Shown here: piece after piece, positions 1 to 49,588 of the stretch
Layout: every line of letters begins with the position of its first letter
How positions within the stretch are numbered: position 1 is the first letter of the stretch
From: Terriglobia bacterium
Lineage (GTDB): Bacteria > Acidobacteriota > Terriglobia > JAIQFV01
DNA: 49,588 nucleotides
Assembly: GCA_020072965.1 (NCBI GenBank)
Contig: JAIQFY010000055.1
Coordinates: 1 to 49,588 of the forward strand
Direction: 5' to 3'
Made by a program: the position numbers and the translations under genes
The notes under the pieces: model-generated
The model's input: only the letters and a program-made list of their open reading frames with translations
The model's database searches: none
Told to the model about the DNA's origin: nothing

Positions 1-134
1 CCTATGGACGGGTCGTTCACTTCCAGTTGCTCCCCACAGAGCTTCGGGCTCCGCAGTTACTTTCCGTTTCAGGCCGTGAGCGTCAGCCTGGAGAGGACTT
101 TCACCTCTCTGACTTCACGCGCTTTCAGGCGCAC
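1..134 (-). mobile_element. Group II intron, 5' end (domain I start), cut by window edge
   Basis: Read on the minus strand, the segment starts with GTGCGCC at 134 and runs toward position 1. It carries the usual bacterial group II intron 5' pattern: a GTGCG start, then a GTGAAGT box, then GGTGAAAGTCC, then an AAGTAACT(G/A)CGG box and a GTGAACG box. These words and their order are what I know of bacterial intron domain I. The rest of the ribozyme and any reverse transcriptase ORF would lie beyond the left edge. No ORF here is credible. The insertion point lies three bases from a hairpin (137-157), as expected for class C introns. It is read as an RNA/mobile element, not a gene. Confidence 0.72.
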
Positions 135-136
135 AT

Positions 137-157
137 CCCACCACCGGAAGGTGGTGG
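137..157 (-). repeat. Hairpin that served as intron insertion target
   Basis: CCACCACC and GGTGGTGG pair around a four-base loop. On the minus strand the hairpin lies just 5' of the intron start at 134. A related motif (TTGAATC followed by a CCC..GGG hairpin) recurs at 256-295 and 8471-8510, so this may be one member of a dispersed hairpin family. Positions 135-420 otherwise hold no recognisable gene. Confidence 0.55.
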
Positions 158-420
158 ATTGTTCAAATCCCACCTCCCGGTGAGAAGGGGCCTGCGCCCT
201 GGCTGTGGCGCTGTTGGGCCTGACCAGAGAGCGCGGAGGTCTCCCCGGAGGTAGGATTTGAATCATCCCACGACTGCCATCGGGGGGATTCGAATGAACT
301 TGCATCGAAAGTACCAGGGGATCACTCGATTCGAGCGAAAAGACTTTTATGACAGATCAACTGGTCATAAGAACAGGTGTTCGCCCTGGTGTGGCTGCTC
401 GTCATCCCGAAATGAGAGGC

Positions 421-837
421 TCAATCCCCTAACACTTGCACAATGACGTTGCGGCGCCGAACCCTGTTGTCGAAATCGATGAAGACCACCTGCTGCCAGG
501 TTCCCAACGCAAGGCTCCCTTTGCTTAGCGGGATGGATAGGGAGGGTTTCATCAGGGCCGCCCTGACGTGAGAAAAACCGTTGTCGTCCCCCCAACGCTG
601 GTTGTGGTCATAGGGAATATCGGAAGGGACTATCCGCTCCAAGGCACGTTTCAAGTCCTCCAGGACCCCGGATTCGTACTCAATCGTGGTGATGGAGCCC
701 GTTGAACCCGGACAGAAGACAGTGACCAGGCCATCTCTCACCTTGGAACGATTGGCCACAGCAACCACCTGGCCAGTGATATCCAGGATATCGTTAAACC
801 CTTTAGTATTCAGCGAAAAAGTCTCGGAGTAAGTCAT
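421..837 (-). CDS. yjbQ: YjbQ/UPF0047 family protein
   Basis: A 138-residue protein of the YjbQ (UPF0047) family, normally about 130-140 residues, so it is full length. Family hallmarks are visible: an [13 protein letters not shown] stretch near residues 78-90 with the conserved His/Asp residues, then L-x-L-G-T-W-Q and the F-I-D-F-D-N-R-x-R-R-R-N C-terminal motif. Members have been linked to a weak thiamine phosphate synthase activity, but the physiological role is unsettled. Its ATG overlaps the TGA of the upstream sigma-54 activator gene (ATGA at 834-837), so the two are probably translationally coupled. Family call is firm; function is not. Confidence 0.9.
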
Positions 838-3017
838 GGGGATTCCATTGGGGAGACTGCCGTAAATTGGTGCGGGCTTCCGGATCGTCTGATCCCGAGC
901 TTTTGCATGCGGGAGTTAAGAGTCGTGCGGTTGATCCCCAGGCGTGCGGCGGCTCCACGGGGCCCGCCGATCACGCCACCGGTCTCCTCCAGCGTGCGGA
1001 GAATGTGCTCGCGTTCGAGGTCTTCAAGCGTTTTCGCCTTAGCCTGAATCCCTTCTGGACTCGACAGCGCGGTGGCAACATGCTTCAATTCCAGGGTATC
1101 GCCCTCGCACAAAATGACACCTCGCTCAATGACGTTTTCCAACTCCCGGATATTTCCGGGCCACGGGTATTGTTCCAACGCCTCAATGGCTTTCGCGGAG
1201 ATCTTTGTGATGTCTTTATTGAACCTCAACGAGTGCCGATGCACGAAATAGTGAACCAGCGGAACGATGTCATCCCGGCGATCGCGCAAGGGCGGCAAAT
1301 GCAACGGAAAGATATTTAAACGATAATACAGGTCCTGACGGAATTCACCCCCTTGAACCATGGCCATCAGATCCCGGTTCGTGGCTGCGACAATTCGCAC
1401 GTCCACCTTGATGGTCTTATTCCCCCCGACCCGTTCGAACTCGTGCTCCTGCAAAACTCGCAGCAGCTTGGACTGAACGTCCTTGGGAACCTCCCCGATT
1501 TCATCCAGAAAAATCGAACCGCCGTCCGCCAACTCGAAGCGGCCATTTTTGCGGGTGATAGCGCCCGTAAAGGCCCCTTTCTCGTGTCCGAACAGCTCGC
1601 TTTCGATTAATCCCATCGGGATGGCGGCGCAATTGACCTTCACAAAAGCACGCTCTTTACGCGGGCTCAGATCATGGATCGCCCGTGCGATCAATTCCTT
1701 ACCAGTTCCTGTCTCCCCTGTGATCAACACGGTGGAATCGGTCTTCGCGACGCGTTCCGCGCCGCGGAGGATTTTGCGAAGCTGCCGGCTTTGCCCCACA
1801 ATTTCTTCAAAATTCTGCTCCGTCTTAATCTCCTCTTGTAGATAAACATTTTCCTCTTTGAGCTGATTTTTCAGCCGGGTGATTTCCTCGTAAGCCAGCA
1901 CGTTGCGGAGCGCAATGGCAACCTGATCGGCCACCTGCCTCAAGAACCCCCGGTCCGTGTTGTCAAAATGGTGGGCTTCACGACTGGCGAAGTTAAATCC
2001 ACCGAGCAATCTTTCCTGGACAATCAGGGGGACAATGAGAACTGAGAGAAACCCTTCCTTCAAATAGATGTCAGTGAACCACTTGAATCGCGGCCCGGTT
2101 CGCAAATCACTGATCAGGACGATGTCCTTGTGCTGAATCAGGTATTGACCCAGGGTATCCTCCTCCAGAGGGAATTCCAGTTGCGGCTCAAAGACATTGA
2201 AGTCGTCTGCCGCGGTAGGCGGGTGGTGAACTCCCCCCAATTGGATATGCCGGGGCTCGTCGGCGGAAAGCACCACGAACAGCCGGACCACTCGTTTGAC
2301 CTCTTCCACCAGCACTACCGAAGCGGCATCAAACGTTACATAGCGGTGCAGGGCACGAAACAGCGAACGGAACAATTCTTCCCGGTTGAGATGAGACGCG
2401 ATCGCATTATTGAGTTCGAGAATCAGCTGATATTGTTGTTCGAGGCGTACCTTTTCCTGCAACGCAAAATTATCCTGCTCGAGTTTTCGTGAAACCCGTT
2501 TCAACTGCTCGTAAGTGGTCGCGTTGTCGTAGGCCAGGGCCACGATCCGCGACACCTCTTCAAAGAACGTCTGTTCCTCCGTGGTGTAAGCATTGACCTG
2601 CCGACTGGCAATCGAGAGGATTCCCGCGACGCGGCCGCGTACCATCAGGGGGACCGCACAACCCGACCGTAATCCGCCCTGCATCAGCTTCGACGTACTC
2701 AGCATGAACTGTTCGGAATTTCCAAAATCGGGGATCAGCAGGGATTCGCGATGCTCATAGACCCAGCCCGCAATGCTTCCCTTTCGCGGGACTTTCACAT
2801 ATTTGGTCAACACCGGGTTGGGTGCATCGATCTCCAACATCTGGATCTGAAATCCATCTCCTTCCGGATCCCGGATCAGCACTGCCGCATAATTGAGATC
2901 CACCAGGCGACGCAGCAACTTGACTGCGGCATGAAACACGCCATCCGGATCAAGCTTCGACACCGTAGCCGTCGCCATCTCCAGAAAAGCCTGGTATTTT
3001 TGTTCGACTGAACTCAT
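834..3017 (-). CDS. Sigma-54-dependent transcriptional activator with two GAF domains
   Basis: A 727-residue FhlA/NtrC-class enhancer-binding protein. Two GAF-like sensor domains (about 15-165 and 205-375) are joined by a coiled coil. The AAA+ core (about 405-630) shows Walker A GETGTGKE near 429, the sigma-54 contact loop GAFTGA near 482 and Walker [12 protein letters not shown] near 502. The C-terminus has a Fis-type helix-turn-helix (about 670-715). There is no response-regulator receiver domain, so the signal is probably a small molecule or redox ligand of the GAF domains rather than phosphorylation. The gene overlaps yjbQ by 4 bp. No -24/-12 (GG-N10-GC) promoter was confidently found nearby, so its target is unknown. 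Confidence 0.95.
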
Positions 3018-3222
3018 ATCATTCTGGTGCCAGAGGACCGTCTTCTGGATCGAACCCTATACCATTCTCGGTCCTCTGAATGCATCTGTAACAAGTAAGA
3101 AACATCTATCAGACATTCGACCACACCTTCGAAGGCAAACTCCACAGGCTTTCTTTGCGGTCTTTGCGCCTACCTTGCGACCTTTGCGGTTGACTATTCC
3201 CCCTGGAAAACTTCAACCTGCA

Positions 3223-4176
3223 TCAAGTGAGAATGCGCTCTCCCACCTTCTGCTCAAGCGCCCTCTCATAGACCGTTGCGCCGACTGCAAGATCCTCCAG
3301 GGCGATCCCCAGGGACTTAAAGAATGTTATCTCACCCTTTGATTCCCGGCCCTTTGATTGACCGGTCACGACAGAGCCGAGTTCTTCGACCTTTTCCCAG
3401 TACATCAAGCCACGCTCCACGCATTTCAGGAACTCCCCTGCTTCCATCTTGGCTTGATCAAGAGAATCGACGACAATCCGATCCGATCGCAGAACCGTGG
3501 CAGTATCCACCTCGGCGCGAAGGGGGGAATTTCCTCCGATGACATTGAGATGCGTCCCTTCAGAAATCCAGTCCCCATCGAAGAGGGGCTCCGAGGTGGT
3601 GGTCGCCGTGATCACAATGTCTGAGCCTTCGAAGACGGATTTCGCCTCGGCAACAGGTTGAACTTCAATCTTCAGCGCTGCCTCCATCGTCTTGCAGAAA
3701 GCTTGCCTTCGTTCGATTTTCCGCGAGAACGCGCGGACACGTCTGATTTTTCTCACGGCGCACACGGCCTGTAATTGGGTTTGGGCCTGGTATCCCGTTC
3801 CGAATATCCCGATGGAGGTGGCCTCTTCCCGTGCCATCCATTTCGTGGCAATCCCACTGGCCGCGCCAGTCCGCATCTGCCCCATGCGATCGGCTTCAAT
3901 AATTGCCAGCAACTCGCCGGTTTCCGAATGATAAAGATTGACCATGAACTTCGAACCTGAAGTGAACCATGTGTAAGCCTTGAAACCGATAACCCCGAAG
4001 GCGGGGAGTCCGGCCGCCATCAGATTCAAGCCGCCGTGCTTTTGATGAATACGGGTGCGGGGTAAATTTGTGGCGCGGCCATGCCCCAGTTCCGTAAAGG
4101 CACGCTCAACCGATGCCAAGGCCGTCGGCATATCCAGCAATCGCTCCACATCTGTTTCTCGCAAGAGCAACGCCAT
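3223..4176 (-). CDS. Ornithine cyclodeaminase / mu-crystallin family protein
   Basis: A 317-residue NAD(P)-binding protein of the ornithine cyclodeaminase/mu-crystallin family, of usual family length. The Rossmann glycine motif GTGYQA is at 126-131, preceded by the conserved E-A-D-R-M-G-Q-M-R-T-G-A-A-S-G block (about 94-108). The C-terminal D-S-L-D-Q-A-K-x-E-A-G-E motif is also present. Members include ornithine cyclodeaminase, alanine dehydrogenase (archaeal type), ketimine reductase and lysine cyclodeaminase, and the substrate cannot be fixed from sequence alone. It stands alone on the minus strand, about 200 bp from the sigma-54 activator. The gap 3018-3222 holds only G/T-rich repeated words (TTTGCGG) and no gene. 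Confidence 0.9.
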   Translation of the reverse strand: MALLLRETDVERLLDMPTALASVERAFTELGHGRATNLPRTRIHQKHGGLNLMAAGLPAFGVIGFKAYTWFTSGSKFMVNLYHSETGELLAIIEADRMGQMRTGAASGIATKWMAREEATSIGIFGTGYQAQTQLQAVCAVRKIRRVRAFSRKIERRQAFCKTMEAALKIEVQPVAEAKSVFEGSDIVITATTTSEPLFDGDWISEGTHLNVIGGNSPLRAEVDTATVLRSDRIVVDSLDQAKMEAGEFLKCVERGLMYWEKVEELGSVVTGQSKGRESKGEITFFKSLGIALEDLAVGATVYERALEQKVGERILT

Positions 4177-4292
4177 CCTTCACCTGTCCCGGAGAATTGG
4201 TAAACCTGATACAACCACAGTGGCGTAAAAAGTGTCAATACGAAACGAGCTACGGCTCGTACTCTGACAATTCACGATTGATGGGAAGGTCA

Positions 4293-4353
4293 GGGACAGA
4301 CACCTTTTCTTAGAACATTTCGCGGGAATGTTAACAAAGCAGGTGTCTGTCCC
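4293..4353. repeat. 61-bp REP-like element, copy 1
   Basis: Starts with GGGACAGACACC and ends with its complement GGTGTCTGTCCC, enclosing a short AT-rich core. A second 61-bp copy in the same orientation lies at 4620-4680, on the other side of the TatA-like gene. Flanked by an imperfect direct repeat AATTCACNNTTGATGGGA at 4269-4286 and 4365-4382. Confidence 0.8.
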
Positions 4354-4388
4354 TTTTTCCCGAAAATTCACAGTTGATGGGAGATCCC

Positions 4389-4604
4389 ATGGGAGAAGGC
4401 TTATTTCAGCCAATGCATCTGCTGGTGATTCTGGTCATTGCGGTTTTCATCTTTGGCCCCAAGAAGTTACCGGAGTTGGGGAAAGGCCTGGGGGAAGGAA
4501 TCAAGGGATTCAAAGACGCATTCAGCGGAGGGCTTTCCTCGGAAGATACGAAAGTCAAGGAAGTCCCCAAGGAGATTGAGGAGAAGTCTTCGGTGGAGAA
4601 ATAG
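4389..4604 (+). CDS. tatA: TatA/TatE-like twin-arginine translocase subunit
   Basis: A small single-span membrane protein: an N-terminal hydrophobic helix ([13 protein letters not shown]), then the diagnostic [14 protein letters not shown] hinge, then an amphipathic helix (G-I-K-G-F-K-D-A-F) and a charged tail. This is the TatA/E pattern; TatB is longer. It forms the pore-like ring of the Tat export system in the inner membrane. No tatB or tatC is adjacent. The ATG at 4389 is preferred over upstream TTG 4374 and ATG 4377 because GGGAG lies six bases upstream (71 residues). It sits between two copies of a 61-bp REP-like element. Confidence 0.88.
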
Positions 4605-4619
4605 GCGTTTTGAATGTTA

Positions 4620-4680
4620 GGGACAGACAGCTTTTCTTACAAGATTTCGCAGGAATGACACCAAGGCCGGTGTCTGTCCC
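4620..4680. repeat. 61-bp REP-like element, copy 2
   Basis: GGGACAGACAGC to GGTGTCTGTCCC, with a core closely matching the copy at 4293-4353. It follows the tatA stop by 15 bases and could act as a transcript-end hairpin. 4681-4778 holds no gene. Confidence 0.8.
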
Positions 4681-4778
4681 TTTTGTTTCAAGCGCACTCC
4701 ACGCGCGGTTTTAGGGCGAGGAATTACGGTCTCCGTTTCCGGTACTGCACCCCCGCCAAGCACCTGAGTCGACCACAT

Positions 4779-4985
4779 TCATAGACGATCCGCCCCCCTG
4801 TCGACTTTGGTATCGATCCCCTTCAGAAATCCCCGCATCTCCTTGATGGGCCGCAGCGGGATCAGCTCAATGCGGTTCCCATACGCGATCGCTTGGATCT
4901 TCTGTCCCGGCGAGAGGCCCAGTTTTTCTCGGATCCATCGCGGGATGACCACCTGAAATTTTGGTGAAATCGTGACTGTTCCCAT
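4779..4985 (-). CDS. AbrB/MazE-family antitoxin-like protein, orphan
   Basis: A 68-residue SpoVT/AbrB-fold protein. The N-terminal swapped-hairpin DNA-binding motif is clear (T-I-S-P-K-F-Q-V-V-I-P-x-x-I-R-E-K-L-G-L-S-P-G-Q-K, residues 5-29). Proteins of this size are usually the antitoxin of a VapBC or MazEF pair, with the toxin gene directly downstream. Here, downstream on the minus strand (below 4779) there is only about 100 bp of non-coding DNA and then a REP element, so no PIN or MazF toxin is present. It may be a solitary regulator or the residue of a lost pair. Confidence 0.85.
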   Translation of the reverse strand: MGTVTISPKFQVVIPRWIREKLGLSPGQKIQAIAYGNRIELIPLRPIKEMRGFLKGIDTKVDRGADRL

Positions 4986-5053
4986 GAACTCTCCATCGAT
5001 ACATACTATGTAATACCATTATGATATCGATACTCAAAAATAGGGACAGCCAC

Positions 5054-5257
5054 GAATGGCACTAAGTTAAGACCGCTGCGGGAACAAGGGCTCCATCCCT
5101 GAAAGGGATGTCTATATCAGCCCAGGGCATCGCCCTGGGTTAGTGTCCCCTCTTGGATCGGTCAAGAACCCTGAAGGGGTTCTCTAAGAATCATGAATGA
5201 ATCCCTTTCAGGGATTTGGCTAACTCAGATTGTCACGCCCTTAACTTAGTGCCATTC
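5054..5257. mobile_element. MITE-like element, 204 bp, with 18-bp perfect terminal inverted repeats and flanking 11-bp direct repeat
   Basis: The ends are GAATGGCACTAAGTTAAG and its exact reverse complement. The element is directly flanked on both sides by GGGACAGCCAC (5043-5053 and 5258-5268), which reads as a target-site duplication. Inside are several short hairpins (CCCTGAAAGGG, CCCAGGGCATCGCCCTGGG, ACCCTGAAGGGGT). It encodes nothing. A larger, diverged relative lies at 36829-37222. It abuts the truncated hicA. Confidence 0.82.
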
Positions 5258-5268
5258 GGGACAGCCAC

Positions 5269-5319
5269 CTATATTCGGGCATCGATGGCTGAGAATTTGG
5301 TGGATGGCCATTGGCTCAT
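5269..5319 (-). pseudogene. hicA: hicA toxin remnant (first codons only)
   Basis: Overlapping the hicB stop as ATGA (ATG at 5319-5317, TGA at 5318-5316) is a 16-codon frame beginning M-S-Q-W-P-S-T-K, which resembles the start of HicA/YcfA toxins in the HicB-then-HicA gene order. It stops at a TAG (5269-5271). The rest of HicA, including the catalytic His region and double-stranded RNA-binding fold (about 60 residues), is absent; no matching sequence is seen on the other side of the MITE-like element. Recognition rests on only about eight residues plus the gene order. Confidence 0.55.
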
Positions 5320-5522
5320 GCTGCGGCAAACGAGACGTTCACTAATTCGGGGGAAATTTCACCATGCTCAAGCCGCTCTGCCCCCACACGAAGGGCCAGG
5401 GCTTGGACTCTGGCCCGAGCCTCCTGTGGAGTCCCACCATAGGCCAGGACGCCAGGGAGTTCTGCAACCTCTGCAATCCAGCGTCCATCTTCCTCTTGTT
5501 CCAGCTCGACCAAAAAAGTCAT
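5316..5522 (-). CDS. hicB: HicB-family antitoxin
   Basis: A 68-residue HicB-type protein with the family's degenerate RNase H-like fold: V-E-L-E-Q-E-E-D-G-R-W-I-A-E-V-A-E-L-P-G-V-L-A-Y-G-G-x-P-Q-E-A, followed by an A-L-A-L-R-V helix. Short HicB proteins lack a separate DNA-binding domain. The gene is intact, but its expected toxin partner directly downstream is reduced to a stub. A free antitoxin may be harmless or may counter a related toxin elsewhere in the genome. Confidence 0.85.
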   Translation of the reverse strand: MTFLVELEQEEDGRWIAEVAELPGVLAYGGTPQEARARVQALALRVGAERLEHGEISPELVNVSFAAA

Positions 5523-5626
5523 CCAATACTCCGCTTGTCCTGTCTATTGCGAATGGATTCTATCATAGATCCCCCGCGTAAAAGATCCTCAGGTCAGACC
5601 TTTCCAATTTGCACTCAAGGAAAAGA

Positions 5627-5795
5627 GCGGGTGCCGCAGACATGCGTCTTGTGCATGTCTGCGAAGAGTGATCCATGACGCCTCTACTCTCCCCGGCGGG
5701 GCCACAGGCAAATCCCCAAGGGCCACGACCAGCCGCGGCCTTCAGGACTCTTGCAGACGCAGGGATGCATAAGACGCATGCCTGCGGCACCCCGG
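5627..5795. repeat. Dispersed repeat, copy A (GGGTGCCGCAGACATG family)
   Basis: Begins GCGGGTGCCGCAGACATG and ends with the near-complement CATGCCTGCGGCACCC, about 169 bp. The interior matches the copies at 6373-6620 and 6621-6865 (for example CTTCAGGACTCT and CAGACGCAGG). It lies between hicB and higA and holds no gene. Confidence 0.8.
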
Positions 5796-5852
5796 GGCAG
5801 GAAACACCCGGAATGATTTTCCGGTCCGACCGTTCCAATTGAAAGACGTCCA

Positions 5853-6155
5853 TCAGAGATGGACGTTCACTAGCGGGTGAATGCGCCGCACATGGATTTG
5901 CTTCTCGCGTTTGCGGGTTTGGGCGATGTCGTAGGAGGCTTGCATCCTCATGAGCGTGTCCATCTTCACTCCAAATGCTTTCTCGATACGGAGCGCCATG
6001 TTCCCGGAAAGGTCAGCCTTGCCGTTGAGCAGGCTCGACAGCGCGGGCCGGGAAACATGAAGCGCTGTAGCCGCCGCCGTCACCGAAAGCCCCGCGGGCT
6101 CGATAATCTCCGTCCGAATAAAATCTCCAGGATGGGGCGGGTTCTTCATAGGCAT
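5853..6155 (-). CDS. higA: HigA-family antitoxin (XRE helix-turn-helix)
   Basis: A 100-residue HigA protein: N-P-P-H-P-G-D-F-I-R-T-E-I-I-E-P-A-G-L-S-V opening, an XRE HTH (T-A-A-A-T-A-L-H-V-S-R-P-A-L-S-S-L-L-N-G, about 26-45) and a trailing I-E-K-A-F-G-V-K-M-D-T-L-M-R-M-Q motif. It binds the operon promoter and, in intact systems, the HigB ribonuclease. AGGAG lies eight bases before the ATG at 6155. The upstream higB has lost most of its length, but a good promoter survives (6275-6303), so higA is probably still expressed and self-regulated. Confidence 0.93.
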   Translation of the reverse strand: MPMKNPPHPGDFIRTEIIEPAGLSVTAAATALHVSRPALSSLLNGKADLSGNMALRIEKAFGVKMDTLMRMQASYDIAQTRKREKQIHVRRIHPLVNVHL

Positions 6156-6168
6156 GGCGTTTACTCCT

Positions 6169-6267
6169 TTTACGAAGCTTGTCCACTGTACCAGGCGGAA
6201 TGCCCTTCGCGCTGTCTTCCGCGTAGAGTTTCTTCAGGCCTTTATGCACAAAGTTCCGTATTTTCAC
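6169..6267 (-). pseudogene. higB: higB toxin remnant, 33 codons
   Basis: From a GTG at 6267, the frame V-K-I-R-N-F-V-H-K-G-L-K-K-L-Y through D-K-L-R-K matches the N-terminal third of HigB/RelE-type host-inhibition toxins (normally about 92 residues). It then runs straight into the AGGAG ribosome-binding site of higA. The remaining two-thirds, with the catalytic residues, are missing, so an internal deletion has joined codon 33 to the higA leader. The open frame continues out of phase through higA, so a nonsense fusion peptide could be made. Confidence 0.75.
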
Positions 6268-6274
6268 CGGGCCA

Positions 6275-6303
6275 ACTGTAGCCTGTCGCTTAACACTTGT
6301 CAA
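6275..6303 (-). promoter_or_regulatory. Predicted sigma-70 promoter of the former higBA operon
   Basis: TTGACA (6303-6298), a 17-bp spacer and TACAGT (6280-6275), just upstream of the higB remnant. The spacer holds GTGTTAAGC, a likely part of the HigA operator. Confidence 0.6.
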
Positions 6304-6372
6304 GTGCGGCTTTAATGGAGGCAGGATGGAACTTTTGGGTCAGCCTTTTCCAATTTCCAATATTGGAAAATA

Positions 6373-6620
6373 GCGGGTGCCGCAGACATGCGTTTCTTGC
6401 ATGTCTGCGAAGAACGGTCCAAGACGCCGCTGCTCCCCCCAGTGAGACAACCCGCCGATTCCCCTAGGACAACGTCCGGCGGCGGTCTTCAGGACTCTGC
6501 AGACGCAGGCATGTACAGAACACATGCCTGCGGCACCCCGGGTCAGGAAATCCTCGCAGTCGAAATCCCCGAGATCAAGTCTGTTTTGAACTTCAGGACA
6601 GGGAAGAATTCCAATGCTGT
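6373..6620. repeat. Dispersed repeat, copy B, first unit of a tandem pair
   Basis: Same family as 5627-5795. Here the homology extends past the CATGCCTGCGGCACCCC end into a further 80 bp (GTCGAAATCCCCGAGATCAAG, then GTTTTGAACTTCAGGACAGG) that copy C also has, giving a tandem direct repeat of about 248 bp. No gene. Confidence 0.8.
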
Positions 6621-6865
6621 GCGGGTGCCGCAGACATGTCTGCGAAGAGCGATCCATGACGCCGCTACTCCCCCCGGCGAGGCAACCCGCAAATTCCCCT
6701 AGGACAACGTCCGGCGGCGGTCTTCAGGACTCTGGCAGACGCAGGCATGCAAAAAACACATGCCTGCGGCACCCCGGGCCCGGAAACACTCGGGGTCGAA
6801 ACCCTCGAGATCAAGTATGTTTTGAACTTCAGGACAGGCACGAATTCCCCTCTGAAGAACACCCC
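6621..6865. repeat. Dispersed repeat, copy C, second unit of the tandem pair
   Basis: Direct repeat of 6373-6620 with scattered differences. It ends shortly before the promoter at 6881. No gene. Confidence 0.8.
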
Positions 6866-6880
6866 GGTGTCCGCGCCCGT

Positions 6881-6909
6881 TTGACTCTCCCCAATTCCCT
6901 GCCTATAAT
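6881..6909 (+). promoter_or_regulatory. Predicted sigma-70 promoter for the thiolase gene
   Basis: TTGACT (6881-6886), a 17-bp spacer and a perfect TATAAT (6904-6909). The transcript would carry a leader of about 135 bases containing the 32-bp palindrome at 6990-7021. Confidence 0.7.
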
Positions 6910-6989
6910 TCGAGTCCATCACTTTATTTATGCGGACCAATACAAACGTTGGAATTAGAGTTTCATGGGATAATTGTAGAATCTTCGGA

Positions 6990-7021
6990 GTAGGGGCGTC
7001 CGCCATGGCGGACGCCCCTAC
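6990..7021. repeat. Perfect 32-bp palindrome in the thiolase leader
   Basis: GTAGGGGCGTCCGCCA and its exact complement, with no loop bases. It lies between the promoter and the start of the thiolase gene, about 20 bases before the likely ribosome-binding site. Whether it is a REP-type element, an operator or an attenuator cannot be told from sequence. Confidence 0.85.
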
Positions 7022-7050
7022 GTTGAATCATGGACGATCAGGAGTCAATT

Positions 7051-8238
7051 ATGCCATCTGACGAACTTGCGCCGGTCATTATTTCAGGTGTCCGAACTCC
7101 CATCGGAAGATTTTTAGGTGGGTTGAAACCACTCTCTGCCGTCCAACTGGGCGCCATTGCTGTCAAGGCAGCCGTGGAGCGGGCAGGATTGGAGGCCAAT
7201 CAAATTGATGAATGCATCATGGGGAATGTGGTGCAAGCCGGGCTCGGTCAAAACCCGGCACGCCAAGCCGCCCTCGGCGGCGGACTGCTTCCCGAGGTCG
7301 GGGCCTTTACGGTCAACAAGGTTTGCGGCTCAGGGTTGAAGGCCGTGGGACTCGCCGCGCAGGCCATCCAGTGCGGGGACCAGGAAATCGTCGTTGCGGG
7401 CGGGATGGAATCAATGTCCAACACCCCTTACCTTATCCCCAAGCTTCGCGAGGGATACCGGCTGGGGAACGGCGAGGTCATTGATTCCATGATCCACGAC
7501 GGGCTGTGGGATGCCTACGAAGACTTCCACATGGGAATGACCGGCGAACTCGTCGCAGAAAGATACAGGGTCTCTCGCCAGGAAATGGACATGTACGCGC
7601 TCGACTCCCATCAAAAGGCAATTCGGGCCATCAAAGAGTGCCATTTTGAATCCCAGGTCGTTCCTGTTGAGATTGCCTCCAGGAAGGGGGCCACGGTCAT
7701 CAAGGTTGACGAAGGACCCCGTGAGGATTCTTCGTTGGAGGCACTGCGCGCACTCAAGCCGGTCTTCAAAAAGGACGGGACCGTTACGGCCGGCAACGCC
7801 CCGGGGATGAATGATGGCGCCGCCGCGTTGGTCATCACTTCAAAGAAGATGGCCGAGGCGCTCGGAAAGAAGTCGATGGCACGCATCGTCGGCCAGGCTA
7901 CAGCGGGACTGGAACCGAAATGGGTCATGATGACTCCGGTGCCCGCCGTGCAAAAACTCTTGCCCAAGATCGGTTGGAAAAAGGAAGAGGTCGATCTCTG
8001 GGAATTGAACGAGGCGTTTGCAGTGCAGTCGGTCGCCGTCGTCCGCGAGCTGGGGCTTGATCCCGGAAAGATCAACGTAAACGGCGGGGCGGTAGCGCTG
8101 GGCCATCCCATCGGGGCAAGCGGGCCCCGGATCCTGGTCACGCTGCTGCACGAACTGATTCGACGCGACCTGCACCGCGGCGTGGCGGCTCTCTGTATGG
8201 GCGGCGGCAACGGATTGGCCTTGGCCATCGAGCGATGA
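7051..8238 (+). CDS. Acetyl-CoA acetyltransferase (thiolase)
   Basis: A 395-residue degradative/biosynthetic-type thiolase condensing or cleaving acyl-CoA and acetyl-CoA. The acylated Cys is C92 in V-C-G-S-G-L-K; the catalytic His is H352 in G-H-P-I-G-A-S-G; the second Cys is C382 in C-M-G-G-G-N-G. Length and motifs fit AtoB/PhaA/FadA-type enzymes. ATG 7051 is chosen over ATG 7030 because GGAG lies six bases before it. A hydroxyacyl-CoA dehydrogenase gene (9691-10548) follows after the dienelactone hydrolase, consistent with short-chain acyl-CoA metabolism (acetoacetyl-CoA to hydroxybutyryl-CoA). Confidence 0.95.
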
Positions 8239-8240
8239 TT

Positions 8241-8573
8241 GGTAGCCGGGATCCGGCAAGGCGCCCGCCGCGGCGGGCGTCAACCTAAAGAGGATTGATT
8301 TTAGAGGCGGAGGGGGACGGTTTTGTCGAATCCCCCCAGCGGAAGCTGGGGGAAAGTTTAAGTACAGCCTACAAACTCGGGCTCTAAAAATAAACTACCC
8401 CTCCCCCAACCCGCGAAGCGGGTTGGGGGAGGGGAGATATTGAAAATGTGATCGCTGCTGTAGGCTGCAGTTGAATCATCCCCCGGCTTCCGCCGGGGGG
8501 ATTATGGACTGCTCGTTACTCCGCTCTCAGGTTGACGCCCGCCTCGGCGGGCGCCCGGCGGGATCCCGCTACC
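8241..8573. mobile_element. Long-TIR, MITE-like hairpin element of 333 bp
   Basis: Roughly 50-bp imperfect terminal inverted repeats: GGTAGCCGGGATCC then GGCGCCCGCCGCGGCGGGCG and TCAACCT at the left, and their near-complement at the right ending GGGATCCCGCTACC. It begins two bases after the thiolase stop. The interior carries three more GC-rich hairpins, including 8398-8434. No ORF is credible. Confidence 0.7.
8398..8434. terminator. 17-bp-stem hairpin, possible transcript end
   Basis: CCCCTCCCCCAACCCGC pairs perfectly with its complement across a GAA loop. There is no T-run, only GAGATATTG after it, so it is a strong hairpin but not a canonical intrinsic terminator. Confidence 0.45.
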
Positions 8574-8651
8574 CGAGCAGGCCTGGTCGTGCAGCGCTGT
8601 ATTCAATAGAACTAACTTCACATCCTCAGTAATTCACAAGGAGCATTTTAC

Positions 8652-9431
8652 ATGGCAACTTCTCAATGGATTCGAATCCGGTTGAAGGCGCTCGGTTTTA
8701 TGCTGGCGGCTCTGCTGTTGTTTTTGAATGTTTCGTGGGCGGCCGAAGTCAAAGGTGAAATGATCTCGTACAGGAGCGGCACCGAGACGATCAGCGGTTA
8801 CCTCGCCACTCCGTCCGGCGCAGGCCTTCATCCCGGCCTCGTCGTAATCCAGGAATGGTGGGGCCTGAATGATTGGGTCAAGGAACAAGCCCGCAATTTC
8901 GCCGCGCAAGGTTATGTGGCCCTGGCGCCGGACCTGTATCGAGGCAAGGTCGCGATGGACCCCACTATGGCTCACGAATTGAGCCGGGGCTTGCCCGACG
9001 ATCGCGCGCTGCGCGACCTGAAAGCCTCATTTGACTATCTGCAATCGCGAAAAGACGTCAAGAAATCCGCCATTGGTTCGGTCGGCTGGTGTATGGGGGG
9101 CGGACTCTCGCTCAAGCTAGCCCTCAATCAGCCCGGACTAAGGGCTTGCATTGTCAACTATGGCGCCCTGCCTACAGACACCTCCGCCATCGCCAAAATT
9201 ACAGCCCCCGTGTTGGGAAATTTCGGGGCCGAGGACCAGGGCATTCCCCCAGCCGCAGTGAACGCATTTGAAAAGGAGATGAGAGCCCAGAAGAAATGGA
9301 TTGATGTGAAGATTTACGCCGGTGCGGGCCATGCCTTTGAGAATCCGAATAATGCCCCGGGATACCGCCAGGAGGCCGCCAAAGACGCCTGGGAACGTAT
9401 GATCAAGTTCCTCAATGAGAATCTAAAGTAA
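8652..9431 (+). CDS. Exported dienelactone hydrolase family protein
   Basis: A 259-residue alpha/beta hydrolase with a signal peptide (basic start, hydrophobic run 13-27, likely cleavage after S-W-A-A). The dienelactone hydrolase Cys-His-Asp triad is visible: nucleophile C147 in G-W-C-M-G-G-G, D195 in G-A-E-D-Q-G, H227 in G-A-G-H-A-F. Also present is E68 in Q-E-W-W-G, the conserved Glu that activates the Cys. The true substrate is unknown; many members act on esters or lactones. AAGGAG lies 8 bases before the ATG. Its export separates its role from the cytoplasmic acyl-CoA enzymes on either side. Confidence 0.92.
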   Translation: MATSQWIRIRLKALGFMLAALLLFLNVSWAAEVKGEMISYRSGTETISGYLATPSGAGLHPGLVVIQEWWGLNDWVKEQARNFAAQGYVALAPDLYRGKVAMDPTMAHELSRGLPDDRALRDLKASFDYLQSRKDVKKSAIGSVGWCMGGGLSLKLALNQPGLRACIVNYGALPTDTSAIAKITAPVLGNFGAEDQGIPPAAVNAFEKEMRAQKKWIDVKIYAGAGHAFENPNNAPGYRQEAAKDAWERMIKFLNENLK

Positions 9432-9449
9432 ACATTTCTTTGCTGTACG

Positions 9450-9600
9450 GCCGAAGCCAGAGGCCAGAAGCCGGATACAGAGCCCCTGATCCAAAGATCG
9501 AACAGTTCATCCCGGTGAGAGAGTCCGGCTTCTGATCTCTGTCGTCTGGCTTCTGGCTTCCGGCCTCTGGCTTCTCCCTCCCGGCTCCCTCTCCCCTCAA
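9450..9600. repeat. Low-complexity intergenic tract
   Basis: Degenerate GGCTTCTGGCTTCCGGCCTCT words in one half and their complements in the other half (CAGAGGCCAGAAGCC). They could fold as a loose hairpin. No gene. Confidence 0.6.
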
Positions 9601-9620
9601 CTATTCTCCATCATTCGTCC

Positions 9621-9649
9621 TTGAACCCTCCTGCTGACACAGGTATCCT
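9621..9649 (+). promoter_or_regulatory. Predicted sigma-70 promoter for the hydroxyacyl-CoA dehydrogenase
   Basis: TTGAAC (9621-9626), 17-bp spacer, TATCCT (9644-9649), 42 bases upstream of the start codon. Confidence 0.45.
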
Positions 9650-9690
9650 ACCGTCGCTCGTTATTGATTCGACCAACCGGAGGCCTTCTT

Positions 9691-10548
9691 ATGTCACGTC
9701 CTATCGAGACGATCGGCGTTATCGGGGCTGGAACCATGGGAAACGGGATTGCCCAGGTGTGCGCCAGCGCGGGGCTGCATGTCCTCCTCAAAGACATCAA
9801 AGATGAACTGCTGGACCGCGGCCTGAAGACCATTGAAAAATCCCTTGCAAAATTTGTTGAGAAAGGGAAGCTGACTTCGGAACAAAAAGCGGCCGCCCTT
9901 AAGAATATCGGCACGACGCTGTCCTCTCAAGCGCTTGCCAGTTGCGATTTTGTTATTGAAGCCGCCAGCGAAAACTATGAAATCAAGAAGAAGATCCTTG
10001 AAGAGATGGACACGATCAGCCGCCCGGACGTGATCTTTGCGACCAACACTTCGTCTATTTCTATTACGCGGCTCGCTGCTGGGACCCGCCGGGCCGACAA
10101 ATTCATCGGAATGCACTTTATGAATCCCGTGCCGCTGATGACCCTGATTGAGATCATTCGCGGGATCGCGACCAGCGATGCCACTTTCGAGGCCACGAAA
10201 CTGCTTTCAGAGAAGGTCGGCAAGGTCCCCTGCGAGGTAAACGACTATCCCGGCTTTGTGTCCAATCGCGTGCTCATGCCGATGATCAATGAGGCGATAT
10301 ACTGCGTGATGGAAGGCGTCGGAAAGCCCGAATCGATCGACACCGTCATGAAGTTGGGGATGAACCATCCCATGGGCCCCCTTGCTTTAGCCGACTTGAT
10401 CGGGTTGGATGTTTGTCTTGACATCATGGAGGTCCTTTACGCCGGGTTCGCGGACTCAAAATACCGGCCTTGTCCGATTTTGAAGAAAATGGTCGCGGCC
10501 GGGAGGCTGGGTCGAAAAAGCGGGCAGGGGTTTTATACTTACTCCTAA
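9691..10548 (+). CDS. 3-hydroxybutyryl-CoA dehydrogenase
   Basis: A 285-residue NAD(P)-dependent 3-hydroxyacyl-CoA dehydrogenase of the short (non-FadB-fused) type. The nucleotide-binding motif is G-A-G-T-M-G (12-17). The catalytic pair is H142 in G-M-H-F-M-N-P together with the Glu of the I-E-I-I-R segment; the [11 protein letters not shown] motif marks the C-terminal dimer domain. It interconverts acetoacetyl-CoA and 3-hydroxybutyryl-CoA. The start at 9691 is supported by CGGAGG seven bases upstream; the frame is open further back to 9664. It pairs functionally with the thiolase at 7051. Confidence 0.94.
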
Positions 10549-10646
10549 CTCCAGGGAAAGACTGGAGAGACCAACAATTTTGTTGCTTGGGTTCGGCGCG
10601 TCCTATATTATTTGTTTGTTCGATCGTTGGACGCTGAGTGTGGGTT

Positions 10647-11744
10647 ATGATCCTTTGTCAAAAATGTGCCGCGGTGAACCAATTCGGTCAAGAGTTGTGT
10701 GCCAAGTGCGGGACACGGCTGATGATCACGGCACCGCAGTACGAACAGGAAAGACCCTCCGTTCAACCCCTTGAGGAACACCTCCTCGAACGCATTTCGA
10801 CCCTGGAATATGAACATACCAAGCTCGGCGAGCGCATCGCTCAACTCACCGAAGTCGTCAACAAGCTGGTCTCGGGTAACTTTTACGATCACAAGATGAT
10901 CGAAGCCATTTCCGTGGCGTTGCAGAAGGCGCGCGTCGTGGCGGGAAAGACGCTGGAAAATCTGTGGCGCGAGCGCGTGCTCGATTATCGTGAGGAAAGC
11001 GCCCGCCGGGATCACTTTTCCGCGCGCAAGCCACGGATCCTGCAGCTCTCTCCTGAGAAGCAGCGCCCCCTCGTCAAGACCAAGCTCAACGAAGCAGAGT
11101 CTCTGCTCTTTGGAGCCAGCCATTCCAAGGAGGGCTTGCGGTTGCTTCGGGGACTGATGCGCCGGGAACCGAAGAATTATGAACTGGCCTTCCTCCTGAG
11201 CGAGTATTTCTACTCCATGAATCGCTTTGCCGAGGCCGCCCAATATTTGAAAAAGGCGTTGACGACCAACCCCCAGCATTTCGATTCCATCCTTCTCTGG
11301 GGGGTAATGCTAACCAACGGGGGACGTTACGCGGAGGCTGAAGACGTGCTGCGGACGGCGCTCGGATTGCGCGCCGATTCTCACATCGCCCACCTGACTC
11401 TGGGCGCGGTGTGCGCTTCCCAGGGACAACAGCAGAAAGCAAAGCATCATCTCACGAAGGCGGTGGGATTGGCCCCCTCTTCTTCCATGTATTTTACCGC
11501 CGGGGAGATTTCGTCCAACTTCGGCTGGCAAAAAGACGCGATTCATTTTTACAAGAAGGCCATTCAGATCGACCCGACATTCGACGAGGCCTTCTACAAA
11601 CTCGGCTTGATCTATCTCAAAAACCACCGCACGCGTGTTGCTGAGAAGTATTTGAGAACGGCCTATCAACTCAACCCCCAGGAAGCGCGTTACCGGGATG
11701 CCCTGAAAGCGCATTCAAAACGGCAGGCACGGCAGCAATCGTGA
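10647..11744 (+). CDS. Zinc-ribbon, coiled-coil and TPR protein
   Basis: A 365-residue cytoplasmic protein of unknown function. It opens with a zinc ribbon (C-Q-K-C near 4-7, C-A-K-C near 18-21), followed by a predicted coiled coil (about 45-85, heptad leucines). From about 140 on it has tetratricopeptide repeats, with R-F-A-E-A-A-Q-Y-L-K-K-A-L, R-Y-A-E-A-E-D-V-L-R-T-A-L and K-D-A-I-H-F-Y-K-K-A-I as clear helix-A/B units. This is a scaffold architecture, with no enzyme motif. ATG 10647 is preferred over GTG 10638 because the zinc ribbon begins immediately after it. recA follows 130 bp downstream. Confidence 0.82.
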   Translation: MILCQKCAAVNQFGQELCAKCGTRLMITAPQYEQERPSVQPLEEHLLERISTLEYEHTKLGERIAQLTEVVNKLVSGNFYDHKMIEAISVALQKARVVAGKTLENLWRERVLDYREESARRDHFSARKPRILQLSPEKQRPLVKTKLNEAESLLFGASHSKEGLRLLRGLMRREPKNYELAFLLSEYFYSMNRFAEAAQYLKKALTTNPQHFDSILLWGVMLTNGGRYAEAEDVLRTALGLRADSHIAHLTLGAVCASQGQQQKAKHHLTKAVGLAPSSSMYFTAGEISSNFGWQKDAIHFYKKAIQIDPTFDEAFYKLGLIYLKNHRTRVAEKYLRTAYQLNPQEARYRDALKAHSKRQARQQS

Positions 11745-11874
11745 GTGTTGAGCCGTCAGCAGCTCTCTCCCCAGTTTCCTCCCCAACCCGCCGGAGGCTA
11801 CCGGACGGGTGAACAAAAACTGAAAGGGCGCGGCCACATCCAACCAGACACGACCAGGGTGAGAAGGAGTCATT

Positions 11875-12879
11875 ATGGCAGAGGAGCGAGATGAAGTTCG
11901 AGAAAACCGCGATCGGGCAATCGAGGTCGCTCTCACTCAAATCGAGAAGCAGTTCGGAAAAGGCTCCATCATGCGACTGGGAGTGAAAGAGGCGCTGGTG
12001 TCTGTCCCGGCAATCCCCACCGGCTGCCTCTCCTTCGACGCTGCCCTGGGTGTCGGCGGTTTCCCCCGAGGGCGCGTCATCGAGGTGTTTGGTCCGGAAT
12101 CCAGCGGCAAGACGACCGTGGCGCTGCACGTGGTTGCAGAAGCTCAGAAGCGGGGCGGAATGGCTGCTTTTATTGATGCTGAGCACGCCATGGATGCCAA
12201 GTACGCGAAAAGACTCGGGGTGGATGTTGACAATCTGCTCGTTTCCCAGCCTGACTCCGGGGAACAGGCCCTGGAGATTGCCGAGGTGTTGATTCGCAGC
12301 AGCGCGGTGGACGTCGTTGTCGTCGATTCGGTCGCCGCCCTGGTTCCCCGTGCCGAACTCGAAGGGGAAATGGGCGATGCCCAGATGGGCTTGCAGGCTC
12401 GCCTGATGTCGCAAGCCATGCGGAAGCTCAAGGGGATTGTTTCCAAGTCGAAAACCTGCCTGATTTTCATCAACCAGCTTCGTGAAAAGATCGGGGTCAT
12501 GTTCGGCAACCCGGATAACCGCACTCGCGTTAAGATTGTGAAGAACAAGCTGGCTTCCCCCTTCCGGGAGGCGGAATTTGACATCCTTTACGGCGAAGGT
12601 ATTTCGCGGGAGGGCGACCTGATCGATCTTGCCGTTGAGAAGAACATCCTCGAAAAGAGCGGCGCCTGGTTCTCCTACCAGGGAGAGCGGATGGGTCAGG
12701 GACGTGAAAATGTGAAGGCGTTCCTGCGTGAGAATGCCGACGTGACCAGCAAAATTGAAAGTGCCGTGAGAAAAGCTGTGGGTCTGGAGACGAAAACAGA
12801 GCCCTCCCCAGTACCGGCAACCCCAGTTGCCGGAACACCTCCTGCCGCCTCCGCTCGAGGCAAATCGGCACGTTCTTAG
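11875..12879 (+). CDS. recA: RecA recombinase with an internal gap of about 32 residues
   Basis: RecA by every landmark: Walker [10 protein letters not shown] (73-81), Walker B V-V-V-V-D-S (147-152), loop L1 [14 protein letters not shown], then [16 protein letters not shown] (198-213). The protein then jumps from G-N-P-D (214) to N-R-T-R-V-K (215 on). By my recollection of E. coli RecA, residues equivalent to about 208-239 are absent: the rest of loop L2 (T-T-T-G-G) and the K-F-Y-A-S-V-R-L-D-I-R-R strand. Reading frame and the rest of the C-domain are intact, with an Ala/Pro-rich tail. At 334 residues it is shorter than the usual 345-355 despite that tail. GAAGGAG precedes the ATG. No recX follows. 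Confidence 0.95.
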
Positions 12880-12987
12880 CCGTGAGCGGCGGTCGGGTTT
12901 CGCCCGTCCCAGGAAAAAACCTGTCTTTTGTGACCTTGGACACATCACAAGCGCTTGTTTTTGTGTTACATGATTGAGCTGACCTTG

Positions 12988-12996
12988 TGTTATGAT
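12988..12996 (+). promoter_or_regulatory. Possible extended -10 promoter for the PBP gene
   Basis: TGT followed by TATGAT, an extended -10 pattern, 69 bases before the start codon. No good -35 hexamer is present. Confidence 0.3.
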
Positions 12997-13064
12997 TCCG
13001 CCGAATTTGGTGGAGTTACGACAGCAAAGCCTCAACGAAAAAAGAAGGAGAGGTTCCACGAGCA

Positions 13065-14267
13065 ATGAATCTAAAACTCGCGAGATATTTTTTCGGAGGA
13101 CTTGTTGCCCTATGCTTGTTGTTTGAGCCTTTGTTAATGAGCTTCTCTGCAATTCGAACCACCCAGTCCAACCCGACGGCCACGAAACAAAAGTCAAGAA
13201 CCCACCATAAAACCACAAAAAAGGCCCTGCCCTCGACCGCAAAGGCGCCCAAAAAGACGGTCGCCCGGGTGCGGCGTGGCAGGATCCGGGTGGTTGACCC
13301 CACCATCGGCGACACGGTGGAGGGTGAGGACTTGGCCGTACGTCGCGCCTCTGTAGATGCCTTGGGGCATATTGATGGCAGCGTGGTCGTGGCGGATCCC
13401 TCAAATGGAAGGATTCTCTCCATTGTTAACCAGAAGGTGGCGCTAACCACTGCCTACCAACCCTGCTCTACCTTCAAACTGCTCGTTTCACTGGCAGGTC
13501 TGTCGGAAGGGGTGTTCAGCAAAGATTCGGAGTTCAAGTGTCCCACACACCACCGCGGGTATCTCAATCTGACTGATGCGCTGGCGTATTCGTGTAACGA
13601 ATATTTCCAAAACGTAGGCGAGCGCCTTGGGTTTGATCGGGTCAAGCGATACGCCCAGCAGTTTGGATTTGGCGAGCTTGCCGGCCTCGATATCCAGGGT
13701 GAACGGCCTGGGTTCTTCCCCAGTGAGATCGATGATGAATGGGTCAGAAAGCTTTCCAGCCATGGCCAATTCATCGGGGTGACTCCACTGGAAATGGCTG
13801 CCTTTGTTTCTTCCCTGGCCAATGGCGGCACCCTTTATTACCTTCAGTACCCACGCACCCCTGAAGAAATCGCCAGTTTTGAACCTAAAATAAAACGACA
13901 ATTGGACATTTCCAATCTGTTGCCGGACTTGAAGGAAGGGATGAGTGGCTCGGTCACTTACGGTTCGGGCAAGCACGCCTACGACCCGTTGGAGCCGGTT
14001 TACGGCAAGACCGGCAGCTGCAGTGGACAGGGGACTCATCTGGGCTGGTTTGTTTCCTATGCCGGTGATTCTGAACGCCAGCTCGTCATTGTGGTGTTGA
14101 CTCGCGGGTCACTCCGCACTGAAGGGCCCTTTGCAGCCGGGGTGGCTGGAAAGATTTATCGAGAACTTTCTCAACAGAAGTACTTTGCAAGACGGGAGGA
14201 AAAGTCGAATCCCACGGGTGTCGCCAACGACAATCTTTCTCCCAATAGTCGCATCAACGAGCGTTAA
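13065..14267 (+). CDS. Penicillin-binding-protein transpeptidase domain, membrane anchored
   Basis: A 400-residue protein with an N-terminal membrane anchor (about 8-30), then a Lys/Thr-rich basic linker (33-72), then a penicillin-binding transpeptidase domain. The three active-site motifs are present: S135-T-F-K138, S176-C-N178 and K315-T-G-S. There is no glycosyltransferase or PBP dimerisation domain, so it is shorter than class A or B PBPs and resembles a minimal D,D-transpeptidase or class D-like penicillin-binding fold. It probably acts on peptidoglycan in the periplasm. AAGGAGAGG lies 13 bases before the ATG. An intrinsic terminator follows at 14328. Confidence 0.88.
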   Translation: MNLKLARYFFGGLVALCLLFEPLLMSFSAIRTTQSNPTATKQKSRTHHKTTKKALPSTAKAPKKTVARVRRGRIRVVDPTIGDTVEGEDLAVRRASVDALGHIDGSVVVADPSNGRILSIVNQKVALTTAYQPCSTFKLLVSLAGLSEGVFSKDSEFKCPTHHRGYLNLTDALAYSCNEYFQNVGERLGFDRVKRYAQQFGFGELAGLDIQGERPGFFPSEIDDEWVRKLSSHGQFIGVTPLEMAAFVSSLANGGTLYYLQYPRTPEEIASFEPKIKRQLDISNLLPDLKEGMSGSVTYGSGKHAYDPLEPVYGKTGSCSGQGTHLGWFVSYAGDSERQLVIVVLTRGSLRTEGPFAAGVAGKIYRELSQQKYFARREEKSNPTGVANDNLSPNSRINER

Positions 14268-14327
14268 CGGAAGGAAGTTACAAGCCCAATCGAATCAGAC
14301 ATTCGCCCTGAGAAATCGAGGTCATGA

Positions 14328-14355
14328 CCCCGAGTTTCTCGGGGCGTTCTTGTTT
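14328..14355 (+). terminator. Rho-independent terminator after the PBP gene
   Basis: CCCCGAG pairs with CTCGGGG across a TTT loop, followed by CGTTCTTGTTT. Confidence 0.75.
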
Positions 14356-14470
14356 GAGGCGGGGTTCGCGGCCTGAGTAATCATTCCATAAATACGGTGA
14401 CGCATTTGGAGTGAGCAAGCCTGCCTGCGCTTTGGCTCGGCGCAGCTTGCTGATCCGAAGGAAAGCGTTC

Positions 14471-14528
14471 AAAGCGAGCTTCGCCCTCCGAAAGCGGCAG
14501 CAAACTGCCGTCCTTCAATTAGGCCCTC
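14471..14528. repeat. 58-bp direct repeat, copy 1
   Basis: AAAGCGAGCTTCGCCCTCCG, then AAAGCGGCAGCAAACTGCCG, ending CAATTAGGCCCT. Nearly identical to 14900-14957. The 790-bp gap 14268-15060 otherwise holds no recognisable gene, only fragments such as CTCGGCGCAGCTTGC. Confidence 0.8.
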
Positions 14529-14899
14529 AAAGGGATTGGAGAAAAGACCGATAGACTCTTCTCCAAACCATCTGAGCCAAATTGAAAACCAACATCCCTG
14601 GCTCTGACGATGAATTCATATAGGAACTGGCGGAGGTGAAGGACTTCCCCGACCTGGTTGGGCAATCTCAAATCTCAAATTTGAGATCGAAAACCGGTTT
14701 GTAGCGGGGTCGGAAGAAAGGTGTACTGAGCAGTGCAAGTGGGAGACAAGGCTTGAATCTCAAGTTGACGAAGCTATGGCCTGGAGAAGGGAAATCTCAC
14801 AATTTTCCAAGTATAGACTCTCCCACTCGGAACCTTCCCACCCCAGGATAGAGGATTGGCAGCTTTGGACTGCGCAAGCTCGCATGGGGTATGTTCGGT

Positions 14900-14957
14900 A
14901 AAGCGAGCTTCGCCCTCCGAAAGCGGCAGCAAACTGCCGCACTCCAATTAGGCCCTA
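14900..14957. repeat. 58-bp direct repeat, copy 2
   Basis: Second copy of 14471-14528, same orientation, about 429 bp apart. Each copy contains a CGGCAGCAAACTGCCG hairpin. Confidence 0.8.
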
Positions 14958-15060
14958 TCCATGTTTTGGGGAATAGTCTAACGGGTGCCAAACTCAACAA
15001 CGAACTCCCCGGAGGTGAGGCTACGAGGGTTCACTTGGCCTCCATCCCAAGTCGGGGAGA

Positions 15061-15330
15061 TTAGGCCTTCGGCTTTGCTGGCTCCTGGCCCTGATGCTCG
15101 GCGCACCACTTCGAATTGATCTCAATATACTTCTGATGCTGCTCCGGTAATTCATCCAGGGGAAAAATGGCCTGCGGCGGACACACCGGCTGACAGGCTC
15201 CACAATCGATGCACTCATCGGGATGAATCACCAACTGCTCTCCAGCATCGTAGAAGCACTCGACAGGGCACACGGCCACGCATGCGGTATCCTTCACCCC
15301 GATGCATGGCTCAGCAACAATATACGCCAT
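15061..15330 (-). CDS. Two-cluster ferredoxin (7Fe/8Fe type)
   Basis: An 89-residue bacterial ferredoxin. The N-terminal half has [19 protein letters not shown], the spacing seen in Thermus/Azotobacter-type [3Fe-4S][4Fe-4S] ferredoxins. The second half has C-I-D-C-G-A-C-x-x-V-C-P, a standard [4Fe-4S] site. The tail (about 60-89) is the family's usual extension, rich in charged residues. It is a soluble electron carrier whose redox partner is not apparent locally. Single-gene unit. Confidence 0.95.
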
Positions 15331-15456
15331 AGATTCTCTCCTTTAAAATTAAGTAGGGCGGACCCTCCCACGCCCCAGGAAACTCCCGCGCCCGAATCCG
15401 CTAGATTAATTTCGCATCAAGCGCTTGTCAAGTTATATGACTCAAGTCACATGCAG

Positions 15457-16065
15457 CTAGGCCGCTGGAGGATGCATCCTGTTGAAAAATCGCCAGCTGC
15501 CCGGCAACAACATCGCTGCCAGGACAATCTTATAGAGGTCGCCAATTAAGAATGGCCATAATCCCAGGGTGACAGCTTGCATCCAGTCCACTCGCAGCAC
15601 CCATTTCAGCCAAGGGAGACCCACTCCAAGGATGGCGAAATTCCCCAGAAAAACCATCACAAAAGCAGATCCCAATCTCTTTCCAAAACCCCGGTCGGCC
15701 ATCCACCCCACAATTCCGGCCGCCACGACAAATCCCGCCAGATACCCCCCCGTGGGCCCAAGCAGCCGGGCGACCCCCCATGTAGTCCCCGGGGCGAACA
15801 CCGGCAGCCCCGCCAACCCCTGGGCGAGATAGACCAGTTGAACAGAAACCGCCATCCGCATCCCCAGGAGTCCTGAAAGCAGGAGAACCGCAAGAGTCTG
15901 GCCGGTGACTGGAACCGGTGTAAAGGGTAGGGGCAAGGCCAATCGCGACGAGAGGGCCATCAACCCGCTACAGCCAAGCACAAGTAACCCCTTCGTCAGT
16001 AAATTGACCTCTGGGAAAAAAAGCTCAAAGAAGTTGTTGCGCCGCAAAGTCAAGCTAGGGGTCAT
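15457..16065 (-). CDS. bioY: BioY biotin transporter
   Basis: A 202-residue membrane protein of the BioY family, the S component of energy-coupling-factor biotin uptake. The F-T-P-V-P-V-T-G-Q-T family signature follows the first membrane span, and the G-P-T-G-G-Y-L-x-G-F motif follows near the middle. Six membrane segments are predicted by eye. The ATG at 16065 has GAGG five bases upstream; the longer frame to 16158 adds 31 polar residues not typical of BioY. No bioM/bioN ATPase or T component is adjacent, so it may work alone or with a shared ECF module. Confidence 0.92.
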   Translation of the reverse strand: MTPSLTLRRNNFFELFFPEVNLLTKGLLVLGCSGLMALSSRLALPLPFTPVPVTGQTLAVLLLSGLLGMRMAVSVQLVYLAQGLAGLPVFAPGTTWGVARLLGPTGGYLAGFVVAAGIVGWMADRGFGKRLGSAFVMVFLGNFAILGVGLPWLKWVLRVDWMQAVTLGLWPFLIGDLYKIVLAAMLLPGSWRFFNRMHPPAA

Positions 16066-16401
16066 GAGAACCTCAATGAATATGGCGTGGCATCGATTAT
16101 TAACGGCCCGATCAGAACTTGAACTTCTGTCCTTATTTGGTGATTTTGCCCTCTTCATCCTTCAAGGAAGGAACCCGGATGATAGACCGAGGCCATTGAA
16201 TTTGCAACGGCTTTTCGGAGAAGCAGTTGCCAGTTCTCAGTGGTCAGTTGCCAGTGAACAGAAATCAAAAGTTAGAAATACGAGGAAAGAGGTTAGAAGT
16301 GCGACACAAGTATAGAAGATTTCCGACGAAGAGGATATTGAAATGGCAATGGCCGGGATTGAACTTGGAACCTTGAACTTGGAACTTTGAACTTTTCCAT
16401 T

Positions 16402-17253
16402 CTAAGAGAATATCTTCAACGCTGTCTCCCGCAGGATCTTTCTCTTGGCCTCGTCGGAAATGCGCAATTGCTTGAACTGGTCCAGAACAGTTTTCATCGA
16501 CGGGACGCCCGGGCCGGGCCAATCACTGCCATAGACCGTCTTGTCTGCAATTTCTTCAAGGCGTGGAAAGTATTCCAGCAACTTCAACGGAGGGATTCCG
16601 GACACCTCCAGAAAGACGTTCTCAAACCGGCGGACCAGGAAGAACGCTTCGTTCATGTAGAGGGGCCGGCCCCCGTGGGCAAGCAGGATCTTGAGTCGCG
16701 GAAAATCGTTGGCCACGTCGTCAATATCCATCGGATTGGAGTATTTGTTTCGGGCACCGGGAAAAATGGATGTTCCCGTATGAATGGTCACGGGGACACC
16801 GAAGGCCTCTGCTTTAGTGTAAATCGTCCGGAGCTTGTCGTCCCCACGAACGTACCCATTGGCATGCATCAGCTGGTGTGGCGGATGGATTTTGATGGCG
16901 CGCATCCCGAGCTTTCCGCAGACATAATCCATCTCAGCGGCCACATTCTCTGTAAAGTGCGGATGAACAGACCCGAACGGAATCAGGCGGTCGGGAAAGC
17001 CCCGGCAAAAATTCGCAACCCACTCATTGACCTCCCTTGTGAACCCCAGCAGGTCAGGACTGACATAATTGATCAAGCCCGCCTTCTCAATCCCAGCCTC
17101 ATCCATCAGCTCAATGAACCGGGGGGGTTCACAACAACAGGCCAGGGCCTCGTCAAAACCCTTCTGTGTCCGCCGCATGGTCTCGAGCATCTCCGGCTTC
17201 AGCATGGTCCAGTCGGTCACATGGACGTGAAGGTCAATAGCAGATATGTTCAT
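16402..17253 (-). CDS. Amidohydrolase family (ACMSD/decarboxylase-like) protein
   Basis: A 283-residue TIM-barrel metal hydrolase of the amidohydrolase-2 family. The H-x-H metal motif is H9-V-H11. Other family landmarks are P-F-G-S-V-H-P, K-I-H-P-P-H-Q, V-T-I-H-T-G-T-S, L-A-H-G-G and the late metal Asp in V-Y-G-S-D-W-P. Family members include ACMSD-type decarboxylases and lactonases; the substrate is not evident. The ATG at 17253 is chosen because the upstream 27 codons are translated low-complexity repeat (F-W-N-L-D-F-G-F). It is followed on the same strand's 5' side by the SDR gene. Confidence 0.9.
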   Translation of the reverse strand: MNISAIDLHVHVTDWTMLKPEMLETMRRTQKGFDEALACCCEPPRFIELMDEAGIEKAGLINYVSPDLLGFTREVNEWVANFCRGFPDRLIPFGSVHPHFTENVAAEMDYVCGKLGMRAIKIHPPHQLMHANGYVRGDDKLRTIYTKAEAFGVPVTIHTGTSIFPGARNKYSNPMDIDDVANDFPRLKILLAHGGRPLYMNEAFFLVRRFENVFLEVSGIPPLKLLEYFPRLEEIADKTVYGSDWPGPGVPSMKTVLDQFKQLRISDEAKRKILRETALKIFS

Positions 17254-17254
17254 T

Positions 17255-17390
17255 TTAGAATCCAAATTCCAAAATCCAAATTCCAAACAAAACCCAAAAT
17301 CCAAATTCCAACAAAGGAGAACCGTTTTGTTCATTGGTCCCTTGGAATTTGAGCTTTATTTGGAGTTTGGGATTTGGAATTTCCTCACTT
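17255..17390. repeat. TCCAAATTCCAAAA low-complexity inverted tract
   Basis: The left half repeats ATCCAAATTCCAAAA-type words and the right half holds their complement (GGAATTTGAG, TTTGGGATTTGGAATTTCC), so the stretch can fold back on itself. A similar GAACTTGGAAC tract lies at 16358-16400. Non-coding. Confidence 0.7.
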
Positions 17391-17397
17391 TGAGGCT

Positions 17398-18183
17398 TCA
17401 TTTACTCGAAAAAGCAAACGCCAGGCGGTCGGCGAGGCCTGGCGCGAGGTGTTGGACGGCGGCGAGGAGCCAGCCGGCTCGTGGAATCACAATCTCTCTC
17501 TTACGGGTCCAGACTCCCTGGATGACCGCCCGGGCCACATCTTCAGGCGACAAAGCCCCAGCCGACCACGATGAGTTTTGAACCGGTCTATATTTAGTGG
17601 CATTCTGCTGGAACTCCGTCTGCACGCGGCCGGGACATACCGTGAGCACACTCACATGCTTCTCTTTCAACTCCATGCGCAGGGTGTTCGAAATTGAATT
17701 CAATGCATGTTTGGTGGCGCAATAAGCGCCCATCCACGGAAAGTCCACTTTTCCCAAAATCGAGGAGATGTTGACAATGACTCCTCCCTGCTGTCTCTCG
17801 AAATACGGCAGCGCGGATTGAATGGCCCATAGAGGGGCCCAGAAATTGAGGTTCATGACTTCGTCAAAATCCTCGAATGGGACAGTCGCCAGCGGTGCAT
17901 AGAGCCCCCGGCCCGCGTTATTCACAAGAATATCCAGGCGCCTGAAATGTGATGCGGCGCGGTCGACCGCTGCCTTCAACGCCTCTCGCTGGGTGATATC
18001 ACACGGCAAAGCAAGTGCATCCACGCCGAGATCCCGCAGTTGGTCGGACAGCGCGGTCAGGCGGGCGGCATCACGGGCGACCGCCGCGACGTGGGCCCCT
18101 TCTCTGGCAAACTCGACCGCCAGGGCGTGGCCGATCCCGGACGAAGCCCCGGTTACGAATACCACTTTATTCTTAAACTTCAT
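17398..18183 (-). CDS. Short-chain dehydrogenase/reductase
   Basis: A 261-residue classical SDR. Cofactor motif T-G-A-S-S-G-I-G (11-18), N-N-A-G (88-91), catalytic Ser at 140/141 (N-I-S-S), Tyr154 and Lys158 (Y-C-A-T-K). R38, in A-V-A-R-D, suggests NADP(H) preference. The C-terminus has a hydrophobic segment after about residue 240. The physiological substrate is unknown. It lies upstream of the amidohydrolase on the same strand with 144 bp of repeat DNA between them. Confidence 0.92.
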   Translation of the reverse strand: MKFKNKVVFVTGASSGIGHALAVEFAREGAHVAAVARDAARLTALSDQLRDLGVDALALPCDITQREALKAAVDRAASHFRRLDILVNNAGRGLYAPLATVPFEDFDEVMNLNFWAPLWAIQSALPYFERQQGGVIVNISSILGKVDFPWMGAYCATKHALNSISNTLRMELKEKHVSVLTVCPGRVQTEFQQNATKYRPVQNSSWSAGALSPEDVARAVIQGVWTRKREIVIPRAGWLLAAVQHLAPGLADRLAFAFSSK

Positions 18184-18408
18184 CGGAAAATCTCCTCATC
18201 GGATCGGATGACGCGGGTCATTCGACGCCCAACTCCTTCGCCCTTGAAGGAGAAAGGCAGACCTCTAACCGCAGCAGCAGCGGCAGAATGAAGGGGGTAT
18301 ACTATGAGATCTTCAGGGGATTTAAAAGCGAAACCTGTGCAAGGCTTCCCGTGACCTTCACACCCTCATTAGGGGTCAACAGAGTCGGCATCCCTGTGGA
18401 AATCGGGT

Positions 18409-18804
18409 CTAGCCCTCCACTTCCTTGGGCGAGGCCTGTTTCTTTGGCTTGGGCTTTTTGTTGATGGGGGAGAAGCTCGCAAGGGCCGTCTCTTCGTCAT
18501 CAAAGACTTCAAAGACCTTGTCCAGCCGGGTGATTTTCAACACTTCACGCACGCGCGGGTTCGGATTGAGGAGCTTAAAGAAGCCCCCCTCTTTCGATAC
18601 GCCTGCTTGACTGCTGACCAAAAACCCGATCCCCGTGGAATCAACAAAGGGGACCTTGCTCATGTCGACCAGGATATTTCTCATCCCCATATTGAGGACG
18701 TCCTTCACTTTATCCTTCAAATAGACCGATTCACCACCCACAATGAACTTTCCCTCCAACCGCAACACACAAGTCTCTCCCACCACCTGCAAAGTAATCT
18801 TCAA
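18409..18804 (-). CDS. STAS-domain protein, anti-anti-sigma factor type
   Basis: A 131-residue SpoIIAA/RsbV-like STAS domain. The phosphorylatable Ser is S56 in V-D-S-T-G-I-G-F-L, which an anti-sigma kinase of RsbW type would target. After about residue 108 there is a Lys/Pro-rich tail (K-K-P-K-P-K-K) not found in minimal STAS proteins. It likely releases an anti-sigma factor in a partner-switching cascade. No kinase or phosphatase gene is adjacent; an RsbRD-N-type protein lies 4 kb away at 22948. Confidence 0.9.
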   Translation of the reverse strand: MKITLQVVGETCVLRLEGKFIVGGESVYLKDKVKDVLNMGMRNILVDMSKVPFVDSTGIGFLVSSQAGVSKEGGFFKLLNPNPRVREVLKITRLDKVFEVFDDEETALASFSPINKKPKPKKQASPKEVEG

Positions 18805-19102
18805 AGTTCGGTCCTCCGAGAAAAATCAATCAAGACGTCAGACGGGATGTTCAAATTACTCTGCCCACCCGTCGCGGGTCAAGTATTTCCTGCATGGCAA
18901 GCCTTTCACCAAGCCAGGCACAGGGGTTGCGGGGTTTGTCCTTCCAACTCGCCGGAGCAGGACCCGCTTACGCCGCCGGACGACTCCGTCGAGATCACTT
19001 CGCGGAGTTCTCTCCGGGGTTCCATTCCTGACAAGGAAGCGGCGCTCAGTGGTCGCGATCCCCCTGATTGCTCTTCCCCAACACACTGGCCCTTCCGGAA
19101 TC
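18805..19102. other. Intergenic, no gene seen
   Basis: About 300 bp between the STAS gene and the lipoprotein gene, both on the minus strand. Open frames here lack ribosome-binding sites and family resemblance. No convincing promoter or terminator was found. Confidence 0.5.
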
Positions 19103-20008
19103 TCATTTTTTCTTAAACTGCTTCATCATCGCATCGCAGTCTTTCTTCAATTGGGAAGCCGCATCGATCTTCTGTTTATCTCCTTTGGCTTTAAGCAGGT
19201 CCAGGCTTTCGGTGACCGTCGTATTGGTCCGATCGCAGAACATTTTGAAATTGGTCAGTTCGTTCAATTGGAGCCGGTCAAACAAGACGTCCTGCTGATG
19301 AAGAATTTTTGCGATGGCAAGCAGGAAATCTCCTGCATCGACGGTCACCGGTCCCGCGGCGAACAGTGTTTTGGCCTTGGCACGGTCGTCGGCCACTCCC
19401 GCCAGTTGAGTCAGCACGGAAAGCACCCCGCTCTTCAACTCCTCTTCCTCGTCCTTGTGTCGATCTTCATCGGCGATCGGCAGGCCCTTTCTTACCTTCT
19501 CAAGGAAAATACGCGGCCCAGCCTCAACTTGAGGATAAACCCCTTGAAAGGATACAGGTTTGGTCCGATCCATTTTCTTGGAATAAGCATCGAACCCTTC
19601 CACGAAATTCAGGATGTACGCTTTCTGCCGGCGATAGTAGTCAAAGGCGGTATTTCGAAAGTCGTTCTTAATGCGCACATCGCGCGTCATCATTCTGCCG
19701 TCAGCATATGACTTTCCAAGCTGGCGGCAGCCTTCCGCCAACCCCCCATAGATGGTCAACTGCATAACTGCCGCGCTACCGGCGAGTTCATGGTTGGGGG
19801 TGTCGCGCAGGATTTTCGCGGTGTAGTCAAGGGCTTTATCAAATTTCATGGATGAGAATTCCCGTTTTGCGAGTTCAAATCGTCCTTCCGGTGTGGCCGG
19901 GTTCAGCTGATTTGAGGGACCAGAACATGACAGCAATAGAACAATGAATAATAGATTGATTACCAGGATGTATGAGCGCATATTGGCAAAAGGATTCTCC
20001 CGTTTCAT
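19103..20008 (-). CDS. Putative lipoprotein of unknown function, helical
   Basis: A 301-residue protein with a lipoprotein signal: hydrophobic run ending L-L-L-S-C28, with an S-G-P-S-N that would follow the lipidated Cys. The mature part is mostly helical, opening with a TPR-like F-E-L-A-K-R-E-F-x-x-M-K-F-D-K-A-L-D-Y unit and ending in an Asp/Lys-rich helix (M-M-K-Q-F-K-K-K). I do not recognise the family. GGAGG is five bases before ATG 20008. It is followed upstream (20184-20576) by a second secreted helical protein of similar style, so the two may work together at the envelope. Confidence 0.75.
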   Translation of the reverse strand: MKRENPFANMRSYILVINLLFIVLLLSCSGPSNQLNPATPEGRFELAKREFSSMKFDKALDYTAKILRDTPNHELAGSAAVMQLTIYGGLAEGCRQLGKSYADGRMMTRDVRIKNDFRNTAFDYYRRQKAYILNFVEGFDAYSKKMDRTKPVSFQGVYPQVEAGPRIFLEKVRKGLPIADEDRHKDEEEELKSGVLSVLTQLAGVADDRAKAKTLFAAGPVTVDAGDFLLAIAKILHQQDVLFDRLQLNELTNFKMFCDRTNTTVTESLDLLKAKGDKQKIDAASQLKKDCDAMMKQFKKK

Positions 20009-20183
20009 CTCCACCTCCAAAACACTTCAGGTTTGTCCTCAAGGTTGAAAATGCTTTTCAAAATAGTAAGGGATTGACGATCGCGGCAACCCTGCCGGCC
20101 AATCTGATGCAGGGATTAGACGGAGGGTCCAAATCTTGTTTCAGGCCGATTCCTTCCCGCCAAGGCAATCGACCCGAGGCCGT

Positions 20184-20576
20184 TCATAAACTGACGTCGA
20201 TTGACTCCACCAATTTCTTGGCCTGGGCCCCTTTGAGGTCCTTCAATTGTTTGGTGTACTTGTCGATTCGCTCAAGGGCGTTGCGGGCGGCGGCCTCGTC
20301 CTCTGCGGCGCTGAGCTGCTTGTAGTGGTCCCCAATCTCACTCAACGAGCCGGAGAGCAGGTTGAGATAGGTCAGCGCTTCCTTATCATGATATTGCTTC
20401 TCAAAATTCTCGAGACTTTCCCCTTTAACCGTCTTCAAGAGCCCCTGCATGGATTCCTGGTACGCCTTAAAAACCTGGAAGTGAGTGGGACAGCATTCGT
20501 TCTTAACCGCTGAGGATAGTTGGAGCGAGAAACAAAGAAGAGCACAGACACCGATGAATAGGACCAACCGTTGCAT
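20184..20576 (-). CDS. Secreted small helical protein of unknown function
   Basis: A 130-residue protein with an N-terminal signal peptide (about 1-23, ending S-S-A) and a Cys-Cys pair right after it (N-E-C-C-P-T). The remainder is charged and helical, with D-K-Y-T-K-Q-L-K-D-L-K near the end. I do not recognise a family. GGAGG lies five bases before ATG 20576. It is transcribed ahead of the lipoprotein at 19103-20008 with a 175-bp gap. Confidence 0.7.
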   Translation of the reverse strand: MQRLVLFIGVCALLCFSLQLSSAVKNECCPTHFQVFKAYQESMQGLLKTVKGESLENFEKQYHDKEALTYLNLLSGSLSEIGDHYKQLSAAEDEAAARNALERIDKYTKQLKDLKGAQAKKLVESIDVSL

Positions 20577-20603
20577 GGATACCTCCAGGTGGGACTCGCG
20601 CAT

Positions 20604-20907
20604 TCAGGAGTGCCTCCGCACTCGCTTTCCCAAGACGTGATCCTATTATGAACTTTTCGGCAAGGAAAGTCGAGGGCTGGGTAGGAGATAGGTGATAGGT
20701 AATAGGTGATTGGGACTGGAAAATCGAAGTCTCAAGACAACAATGAACGCCAGTCCGGGGGCTCGGTTATGACGGTGTAAACAACTGATCTTTGACCTGA
20801 ATTCAGGTTTTCATAATCCTACCCTATATTTCTCTCGACAACTGACGCTTGACACTTATCCCCTTACACCAATTCCCTATCACCGAATCCCTATTACCTG
20901 GCACCTC
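20604..20907. other. Intergenic with low-complexity words
   Basis: About 300 bp. One side has GGTGATAGGTAATAGGTGATT-type words and the other has their complements (CCCTATTACC, CCCTATCACC), so it could fold. No gene seen. Confidence 0.5.
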
Positions 20908-21132
20908 TTATGGCTTAAACGGATCGTACCTATAGGCGGGACACTGTTCTGTTCGCGTTTTACCCCCACAGACGTGGAATTTCTGACGCTCTTCAATGGA
21001 AATCTCGACAGCATTACAAAAATCCGGCTCCTTTCCCAGATAAGGATCGTCCTTGAAATGCCCCCGGCGAGATTCCTTTACGTGATGCGCACAGTGCTCG
21101 CAGGAATACACTTGAGTCGCTACTTCGGCCAT
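20908..21132 (-). CDS. Small Cys-rich, probably metal-binding protein
   Basis: A 74-residue protein with C-E-H-C near residues 10-13, then Cys at about 39, 55 and 64, and H-H near 16-17. The arrangement suggests a zinc or iron-sulfur site, but the spacing does not match a family I can name. No signal peptide. It stands alone. The function is unknown. Confidence 0.6.
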   Translation of the reverse strand: MAEVATQVYSCEHCAHHVKESRRGHFKDDPYLGKEPDFCNAVEISIEERQKFHVCGGKTRTEQCPAYRYDPFKP

Positions 21133-21337
21133 GATCAGTCCAACATCCTTTTATTGAGGAGTTGATCCGTATAGGATCAGAAAAGACTACAACCCAATAC
21201 TAGAATGACCGCATGCCTCCAAACAATCTCCTATCTCCAGAGATCCCGGCACGGGGAGACAGTCTAGCAGAATTGCGCATCGCCCCGCATGAATTATTTG
21301 GGTTTTCTGAAAATTGCAGGCGTCAGATAATATTTTG

Positions 21338-21670
21338 CTAGAAATCCTTCCATTGCTTCTCATCAAAGCCGAGATACAACCTCTTGCCAATTTGCACAAT
21401 CGGACGTTTGATGAGATTGGGTTCCTGTGCCATTAACTTCAGGGCCTCCTCAAATGCGGGAGGAGCAATTTTCATATTCATCGTGCGAAATAACTCGTTC
21501 CTTGTATTCAGAAACACCCGGTAATCCTGTTTGCCGATCAGTTCCCGCAGCTCTTCCGCGGAGAGAGGTTGCTTCCCCAAGTCACGTTCAGTCATTTCCG
21601 CTTTTCTGTTTTGCAAGAAACTTCTTGCTTTTCGGCAAGTCGTTCAAGTCGACTTGAAGTAGAAGGTCAT
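21338..21670 (-). CDS. Spx/ArsC-family thioredoxin-fold protein with in-frame TGA at the first CxxC position
   Basis: The plain open frame (21338-21616, 92 codons) starts mid-family. Reading upstream in the same frame through one TGA (21644-21646) gives M-T-F-Y-F-K-S-T-(TGA)-T-T-C-R-K-A-R-S-F-L, the expected Spx/ArsC N-terminus, with TGA exactly where the first Cys of the CxxC motif belongs. The C-terminal half has the family's N-L-I-K-R-P-I motif. Total length of 110 residues is normal for the family. The simplest explanations are selenocysteine (see the hairpin at 21613-21646) or a one-base nonsense change in a Cys codon. The start is uncertain: ATG 21670 or 21679 (GGGGG upstream). The biochemical role is a redox regulator or arsenate-reductase-like enzyme. 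Confidence 0.75.
21613..21646 (-). promoter_or_regulatory. Candidate bacterial SECIS-like hairpin downstream of TGA
   Basis: Fifteen bases after the TGA, GCAAGA (21628-21623) pairs perfectly with TCTTGC (21618-21613) around an AGTT loop. The loop begins 21 nt after the TGA and contains G-T, in line with the known spacing and loop rule for bacterial SECIS elements. An alternative stem, CTTGC/GCAAG, competes with it. Confidence 0.5.
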
Positions 21671-21875
21671 CCTGGGCATCGAATCCCCCGGGTCCATGTG
21701 TTTGAGAATCTCCCCGCGCTCCATCAACCCATCATGGTAGGCGAAATCATCTCCCAGGGCAAGGCACCGTGGTTGGATCCTATTGATTTTCTCCGGTTCA
21801 GAAGGACCGATTCCCGTTTTCAAATCCGAATAAACTGTGTTAAATTCCTAGCCCTTTACGCGAATCAGGGCTGGC

Positions 21876-22988
21876 ATGAGCACTCAAGCGACTCCGGCAA
21901 CCAAAACAAAAAACCGCCGCCTCTACATCGATTGGATGCGGGGCCTCGCCTGCCTGTTGATGTTTCAAACCCACGTCTATGATTCCTGGCTTTCGCCTTC
22001 AGCGCGCACCGGCACATTTTTTGGGCTGTCCCAGCGGATCGGCGGCATGCCTGCTCCGATGTTCTTGTTCCTGGCAGGAGTTTCCATGGCCCTGCTCACG
22101 CAGTCTTTACGAAAGAAGGGACTGGGCGTTGGGGCGAAGATGGAAACCACGCTGAGGCGCGGCTTCAGGATTTTCCTGCTCGGCCTGGCCTTTCGCGCCC
22201 AGGAGTTCATCCTGGGACTCCCCTGGGCCCCGTGGAAGGACCTGCTCCGCGTCGATATCCTCAATACCATCGGATTGTCTCTCATGCTGATGGGGCTGGT
22301 GATTTCGATTTCGAGCACACGGAAGCAAGACTATCTTCTGACCGGATTGACGACGCTGGCCGTCGCGCTGGCAACTCCTTTGATCTGGTACGGCGCTTAT
22401 CCCTCCTGGATCCCCTCTCTCATCACAGACTATCTGCACGGGGGCCGCCGCCCGTGGTTCTTCCCGGTCTTTCCCTGGGTGGGATTCGCCTTCGCCGGGC
22501 TTTTTGTCGGGACCCTGATTATTTCCACTAATGAGAAGTTCAAGGAATCGACACTGACTCTCTGGTTTGCGGCCGGCGGAGTGCTTTCTATCGCCGCCGG
22601 GATGATCATGGATCGTCTGCCGGTCCAACTTTATCCGGTGTATGACTACTGGCACACTTCTCCCAACTTCTTTGCAGTCAAGTTCGGCGTCTTATTGCTG
22701 ATGGTGGCGTTTTCTTACTGGTGGTGTGAATGGGTGGGGCACCGGGGGTTCAGTTGGGTCGCGCAAATCGGCCAGACTTCATTGCTGGTGTACTGGGTAC
22801 ATATCCCCTTCGTTTATGGGAGGTTCAAGTACTTCTCTCATGACCTCTCCATCGGGTGGGCCAGTGTAGGCCTGGCGGCAGTCACTGCATCGATGCTGCT
22901 GCTTTCGATTCTGAAGACGCGTTACCGCGACGCCGCAAAAAACTGGATTACGGCCACCAGGGCAAGACTAGGTGTCGCAATTCTTTGA
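21876..22988 (+). CDS. HGSNAT/DUF1624-type membrane acyltransferase-like protein
   Basis: A 370-residue integral membrane protein with about ten hydrophobic segments. It begins R-L-Y-I-D-W-M-R-G-L-A-C-L-L-M, the opening of the heparan-alpha-glucosaminide N-acetyltransferase-like (DUF1624) family, with a conserved H near residue 38 and P-A-P-M-F-L-F-L-A-G-V-S at about 60-71. A late Y-W-V-H-I-P-F is also typical. Family members move acetyl groups across the membrane onto sugars; the substrate here is unknown. Its 3' end overlaps the convergent gene 22948-23469 by 41 bp. Confidence 0.85.
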   Translation: MSTQATPATKTKNRRLYIDWMRGLACLLMFQTHVYDSWLSPSARTGTFFGLSQRIGGMPAPMFLFLAGVSMALLTQSLRKKGLGVGAKMETTLRRGFRIFLLGLAFRAQEFILGLPWAPWKDLLRVDILNTIGLSLMLMGLVISISSTRKQDYLLTGLTTLAVALATPLIWYGAYPSWIPSLITDYLHGGRRPWFFPVFPWVGFAFAGLFVGTLIISTNEKFKESTLTLWFAAGGVLSIAAGMIMDRLPVQLYPVYDYWHTSPNFFAVKFGVLLLMVAFSYWWCEWVGHRGFSWVAQIGQTSLLVYWVHIPFVYGRFKYFSHDLSIGWASVGLAAVTASMLLLSILKTRYRDAAKNWITATRARLGVAIL

Positions 22989-23469
22989 ACTCCTTTTGCT
23001 CCTTTTCGCTCGGGGTCTTCAGTTCCGCCTTCCCGGAAATATAAGCGCTCTCATATCCAAGCGCCATGTAATAAATTGCCTTGTCGAAGAACTGACTGAC
23101 CCGATCGATCAACTCCAGGGCCTGAAACAGCTCGATTGCGTTGTCTCCAATCCCGGATCCCTTTACCTCTTTCCAGAGATTCTCCTTCACCAGGATCAAA
23201 GCGAAAATCACTTCATGCAGGGGCACTCCCTGTTCCGCGCGGCGCTCTCCAATGGCAAAATTCTTTTTCCGGATCTCATCATCGGTTTTCTGCATGATGC
23301 AGTCGGAGAGATGTCGATAGATTTCATAGGCCCGGTCGTGTAACTCTTCGCGGGGAATGTTCTTGCAGAAAATCTGGGTGCGGGGATGCTCGTTAACAGC
23401 CTTAAGAAGACGGTCGGCTAAGACATCAGCGTTCTTCTCAATTAAACGGACGAGTTTGAGCGCGATCAT
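22948..23469 (-). CDS. RsbRD N-terminal-type (RsbT co-antagonist-like) protein
   Basis: A 173-residue all-helical protein resembling the N-terminal globin-like domain of RsbR/RsbRD stressosome proteins: R-L-I-E-K-N-A-D-V-L-A-D-R-L-L opening, the A-Y-E-I-Y-R-H-L helix, and G-E-R-R-A-E-Q-G-V-P-L-H-E-V followed by A-L-I-L-V-K-E-N-L-W. A STAS domain would normally follow but is absent. It may sense a stress signal and feed the partner-switching pathway with the STAS protein at 18409. Convergent with, and overlapping, the acyltransferase gene. Confidence 0.78.
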   Translation of the reverse strand: MIALKLVRLIEKNADVLADRLLKAVNEHPRTQIFCKNIPREELHDRAYEIYRHLSDCIMQKTDDEIRKKNFAIGERRAEQGVPLHEVIFALILVKENLWKEVKGSGIGDNAIELFQALELIDRVSQFFDKAIYYMALGYESAYISGKAELKTPSEKEQKEFKELRHLVLPWWP

Positions 23470-23758
23470 GGGGCCTCCTTTCGGGAGGGCTTAGCAGATG
23501 GTTTTTTCAATGATCAAAATCTCCTTTCGTTCGCTCAATTATAACCCTTCGATTCGGGCTAAATCAACGCGATGAATGCGGCCACTCATCGCGAGCCCGT
23601 CCCAGCATCACCTCATAAGGTCAGTTGTGGGAAGAGGGGAGTAAGTTTCCCCATGTCCCATGCCTTCAAGGTCGCGGCCTGCCTTACATCGGTTTGAGGT
23701 CGGATCTCCGATTTCTATGACGTGCATCCTTTCACGAATTCATCAGGTGCTCAATGGC

Positions 23759-23787
23759 TTGACAAACGGGATACCCACCGATAGACT
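23759..23787 (+). promoter_or_regulatory. Predicted promoter of the beta-rich/isoprenoid operon
   Basis: TTGACA (23759-23764, perfect), 17-bp spacer, TAGACT (23782-23787), 43 bases before the first start codon. The 360 bp from 23470 to 23829 hold no gene. Confidence 0.6.
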
Positions 23788-23829
23788 GCTTCCCATCTGT
23801 GAAGAAATGATTCACCTGAGGAGGGCGCC

Positions 23830-24237
23830 TTGGGCGTTAAAATACCGACCTCATATCATGTCGACCTGGATGTCGTTGCCCCGGTTGAGATCAGCGGGAT
23901 TCCCAGCACCTACCACATCAACATCGACCATCTACCGAAGATTGAGTTGGGCGTTGATCCGTTGACGATCAACCCGATTACACTCAACCCGCTCGACGTC
24001 TCGGTGAAGCTCAAGGAGATCCCCTCGATCCGGGGACATGTCCCCGCTGATTTTACGGTGGGGGTCTCTGTACTCGGCTTTCAGTTGTTCTGTGTACGGC
24101 TGTGTGGCGAAGCGCAGGTCATCACCGAACCTTATGTGCCCAACCCCTGTGAGAAGTGCGACGAGAAAGCCCCCACCCCGGTGCCTGCACACCCGCCGGG
24201 AACCAATGTTCCGGGAAAAGCCAGGGGGGTGAAATGA
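23830..24237 (+). CDS. Beta-strand-rich protein of unknown function (operon gene 1)
   Basis: A 135-residue protein with no signal peptide, starting at TTG 23830 (GAGGAGG five bases upstream). Residues 5-75 are a ladder of short alternating strands of Val/Ile/Pro/Asp pattern (V-D-L-D-V-V-A-P-V-E-I, H-I-N-I-D-H-L-P-K-I-E-L, S-V-K-L-K-E-I-P), suggesting a repeated beta element or beta-helix. The middle has a conserved-looking L-F-C-V-R-L-C-G-E-A-Q-V-I-T-E-P-Y segment, then a C-E-K-C pair and a Pro-rich tail. I cannot name the family. Its stop overlaps the next ATG. Confidence 0.75.
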   Translation: MGVKIPTSYHVDLDVVAPVEISGIPSTYHINIDHLPKIELGVDPLTINPITLNPLDVSVKLKEIPSIRGHVPADFTVGVSVLGFQLFCVRLCGEAQVITEPYVPNPCEKCDEKAPTPVPAHPPGTNVPGKARGVK

Positions 24238-24986
24238 AAACCGATGGAAGTAACCTTCTCACGATGAAGCCCGGTTCCAACCCGCTTCGATTCCGGGGCA
24301 TGCCCACTTTGATCTCGGCCACTGTGGACATGAAAGCTTTCCCTGAAGCGGATCCAACCTGCCACGTTGATCTTCCTGGAGTACTCTCCCAACCCCTTGC
24401 TGTGCGCCTTGTGTTCCGCAGGGATCTCAACACGTCCCAGTTGAGGTTCAGGCTTCCCCGTTTCACTCCCCCGGGGAGCTATCCGGGGACGGTGGAAGTG
24501 GGCGGCCGGCAGCTTCCCATTTCCGTGGAAGTTGAAGCGCGCTCTGAGTTGCGCCTCACCCCCCACAGTTTGATGATCAAAACGAAATCGGCGGGCAAGG
24601 TTGCAGCAGATCTTACTCTGCAAAATCTGGGTAATCTTCCCTTCCTCGTGGAATCCAAGCACACCTTTTGCCTGTATGACGGCTCTGGAGTCGATCAAGC
24701 CTTCTTTGCAGCCCTGGTGGAAGAGATGCCCGAGGGCAAGCGTCGTATTGACCGCCTGATGGACGAACTGGCCGAGTCACACGGAGGTCTCGTGCGCCTG
24801 ATCGTTGAAAAAGGGGCGGGAGAGGTTCCGCCGGGTGAAACCCGGGAATTGCGGGTTGATTTTCACTTCTCGAACCGGTTACGCGCCGGCCATGTTTACT
24901 CGGGTTATTGGTCGTTCTCCGACTTTCACTACCTCGTGGAAGTCGAGGTCATCCGAGAAAAGTCCGATCGTGAGGAGACGCAATGA
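24234..24986 (+). CDS. Ig-like beta-sandwich protein of unknown function (operon gene 2)
   Basis: A 250-residue protein. ATG 24234 overlaps the previous stop (ATGA), so the start is well fixed. No signal peptide. Two beta-sandwich-like regions can be seen: about 30-105 (L-R-F-R-L-P-R-F-T-P-P-G-S-Y-P-G-T-V-E-V-G-G) and about 100-245, with the G-E-V-P-P-G-E-T-R-E-L-R-V-D-F-H-F pattern of Ig-like/CARDB-type domains. An inserted helix (about 165-190) is charged and repeats E-x-x-x-x-R. No enzyme motifs. A structural or scaffolding role in the cytoplasm is an inference. Confidence 0.75.
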   Translation: MKTDGSNLLTMKPGSNPLRFRGMPTLISATVDMKAFPEADPTCHVDLPGVLSQPLAVRLVFRRDLNTSQLRFRLPRFTPPGSYPGTVEVGGRQLPISVEVEARSELRLTPHSLMIKTKSAGKVAADLTLQNLGNLPFLVESKHTFCLYDGSGVDQAFFAALVEEMPEGKRRIDRLMDELAESHGGLVRLIVEKGAGEVPPGETRELRVDFHFSNRLRAGHVYSGYWSFSDFHYLVEVEVIREKSDREETQ

Positions 24987-25597
24987 ATCCGACTACGAGC
25001 AGTCCGTCTTTGGCCGAATCTGCAAAAGCCCTGGGAGCTCTGTTTGATCAGGGGACCCGCATCGGTTTGTCCCTGCTCGGTTCAATGGGGACGACGTCGG
25101 CCGAGATGCTGAGCGGGCTTCTTGGGCGGGTTGCGACGCCAACCTCCTCCGCCCAAGGCTGTTGTTGTGAGATTCCACCGCCCTGCTGGGAACCTCAACC
25201 TGCAGGGGAGGTCACGAGCCCTGTTTGTCCGGGGGCAACAGCGACCATCCGCCTGATCGTGACCAACTGTGCATCACCTCCCCGCAAGATCCTGTTTCAC
25301 GCCACCGGTGATTCGGCGGGAGTCACCTTCAGCCCGACCGAGTTGGATCTTGGGCCACTGGCGCGAGGAACGGTTGTTGTTTCTTTCCCGGTTCCGGCCG
25401 CGGCCAAGCCGGGGGAAGAGCACGAAATTCTGGTCTGGATTAACGGGTGCCGGGACCACTATCTTCGGTGGACGGTCAAGGTTGCCTCGACCGGCGCGAA
25501 CTGCTGTCACGAAGTTCAAGTGGAGGATTGCCCGGATTACGTTCATCATTGGTACGATCATTTCTACTGCCAACGGTCCTGCACGCATGGCCGTTAG
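24983..25597 (+). CDS. Cys-rich Ig-like protein with N-terminal amphipathic helix (operon gene 3)
   Basis: A 204-residue protein, start overlapping the preceding stop (ATGA at 24983). Residues 8-48 are a long amphipathic helix with A/L/G-rich face (S-A-K-A-L-G-A-L-F-D-Q-G-T-R-I-G-L), reminiscent of phasins. A C-C-C cluster follows (about 59-61), then an Ig-like sandwich (P-G-A-T-A-T-I-R-L-I-V to V-W-I-N-G-C), then a Cys/His-rich tail (N-C-C-H, D-C-P, H-H-W-Y-D-H-F-Y-C). About a dozen Cys in all, suggesting metal binding. No signal peptide. Confidence 0.74.
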   Translation: MNPTTSSPSLAESAKALGALFDQGTRIGLSLLGSMGTTSAEMLSGLLGRVATPTSSAQGCCCEIPPPCWEPQPAGEVTSPVCPGATATIRLIVTNCASPPRKILFHATGDSAGVTFSPTELDLGPLARGTVVVSFPVPAAAKPGEEHEILVWINGCRDHYLRWTVKVASTGANCCHEVQVEDCPDYVHHWYDHFYCQRSCTHGR

Positions 25598-25609
25598 GCG
25601 AGGCTGCGC

Positions 25610-26260
25610 ATGACCGAAAATGTCCCTCTGTCGGAGGTGTGGCGGAACGCAGTGGATGCAAACATCCGTTACTACACCACCCTCGGCCAACTGACCGCTC
25701 GAATTCTCAACGTCCTGTTCACCACCGTCACCGAGCTTCGACCTGATCTCCAGATGGGGAGCAGTTCCCCCCAGCCGCCAGCTGTCCCGAAATCCCCTCC
25801 CGCCCTCACATCGCAGGGGGCGCCTTCTTCGGCTCTGGTTCTCGAAGGCCGGGCCGGGGGAATTGCTCTGGGAGTCTTCCTGGTCGAGAATGGGCTGCCC
25901 CACAAGGTCTCCACATCGGTTGTTGCTTCTGCTTTTGCCGATCCGGAAGGACGGCTGGTCCGTCCGGCGCTGAGGTTTGAACCGGACAGGATCTTTTTGG
26001 AACCCGGAGAACAAGTGATCGTTCGAGTGACGACTGTGATCGACGAGAGTCTCCGCCCGGAAATGAGATACCAGGGAGAGATCAGTGTCCCAGGTATGCC
26101 GGGAACTCGAATCCCCATTGTCCTGCGCCGGCAAGCGGGCACCGCGTTGGTAACGGGCCCTCAGGCCAAGGCGACTGGTCCAGTTTCAGCCCCCCTGGTC
26201 AGAAGGAAGCGCCGCAGTCGGCAGCGGGTGTTGTCACCCCGCCGTAAACAGAAATTATGA
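25610..26260 (+). CDS. Ig-like protein with N-terminal amphipathic helix and basic tail (operon gene 4)
   Basis: A 216-residue protein, GAGG six bases before ATG 25610, 12 bp after the previous stop. Same plan as gene 3: an N-terminal helix (V-W-R-N-A-V-D-A-N-I-R-Y-Y-T-T-L-G-Q-L-T), a Pro/Ser linker (about 45-70), an Ig-like beta domain (about 75-175; L-E-P-G-E-Q-V-I-V-R-V) and an Arg/Lys-rich C-terminus (R-R-K-R-R-S-R-Q-R). The basic tail could bind nucleic acid or an anionic lipid surface. No known family, no signal peptide. Confidence 0.74.
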   Translation: MTENVPLSEVWRNAVDANIRYYTTLGQLTARILNVLFTTVTELRPDLQMGSSSPQPPAVPKSPPALTSQGAPSSALVLEGRAGGIALGVFLVENGLPHKVSTSVVASAFADPEGRLVRPALRFEPDRIFLEPGEQVIVRVTTVIDESLRPEMRYQGEISVPGMPGTRIPIVLRRQAGTALVTGPQAKATGPVSAPLVRRKRRSRQRVLSPRRKQKL

Positions 26261-26381
26261 AGACCGGAGAGGTCCACGGGGTGGAGAAGCCCGGTTTTCT
26301 TCGACGGCCACACAACCTCAGTGTTGAGTTTCCCGCCCCATCCAACAGGAATAATTCACTGGACTACAAAACACGTACTCG

Positions 26382-27332
26382 ATGCCTCCGACCGAAACAG
26401 GCCCCAACGGAAACGGCGCAGTCTGGGAACTGCCAAGCAGGCTGGGTCTGACTCCGGAGATCCAACAACTCAGAGAGTTCATCCTCCAGTGGGTCGAGGA
26501 ATGCGATCCCGAAGTGCGGGAGATCGTACGACACCAGGTTTCTGGACGAGCGAAGTACTTTCGCCCCGTGACCATCTTCGCCTGCTACCGGGCCACAACA
26601 ACAAAATCCTTTCCCGCGACTCTACTTCCGGCGGTGGCGGCCCTGGAGCTGACCCACAATGTCACCCTGATTGTCGATGATATCCTGGACCGCTCACGGT
26701 TCCGCAGGGGTAACCTTTCCTTGCATTGCCGCTTCGGATTCCTCCCGGCATTGATGACCGCGGGCTACATCTCCTCGGCCGGATCCAAGATGGTGGCCTC
26801 CGACCCCTACAGCACCCGGTTGCTGGCGGAACTTTTGCAGCGTCTTGGAGTGGCAGAATGCCTCCAGTGGCGGCTGCGGCGCCACCCCCTTGGAGTAGAA
26901 GACTGGAGGGCAATCGCGGCCGAGGATACCGGATCCATGTTCGAAATCTGTGCTCGCCTGGGAACACGGGATAATCGATTGCAAAAGTTCGGCCAGCTGC
27001 TGGGAATCCTGTATCACGGCTGTGATGATGTAGCAGACGTCCGCGGAACAGCAGCATTGGGAGGAGGGAGTGCCAAAGACATCGAAGATGGAATTCTCAC
27101 GCTCCCTGCCGCCATTGCCATTAGGGATCCCGAGACGGCCGTCCTGTTTAGAAATCCGAATCCGAGGAATATCAAGACCATCACAGCAAGACTTGTCGCG
27201 GCGTTGCCGGAATCGGAAGAATACCTGGAGTTGATCGCTTCCGAGGCGGAGAGTGAGGCGATGGCCAATGCGAATTTCCCCGAACAGTTGATCGCCCTGG
27301 TTCGTGATACCCGGATGCTGTCACGATGCTGA
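26382..27332 (+). CDS. Polyprenyl (isoprenoid) synthetase family protein
   Basis: A 316-residue trans-prenyltransferase-fold protein. First Asp-rich motif D99-D-I-L-D103 with R-S-R-F-R-R-G after it; second motif D215-D-V-A-D219; K-Y-F-R-P (58-62) corresponds to the isopentenyl-diphosphate-binding K-x-x-R-P. Both metal-binding sites are intact, so it is probably active and makes a C10-C20 or longer prenyl diphosphate. Chain length cannot be read safely. It is the fifth gene of the operon; its stop lies two bases before the next ATG. No strong SD at ATG 26382. Confidence 0.85.
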   Translation: MPPTETGPNGNGAVWELPSRLGLTPEIQQLREFILQWVEECDPEVREIVRHQVSGRAKYFRPVTIFACYRATTTKSFPATLLPAVAALELTHNVTLIVDDILDRSRFRRGNLSLHCRFGFLPALMTAGYISSAGSKMVASDPYSTRLLAELLQRLGVAECLQWRLRRHPLGVEDWRAIAAEDTGSMFEICARLGTRDNRLQKFGQLLGILYHGCDDVADVRGTAALGGGSAKDIEDGILTLPAAIAIRDPETAVLFRNPNPRNIKTITARLVAALPESEEYLELIASEAESEAMANANFPEQLIALVRDTRMLSRC

Positions 27333-27333
27333 A

Positions 27334-28968
27334 ATGAGGTCAGGGTATTTGCATTGCAGAAGATTTCCCATTGCGGACCTCGGGCAGCCGCAGCCGCTCG
27401 ACTCAAAATCCATGTCCATGAAGTCCAAAAGCGCAGGAATGCAGCGTAGAGCGTATTCCCGGAAAAAGCTCAACCAGGAGACCGCCGGCAGAAAAACGCT
27501 TCGAGCAGAGGTCATCGTCGTCGGTGGCGGTCCCGCCGGAAGTGTTCTGGCGTGGGATCTCTCTCGGCGGGGCGTCAAGGTTCTGCTGATCGACCGGGCG
27601 CGATTCCCTCGAGAAAAGGTATGCGGAGATTACATTGAACCGCGGGGCCTCCGACTACTCGACCAAATGGGATGCTTGAAGAACCTTGAGGGAGATTCGC
27701 CTCTTCCCATTACTCACTCTGCCACTTATGTGAATTCGGAGCGCTGTTATCAGGGCAAAATCCCTTTTTATGGACTCCACGAGGACCTTCCTCCCCATGG
27801 ATACATCGTTCCGAGGGAGCGCCTCGATCATCTCCTCCTGGAAACGGCAGCCCGGGCCGGCACAGAGGTTCTCGAAAATACCTATGCTCATGGGTTCTCT
27901 GTGGAACGGGATGGGGTTTATATCCACACGGAGAGAAACAGGCGGCGAGATCGCTACCGGAGTGATCTTGTAGTCGGTGCTGACGGAGTTAATTCAGTCG
28001 TTGCCCGTTCCGCAGGGTTGTTGGTCGAAGATCCACGCCATATTGCGCTGTCTCAAAGGGCCTACGCCGAAGGTTTCGACGGGAAGTTGGGGGAGGCTGC
28101 CTTCTTCTTCGATAAGGATTTTTTCCCCGGCTATGGATGGGTGTTCCCCATGGCGGGAGGTAGAGTGAACCTGGGGGTTGGGATTTCGTCAGAGACCTGC
28201 CAGCGTCAATCCATCAAGATCCCCGCTTTATTCAATACGTTTTTGAAAAAATTGCAGCGGAGTCATCCACGCTGCTTGAAACTTAGACTCTGCGGACCGC
28301 CGATCGGAGGGATCGTCAAGACTTATGGCGGTGCAGGCCCAAATTATTTCACCCGGGGTCTTCTCATCGGAGACGCCGGGTGCTTTGTCGATCCCATGAC
28401 CGGCGAGGGAATTACGCCTGCGATGGAGTCAGCCCTCATCGCGGCCCCGATCATTTTGAATGCACTTTCCAAGGCAAGCTTTGAGTCGGAGGACATGGCT
28501 CCCTTCGAGGCCGAATTCCGGAGGTACTTCGACCCTTCGATGGTGTTTCTGGATCTTTGTGCGGCCTCGTTGCGCAACACGCATTTCAAGAATTCCTGGC
28601 TTCATGCCGTGGCGCGGGGTTGTGAAAAGTCGCAAAGGGATCCCCACTACGCCCGCACCCTCGGTGCCTGCTTCGGGGGACTGGAAATCAACCCTCCCGG
28701 GATTCTCTCTCAGATTTGGGTGGGCATGGCACTGGAGCTGGTGACCCTGGGTCCACGGAGTGTGGCGGCCTTCTTCGAGGCCCACCCCAGCCCCATGTTT
28801 CAAGGCATGCGGGACATAATCGGTTGGCAAAGTGATTGGTGGAATTCGCTTCTGGCTGATCCCCTCTGGCACTTTCAGTGGTCACTGGACCTGGAACGGA
28901 AATGGGTGCATGCGCTCGCTGTCATGAAGGATGCGGTCGCAGACCCGCGTGCCCAAGGGCTTGCCTGA
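27334..28968 (+). CDS. Geranylgeranyl reductase-like FAD-dependent oxidoreductase
   Basis: A flavoprotein of the geranylgeranyl reductase family. FAD-binding V-V-G-G-G-P-A-G-S (about 65-73), then D-R-A-R-F-P-R-E-K-V-C-G-D (C-G-D motif near the dinucleotide site), G-A-D-G-V-N-S-V-V-A-R, and the late L-I-G-D-A-G-C-F-V-D-P-M-T-G-E-G-I. The C-terminal 150 residues form the family's helical/substrate domain. Such enzymes reduce prenyl double bonds. ATG 27334 is the first start after the synthetase stop; GTG 27304 would overlap it, and ATG 27412 or 27418 nearer the FAD motif is possible. Expected partner: the prenyl synthetase directly upstream. Confidence 0.85.
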   Translation: MRSGYLHCRRFPIADLGQPQPLDSKSMSMKSKSAGMQRRAYSRKKLNQETAGRKTLRAEVIVVGGGPAGSVLAWDLSRRGVKVLLIDRARFPREKVCGDYIEPRGLRLLDQMGCLKNLEGDSPLPITHSATYVNSERCYQGKIPFYGLHEDLPPHGYIVPRERLDHLLLETAARAGTEVLENTYAHGFSVERDGVYIHTERNRRRDRYRSDLVVGADGVNSVVARSAGLLVEDPRHIALSQRAYAEGFDGKLGEAAFFFDKDFFPGYGWVFPMAGGRVNLGVGISSETCQRQSIKIPALFNTFLKKLQRSHPRCLKLRLCGPPIGGIVKTYGGAGPNYFTRGLLIGDAGCFVDPMTGEGITPAMESALIAAPIILNALSKASFESEDMAPFEAEFRRYFDPSMVFLDLCAASLRNTHFKNSWLHAVARGCEKSQRDPHYARTLGACFGGLEINPPGILSQIWVGMALELVTLGPRSVAAFFEAHPSPMFQGMRDIIGWQSDWWNSLLADPLWHFQWSLDLERKWVHALAVMKDAVADPRAQGLA

Positions 28969-29088
28969 CCCAGGATCAGCGTAAAACCGGGGTTACCCGG
29001 GATTCCGGTGATTCCGAAATGCACGCATGAAGAGAATTGTGTTAGGGGGTTCTGATGTCCGCCCGCCGACGCGGTGATGCAAAATCCA

Positions 29089-29433
29089 TCAATCTTTGGC
29101 CCGGGCCGCCCGGGCACGTTTGGCGGCGGGTTTGCCGATTTTTTCGATCTCGGTCGTAAACTGCTTTACGGCGAGGTTCGGGAGATCGCCCAGATCGCGC
29201 AAGTACTGACGGCTGAGATCCGTCAGGCGGCCCACAAATTCCTTCGAGCCTTCACTTCCCTCATCGACCTTCGTCAGCTCCGCGCTGATCGCCTGGGTAT
29301 ACTGGTCTGCCGATTTCACCCAGCCATCCCAGAATTTCACCGCTGCGGTCACTGCCGCGAGTTGGGTGCGTGCCACTTCAATCATGAGGCTTCGTAGTTC
29401 TTCGCTTTGTTTAGAAGAGGTTGAAGGTGCCAT
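29089..29433 (-). CDS. Phasin-like helical protein
   Basis: A 114-residue helical protein without signal peptide: long amphipathic helix (L-M-I-E-V-A-R-T-Q-L-A-A-V-T-A-A-V-K-F-W-D-G-W), a second helix (F-T-T-E-I-E-K-I-G) and a basic tail (A-K-R-A-R-A-A-R-A-K). Length and helix pattern resemble small phasins that coat storage granules, but no signature is diagnostic. Convergent with the isoprenoid operon, 120 bp away. Confidence 0.55.
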   Translation of the reverse strand: MAPSTSSKQSEELRSLMIEVARTQLAAVTAAVKFWDGWVKSADQYTQAISAELTKVDEGSEGSKEFVGRLTDLSRQYLRDLGDLPNLAVKQFTTEIEKIGKPAAKRARAARAKD

Positions 29434-29658
29434 CCATCACCCCACAAGAGGAATTGTCTGTTTCATTGACGCGCAAACCATACTACTTTACCAGGGGTAA
29501 TTCAATGGATTTCAGATTCCACTTCAATGATGCCAATCGATGGGATCATTATCACAAATCCGTGCTGTCAAAGAGCAGTAATGCGATTCCCTATCCAACA
29601 ACCCTGAAGTTGCGTCGAAAACTCCTCGCGAAGCGCCCAAGTGGCGTGAGAACTCTCA

Positions 29659-30429
29659 TCAGTGATAGGGCACGCACAGTTTGAAATCCCCGTCACAGAC
29701 GAAAGCCACCGACTCGATCGGCTGGTCGCTGCTGAGCACCATGCTTCCCCGCCAGTCCTTCTTGTAGTCCCCGATCTGGAATTGAGCCCCTTCACCGGGT
29801 TGAAGGGTCATTTCATCAGCCGTCCATTTCTTTCCGGAGTAGTCCACCATGTCGCAGATGACCTTGGCCGGCTCAGTCCCGAGATTGCGGATGAAGATTC
29901 CAGTCTTGTTGGACAGAGAGTCCACAACAAACGGAAAACGGGCCTTTTCTGCAACACCAGGCGGTTTTATCGGGCCTTCGGTTACGACGAAGACAGGAAC
30001 ATTCGGATTGATGACGAGCGCCGGGGTGTTAAACACGTGAACGCCGACATAGCCCACATCATCCTTGCTGAACGCGGCTTGAGAAAGGTCCAGGGCCACC
30101 GTGAAGGTCAGTTTCATGGGTGTGGGCACCTGTGGTAGAGGGCATGCAATCTGATTGTCAATGAACTGGCAGGAGAGGGAGGTAACGCCCGACCAAACAG
30201 GGCTTACCGTCATTAATGAAACCTTGGTGAGGGGAGGGAAAAGCAACACCATTAGCGCATTAGATGGAGGAATGAACACACTGGTCGTCTCCACCACGAT
30301 CGGGTCGAGAACCACCACTTGGCCCGCAGTGGCCGCAACATTCGAAGCTCTGACGGTAAATTGGTTCTGCGCAATCAACACGCCGGTCAAAAGAAAGAAT
30401 ATCAGGCAGCAATAAAGTGTCTTTTTCAT
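29659..30429 (-). CDS. Secreted beta-rich protein of unknown function
   Basis: A 256-residue protein with a signal peptide (K-K-T-L-Y, hydrophobic run, likely cleavage after L-I-A-Q). The mature part is strand-rich (V-V-V-L-D-P-I-V-V, K-L-T-F-T-V-A-L-D-L), with a Cys pair S-L-S-C...I-A-C and a second pair near the end (V-I-C-D, V-C-D-G). The last third (N-K-T-G-I-F-I-R-N-L-G to the end) may be a second domain. No recognised family. AAGGAG precedes the ATG. Confidence 0.75.
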   Translation of the reverse strand: MKKTLYCCLIFFLLTGVLIAQNQFTVRASNVAATAGQVVVLDPIVVETTSVFIPPSNALMVLLFPPLTKVSLMTVSPVWSGVTSLSCQFIDNQIACPLPQVPTPMKLTFTVALDLSQAAFSKDDVGYVGVHVFNTPALVINPNVPVFVVTEGPIKPPGVAEKARFPFVVDSLSNKTGIFIRNLGTEPAKVICDMVDYSGKKWTADEMTLQPGEGAQFQIGDYKKDWRGSMVLSSDQPIESVAFVCDGDFKLCVPYH

Positions 30430-30510
30430 AAAGCTCTCCTTGGTTTGAAATGAACTATTCTAAATGACACGCTACATCAAATCGGATAAAGGCCGTTCGT
30501 CCGTGACAAA

Positions 30511-30729
30511 TTAAGGGAGGGGAAAATTAATGGTCGCTCTCGTAATGGCTTCAATCGGCTCTCCTTTGAAAGGGGGGACATTGCCTCCAACTCGAATTCG
30601 CTCTACCGCAGTTGAACCCTCGCCCCCCGTTGCCCTGCCCGCAGGCTGTGCCAGCCCACACTCTCCCTCCAGCACTGACACGAGCGCAAACACTGCGAAC
30701 AAGAGTAATCCGGGATTCGTCTTTTTCAT
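30511..30729 (-). CDS. Short exported protein with a TonB-like C-terminal stretch
   Basis: A 72-residue frame starting M-K-K-T-N-P with a signal peptide (to about G-L-A-Q). The C-terminal part reads R-I-R-V-G-G-N-V-P-P-F-K, which resembles the start of the TonB energy-transducer C-terminal domain common in acidobacterial proteins (R-V-G-G-N-V). The rest of that domain is missing; the frame ends in F-P-L-P. It may be a truncated TonB-domain gene or a genuine small protein. The longer frame to 30804 lacks support. Confidence 0.45.
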   Translation of the reverse strand: MKKTNPGLLLFAVFALVSVLEGECGLAQPAGRATGGEGSTAVERIRVGGNVPPFKGEPIEAITRATINFPLP

Positions 30730-31596
30730 CAGGACCTGGATGTTTGGGCGGCACTCCTCCCGAAAGCCCTGGCATGGACTGTGGTTTTCAGCGGGATACG
30801 TCAACCTAAAACGTGTTGGATATCAGGGTATGGGGAGCCCGCTTACTAGACACTTTCAACAAGCCTGCCACAAAAAAGGTCCCGGGCGTACAGCACAGCT
30901 GCCTAATAGTTAAACACCATCGCCCCTCCAAAACAACAGAATTCTTCGAGGATACCGGATGCAGGTCGAACAGGTCGAAGATCCACGGTGGCGGGAAGCC
31001 CAGTCTCTATTTCGAGGCAAGTCTGGGATCTCTATGAAAAAACAATCCATTGAGGCCCGGAGGGACGTAAGATTGCAGCCCTACCGGAAGCTCCGCGATC
31101 TCTGCGAAGCGAGTTAGGGGGTAACCTGGGAAGAGAATAAGATCAGGATCGAAGGGCCGCCCCCCGAGGCGGGAGCACCGCGTTCTTTACAGCGCGATGG
31201 TGGGGTCCAAGTGGGAGATGAACAAAACCAGGCCCGAAGGGCCGCCAGACTGAAGCCCCATCCGATGCTCCGTCCGCCGTAGGCGGAGAGCGAGGGTGGG
31301 GTCGCGATGTGAAAATTGTGAGAGCCCCGCTGGCTGGGCGAAAGAATCATCGAGGAGACCTAGAATAGTTCCCGCTCATTTCATCGCCACGGTATATTCC
31401 CCCCCGCACCTCCTCCACCTTCCCCCAGTCCCGATTCGCGGCAGGGGCGAAATCCTTATGGTCCACACCCTCACCAATGTTCTCGTTCACATGATTATCA
31501 AAACCAAAAGCCGCCTCCCGTGGCTCGAAACCAGATTGCCCGCCAAGGCGGGACTCTTTCCTCATTGGGGAAAATATCCTTTGAGCCTGGGAGCCG
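30730..31596. other. Intergenic, no gene seen
   Basis: About 870 bp containing short GC-rich hairpin words (CGAAGGGCCGCC at 31157 and 31236, CCCGAGGCGGG) but no frame with a ribosome-binding site and recognisable protein pattern on either strand. Confidence 0.45.
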
Positions 31597-32619
31597 CTAC
31601 CGGTTGGACGCTTCCTGGGTATCTGGGGTGTCTCTCTTTTGAGCGCGGAGGTATTTGCCGAAAACTCCGTTCCAGGGCGGAATCACAATGGACAGGGCGC
31701 CGTACGCATGGGCCTGGCAGGCCAGGCGGATGAGGGGCTTGGGTCCACTGCTATCGATGTATCCAAATTCCTTGATCTGTTTTGATTCCCGCGGACCCAC
31801 CTCAGAGAGCTTTTCCGCCCCCGCAAGAATTCCAACCCAACATGACCCGCACGTTGCGGCGCGGCACTCGACCGGGATGGGACCTTCTTCGGGAACACAG
31901 CGGGGATCGCTCGACCGGTAATCCCGCTTGTCATTGGCGGCGGCCGTCGTTATTTGCTGTGTGGAAATCAACTTGAATCTGGCGTCCTTTTTATTCTCGT
32001 TGAACGTGACGGTATACTGTTTTGCCTCCCCCCGCAGAAAACCGAACAAGCCCTGCGAATCATCCCGCGACCGCGTCTTGAGAATTTGCTCCGGTTTTCT
32101 CTTCAGGAACCTGGTGCGGGTCTCTACCGCTCCCGGCGCGGCCCGGAAGGCGTCCATTCCCACTTGCTGCAGGGTCATGAAAGCAACAGCGGTGATTCCG
32201 ATGAGGAAGGATTCGTGGACTTTGAGATGCAACGACACTTCCCGGGCCACATCGATGATCTGAGCGGCCAGTTCGAGACTCTCGGGGGGTCTGCTGTCTT
32301 CGGCAAAGCCTTCCACCGCCTTCTTCACCTGCGGCCAGTAACGGTGGCCATAAAAGAATGCATGGGACGAATCGATCTGGTCTTTCAATTCATACCGCCC
32401 CGCCAACAAGAGCCTCTTGGCCAATTCGCCGGGGTTTTCGGCCTGGTCCAAGGCGCGATGCAGCGAAAGTGGAAAAAACCTGAACCAGATCTGCGTGGCG
32501 GTTTTGTCGACGGGGTGAATGGAAGGCAACAGCGCGGAGACAACTTCAAACCACGCTTCTTCGTCATGTTGATTCAAGAACGCGTCAAAAAGGGGTTCGC
32601 TTTGAGGGTTCATGGTCAT
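31597..32619 (-). CDS. Helical protein fused to a C-terminal [2Fe-2S] ferredoxin domain
   Basis: A 340-residue protein. Residues 1-195 are helical and of no recognised family (a W-F-E-V-V-S-A-L-L opening and F-F-Y-G-H-R-Y-W). Residues about 200-325 form a plant-type ferredoxin: ligands C252, C257, C260 (E-C-R-A-A-T-C-G-S-C) and C301 (R-L-A-C-Q-A), with the usual V-T-F-N strand before them. The protein is an electron carrier or redox sensor of unknown partner. Single gene. Confidence 0.8.
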   Translation of the reverse strand: MTMNPQSEPLFDAFLNQHDEEAWFEVVSALLPSIHPVDKTATQIWFRFFPLSLHRALDQAENPGELAKRLLLAGRYELKDQIDSSHAFFYGHRYWPQVKKAVEGFAEDSRPPESLELAAQIIDVAREVSLHLKVHESFLIGITAVAFMTLQQVGMDAFRAAPGAVETRTRFLKRKPEQILKTRSRDDSQGLFGFLRGEAKQYTVTFNENKKDARFKLISTQQITTAAANDKRDYRSSDPRCVPEEGPIPVECRAATCGSCWVGILAGAEKLSEVGPRESKQIKEFGYIDSSGPKPLIRLACQAHAYGALSIVIPPWNGVFGKYLRAQKRDTPDTQEASNR

Positions 32620-32734
32620 GGCCTGTTTTCGTCTTCCTCGTCTCTCCAGGTCGAAGCGCGCCGACCTCCGCCCCTAACATTTATCTTGAGGGTGACCGTT
32701 TCCATTAGGTTCGATAAAGGGCCGGAAAGACCCC

Positions 32735-33196
32735 TCAACGCGCTTTTTTCAGCAGGGCGATTTGCCCCGCGTGATAGAGGTTATGTTGGACGGCGCCGTG
32801 AAGCATAACATAGACGGTGTATCCCTTTCCAGAGACCGTTTCATCGAGCCGGGCGGCCTCCATAAGAGAAATCTTTTGGCGTAGGTCCCGGTAACTGCCT
32901 TCGAGGTCTTCAAAACACTTGGTCCACGCTTGTTTGCCCGTATCCCGGACTGCAGGCCAGTCCTCTTCAGGCGGCAGATCGGCAACGACCTCGCCTTCCA
33001 GCCTCCGTCGCACCACCTGCATCCAGGCGGTCAGATGCAGTACGATCTCCCAGATGCTGTGCAGTCCGCGAATGGGTTTGATGGCCGCCTTTTGGGCTGT
33101 GACTTCCGAGAGAATTTCCTTGAGCGCCGGCCCGTGCCAGGCATCCCCTTCAAAAGCTCGTCGCAGTTGATCTTCAATCCTCGACATCTCAGTCAT
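32735..33196 (-). CDS. DinB-family putative metalloprotein
   Basis: A 153-residue DinB/YfiT-type four-helix protein. The likely metal ligands are H54 in W-E-I-V-L-H-L-T-A-W and H138/H142 in H-G-A-V-Q-H-N-L-Y-H-A-G-Q-I. Members include bacillithiol/mycothiol-dependent transferases and damage-inducible proteins; the substrate here is unknown. ATG 33196 has CAGGAGG five bases upstream. Divergent from the M16 peptidase gene. Confidence 0.9.
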   Translation of the reverse strand: MTEMSRIEDQLRRAFEGDAWHGPALKEILSEVTAQKAAIKPIRGLHSIWEIVLHLTAWMQVVRRRLEGEVVADLPPEEDWPAVRDTGKQAWTKCFEDLEGSYRDLRQKISLMEAARLDETVSGKGYTVYVMLHGAVQHNLYHAGQIALLKKAR

Positions 33197-33283
33197 GCAT
33201 CCCTCCTGTTTACACATTCCCCGCGGCGACACAAATATGGCAGGAGCGTGCTAGGATATGCCAAATTTTCATCCGGAGGCCCT

Positions 33284-35923
33284 ATGACTCTCCCTCGGAA
33301 ATTGTTGGTTGCGGTGATCGTTTCCATAATATCAGGTATTGTGCTAATCCACGCAAGTGATAATTCAGTGGTCAAGCCGGCCCCTCGAGCGGCGCCTTCC
33401 CGGGAGTCGAACGTCACCGAGTGGACGATGCCGAACGGTCTCGCGGTCGTTCATATCCGGAAGCCTTCTTCGAAAGTGCTGGCTTCGATCATCACGGTCA
33501 ACGTCGGCTCCAAGGATGAAAACAGCGAAACCAGCGGACTGTCGCATCTGCTCGAGCACATGGTCTTCGACGGGACACAGCGGCGCGGCCGGGCAGAGAT
33601 TAACGAGGGCTCCAAGCGCTATGGGGGATACGTCAACGCCACCACGAGGGCCGGATTCACGTGCTACCTCTCAATCTTTCCGGCCGAGTTCGCGGAACTG
33701 TCGCTTGACCTTCAAGGTGACATGCTCTTTCATTCCACGATTCTCACACAGGAGTTGGAAAAGGAGCGCAGGGTCGTCATCGAGGAAATGAAGAAGGACC
33801 GCGATTCCCCGGTCACCCGCGCTGCCGAATTCCATGACGAGCAGCTCTTTCAAGGGACGGCTTATGCACGGCCCGTGCTGGGTTTTGAGCAGACGATCGC
33901 ATCAGTCCCCCGGTCGACAGTACTCACGTACTATCAGCAGCACTACGTTCCCTCACGCATGAAAGCGATGATCATCAGCCCTTTCCCGGCCGCTGAGGTC
34001 AAACAGTGGATGGATAAAACATTTGGGATGGCCGATTCTTCCGGCGCTCCCTTGAAAGGAGCATCCCGCTGGACTTTTCCACCGGCCGGAGGCCCTCATT
34101 ACAAGGAAGAAGATGTGCCAGCGGCCTACTTGCACGTATCGCTGGCGGCTCCAGCCCTGGGGGACACCGATTACTTTGCCTATGACCTGCTGACTCGCTA
34201 TCTCGCGGAGGGCGGGGCTTCCCCACTCCAGCGCGCCCTGCGCATGGTGCGTCCACCGCTTGCCGATAGCGTGAGTGCGGATTTGGAGACGGAGGATTCA
34301 TTTTCAACCTGGAAAATATCCATGGTCACTCAACCCACCCAGATTCCTGATGCGCTTGAAAGCTTGAGTCGCACCCTGCAAACAATCTCAGCTACCGGAA
34401 TCCCCGCGGAGGAGATGACCCGGCTTCAGCGACAAGTACTTTCGCAGGAAGCGATCCTGGCGGAACAGGCTATGTACTACGGATTCCTCAAGGCGCCCTT
34501 CATGAATGCCGAGGGTTATTCATTCGTCGCCGCCTATCCCGAGCGGCTTCGCGCCGTCACGGCTGAGGCGGTGCGAAGGGTGGCAGAGCATTACTTCTCT
34601 AACCCCGTCTTCTTCACAACTGCTCTTGTCCCCAAGGGGAAGACCCCTCCCACTGAACCGGCAGGTGATGCCCATGCGTGGAAGAAAGAAACACTGCCCA
34701 ACGGGGTGACCCTGATTGCGAAAGGGAGTGACGAATCCGATGTTTTCGCGATGAGCCTGTTCACCCGCCAGCGCTCGGCGCTCGAACCGCAGGAGCAGGA
34801 GGGGATTTCAGATTTCGTTCAGCGCATGCTGCTCAAAGGAACGGTGTCCCGGAGCGAGGAGACCCTTCAAAAGGAATTGGATAATCTCTCGGCCCAGATT
34901 CAATTTGTCGACAACCCGTTCATTCCTTATGACGATGCCTGGACCACGAACCGGTTCAACTTCTTCCGCCTGGAAGTGCTGGATGAATTGCGGGGCCGCG
35001 CACTGGACTTAATGGGAGAGGTCGTTGCCAATGCCAACTTTCCAGACGCCCAAGTCGCCAAAGTGCGCGAGGAAATCGTCCGGCTTCAAACGCGGGAGGC
35101 CGACAATTCGTCAAAACGAGCTGTCCAACGCCTTCATGAACTCTTGTTGGCATCAACCCCGTACACCCGGACGATTCTCGGAAGCGAGGCTTCAATCCGC
35201 AAGGTCACTCGCGACTCGTTGATCGAACACCACAAACACATGTACACCCCCTCCAATCTGGTGGTGATCGCCGCAGGCAAGGGAACAACCGCCGGCGTCC
35301 TGAGCGATCTCAGGTCGGGCTTCGAGGGCCTGAAGGGGGATGTTGTGAGTGTTTCTGTGACGCCACCAACTCCCCGCACCAACTTTCTTTCAGAGAAGGT
35401 TACCGTCAACAAACAGCAGACACAGATCGCGGCCGGGACGCTGGCGACCGGATGGAATTCCCCGGATGCGACTACCCTGCGCGTGTTGAATGCCATCCTT
35501 TCGGAGAGGCTGGCAGTGGAACTGCGGGAAAAGCAAGGACTCGCCTACTCCGTGGGTTCGGATCTGCAGCAGGAACGCGAGTACGGTTGGCTAGAAGTCC
35601 GGATGGGCACGCGAGCTGAAGCGGCCGAACAAGCCCGGGAAGGGTTGTTGGCGGTGGTTCGCAAACTGGCTGGCGGCGAGGTCTCGGCCGAGGAGCGCGA
35701 GCGGGCGATCAATGGCCTGTGGGGGAGTCTCCTTCGCCAACGCCTGTCACGTATCGGCCAGTCTTTTTATCGCGGAATCGATGAAGTCCGCGGTTCGGGC
35801 TTCGACGCGGAAGACCGATTATTGGCGGCATTGAAGGCCGTCTCCCTCGAAGACTTGAAACGGGTCGCGGGCGAGGCCTTGAATACCAATCATTGGGTCA
35901 TGGTGTCTGTGGGGAAAAATTAA
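33284..35923 (+). CDS. M16 family zinc metallopeptidase, secreted
   Basis: An 879-residue two-unit M16 peptidase (pitrilysin/insulinase/processing-peptidase family). Signal peptide about 1-24. The inverted zinc motif H88-L-L-E-H92 and the downstream Glu in R-R-V-V-I-E-E-M (about 168) are intact in the N-terminal unit. The second half (from about 465, A-W-K-K-E-T-L-P-N-G-V-T) is the usual catalytically inactive partner with the R-E-K-Q-G-L-A-Y-S-V motif. The GGAGG at 33275-33279 fixes ATG 33284; the longer open frame upstream is spurious. It probably degrades peptides in the periplasm. Confidence 0.93.
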   Translation: MTLPRKLLVAVIVSIISGIVLIHASDNSVVKPAPRAAPSRESNVTEWTMPNGLAVVHIRKPSSKVLASIITVNVGSKDENSETSGLSHLLEHMVFDGTQRRGRAEINEGSKRYGGYVNATTRAGFTCYLSIFPAEFAELSLDLQGDMLFHSTILTQELEKERRVVIEEMKKDRDSPVTRAAEFHDEQLFQGTAYARPVLGFEQTIASVPRSTVLTYYQQHYVPSRMKAMIISPFPAAEVKQWMDKTFGMADSSGAPLKGASRWTFPPAGGPHYKEEDVPAAYLHVSLAAPALGDTDYFAYDLLTRYLAEGGASPLQRALRMVRPPLADSVSADLETEDSFSTWKISMVTQPTQIPDALESLSRTLQTISATGIPAEEMTRLQRQVLSQEAILAEQAMYYGFLKAPFMNAEGYSFVAAYPERLRAVTAEAVRRVAEHYFSNPVFFTTALVPKGKTPPTEPAGDAHAWKKETLPNGVTLIAKGSDESDVFAMSLFTRQRSALEPQEQEGISDFVQRMLLKGTVSRSEETLQKELDNLSAQIQFVDNPFIPYDDAWTTNRFNFFRLEVLDELRGRALDLMGEVVANANFPDAQVAKVREEIVRLQTREADNSSKRAVQRLHELLLASTPYTRTILGSEASIRKVTRDSLIEHHKHMYTPSNLVVIAAGKGTTAGVLSDLRSGFEGLKGDVVSVSVTPPTPRTNFLSEKVTVNKQQTQIAAGTLATGWNSPDATTLRVLNAILSERLAVELREKQGLAYSVGSDLQQEREYGWLEVRMGTRAEAAEQAREGLLAVVRKLAGGEVSAEERERAINGLWGSLLRQRLSRIGQSFYRGIDEVRGSGFDAEDRLLAALKAVSLEDLKRVAGEALNTNHWVMVSVGKN

Positions 35924-36072
35924 GGAATAACGTCTGTTTGTCCCTGCGTCTCTGCGGTCCAAGATAATTTTCAGCAACCATGACGGTTGTAAACGATAAG
36001 CCGCAAAGATGAAAGCTGTGTCGGTGCCTGACCTAAACAATTGAAATAAAACCGGACACAAGGAGGCAGACT

Positions 36073-36792
36073 ATGTCACTCAAAAAACCCGCTTTCATTA
36101 TTCTCGTGATTCTCCTGACGACGACCGTTGCCGCGGGCCAGACCGACATTCTTCAAAAACTTGGCCTGGGGAAAAAGCAGTCATTAAGCGATGCCAAGAT
36201 TGGAGCGGGACTCAAGGAGGCACTTCAGGTCGGCACAGGGAATGCCGTCAACCTCACCGGTCGCCTGGATGGTTACTTTAAGAACGAAGCCATCAAAATT
36301 CTGATGCCCAAGCAGCTTCAGACCCTTGAAAAAGGATTGCGCATGGTCGGCTACGGGCCGCAGCTGGATGAATTTGTTCTCAGCATGAATCGCGCCGCTG
36401 AAGCTGCTGCGCCTCAGGCGAAGGCCATTTTCCTCAATGCCATCCGTAACATGACGTTTACTGATGTCCGGAAAATCTTCACCGGCGGTGACACCGCGGC
36501 CACGGAATATTTCAAAGAGAAAACCACGGATCAACTGACCACCGCGTTTTCCCCGATCGTCCAAAAGTCAATGAACGAGGTTGGCGTCACCCGGCAATAC
36601 AAGGAGTTGATGGGACGATTTCAATCGATCCCCTTCGCCAGGACCCAGGCCTTTGACATTGACAAGTATGTCGTCGGAAAGGCCCTGGACGGACTGTTCA
36701 TCGTGGTTGGAGAAGAAGAGCGCAAAATCCGAAAGAATCCCGCTGCCCAGGTGACGAGCCTACTGCGGGAGGTATTCGGCAGGAAACAGTGA
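36073..36792 (+). CDS. DUF4197 family exported protein
   Basis: A 239-residue protein with signal peptide (about 1-21) and a DUF4197 body: [51 protein letters not shown]. Usual family length. The function of this widespread family is unknown. AGGAGGC lies before the ATG. Confidence 0.9.
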
Positions 36793-36828
36793 TTTATTCG
36801 TGACCCATAAAAAATTCGGACAGTCCTG

Positions 36829-37222
36829 AATGGCACTAAGTGAAGGGCCTGACAATCTGAATTAGTCAAATCCCTGAAAGGGATTTATTCATTAGCCCAG
36901 GGCAACGCCCTGGGTTTGAAATCCGTGTTAACTCCGGCGAACCCTGAAAGGGTTCCACAAGACACAGCCTATTGTCTGATCTCGCCGGGGTGGGGTCAGG
37001 ACAAATCAGAGGGCTACATAACCCCTGGGCCATCCACCCAAGCTGGACGTTGAGACGGCTCTTGCGTGGTCACCTGGAATCCTCAATCTTTAGAGAACCC
37101 TTTCAGGTTTCCTGACCCATCCAAAATGGGACACATACCCAGGGCGATGCCCTGGGCTGAAATAGACAACCCGCCGCGGCGGGATAGGATCCCATGTTCC
37201 AGCTGCGATCTTAACTTAGCAT
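36829..37222. mobile_element. Larger relative of the GAATGGCACTAAG MITE-like element
   Basis: Starts GAATGGCACTAAG(T)GAAG and ends near CTTAACTTAG, with inner hairpins CCCAGGGCAACGCCCTGGG and CCCTGAAAGGG like those at 5054-5257. About 394 bp; a second GCCCTGGG hairpin and extra sequence make it larger. No clear target duplication. No gene. The right end is 65 bases before the next CDS. Confidence 0.6.
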
Positions 37223-37287
37223 GGTGCAAGAAGGGTCAGACTGGGACATTGGACAGATTCCCACTTTTTCTCCGCTTGAGGTGCAAG

Positions 37288-37608
37288 ATGATCAATCTTC
37301 TCAGGGTATGCACAGTGATGCTGCTCCTTATCACAGCCAGTAACGGGATGAGGACAGGCGACAGGCGCACATTGCCGTCGCAGGGCATCGTTCCAGATGA
37401 AGTCACCGCGGTGAAGATTGCCGAGGCCGTGTTCCCTCCCATCTTTGGAACCGATGAGGTCGCAAAATGCCTTCCCTATCATGCGCAACTCAAGGATGGG
37501 TTCTGGACAGTGTATGGGACCCTCAAGCCGGGTGCGCGAGGTGGAACACCGCAGATGACCATTCAAAAGAAAGATGGCAAAGTGATTGAGGTTTGGCATT
37601 CGCAGTAG
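37288..37608 (+). CDS. NTF2-fold immunity-like secreted protein
   Basis: A 106-residue protein with signal peptide (about 1-20). The mature part V-P-D-E-V-T-A-V-K-I-A-E-A-V-F-P-P-I-F-G, G-T-L-K-P-G-A-R-G-G-T-P-Q-M-T-I-Q-K-K-D-G-K-V resembles the YbbC/YhhH-type NTF2-fold immunity family of toxin-antitoxin/polymorphic toxin systems. No toxin gene is adjacent. GAGG is six bases before ATG 37288. An orphan immunity gene or a domain with an unrelated role. Confidence 0.7.
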   Translation: MINLLRVCTVMLLLITASNGMRTGDRRTLPSQGIVPDEVTAVKIAEAVFPPIFGTDEVAKCLPYHAQLKDGFWTVYGTLKPGARGGTPQMTIQKKDGKVIEVWHSQ

Positions 37609-37628
37609 GAACACATATTCCCCTCAGG

Positions 37629-37785
37629 GCAATGCTTTGGTAGCCTTCCGCCGCGGCGGACTCTTTGCCGGCGGGGGCTTTTCCAAGAGTTCGCCCACCA
37701 TCGCTGATTCATTCCCGACTGCTACCAAAGGCCCCCGCTCCGATAGATCGGAGCGAGGCTGCCCGAACTTTCCGAAAGGCGAAAA
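37629..37785. repeat. Dispersed repeat, copy 1 (CTCTTTGCCGGCGGGGG family)
   Basis: GCAATGCTTTGGTAGCC, GCGGCGGACTCTTTGCCGG, then CGGGGGC and a CCCCCGC..GCGAGG hairpin. Matches 44049-44199 with modest divergence. 37610-37974 holds no gene besides. Confidence 0.75.
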
Positions 37786-37974
37786 TTGATGCGTCATCCC
37801 CCAGACGATGACATAGTCCATGTATCGTGTCGCGGAAATGGAGATTGGAAAAACTGCCTCCAATCAGCGCATTCAACCTCACCCCTTTCATCGTGCCCAT
37901 GGCAGGCGGTATCTTCTCCTTGACAGCTTAGGAGAGACGGGATATCCTTCCCCTAAGTTGGTTAGGAGAATCAT

Positions 37975-38316
37975 ATGACCGAGTCGGCCAACCTGCTACC
38001 CGGAACCCTCGACCTCCTCATCCTGAAGGCGGTCTCCCTGGAACCGATGCATGGCTACGGCGTGCTGTTGCGCATTGGACAGATTTCCCAGGGCGCTCTC
38101 ACCATTGAACAGGGGGCGCTTTATCCCGCCCTCTACCGCCTGGAGCATCAGGGGTTACTCAAATCCGAATGGGGCACATCGGAAAACAATCGAAGGGCGA
38201 AATACTACCGGCTGACGCCCTCAGGTCGGCGGCGGCTTCGCGAAGAGACCGAAAGCTGGAATCGTCTGGTGTCCGCCATGGGAAGCGTACTGAAAGCCAT
38301 CCCGGAGGAGAGCTGA
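37975..38316 (+). CDS. PadR-family transcriptional regulator
   Basis: A 113-residue winged-helix PadR repressor: L-L-P-G-T-L-D-L-L-I-L-K-A-V, H-G-Y-G-V-L-L-R-I, L-Y-P-A-L-Y-R-L-E-H-Q-G-L-L-K-S-E-W and the R-R-A-K-Y-Y-R-L-T-P-S-G wing. Acidobacterial genomes often place such a PadR directly before a duplicated permease gene, which it presumably controls. GGAG lies 6 bases before the ATG. Its TGA is two bases before the permease ATG. Confidence 0.95.
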   Translation: MTESANLLPGTLDLLILKAVSLEPMHGYGVLLRIGQISQGALTIEQGALYPALYRLEHQGLLKSEWGTSENNRRAKYYRLTPSGRRRLREETESWNRLVSAMGSVLKAIPEES

Positions 38317-38318
38317 GT

Positions 38319-40955
38319 ATGTTTTCGCGCCTGCGATCCTTGTGGCAGGGCTTGTGGAGACGCTCCGAGTTTGAGCAGGGGATGGACGAGGAGTTGAACT
38401 TTCACCTGGAAGCCCGCACGGATGACCTCATGCGGTCGGGCCTTTCGCGGGATGAAGCGGCCCGCCGGGCGCGCGTTGAATTCGGCGGGGTGGAAGCCTA
38501 TCAGGACCGGTGCCGGGAAGCGCGGGGGCTCCATCTTTTTGATGACATTTTGAACGATCTCCGGTACGGCCTGCGCATGCTTCGCAAGAGCCCCGGCTTC
38601 ACATTTCTTGCCGTAATGTGTCTGGCTCTTGGAATCGGCGTCAACACCTCCGTTTTTACGCTCCTCGACTTCGTCTATCTGCGCCCTCTCCCGGTTCCCG
38701 GAGCGCAGCGCTTGACCATCCTGAGCCGCCAGGGCAATCCCCTGTTTCCGATCCCGGATTACCTCGACTATCGCGACCGGAACCAGGTTTTCACGACGCT
38801 GGCCGCCTCATTCCCCACGGAATCGAGCCTCGACAGCAACGGCGAGGGCCACATCACCTCAGCCGAGGCGGTCTCGGCAAACTACGCAGCGGCGATGGGG
38901 GTGAGTTGCTCGCTGGGGCGCTGGTTCACCGACGAAGGCGAGCCCGTCGCCGTCATTAGCTACAACGCGTGGCAGCGCCTGTTCAATTCGGACCCGAACA
39001 TCCTTGGCAAGCTGGTCCGCTCGGAGACGCAATGGTACACCGTCATCGGCGTCGCCCCTCCGGAGTTCAGCGGCATCTATGCGCCCATCTCCACGGAGAT
39101 CTGGATACCACTCCAGATGTGGACGCGCCAATATCCGGAGGCCGTCAAGCGGATGAGCGATCGGGCCCATCCGTGGCCGCTCGTGATGATCGTGGGACGT
39201 CTCAAACCGTCCTTGCCGGTATCGCAGGCCGCCGCTATCGTCAACGCCATTGATGGTCAAATCCGTCACGAACACCCCACCACGACGACCGGGGCACTCG
39301 CTCCCGTCACGGTCGAGCCGATCCACGGCGCACCCAACCCCAACAGCCGGCGTGAAGCGGTTCCGTTCATCACCCTGCTCTTCCTGGTCGTCGGTGCGGT
39401 GCTCCTGATTGCCTGCGTCAACGTCAGCAATTTGCTCCTCGCCCGCGGCGCGGTACGACAGCGTGAATTCTCCCTCCGCGCTGCCCTGGGTGCAAGTCGA
39501 TCGCGTTTGCTCCGCCAACTCCTCACGGAGACTCTGCTTCTAACACTCCTGGGAATGCTGGGAGGCATCTTCCTCGGCCACATGACGAACCGCCTCCTGA
39601 ACGGGCTGCTCCAGTCCTTACCCTTCGAGGCACAGATGGTCCTCCATCTCGACCTTTCCCTCGGCTCGCGGGTGTTTGCATTCACGCTCGGCACGTCGGC
39701 CTTGTGTACACTGCTGTGCGGGCTGATTCCTGCCTGGCGCTCTTCTCGCGTAGATGTCTTCCCCGTCCTCAAAGGAGAATCCCTGCCGAAGGAGCGATTC
39801 CGTCTCCGCCATGTCTCCCTCGTCGCTCAGGTGGCTCTCTCCCTCGTCCTTTTGCTCTGCGCGGGGCTCTTTCTCCGCTCGATCCAGCGCATTCAGACGG
39901 CCGATCCCGGCTTCGCCATCAAGAACCGTCTCTACGTGATGACATATATTTCGGCACCGGAATTTACCCCGGTCACGGGTTTGCAATTTTATGATCATGT
40001 GGTCGAAAGGCTCCGAAACCTTCCCGGTGTTCACAGCGCCTCGCTCACCCGTTTTCTGCCTCTGATGGCAATCGGCCAGGAAACCGACTGCGTTTCAACC
40101 GCGGGCTTCTCTTCTTCTCCGTTCACCCTGGGTGTGATCGACCCGAATTTCCTGGGAACGATGCAAATTCCTTTGATCGAGGGCCGCAACTTCAGCCCGG
40201 CCGATTCCTCGAGTTCCCCTCCGGTTGTTCTCGTCAACCAGACCCTGGCGCGGCGCTTCTGGCCGAACACAGGCGTTGTCGGCCAACACCTTCAACTCGG
40301 CTGCAACAATCCCATTGTGGCCGAGGTGGTCGGCGTCGTGCGCGACACGAAAGTCCGCTCGCTCGGGGAGATTCCGCAGCCGCATTTCTATCGCCCCTTC
40401 GCGCAGCGATACACCGGCCTCGCCACGCTTATTGTCGAAGCGACTTCTGATCCTGCTGCCCTCGCCCCTAATGTTCGCAGTGCTGTGCAGGCCGAAAGCG
40501 ACGGTGTGCGCATCTACGCCCTTGAGGCCCTTGTCGCCCATATCGAACGTTCCTACTGGATGGTGCGTGCGGAATCATCAATGCTCTTCCTGTTCGGCAT
40601 CCTGGCCCTTCTTCTGGCCGCCGTCGGTCTTTACGGCATCATGGCCTTCCATGTCGCACAACGCACCCACGAAATCGGAGTGCGCCTGGCGCTCGGCGCG
40701 CAGTCCCGGGACGTTTACCGCCTTTTTCTCCTTGAGGGTTTGAAAACCACTCTGCTGGGCATTCTGCTGGGTGTGGCCATTTCTGCCGGTTTCTCCCGGC
40801 TGCTGGCGCGATTCCTGTCCGGCCTCAGCCCGACCGATCCCTTTACCTATGTGAGCACTGCGCTCTTGTGGGTAGGGGTCGCATTACTTGCCTGTTACGG
40901 CCCCGCGCGCCGTGCCATGCGGGTCGATCCCATGGTGGCCCTCCGCCACGAATAG
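38319..40955 (+). CDS. ADOP-type duplicated orphan FtsX/MacB-like permease
   Basis: An 878-residue membrane protein of the acidobacterial duplicated orphan permease type. A short N-terminal region (E-E-L-N-F-H-L-E-A-R-T-D-D-L, about 25-38) precedes two MacB-PCD/FtsX permease halves, each with a membrane helix before a large periplasmic domain and three helices after it (F-I-T-L-L-F-L-V-V-G-A-V-L-L-I-A-C-V-N-V; later S-M-L-F-L-F-G-I-L-A-L-L-L-A-A-V). No ATPase gene is adjacent, hence orphan. ATG 38319 is chosen over an upstream frame running back into padR. Confidence 0.95.
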   Translation: MFSRLRSLWQGLWRRSEFEQGMDEELNFHLEARTDDLMRSGLSRDEAARRARVEFGGVEAYQDRCREARGLHLFDDILNDLRYGLRMLRKSPGFTFLAVMCLALGIGVNTSVFTLLDFVYLRPLPVPGAQRLTILSRQGNPLFPIPDYLDYRDRNQVFTTLAASFPTESSLDSNGEGHITSAEAVSANYAAAMGVSCSLGRWFTDEGEPVAVISYNAWQRLFNSDPNILGKLVRSETQWYTVIGVAPPEFSGIYAPISTEIWIPLQMWTRQYPEAVKRMSDRAHPWPLVMIVGRLKPSLPVSQAAAIVNAIDGQIRHEHPTTTTGALAPVTVEPIHGAPNPNSRREAVPFITLLFLVVGAVLLIACVNVSNLLLARGAVRQREFSLRAALGASRSRLLRQLLTETLLLTLLGMLGGIFLGHMTNRLLNGLLQSLPFEAQMVLHLDLSLGSRVFAFTLGTSALCTLLCGLIPAWRSSRVDVFPVLKGESLPKERFRLRHVSLVAQVALSLVLLLCAGLFLRSIQRIQTADPGFAIKNRLYVMTYISAPEFTPVTGLQFYDHVVERLRNLPGVHSASLTRFLPLMAIGQETDCVSTAGFSSSPFTLGVIDPNFLGTMQIPLIEGRNFSPADSSSSPPVVLVNQTLARRFWPNTGVVGQHLQLGCNNPIVAEVVGVVRDTKVRSLGEIPQPHFYRPFAQRYTGLATLIVEATSDPAALAPNVRSAVQAESDGVRIYALEALVAHIERSYWMVRAESSMLFLFGILALLLAAVGLYGIMAFHVAQRTHEIGVRLALGAQSRDVYRLFLLEGLKTTLLGILLGVAISAGFSRLLARFLSGLSPTDPFTYVSTALLWVGVALLACYGPARRAMRVDPMVALRHE

Positions 40956-41093
40956 ATTGGGATTGCTCTTCGATTCAAACCACTCCACACCAAGAATACA
41001 TGTCAATCGATTTGGGCAAGGTTGCCCCCGTGAAATAGCCGCGCGGGACAGGCACCTGATGTTGGGGGTAACTGGTGAGAAGGTCTGTTTTCG

Positions 41094-41340
41094 TCATCGG
41101 CCTGCAGGGTTGGTTGCGGGAGCGGCCATGCCACCGATTATTTGCCATCCTTTAGGGGTTTGAATCCAGGTGTGAGTGACCTTAATGGTCCGGGGTTCGC
41201 CATGGCCTTCCTTGTCAGCCCAGAGGGAGGTTAGCCAATAGTGGGTAACCACCACGTTCTCGGTCGCTTGGCTGGCGGCACGTTGGAGCGTAAACGAGCT
41301 CAGCCGCAGCCCGTTATCTGTCGAAGCGGTGATTCCGGTA
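41094..41340 (-). pseudogene. NTF2/SnoaL-like protein C-terminal fragment
   Basis: A minus-strand frame ending at TGA 41094-41096 reads T-E-N-V-V-V-T-H-Y-W-L-T-S-L-W, then R-T-I-K-V-T-H-T-W-I-Q-T-P-K-G-W-Q-I-I-G-G-M, the C-terminal strands of a DUF4440/SnoaL-like domain. No start codon or N-terminal half is present. Its upstream end runs into the GNAT fragment in a different frame. Confidence 0.6.
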
Positions 41341-41550
41341 CGATCGCCGGACGCGATCGGCGAATCCCAGCCTGCGAAAGATGTGCTGGGACACGCTATT
41401 GGTCGCCTCGGTTACAGCGAGGCGGTATCCTCTTTTGAGGCCGTTCTCGAGACACGTCGCGACGAGCTGCTGTGCCACCCCGCGTCCGCCGAAGGTGCGA
41501 GCAACTCCCGATTCAGGGCGCACCGGTTCCTGAATGACTGGCTCCGCCAA
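41314..41550 (-). pseudogene. GNAT acetyltransferase C-terminal fragment
   Basis: G-R-G-V-A-Q-Q-L-V-A-T-C-L-E-N-G with S-Q-H-I-F-R-R-L-G-F is the acetyl-CoA-binding and final part of a GNAT domain. The N-terminal half is missing and the preceding residues do not look like GNAT. It overlaps the start of the SnoaL-like fragment by about 27 bp in another frame. Confidence 0.55.
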
Positions 41551-41763
41551 CCAACAGAACGGTCACACGTAATTGGAAAAGACTTCTACTTCAACCTTGT
41601 GCAGGCTGCTTTCCTTTCCATTTCCTGCTACTCAGTTGCGGGCGGTGAGCGTGGTGAAGGCAACCCCGTACCACGTTGTCCAATAGTCGACTATCAGATT
41701 TCGCTTGGGTACGGGGGTCTTACGATTCCAAATGTCTCGGAATTGGATCCGGGGTCCTTCGTC

Positions 41764-42171
41764 TCACTTCGTCTCTGCTGGTTTTACCTTTGAGGGCTTA
41801 GCTTTCAGCTCCACCAGGATTCCCTCGAGGGGTTTATCACTCAAATTTTCCGGCAAGTGTTTTCCCGCAGGGGCCCAACTCGTCTCACCAGGCTTCCCGT
41901 GAGATTCCTGGGTCTTTCCACCTGGAAGGGTAAATTTGACATGGGCGTCTGTCAGGTAAATCACCTGGCTTGCAGGATGTTCGTGCATCACCGATTTTTC
42001 GTGAGGACCGTATGTAATCCGCAGGACTCTCACCTGGTCATTCTCGGATTCTACTTTGTAGTGTTTCGGATCTACTTTGACAGGATCCTGGGCCATTGCC
42101 GTTTTCGCAGCAATGACCAAGACTAATGCAGCGAACAAAACGGTCATAGCGAGATGGATCGATTTTCTCAT
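41764..42171 (-). CDS. Exported cupin-domain protein
   Basis: A 135-residue protein with signal peptide (about 1-27, ending T-A-M-A) and a single small cupin: the first motif has M-H-E-H-P-A-S-Q-V-I-Y-L, the second is weaker (G-E-T-S-W-A-P-A-G-K-H), keeping one His. Metal-binding capacity is likely partial. Ligand unknown. AAAGGAG precedes the ATG. The tail is Lys/Pro-rich. Confidence 0.85.
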   Translation of the reverse strand: MRKSIHLAMTVLFAALVLVIAAKTAMAQDPVKVDPKHYKVESENDQVRVLRITYGPHEKSVMHEHPASQVIYLTDAHVKFTLPGGKTQESHGKPGETSWAPAGKHLPENLSDKPLEGILVELKAKPSKVKPAETK

Positions 42172-42306
42172 GATTGATTCTCCTTTGGTTGATTAGTCGA
42201 AATGGTCTGCTTTGTGTTCCTTTGTTTCTTTCTTGACCGGGAACCTCCACAGCCCGGCCACCGAGCCGACTCCTCCGCTCGTCGCCATTCCTTCTTCCTT
42301 GGCGGG

Positions 42307-43194
42307 TCAGCTCTTCGGCTTTACTTTTTCCGCGGGCATGGCGGCTGGTTTCGCAGCGGCTTTGGGCTTGGGCGTCCAGAAATCCGGATCCGCGTCAGTC
42401 CACTCCTTCGGAAGAACGCTCATCGACGGATTGAATGCGTAAACACTCGTCTCACTGGCGATAACCGCCTCGCTCTGCATTTTTCGAAGTTTTGCGCGGT
42501 TTTCTTCCCCCAAAGCGTCTTCATACGCCTTCCCATGCAGAACGGAGAAATCATCCTGTTCCGCCAGGGATTTCAAGGGAGTGATGATGAAGTACGTTCC
42601 CGCGGGCGCACCGGCCACTACTTCGAATATGGAAAAATGTTCATCCACGTTCGCTTTCTCATGGGCCGCATTCACGATCTTTCGGGCCTCCTCAAAAGTG
42701 TGCCCTTGACCGGGGCGCACGCGGACGGTCACTATCCGCATGAAGCGCATATGTGCGATATCGACCTCGGCGCGATAACTCAAATCCTTGTTGTAAGTGG
42801 CGACCAGGGCGCGCGCGCCGGAAAGAAGCTCGGAGTCCTGCTTGTCGAGTTGATCAAGTTCCGCCTTGACGCCGCCGGCAATCATCTTGTCCACCGCAGT
42901 CCTCTCCTTGTCGAAGGCGGCAAATGAATCGTACCCCGTCACGAACCACGCTTCACTGGAGTTGCCCCAAACCGCCGTCATTCCCAGCCATCCGGTCGGC
43001 AACTTGGCCTTCTTGAAAAATTGGGCATAACCCGTTTCTACCTTTTCGTGGGTACCGCCGCGGGCCGGCTTCACCTCTTCTCGTAAGATGGAAAGCACTT
43101 TGGGCGGCCCCATCGTGTGTTGTGCTGCCAGTGGAGCAACCAACCCCCCCAGTCCGGCGAGAACGAATATCGAAAAAACGAGCTTTCTCTTCAT
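42307..43194 (-). CDS. Exported protein, dimeric alpha-beta-barrel-like, unknown
   Basis: A 295-residue protein with signal peptide (about 1-24, ending A-A-Q). It appears to have two alpha-beta repeats: V-K-P-A-R-G-G-T-H-E-K-V-E and R-V-R-P-G-Q-G-H-T-F-E-E-A-R-K-I-V, the H/E-containing pattern seen in NIPSNAP/dimeric ferredoxin-like barrels. The tail is Ala/Lys/Pro-rich (K-A-A-A-K-P-A-A). Function unknown. AGGAGG precedes the ATG. Confidence 0.72.
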   Translation of the reverse strand: MKRKLVFSIFVLAGLGGLVAPLAAQHTMGPPKVLSILREEVKPARGGTHEKVETGYAQFFKKAKLPTGWLGMTAVWGNSSEAWFVTGYDSFAAFDKERTAVDKMIAGGVKAELDQLDKQDSELLSGARALVATYNKDLSYRAEVDIAHMRFMRIVTVRVRPGQGHTFEEARKIVNAAHEKANVDEHFSIFEVVAGAPAGTYFIITPLKSLAEQDDFSVLHGKAYEDALGEENRAKLRKMQSEAVIASETSVYAFNPSMSVLPKEWTDADPDFWTPKPKAAAKPAAMPAEKVKPKS

Positions 43195-43568
43195 GCAACC
43201 CTCCTGTTTTTTTAGCTATCGCTTTGAATTGTGAGACACGAGAGATGCTGTAGGGAGACTTTCCCACTCTCCCGGAGGACATCTCCCCCTGCAAAAGACA
43301 ACCTGTGGATGTGTGCCGGAGTATACGCGCCAAGGGGTGGGAGTCAAGCCCTTTCAAATCCTGATGATGTCAATCTACCGGCGCAGGAAGCCGGAGGATG
43401 CAAGTTCATCGCTCTTCATTAAAAATGGGACAGGTCGATGCCATTAGACAAACCCCAACCTCTTCTGCGACTGCAGTGCATTGGGATATAGCCTTCCCAT
43501 CAGCACTTTACTTTTGAACAGGGGAGGATGTGGGGGGCGGTCACGCACGAACCATGGGTGTATGTCGC

Positions 43569-43592
43569 CCGGACGATTTCAGATTCGTCCGG
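43569..43592 (-). terminator. Hairpin after the small gene at 43631
   Basis: CCGGACGA pairs with TCGTCCGG. It lies about 40 bases past the stop on the minus strand but has no T-run, so terminator activity is uncertain. Confidence 0.35.
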
Positions 43593-43630
43593 TGTCCCCC
43601 GCTCTGACCTGCACAACTTCGTGGGGGGCG

Positions 43631-43915
43631 TTATTTAATGGTCCGGAGTAAATTCTCAAATCCCGCACCTGAACCGGCATAGAGCAGAGAAACGGGTTTT
43701 TCGTTTCTGAGAACATCAATGATGTTGTGGAAGTCATCGAGATGGTAATACAGAGTCGGCTGGCCGCCCACCAGACCATCCTGGGGGAGTGCTGATCCAT
43801 TGGGCATGAAGATAGCTTGGGCGATATAGTTGCCCGCGGCTTTTAGCGCAATCTTCGGGTGATAGTTGTTAGACGAATAGAATACTTCGTATGCGTCGAT
43901 CTTCGTCAGTGGCAT
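43631..43915 (-). CDS. Small conserved-looking protein of unknown function
   Basis: A 94-residue cytoplasmic protein (no signal peptide): a short N-terminal strand (K-I-D-A-Y-E-V-F-Y), A-G-N-Y-I-A-Q-A-I-F-M-P-N-G, then Y-Y-H-L-D-D-F-H-N-I-I-D-V-L and a final V-S-L-L-Y-A-G-S-G-A-G-F-E-N. The regular pattern and AAGGAG eight bases upstream support a real gene. I do not know a function. Confidence 0.7.
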   Translation of the reverse strand: MPLTKIDAYEVFYSSNNYHPKIALKAAGNYIAQAIFMPNGSALPQDGLVGGQPTLYYHLDDFHNIIDVLRNEKPVSLLYAGSGAGFENLLRTIK

Positions 43916-44048
43916 AAGTCATCTCCTTGGTCTTTGATGAACGAACGGAAGAAACACGGCCAGCGGTGGAGAAATCTCAGTGAAATGGGGAATGTCCGCG
44001 AGCTGTGGCCAAATCAATATGCCAGAAAATCGATTGAAACAGCCTAAG

Positions 44049-44199
44049 AAAATGCTTTGGCAGCCCTCCGCCGCAGCGGACTCTTTGCCGGCGGGGGTCC
44101 TTCCGAGAGTTCACCCACCATCCCTGATCTTTGGCCGACTGCAACGAAATGCCCCCGCCACAAGAACGTGGCGGGGCTACCAAAACTTTCCTCATGGCA
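44049..44199. repeat. Dispersed repeat, copy 2 (CTCTTTGCCGGCGGGGG family)
   Basis: AATGCTTTGGCAGCC through GGACTCTTTGCCGGCGGGGG to a CCCCCGCC..GGCGGGG hairpin. Counterpart of 37629-37785. Confidence 0.75.
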
Positions 44200-44215
44200 A
44201 GATGTGGGGTCAGGC

Positions 44216-44342
44216 CTGGACGTAGGACAGTGCATTAAGCGAATGCACAATGCAATTCGTCTGATGGGTAAAGAAAATGAAATTCGCCTTTCATAGGCGC
44301 ATTACGGCTGTTCCATTCTGTCCGATGTCCAGGTGTGACCCC
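44216..44342. repeat. GGGGTCA...CCAGGTGTGACCCC element, copy 1
   Basis: Starts GGGGTCAGGCCTGGAC and ends GTCCAGGTGTGACCCC, about 127 bp, with imperfect inverted ends. Copy 2 at 46566-46703 shares its core (GGCGCATTACGGCTGTTCC). Half copies lie at 37233-37256, 48325-48351 and 48440-48460. Non-coding; it contains start-like frames only by chance. Confidence 0.8.
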
Positions 44343-44510
44343 TTCCTATTCTTCATTTTGAAAACAGTGAACCTTATCTTGCCCAAGTGCCGTTTGCACA
44401 GACCTGACTCTCGATTATTTCGTCGCGTCAATGTTGGCTCGGTGTCGGGGCAGATAGATCCGTGCCCTTGCACGTGACCTGTGGAAAAACTGCTGCAGGC
44501 GCGCGCCCAT

Positions 44511-45032
44511 TCACCAGATTTCGCCGAGGTCCATCGTCTCTACGTCTTTCCTGATTTTGAGGGTCAGTGGTTCCTTGCTCCCCTTCCTCTTCATCTCAAC
44601 CAGGTTCAGGGTGCCCCGGACGGGTCCGAGGCGTCCAATTCGGAATTCCGTCTCTTCAGCGTCTTTCTGCAGGTACCCTCGATGGACCTTGATCGCAAAT
44701 CGACCCTTGGCATCCGCTTTCGCACGGGGATTGGTCAGTTTTACTACTCCTTCCGAGTCCGGTGCGAAAAAGACCGAACTTGTTTTCTTCTTGTCGAGGG
44801 AGAAGAGCACCACCTCCACTCCCTCCCAGGCCGAACCGTCCTCATGAAGCACGGTTCCCGTCAGCAGAAAATAGTTCGCGTCCTTTTCCGGAGTCTGAGC
44901 TTCGGCGACCTTCTCGCCACCGGTCTTCGCAGACGACTGCGGAGATTCCTTTGACGAAGCTGCTTTCAGCAATGGGTTCAGATCAATCGTGTTGCTCACC
45001 ATGCAGCCTTGATGGTTCTCAAGCTCCGTCAC
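44511..45032 (-). CDS. Cytoplasmic-looking protein of unknown function with duplicated 5' module
   Basis: A 173-residue frame from GTG 45032, overlapping the preceding stop (GTGA). The first 27 residues (M-T-E-L-E-N-H-Q-G-C-M-V-S-N-T) are identical in DNA to the start of the gene at 48489-49532. Residues 54-173 contain F-L-L-T-G-T-V-L-H-E-D-G-S-A-W-E-G-V, a carboxypeptidase-regulatory or Ig-like strand pattern, ending in charged strands. No signal peptide in this frame. It may instead be the continuation of the upstream secreted protein after a frameshift. Confidence 0.6.
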   Translation of the reverse strand: MTELENHQGCMVSNTIDLNPLLKAASSKESPQSSAKTGGEKVAEAQTPEKDANYFLLTGTVLHEDGSAWEGVEVVLFSLDKKKTSSVFFAPDSEGVVKLTNPRAKADAKGRFAIKVHRGYLQKDAEETEFRIGRLGPVRGTLNLVEMKRKGSKEPLTLKIRKDVETMDLGEIW

Positions 45033-45088
45033 GATCTCGAACCGGTTCTGGTCCTGTGGGCCCAGGGGGCTGCTGAGCTTGTGGGTTC
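44950..45088. repeat. 139-bp exact duplication, copy 1
   Basis: Identical base for base to 49450-49588 (offset exactly 4500). It covers the 5' coding end of 44511-45032 and the last codons of 45029-45529. Confidence 0.95.
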
Positions 45089-45529
45089 ATGCACCGTGTA
45101 GTTTAGATCTGTGGGTGAAGCCAGCGTGGCGTCTGAGATGAAGAACGGCACTCCCCTGGCAAACGCCTCCTCCTTGCTCGCAAACACGACGTTGCCCCTG
45201 CCTTCGACCTTGGCGAGATCGACGGTCGCCTCCGGGTCGGCGTTCTGGCTGAACTTTCCCTTGGTGATCTGAAAAATGCGGGGCTGGCCGTCCTTGGTGG
45301 TCTTCTTGCCCACTCTTACGGAAACGTCATACCGGCCCCACCACGCCGCTCGCAATTCGCAGAGGGTGAACTCGCGCACAAGTTCGTGTGAAACGCTCGT
45401 GGCGACTTCACCCTCGACGGACTTGAGGGTTTCGACCGCTTGTTGCTGTCCACGAACCCGAGTGGGAGCGATCCCGAGTGCGAACACACAAGCAAGTATC
45501 ACAGAGGCAAAGCGCGGACAGATTTTCAT
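45029..45529 (-). CDS. Exported protein of unknown function
   Basis: A 166-residue protein with signal peptide (about 1-26, ending V-R-G-Q). The mature part has F-T-L-C-E-L-R-A-A-W-W-G-R-Y-D-V-S-V and G-R-G-N-V-V-F-A-S-K-E-E-A-F-A-R-G. The last 18 codons lie in the 139-bp duplicated module, in a different frame from the next gene. Unknown family. TTGGCG/AGGAGG precedes the ATG. Confidence 0.65.
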   Translation of the reverse strand: MKICPRFASVILACVFALGIAPTRVRGQQQAVETLKSVEGEVATSVSHELVREFTLCELRAAWWGRYDVSVRVGKKTTKDGQPRIFQITKGKFSQNADPEATVDLAKVEGRGNVVFASKEEAFARGVPFFISDATLASPTDLNYTVHEPTSSAAPWAHRTRTGSRS

Positions 45530-45817
45530 AAAACCTCCTTCATAAATTTGGAACAGTCCCGAGTTTCATGACTCAATATGTCGCGTTGGGAAAGGAAAGG
45601 GCGAACAAATCCACAGACGACCGGCAGCGCTCTCGGCATGGACACTCTGTCATGAGGAAACAGTGGACCATCCTCACGGGGAAAACTCGGCCGAAAGCTT
45701 ACCATGCCGCTGAAATGCAGAATGCGATGATACGACCTCAATGGACATTTATTAGATGAGTGGCCCCGAGCCGCGTAAGCTCCAACTCGGGTTTGGCAGC
45801 GCCCGGCACGCGACGAG

Positions 45818-46405
45818 CTAAGGTCGCTGGATTCCCCCTGGAGGCGGGGAGTAGCCAATGCGCGCGATCCGACTTCCGCAGTCCGGGCAATCGGAACGCG
45901 GCTGGCGGCTGCCAAACATGCTTGGACTGGTAAGGTGGAGCTTGAAGGAACTTGGGAACGCACGAGCACAGCTGGCGCATCTGAGTGGCGCGGTGGTCCA
46001 CGCGCCGAGCACCGGAGCCCCCTCCCCGTAGTTTTTCATCAGCAACTCGTAGCACGACTGATACACTTCGGCGTATCGAGTGATCTCCACGTCGACGGCG
46101 AAAGTCTCGCGTGCGGCAATTCGGCCAACGATGACCGTCGGTTGTCCCTTGGTGCGCTCGTCAGCCGCCGTGGACCTGAGGATGACCGCCCTGTCACCAG
46201 GATTCTGTGTTGATGTCTTGGTGAAACTAATGCGGGCGCGCCAGCCGAAGACAAACAACAGACTACCAGGGATCACAAAGACAAGCAGAAAAGCCCAAGC
46301 GGCAGACGTAGCGTCACCTTTAAACGCTGTCGGATTCAGCAAAGCATCAAGAACACCCAGAAAGCCGAGTGCCAGAATAGCTGTGCCAGTGATCATGCGC
46401 ACCAT
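45818..46405 (-). CDS. Membrane protein with possible zinc-binding tail
   Basis: A 195-residue protein: two hydrophobic helices (about 5-22 and 35-52), a soluble middle (V-I-V-G-R-I-A-A-R-E-T-F-A-V-D-V-E-I) and a C-terminal pair C-A-S-C near 149-152 and C-P-D-C near 178-181 that could form a zinc ribbon. No known family; function unknown. Confidence 0.6.
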   Translation of the reverse strand: MVRMITGTAILALGFLGVLDALLNPTAFKGDATSAAWAFLLVFVIPGSLLFVFGWRARISFTKTSTQNPGDRAVILRSTAADERTKGQPTVIVGRIAARETFAVDVEITRYAEVYQSCYELLMKNYGEGAPVLGAWTTAPLRCASCARAFPSSFKLHLTSPSMFGSRQPRSDCPDCGSRIARIGYSPPPGGIQRP

Positions 46406-46565
46406 GTCACCCTCCCTAGTAAGCCTTCAGGCCAATCCCCAGGTCCCTGACTTACAGCGGGCGCCCGCGACGGCCGTCGTTGCTGTATACCAAGCTGGCT
46501 GCCCACACTCCGTTGCATCCGATTTGTTAGGCGCTGCTACGTGCTAATCATTTCAGCAAACATGT

Positions 46566-46703
46566 GGGGTCAGACCTGGACCTAGGATAGTGTATTAAGC
46601 AAATGTACAACGCAATTCGTACGATGAGTAACGCAAAATGAAATTTGCCTTTCATAGGTGCATTACGGCTGTTCCATTCTGTCCAATGTCCAGGTGTGAC
46701 CCC
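46566..46703. repeat. GGGGTCA...CCAGGTGTGACCCC element, copy 2
   Basis: Begins GGGGTCAGACCTGGAC and ends GTCCAGGTGTGACCCC, about 138 bp. Same orientation as 44216-44342, so the three genes between them are bracketed by direct copies. Confidence 0.8.
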
Positions 46704-46978
46704 TTTTTATGCTCTTCTGGAAATTCCATGTTAAGGCTCCTCTTCGGAATCAGTTTGAGCTTGAAGTTGCATCAAAAAACCTGTCGGGGTTTTTCTCTGC
46801 GTCAGGCTAAATTCGACTGTCCCGATCTGTCCCCAGCAATTTCCGATAGAAAGAGAACGAAACTTGGCTTGCTTTTTGCCCAAGAAATTGGTGAATTGTC
46901 GAATGTCGGTGCCTGACCCGAACGAAGACGTCACCCGAACGAAGACGTCTGGCCGATGCAACACTAAACCGGAGACTA

Positions 46979-47779
46979 TTATCCTTTTTGCGCTTCTTCT
47001 ATCCTCCTTACGGCCGATTCTGCAGCTTGAACCACTTCACGACTTAGGGGTTCCTTCCTGCTGATTCTTATCAGGATCTCTGGTGTCAGGCCCCCTAGCA
47101 ATTGCGCTTGTTCCGCGAAATCCGCTGCCGTCAAGGGACGCCCCCAGACGGTGATGAGCTCTTTCAGGACCGGAAGCGCGCTTGCAGCGGCCGTGCCGAG
47201 CGAAGCTAGGGCGTTGATCGCCGTCACCTGGGCTGAGTCTGCCCGTCGCGCCGCCACCAAGAGTGCGTTGACAAAATCAGGGCTCCGCAGCCCCAGGCTC
47301 AGTCCGTAAAGGATTGCGCTTCCCACCTTAACCCTGCGATGAATCTGGTCAATCAGGTCAGACGCTTTCTCCTGCTCCGACCGTGGTGCGGTCGCGCGTA
47401 TTCTCTTAGCAATATCTTGGGCATCGCAGACATAAAAGCGATGTAATGGCAGGATGTCCATCGCTTCCAGGTCCAACAGGCTGGAGCGCAATGCTTCCGA
47501 GGGACGTGCCCCTATCGCACAAAGCGCCTCCAGAGCCCGAATGACGATTTTCTCGAGCTCAGGAAGTGACCTCCCTCCACCGACAAAGGTCTCAGCCCAG
47601 CGCTGCGAAAGAAGAAGGTTCTCCAGAGTGGGTAAGGCAGCCTTGCCCATTTCGACAATTCGGTCCGTGTCTCCCATGACCAGAAGGCAGAGTGTTCGTC
47701 TGCTGTCGTCCAATGCAGCCGAGCCTGATTGATCGAGCAGGCTTTGTGCGGCTCTGGACGCTGCTGACGGGTCCTTCAA
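46979..47779 (-). CDS. HEAT-like helical repeat protein
   Basis: A 266-residue helical repeat protein as read from TTG 47779 (units such as A-A-L-P-T-L-E-N-L-L, V-I-R-A-L-E-A-L-C-A-I-G, A-I-N-A-L-A-S-L-G-T-A-A-A-S-A-L-P-V-L-K), a protein-protein contact fold. In the same frame, coding continues upstream to an ATA at 47902 preceded by AAGGAG at the right distance (F-L-H-K-L-F-T-K-S-R-E-K), implying a lost or non-standard start codon. No family name; no signal peptide. Confidence 0.65.
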   Translation of the reverse strand: MKDPSAASRAAQSLLDQSGSAALDDSRRTLCLLVMGDTDRIVEMGKAALPTLENLLLSQRWAETFVGGGRSLPELEKIVIRALEALCAIGARPSEALRSSLLDLEAMDILPLHRFYVCDAQDIAKRIRATAPRSEQEKASDLIDQIHRRVKVGSAILYGLSLGLRSPDFVNALLVAARRADSAQVTAINALASLGTAAASALPVLKELITVWGRPLTAADFAEQAQLLGGLTPEILIRISRKEPLSREVVQAAESAVRRIEEAQKG

Positions 47780-47986
47780 GACGTCTTCGACCCGCCAGCC
47801 GAACGGAGAGGGCGGTCCAACTGGACCGGAACTCGCGGGCGGCAGTTCATTCTTGTCAGTCTTCTCCCGGCTCTTTGTGAACAGCTTATGCAGGAAGTCT
47901 ATGGGTTATTCTCCTTTTCTTTCGAGCCTCTTTCACTTGAAGAATTGTTGGTGCCTGACCCGAATGGCGCTTAGATAAGCTGGCTA

Positions 47987-48320
47987 TTATCCTCTCTTTC
48001 GCTTTGTCACCGAAGGGCTTAGGGCGCGAATGATTTGCTCGGACAGTTGGCGCAATCGTGCCAGGCGTTGCTCCAGTTGGTAGTTTCGCTGGATGGCCGC
48101 TTGGATGATTTTGGGCCTGCTCCGCGCTCAGCGCCTGGGTGACGGTCTTGTTGTCGATTTTGCGCGTCCACAGGTAGTATGGGCCGTAGGCTTTGGAGAC
48201 GCCACGGGCCGTTCGGTGGAGGTAGCGTTTGATGACGCTGGCTTGAAGGACATACCCCTGAGGCGGCATCGCCGCCACCTGCTGATTAAACCCTCGAATC
48301 AACTGATTGAGCCGACTCAT
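47987..48320 (-). pseudogene. DUF6788-like gene with one frameshift
   Basis: From ATG 48320 the frame M-S-R-L-N-Q-L through K-A-Y-G-P-Y-Y-L-W-T-R-K-I-D-N-K-T-V-T matches DUF6788-type proteins. Near 48108 a one-base change of frame is needed: the +1 frame continues I-I-Q-A-A-I-Q-R-N-Y-Q-L-E-Q-R-L and ends at TAA 47987. The long open frame to 47886 is out of phase and not homologous. A half copy of the GTCCAATGTCCAGG repeat lies just before the start. Confidence 0.6.
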
Positions 48321-48488
48321 CTTCTGTCCAATGTCCAGGTGTGACCCCTTCATAACTTCATAATAAATAGGCCGCTCCTAACGGAGCTGGAGGAAAGCAA
48401 CTTCAGGTGCCCTCCCGCCCTCAGCATTTCGGCAGCAGCCCGTCCCAGTCTGACCCCATTTGCTTAATCATGAGAAGTGTTTGCGTCA

Positions 48489-49532
48489 TCATCGTTCATA
48501 AACATACGTCGTCACTTTTCCTTTCTCGATGACGAATCTCTTCCCGCTGCATTTATAGGTCGTGGATATTTCATTTCCTGATGGGGAGATAACAAAACCT
48601 TCTTCTTGCAACTTCCCTCCCGACATGCTGTCTACACAGGCTAACTTGACCATCTCTTCGGTCATCCCGATGGCGACATTCCCCTCCTCAATCAACTTCC
48701 AAATCGCTTCGCTCCAGGTGGGGTGTAGTTTTCGCGGGTCGTCAAGGAAGAACTCTTGAGAAAAGGGAGCGCCCATAGAAACATACTTTTCCAGCCCATG
48801 AAAATTCTCATCAAAGACTATGCCTCCACTGACGTAAAGTGGGCCTTCTCTCCCTTCGTCAGTCTTGACAAAGATAAATATGTGGTTATTCTGCTCTCCA
48901 AACTCAACACGAGTGATGGTGACTTTTTGAAGCTTCTTGAGTGACAATCTTTCATCCGACACGGAGTACCTACAAGGGTCGGTTGTTACTGCAATTGTGG
49001 CAAACCTCGTTTTAGGCCACAGAGATCGCCCTATCAAACCTTTTGCGGCATCCAATTCAGAGTGGAAACCCATTCCGTGTTCATTATCCGTGACAATTTT
49101 TTCCCCTGTCTTGTCAAGCTGAATGACAATCTCAGGAGTAGTACGCTCCGTTAGCTTAGCTTCTAGGATCACTCCTGTGTGCTGAGCATACTTATTTACT
49201 GACAAACGGTTTTCTTTCTTTTCGTCTTCATATCTGTAAAACAAATAAGGCACTCCATCCGACGGAGCCGAAAGACACTGAAGCGGCTCTGTTCCCAGTA
49301 TGGTCACCTTTTCCCCCTTCAGGCGTCGGACCTTTTCTGTCAGCTTTTCTGCCCACGTCTTTTCCTGCTTTGGGTCGGCCGCGTCAGCTTTATGTGACGT
49401 GACGTCTGGAGCTGACTCTATGTGCGACAAACGGCTTGTCTCCAGGATATTTGACGAAGCTGCTTTCAGCAATGGGTTCAGATCAATCGTGTTGCTCACC
49501 ATGCAGCCTTGATGGTTCTCAAGCTCCGTCAC
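48489..49532 (-). CDS. Uncharacterised protein, possibly 5'-partial
   Basis: A 347-residue frame from GTG 49532. Residues 1-27 are the module shared with 44511-45032; the rest is different. In the same frame the coding stays open for 18 more codons to the window end, so the true start may lie outside. The body has charged and beta-rich parts (V-T-I-L-G-T-E-P-L, K-T-R-F-A-T-I-A-V) and no recognised domain. The C-terminus (F-V-I-E-K-G-K-V-T-T-Y) looks natural. Confidence 0.6.
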   Translation of the reverse strand: MTELENHQGCMVSNTIDLNPLLKAASSNILETSRLSHIESAPDVTSHKADAADPKQEKTWAEKLTEKVRRLKGEKVTILGTEPLQCLSAPSDGVPYLFYRYEDEKKENRLSVNKYAQHTGVILEAKLTERTTPEIVIQLDKTGEKIVTDNEHGMGFHSELDAAKGLIGRSLWPKTRFATIAVTTDPCRYSVSDERLSLKKLQKVTITRVEFGEQNNHIFIFVKTDEGREGPLYVSGGIVFDENFHGLEKYVSMGAPFSQEFFLDDPRKLHPTWSEAIWKLIEEGNVAIGMTEEMVKLACVDSMSGGKLQEEGFVISPSGNEISTTYKCSGKRFVIEKGKVTTYVYER

Positions 49533-49588
49533 GATCTCGAACCGGTTCTGGTCCTGTGGGCCCAGGGGGCTGCTGAGCTTGTGGGTTC
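49450..49588. repeat. 139-bp exact duplication, copy 2, at the window end
   Basis: Exact match of 44950-45088. The window stops inside it, so the true repeat may be longer. Confidence 0.95.

Follow-up and report, generated by a model that had tools for sequence, protein, structure and literature searches.

The reading frame and its in-frame TGA

Does the in-frame TGA near the 5′ end of a small ArsC/Spx-like gene specify selenocysteine (Sec), or does it mark a stop, an error or a damaged gene? The gene lies within the window, the whole stretch of 49,588 nucleotides of a Terriglobia bacterium contig that was analyzed here (Table 1). An earlier note had proposed that extending the plain open reading frame in the 5′ direction places the TGA exactly at the first Cys of a CxxC motif, and translation reproduced this. 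Reading the minus strand from 21670 to 21338 with the TGA taken as a residue gave 110 amino acids (MTFYFKSTUTTCRKARSFLQ...) that are followed by a TAG stop codon at 21338-21340, with the TGA as residue 9 counted from ATG 21670 and as the first position of U-T-T-C. We infer from computational support (gene, codon, hairpin, machinery, conservation, selection and fold) that UGA is almost certainly read as Sec, and we hold with very high confidence that this is a genuine selenoprotein gene in which Sec is inserted at residue 9 of an ArsC/Spx-fold protein.

The proposed span of 21338-21670 was right in its frame and stop codon but probably not in its start. Translation probably begins at ATG 21679, three codons 5′ of 21670 (MPRMTFYFKSTU), since GGAGG precedes ATG-GCA-AAG-ATG-ACC in the same-genus ortholog and since the N terminus of the same-family ortholog reads MAKYTFYHKSTU. 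The product comprises 113 amino acids with this start and 110 with ATG 21670. The second Cys of the motif, Cys12, is the probable resolving cysteine. A protein search of the own genome at E <= 0.001 returned the window gene as the sole copy. Gene callers that treat TGA as a stop would cut off the active site of the selenoprotein, and its redox function would then be missing from the annotation of the genomes that carry it.

Table 1. Features of the selenoprotein locus in the window
Feature	Positions	Strand	Basis
ArsC/Spx-family selenoprotein gene	21338..21679	minus	Pfam ArsC, TIGR01617; start judged from orthologs
In-frame TGA, read as selenocysteine, first position of UxxC	21644..21646	minus	Translation, homolog codons
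TGC, Cys12 of U-T-T-C	21635..21637	minus	Cys in 51/51 aligned homologs, own included
Bacterial SECIS-like hairpin, GCAAGA-AGTT-TCTTGC	21613..21628	minus	Stem/loop scan, folding -7.3 kcal/mol

Selenocysteine machinery in the genome

The genome (5.9 Mb in 108 contigs, completeness given as 100) was searched for the components of Sec insertion, and the possibility that it has no Sec machinery proved false. SelA (556.5 bits, cut-off 267.9), SelB (381.7 bits, cut-off 242.25) and SelD (376.7 bits, cut-off 125, with one in-frame TGA) were all present, together with a tRNA-Sec that scored 69.8 against an Rfam gathering score of 47 and that ARAGORN likewise called as tRNA-SeC with the anticodon TCA. 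The in-frame TGA of selD is located close to the N terminus (L010:1531-1533, contig C68 of the own genome). With this TGA taken as Cys, SelD reached 382.9 bits on TIGR00476, and it is likely a second selenoprotein of this genome. Selenoproteins of the SelD family are already known. At L001:268-1431 (plus strand) and 1489-3624 (minus strand), selB and a neighboring ORF face each other in convergent orientation; the ORF resembles radical SAM enzymes, presumably of the MqnC type.

TGA and Cys codons at one column among homologs

Matches to the protein at E <= 0.001 were found in 69 of 151 genomes, which comprised the own genome and genomes of the same genus, family and class. In total, 56 loci including the own one were read: 49 from the 151 genomes (30 from the protein search, own copy included, and 19 of 20 further regions, the 20th, L079, being a repeat of the same-genus ortholog that was left out) and seven from named records. 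Four of these records are labeled Acidobacteriaceae, Acidobacteriota or Terriglobia, and one each Binataceae, Deltaproteobacteria and Proteobacteria. Four of the 56 loci are distant homologs (L075 to L078). The set of 56 excludes weaker matches, for example in G012, G021, G024, G040, G056 and G076 (some with TGA), and second pieces in G089 and G125.

The codon at the Sec site was TGA in 43 loci, TGC in 10 and TGT in 3. Placement relied on a motif search with a preference for U or Cys, which hence leans towards these two; seven loci were placed by tblastn instead, and in-frame TGA codons in the 151-genome search were counted without the motif. The column thus holds either TGA or Cys, and the supposition that all close homologs carry Cys is false. 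One genome (G057) contains two TGA copies (L032 and L074). In a tree of 55 rows, built with the U/C column masked, at least six label changes were required, four of them forced by well-supported branches; Sec and Cys therefore appear to have replaced one another repeatedly. Some joins of this tree are unsure because of long branches (L077, L078 and L073). The named Acidobacteriota loci grouped among the genomes of the same class.

The 99 codons past the TGA were compared with those of the same-genus ortholog, which gave a dN of 0.072, a dS of 0.657 and a dN/dS of about 0.11. Compared with the same-family ortholog, the same stretch showed a dN of 0.207 with dS near saturation (2.5). The frame 3′ of the TGA is under purifying selection, in line with the argument of the earlier note that an intact downstream frame speaks against an old nonsense mutation. 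An ordinary Cys gene hit by a nonsense mutation, or by an error in sequencing, would explain why a lone TGA parts a short N terminus from an otherwise normal ORF, but the same TGA is found in the same-genus and same-family orthologs and in 43 of the 56 loci (own included), some of them from records labeled Acidobacteriota, Binataceae, Deltaproteobacteria and Proteobacteria. With the TGA kept in independent assemblies and with the downstream frame under selection, we rejected a pseudogene, the probability of which is negligible.

Alternatively, the TGA could be a true stop, with the protein starting downstream at TTG (residue 19) or ATG (residue 26) and lacking the redox motif. The open frame past the TGA does offer these start codons; such a product, however, would lack the first strand (residues 2 to 5) of the predicted fold and, in large part or entirely, its helix 1 (residues 10 to 21). 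This very unlikely explanation was rejected because conservation extends to the codons 5′ of the TGA and because Cys stands exactly at the TGA codon in relatives.

Decoding as another residue, either Trp or by general readthrough, would equally leave the frame intact. It was dismissed, with next to no probability left to it, because all 13 non-TGA loci carry a Cys codon, because TGA co-occurs with selA, and because TGA also serves as a stop: the same gene ends at TGA in 14 of the 56 loci. Among the class genomes, selA exceeded its cut-off for 36 of 36 TGA loci (35 genomes) and for 5 of 9 Cys loci (8 genomes), counted without the four distant loci and uncorrected for relatedness. The genomes of the distant loci (G046, G077, G072 and G052) all have selA, and adding them gives 38/38 versus 7/11. 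Overall, selA was over its cut-off in 112 of the 151 genomes. We conclude that Sec is by far the best reading of the TGA.

A SECIS-like hairpin downstream of the TGA

The perfect 6-bp stem with an AGTT loop that had been reported 15 nt past the TGA was found at that place (Table 1), with 21 nt separating the TGA from the loop. The published bSECISearch rules, applied by a script in place of bSECISearch itself, are given in the accessible text of PMC13188914 as a stem of 4-16 bp, a loop of 3-9 nt, a spacing of 16-37 nt, a G within the first two loop positions and a model energy of -7.5 kcal/mol or lower. Stem, loop and spacing of the window hairpin all fit, as they do in 8 of 13 Cys homologs, and the energy of the bare hairpin falls 0.2 kcal/mol short of the threshold. 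When a 41-nt stretch including the TGA was folded, a competing hairpin (-8.7 kcal/mol) was favored over the SECIS-like one (-7.3 kcal/mol); its z score was -1.67, and 14 of 200 shuffled sequences folded equally well. In the competing hairpin, the second and third bases of the TGA take part in pairing, together with bases 1-2 and 5-9 after it. A ribosome paused at the codon covers nearby mRNA and would mask bases of the competing hairpin. Without the TGA in the folded stretch, the SECIS-like hairpin was the best fold.

How often such a hairpin arises by coincidence was estimated in two ways. In 70 of 20,000 synonymous recodings of the window stretch, a hairpin of at least 6 bp with a GU loop persisted at the same position, and in 490 of 20,000 one of at least 5 bp did. 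Across all frames of both strands, the window holds 1,800 TGA triplets, of which 32 precede a 6-bp hairpin with a GU loop. Because recodings and other TGAs of the window sometimes yield such a hairpin, the window hairpin taken alone is modest evidence for Sec; its conservation among relatives is strong evidence. An Rfam search of 21400-21800 gave no match. Scanning the window for a TGA followed by a 6-bp hairpin and at least 50 open codons returned six candidates, among which only the ArsC/Spx gene resembled a protein family, as judged by eye alone.

Conservation of the hairpin among relatives

A strict rule (stem of at least 5 bp, at most one G-U pair and GU early in the loop), which was chosen post hoc with the sequences already seen, was passed by 39 of the 43 TGA loci and by one of the 13 Cys loci, uncorrected for relatedness. 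Of the four TGA loci that missed it, three (L072, L075 and L076) still fold into an uninterrupted stem in this position, with a number of G-U pairs or a loop that the rule does not permit, and the fourth (L057) folds into a stem with mismatches. The looser published stem, loop and spacing rules were passed by 42 of the 43 TGA loci; they discriminate poorly, because 8 of the 13 Cys homologs pass as well. The stretch 12-41 nt past the codon folded with a mean energy of -8.9 kcal/mol in TGA loci (n=43) and -5.4 kcal/mol in Cys loci (n=11, L077 and L078 left out).

With the four distant loci left out, codon 8 past the TGA (Gly or Ser) was always GGT or AGT in the 41 close TGA loci, and the entropy at its third position was 0.00, versus 1.82 in 11 Cys homologs. 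The same hairpin is built from differing stems (GCAAGA, CCAGGA, GCGAAG and GGTCAAG), and between lineages it persists while the stem moves by one base or the loop changes in length. When RNAalifold was given the 43 TGA stretches together, no common structure emerged (2 pairs, -0.25 kcal/mol), probably because the stem registers differ among lineages, and hairpins were subsequently judged sequence by sequence. Recoding controls at other loci passed in 104 (L034), 286 (L029) and 1,362 (L051) of 20,000 cases; the recoding test is weaker for relatives such as L051, which has another stem, since more recodings pass there.

Two groups of loci stood out. One Cys (TGC) homolog, L056, still has a SECIS-like hairpin (L056:5025-5072) and is the sole Cys locus that passes the strict rule. 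It is placed in a clade with TGA members, and the combination of hairpin and TGC would fit a recent Sec-to-Cys change, as expected under such exchange. A distant, more ArsC-like branch (L075:2022-2024 and L076, from genomes G046 and G077) carries TGA at the same site with a different stem (GGTCAAG...CTTGACC), and L075 scored 91.3 bits on TIGR00014 (cut-off 106.05). Taken with their hairpins, the Sec and Cys homologs offer a clean natural experiment, both on the exchange of the two residues and on how a SECIS element may constrain coding sequence.

Family assignment and predicted fold

For matching against Pfam and NCBIfam, Cys was substituted for U. The window protein passed Pfam ArsC (PF03960; E 2.3e-18, 66.7 bits, cut-off 24) and TIGR01617 (Spx/MgsR, arsC_related; 81.2 bits, cut-off 75.05). 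Five relatives scored between 66.1 and 77.6 on TIGR01617, four below the cut-off (66.1-71.2) and one above (77.6). All three Spx models were missed (NF002459, 71.7 versus 123; NF009885, 57.4 versus 152; NF009210, 51.2 versus 159), as was TIGR00014 for glutaredoxin-linked arsenate reductase (38.1 versus an equivalog cut-off of 106.05). An AlphaFold model from an alignment of eight sequences reached a pLDDT of 93, a confident prediction of the fold. Among 51 aligned homologs, C12 and R89 were invariant and the R57 column held R in 39, K in 11 and H in 1; the U/C column had been set to C by script in this alignment, so that its invariance is meaningless.

A regulator of the Spx type would be a selenenylsulfide redox sensor that binds the C-terminal domain of the RNA polymerase alpha subunit. 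This is suggested by Spx chains being the closest solved relatives by sequence and ranking first in Foldseek (YffB and ArsC-related proteins next), by the passed TIGR01617 cut-off, which one of the five relatives shares, and by R57 and R89 aligning with Spx R60 and R92. However, VIA-align ranked an ArsC-related protein at the top (Z 16.9) and Spx and YffB next (15.9), within about 1-2 Z. Moreover, Spx residues D51-G52 lie opposite a gap in 52 of 52 alignment rows, and the G52R substitution in Spx disrupts binding to the alpha C-terminal domain, according to the available portion of PMC2801614. Considering this and the scores below the cut-offs of the Spx models, an Spx-type regulator is improbable. 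The label "Spx/ArsC-like" given in the earlier note is therefore apt as a fold family and does not extend to a proven regulator. Since the G52 segment of Spx falls in a gap and all three Spx models were missed, we call the window protein a putative ArsC/Spx-family selenol oxidoreductase, a designation based on sequence and model comparison.

Gene neighborhood

Of the loci read, 21 of the 43 with TGA and two of the 13 with Cys carry a gene with a rhodanese domain (Pfam Rhodanese, 1.4e-19) upstream and on the same strand; L032 and L054, both within these totals of 43 and 13, hold under 300 nt of upstream sequence. The aligned part of the rhodanese gene stops 44-278 nt before the Sec/Cys codon; examples are L029, L047, L051 and L067, from class families f5, f6 and f11. 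No rhodanese gene was present in the 1.5 kb upstream of the selenoprotein gene in the own genome, which has three rhodanese matches on other contigs (best, 41% identity). In the window, no partner was recognized beside the gene: the downstream frame at 20184-20603 had no Pfam match, and the divergent neighbor (21876-22988) encodes a membrane protein of the acyltransferase type (HGSNAT_cat). Directly downstream of the selenoprotein gene, the minus strand has a small open frame rich in Cys (MAEVATQVYSCEHCAHHVKES..., 20911-21150).

The rhodanese neighbor is a first hint at function and suggests a sulfur or persulfide substrate. A Sec-containing Spx/ArsC-fold protein that works with a rhodanese as a selenol persulfide or sulfur-relay reductase, or as a Sec redox sensor, of Acidobacteriota is conceivable, if rather unlikely. 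In the open-access literature, we did not find this role assigned to any ArsC-family selenoprotein.

Proposed mechanism

In the mechanism that we propose, SelB carrying Sec-tRNA(Sec) would bind the hairpin directly 3′ of the UGA, and Sec would be placed at residue 9 to yield a small ArsC/Spx-fold protein with the active site U-T-T-C. The nucleophile of ArsC is its first Cys, and the selenol is the likely nucleophile here. It could attack an oxidized substrate, such as a disulfide, a persulfide or an oxyanion such as arsenate, after which Cys12 would form a selenenylsulfide to resolve the intermediate, with thioredoxin or glutathione as the possible reductant.

Comparison with known systems

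Selenoproteins of the ArsC/Spx type with UxxC are already known, and the window protein, as a well-supported selenoprotein, is a new example of them that falls outside NF041106 as curated. What is possibly new is that the NCBI seleno-ArsC model does not reach the window protein, and the pairing with a rhodanese. Searching the open-access literature, as far as its texts were accessible, returned no Spx/ArsC selenoprotein of Acidobacteria and no rhodanese pairing, leaving aside the four selenoproteins counted for Acidobacteria in the available part of PMC1794560. For Desulfotalea psychrophila, the same part records an ArsC-like selenoprotein, and for Desulfuromonas acetoxidans a distant homolog of ArsC. 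The retrieved sections of PMC12013277 contained no ArsC, and those of the reviews PMC9312934 and PMC13188914 describe an ArsC-like UxxC family, the latter as NF041106.

The comparisons below follow the order of known selenoproteins and then Cys-containing relatives. We take the conserved domain cd03032 to be the Spx subgroup of ArsC. The statement in the earlier note that ArsC-like selenoproteins occur in metagenomic surveys agrees with the GOS family "Arsenate reductase 2" (cd03032, UxxC), for which the excerpted text of PMC2398784 counts 42 selenoproteins in 21 samples and 238 Cys homologs. Compared by description, this family shares the ArsC-type thioredoxin fold, UxxC and Cys homologs with the window protein, but it stems from marine and other aquatic metagenomes, whereas the loci described here come from genome assemblies of a class of the Acidobacteriota type. 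NF041106, "ArsC family (seleno)protein" in the consulted part of PMC13188914, likewise has the ArsC fold and the UxxC position; the window protein, however, scored 43.7 against its cut-off of 85 (five relatives, 20.7-38.6) and lies outside this curated subfamily. The arsenate reductase selenoprotein from the Sargasso Sea also places Sec in the ArsC family, but with UxxS in place of UxxC, as stated in the portion of PMC1088965 at hand.

Among Cys-containing proteins, Bacillus subtilis Spx is the closest solved relative and has CxxC at the same place, with Cys rather than Sec and with a G52 segment that is missing from the window protein. The YffB and ArsC-related reductases (1rw1 and 3gkx) share the fold (Z 15.9 and 16.9 over 109-110 residues) at 26-27% identity and carry Cys where the window protein has Sec.
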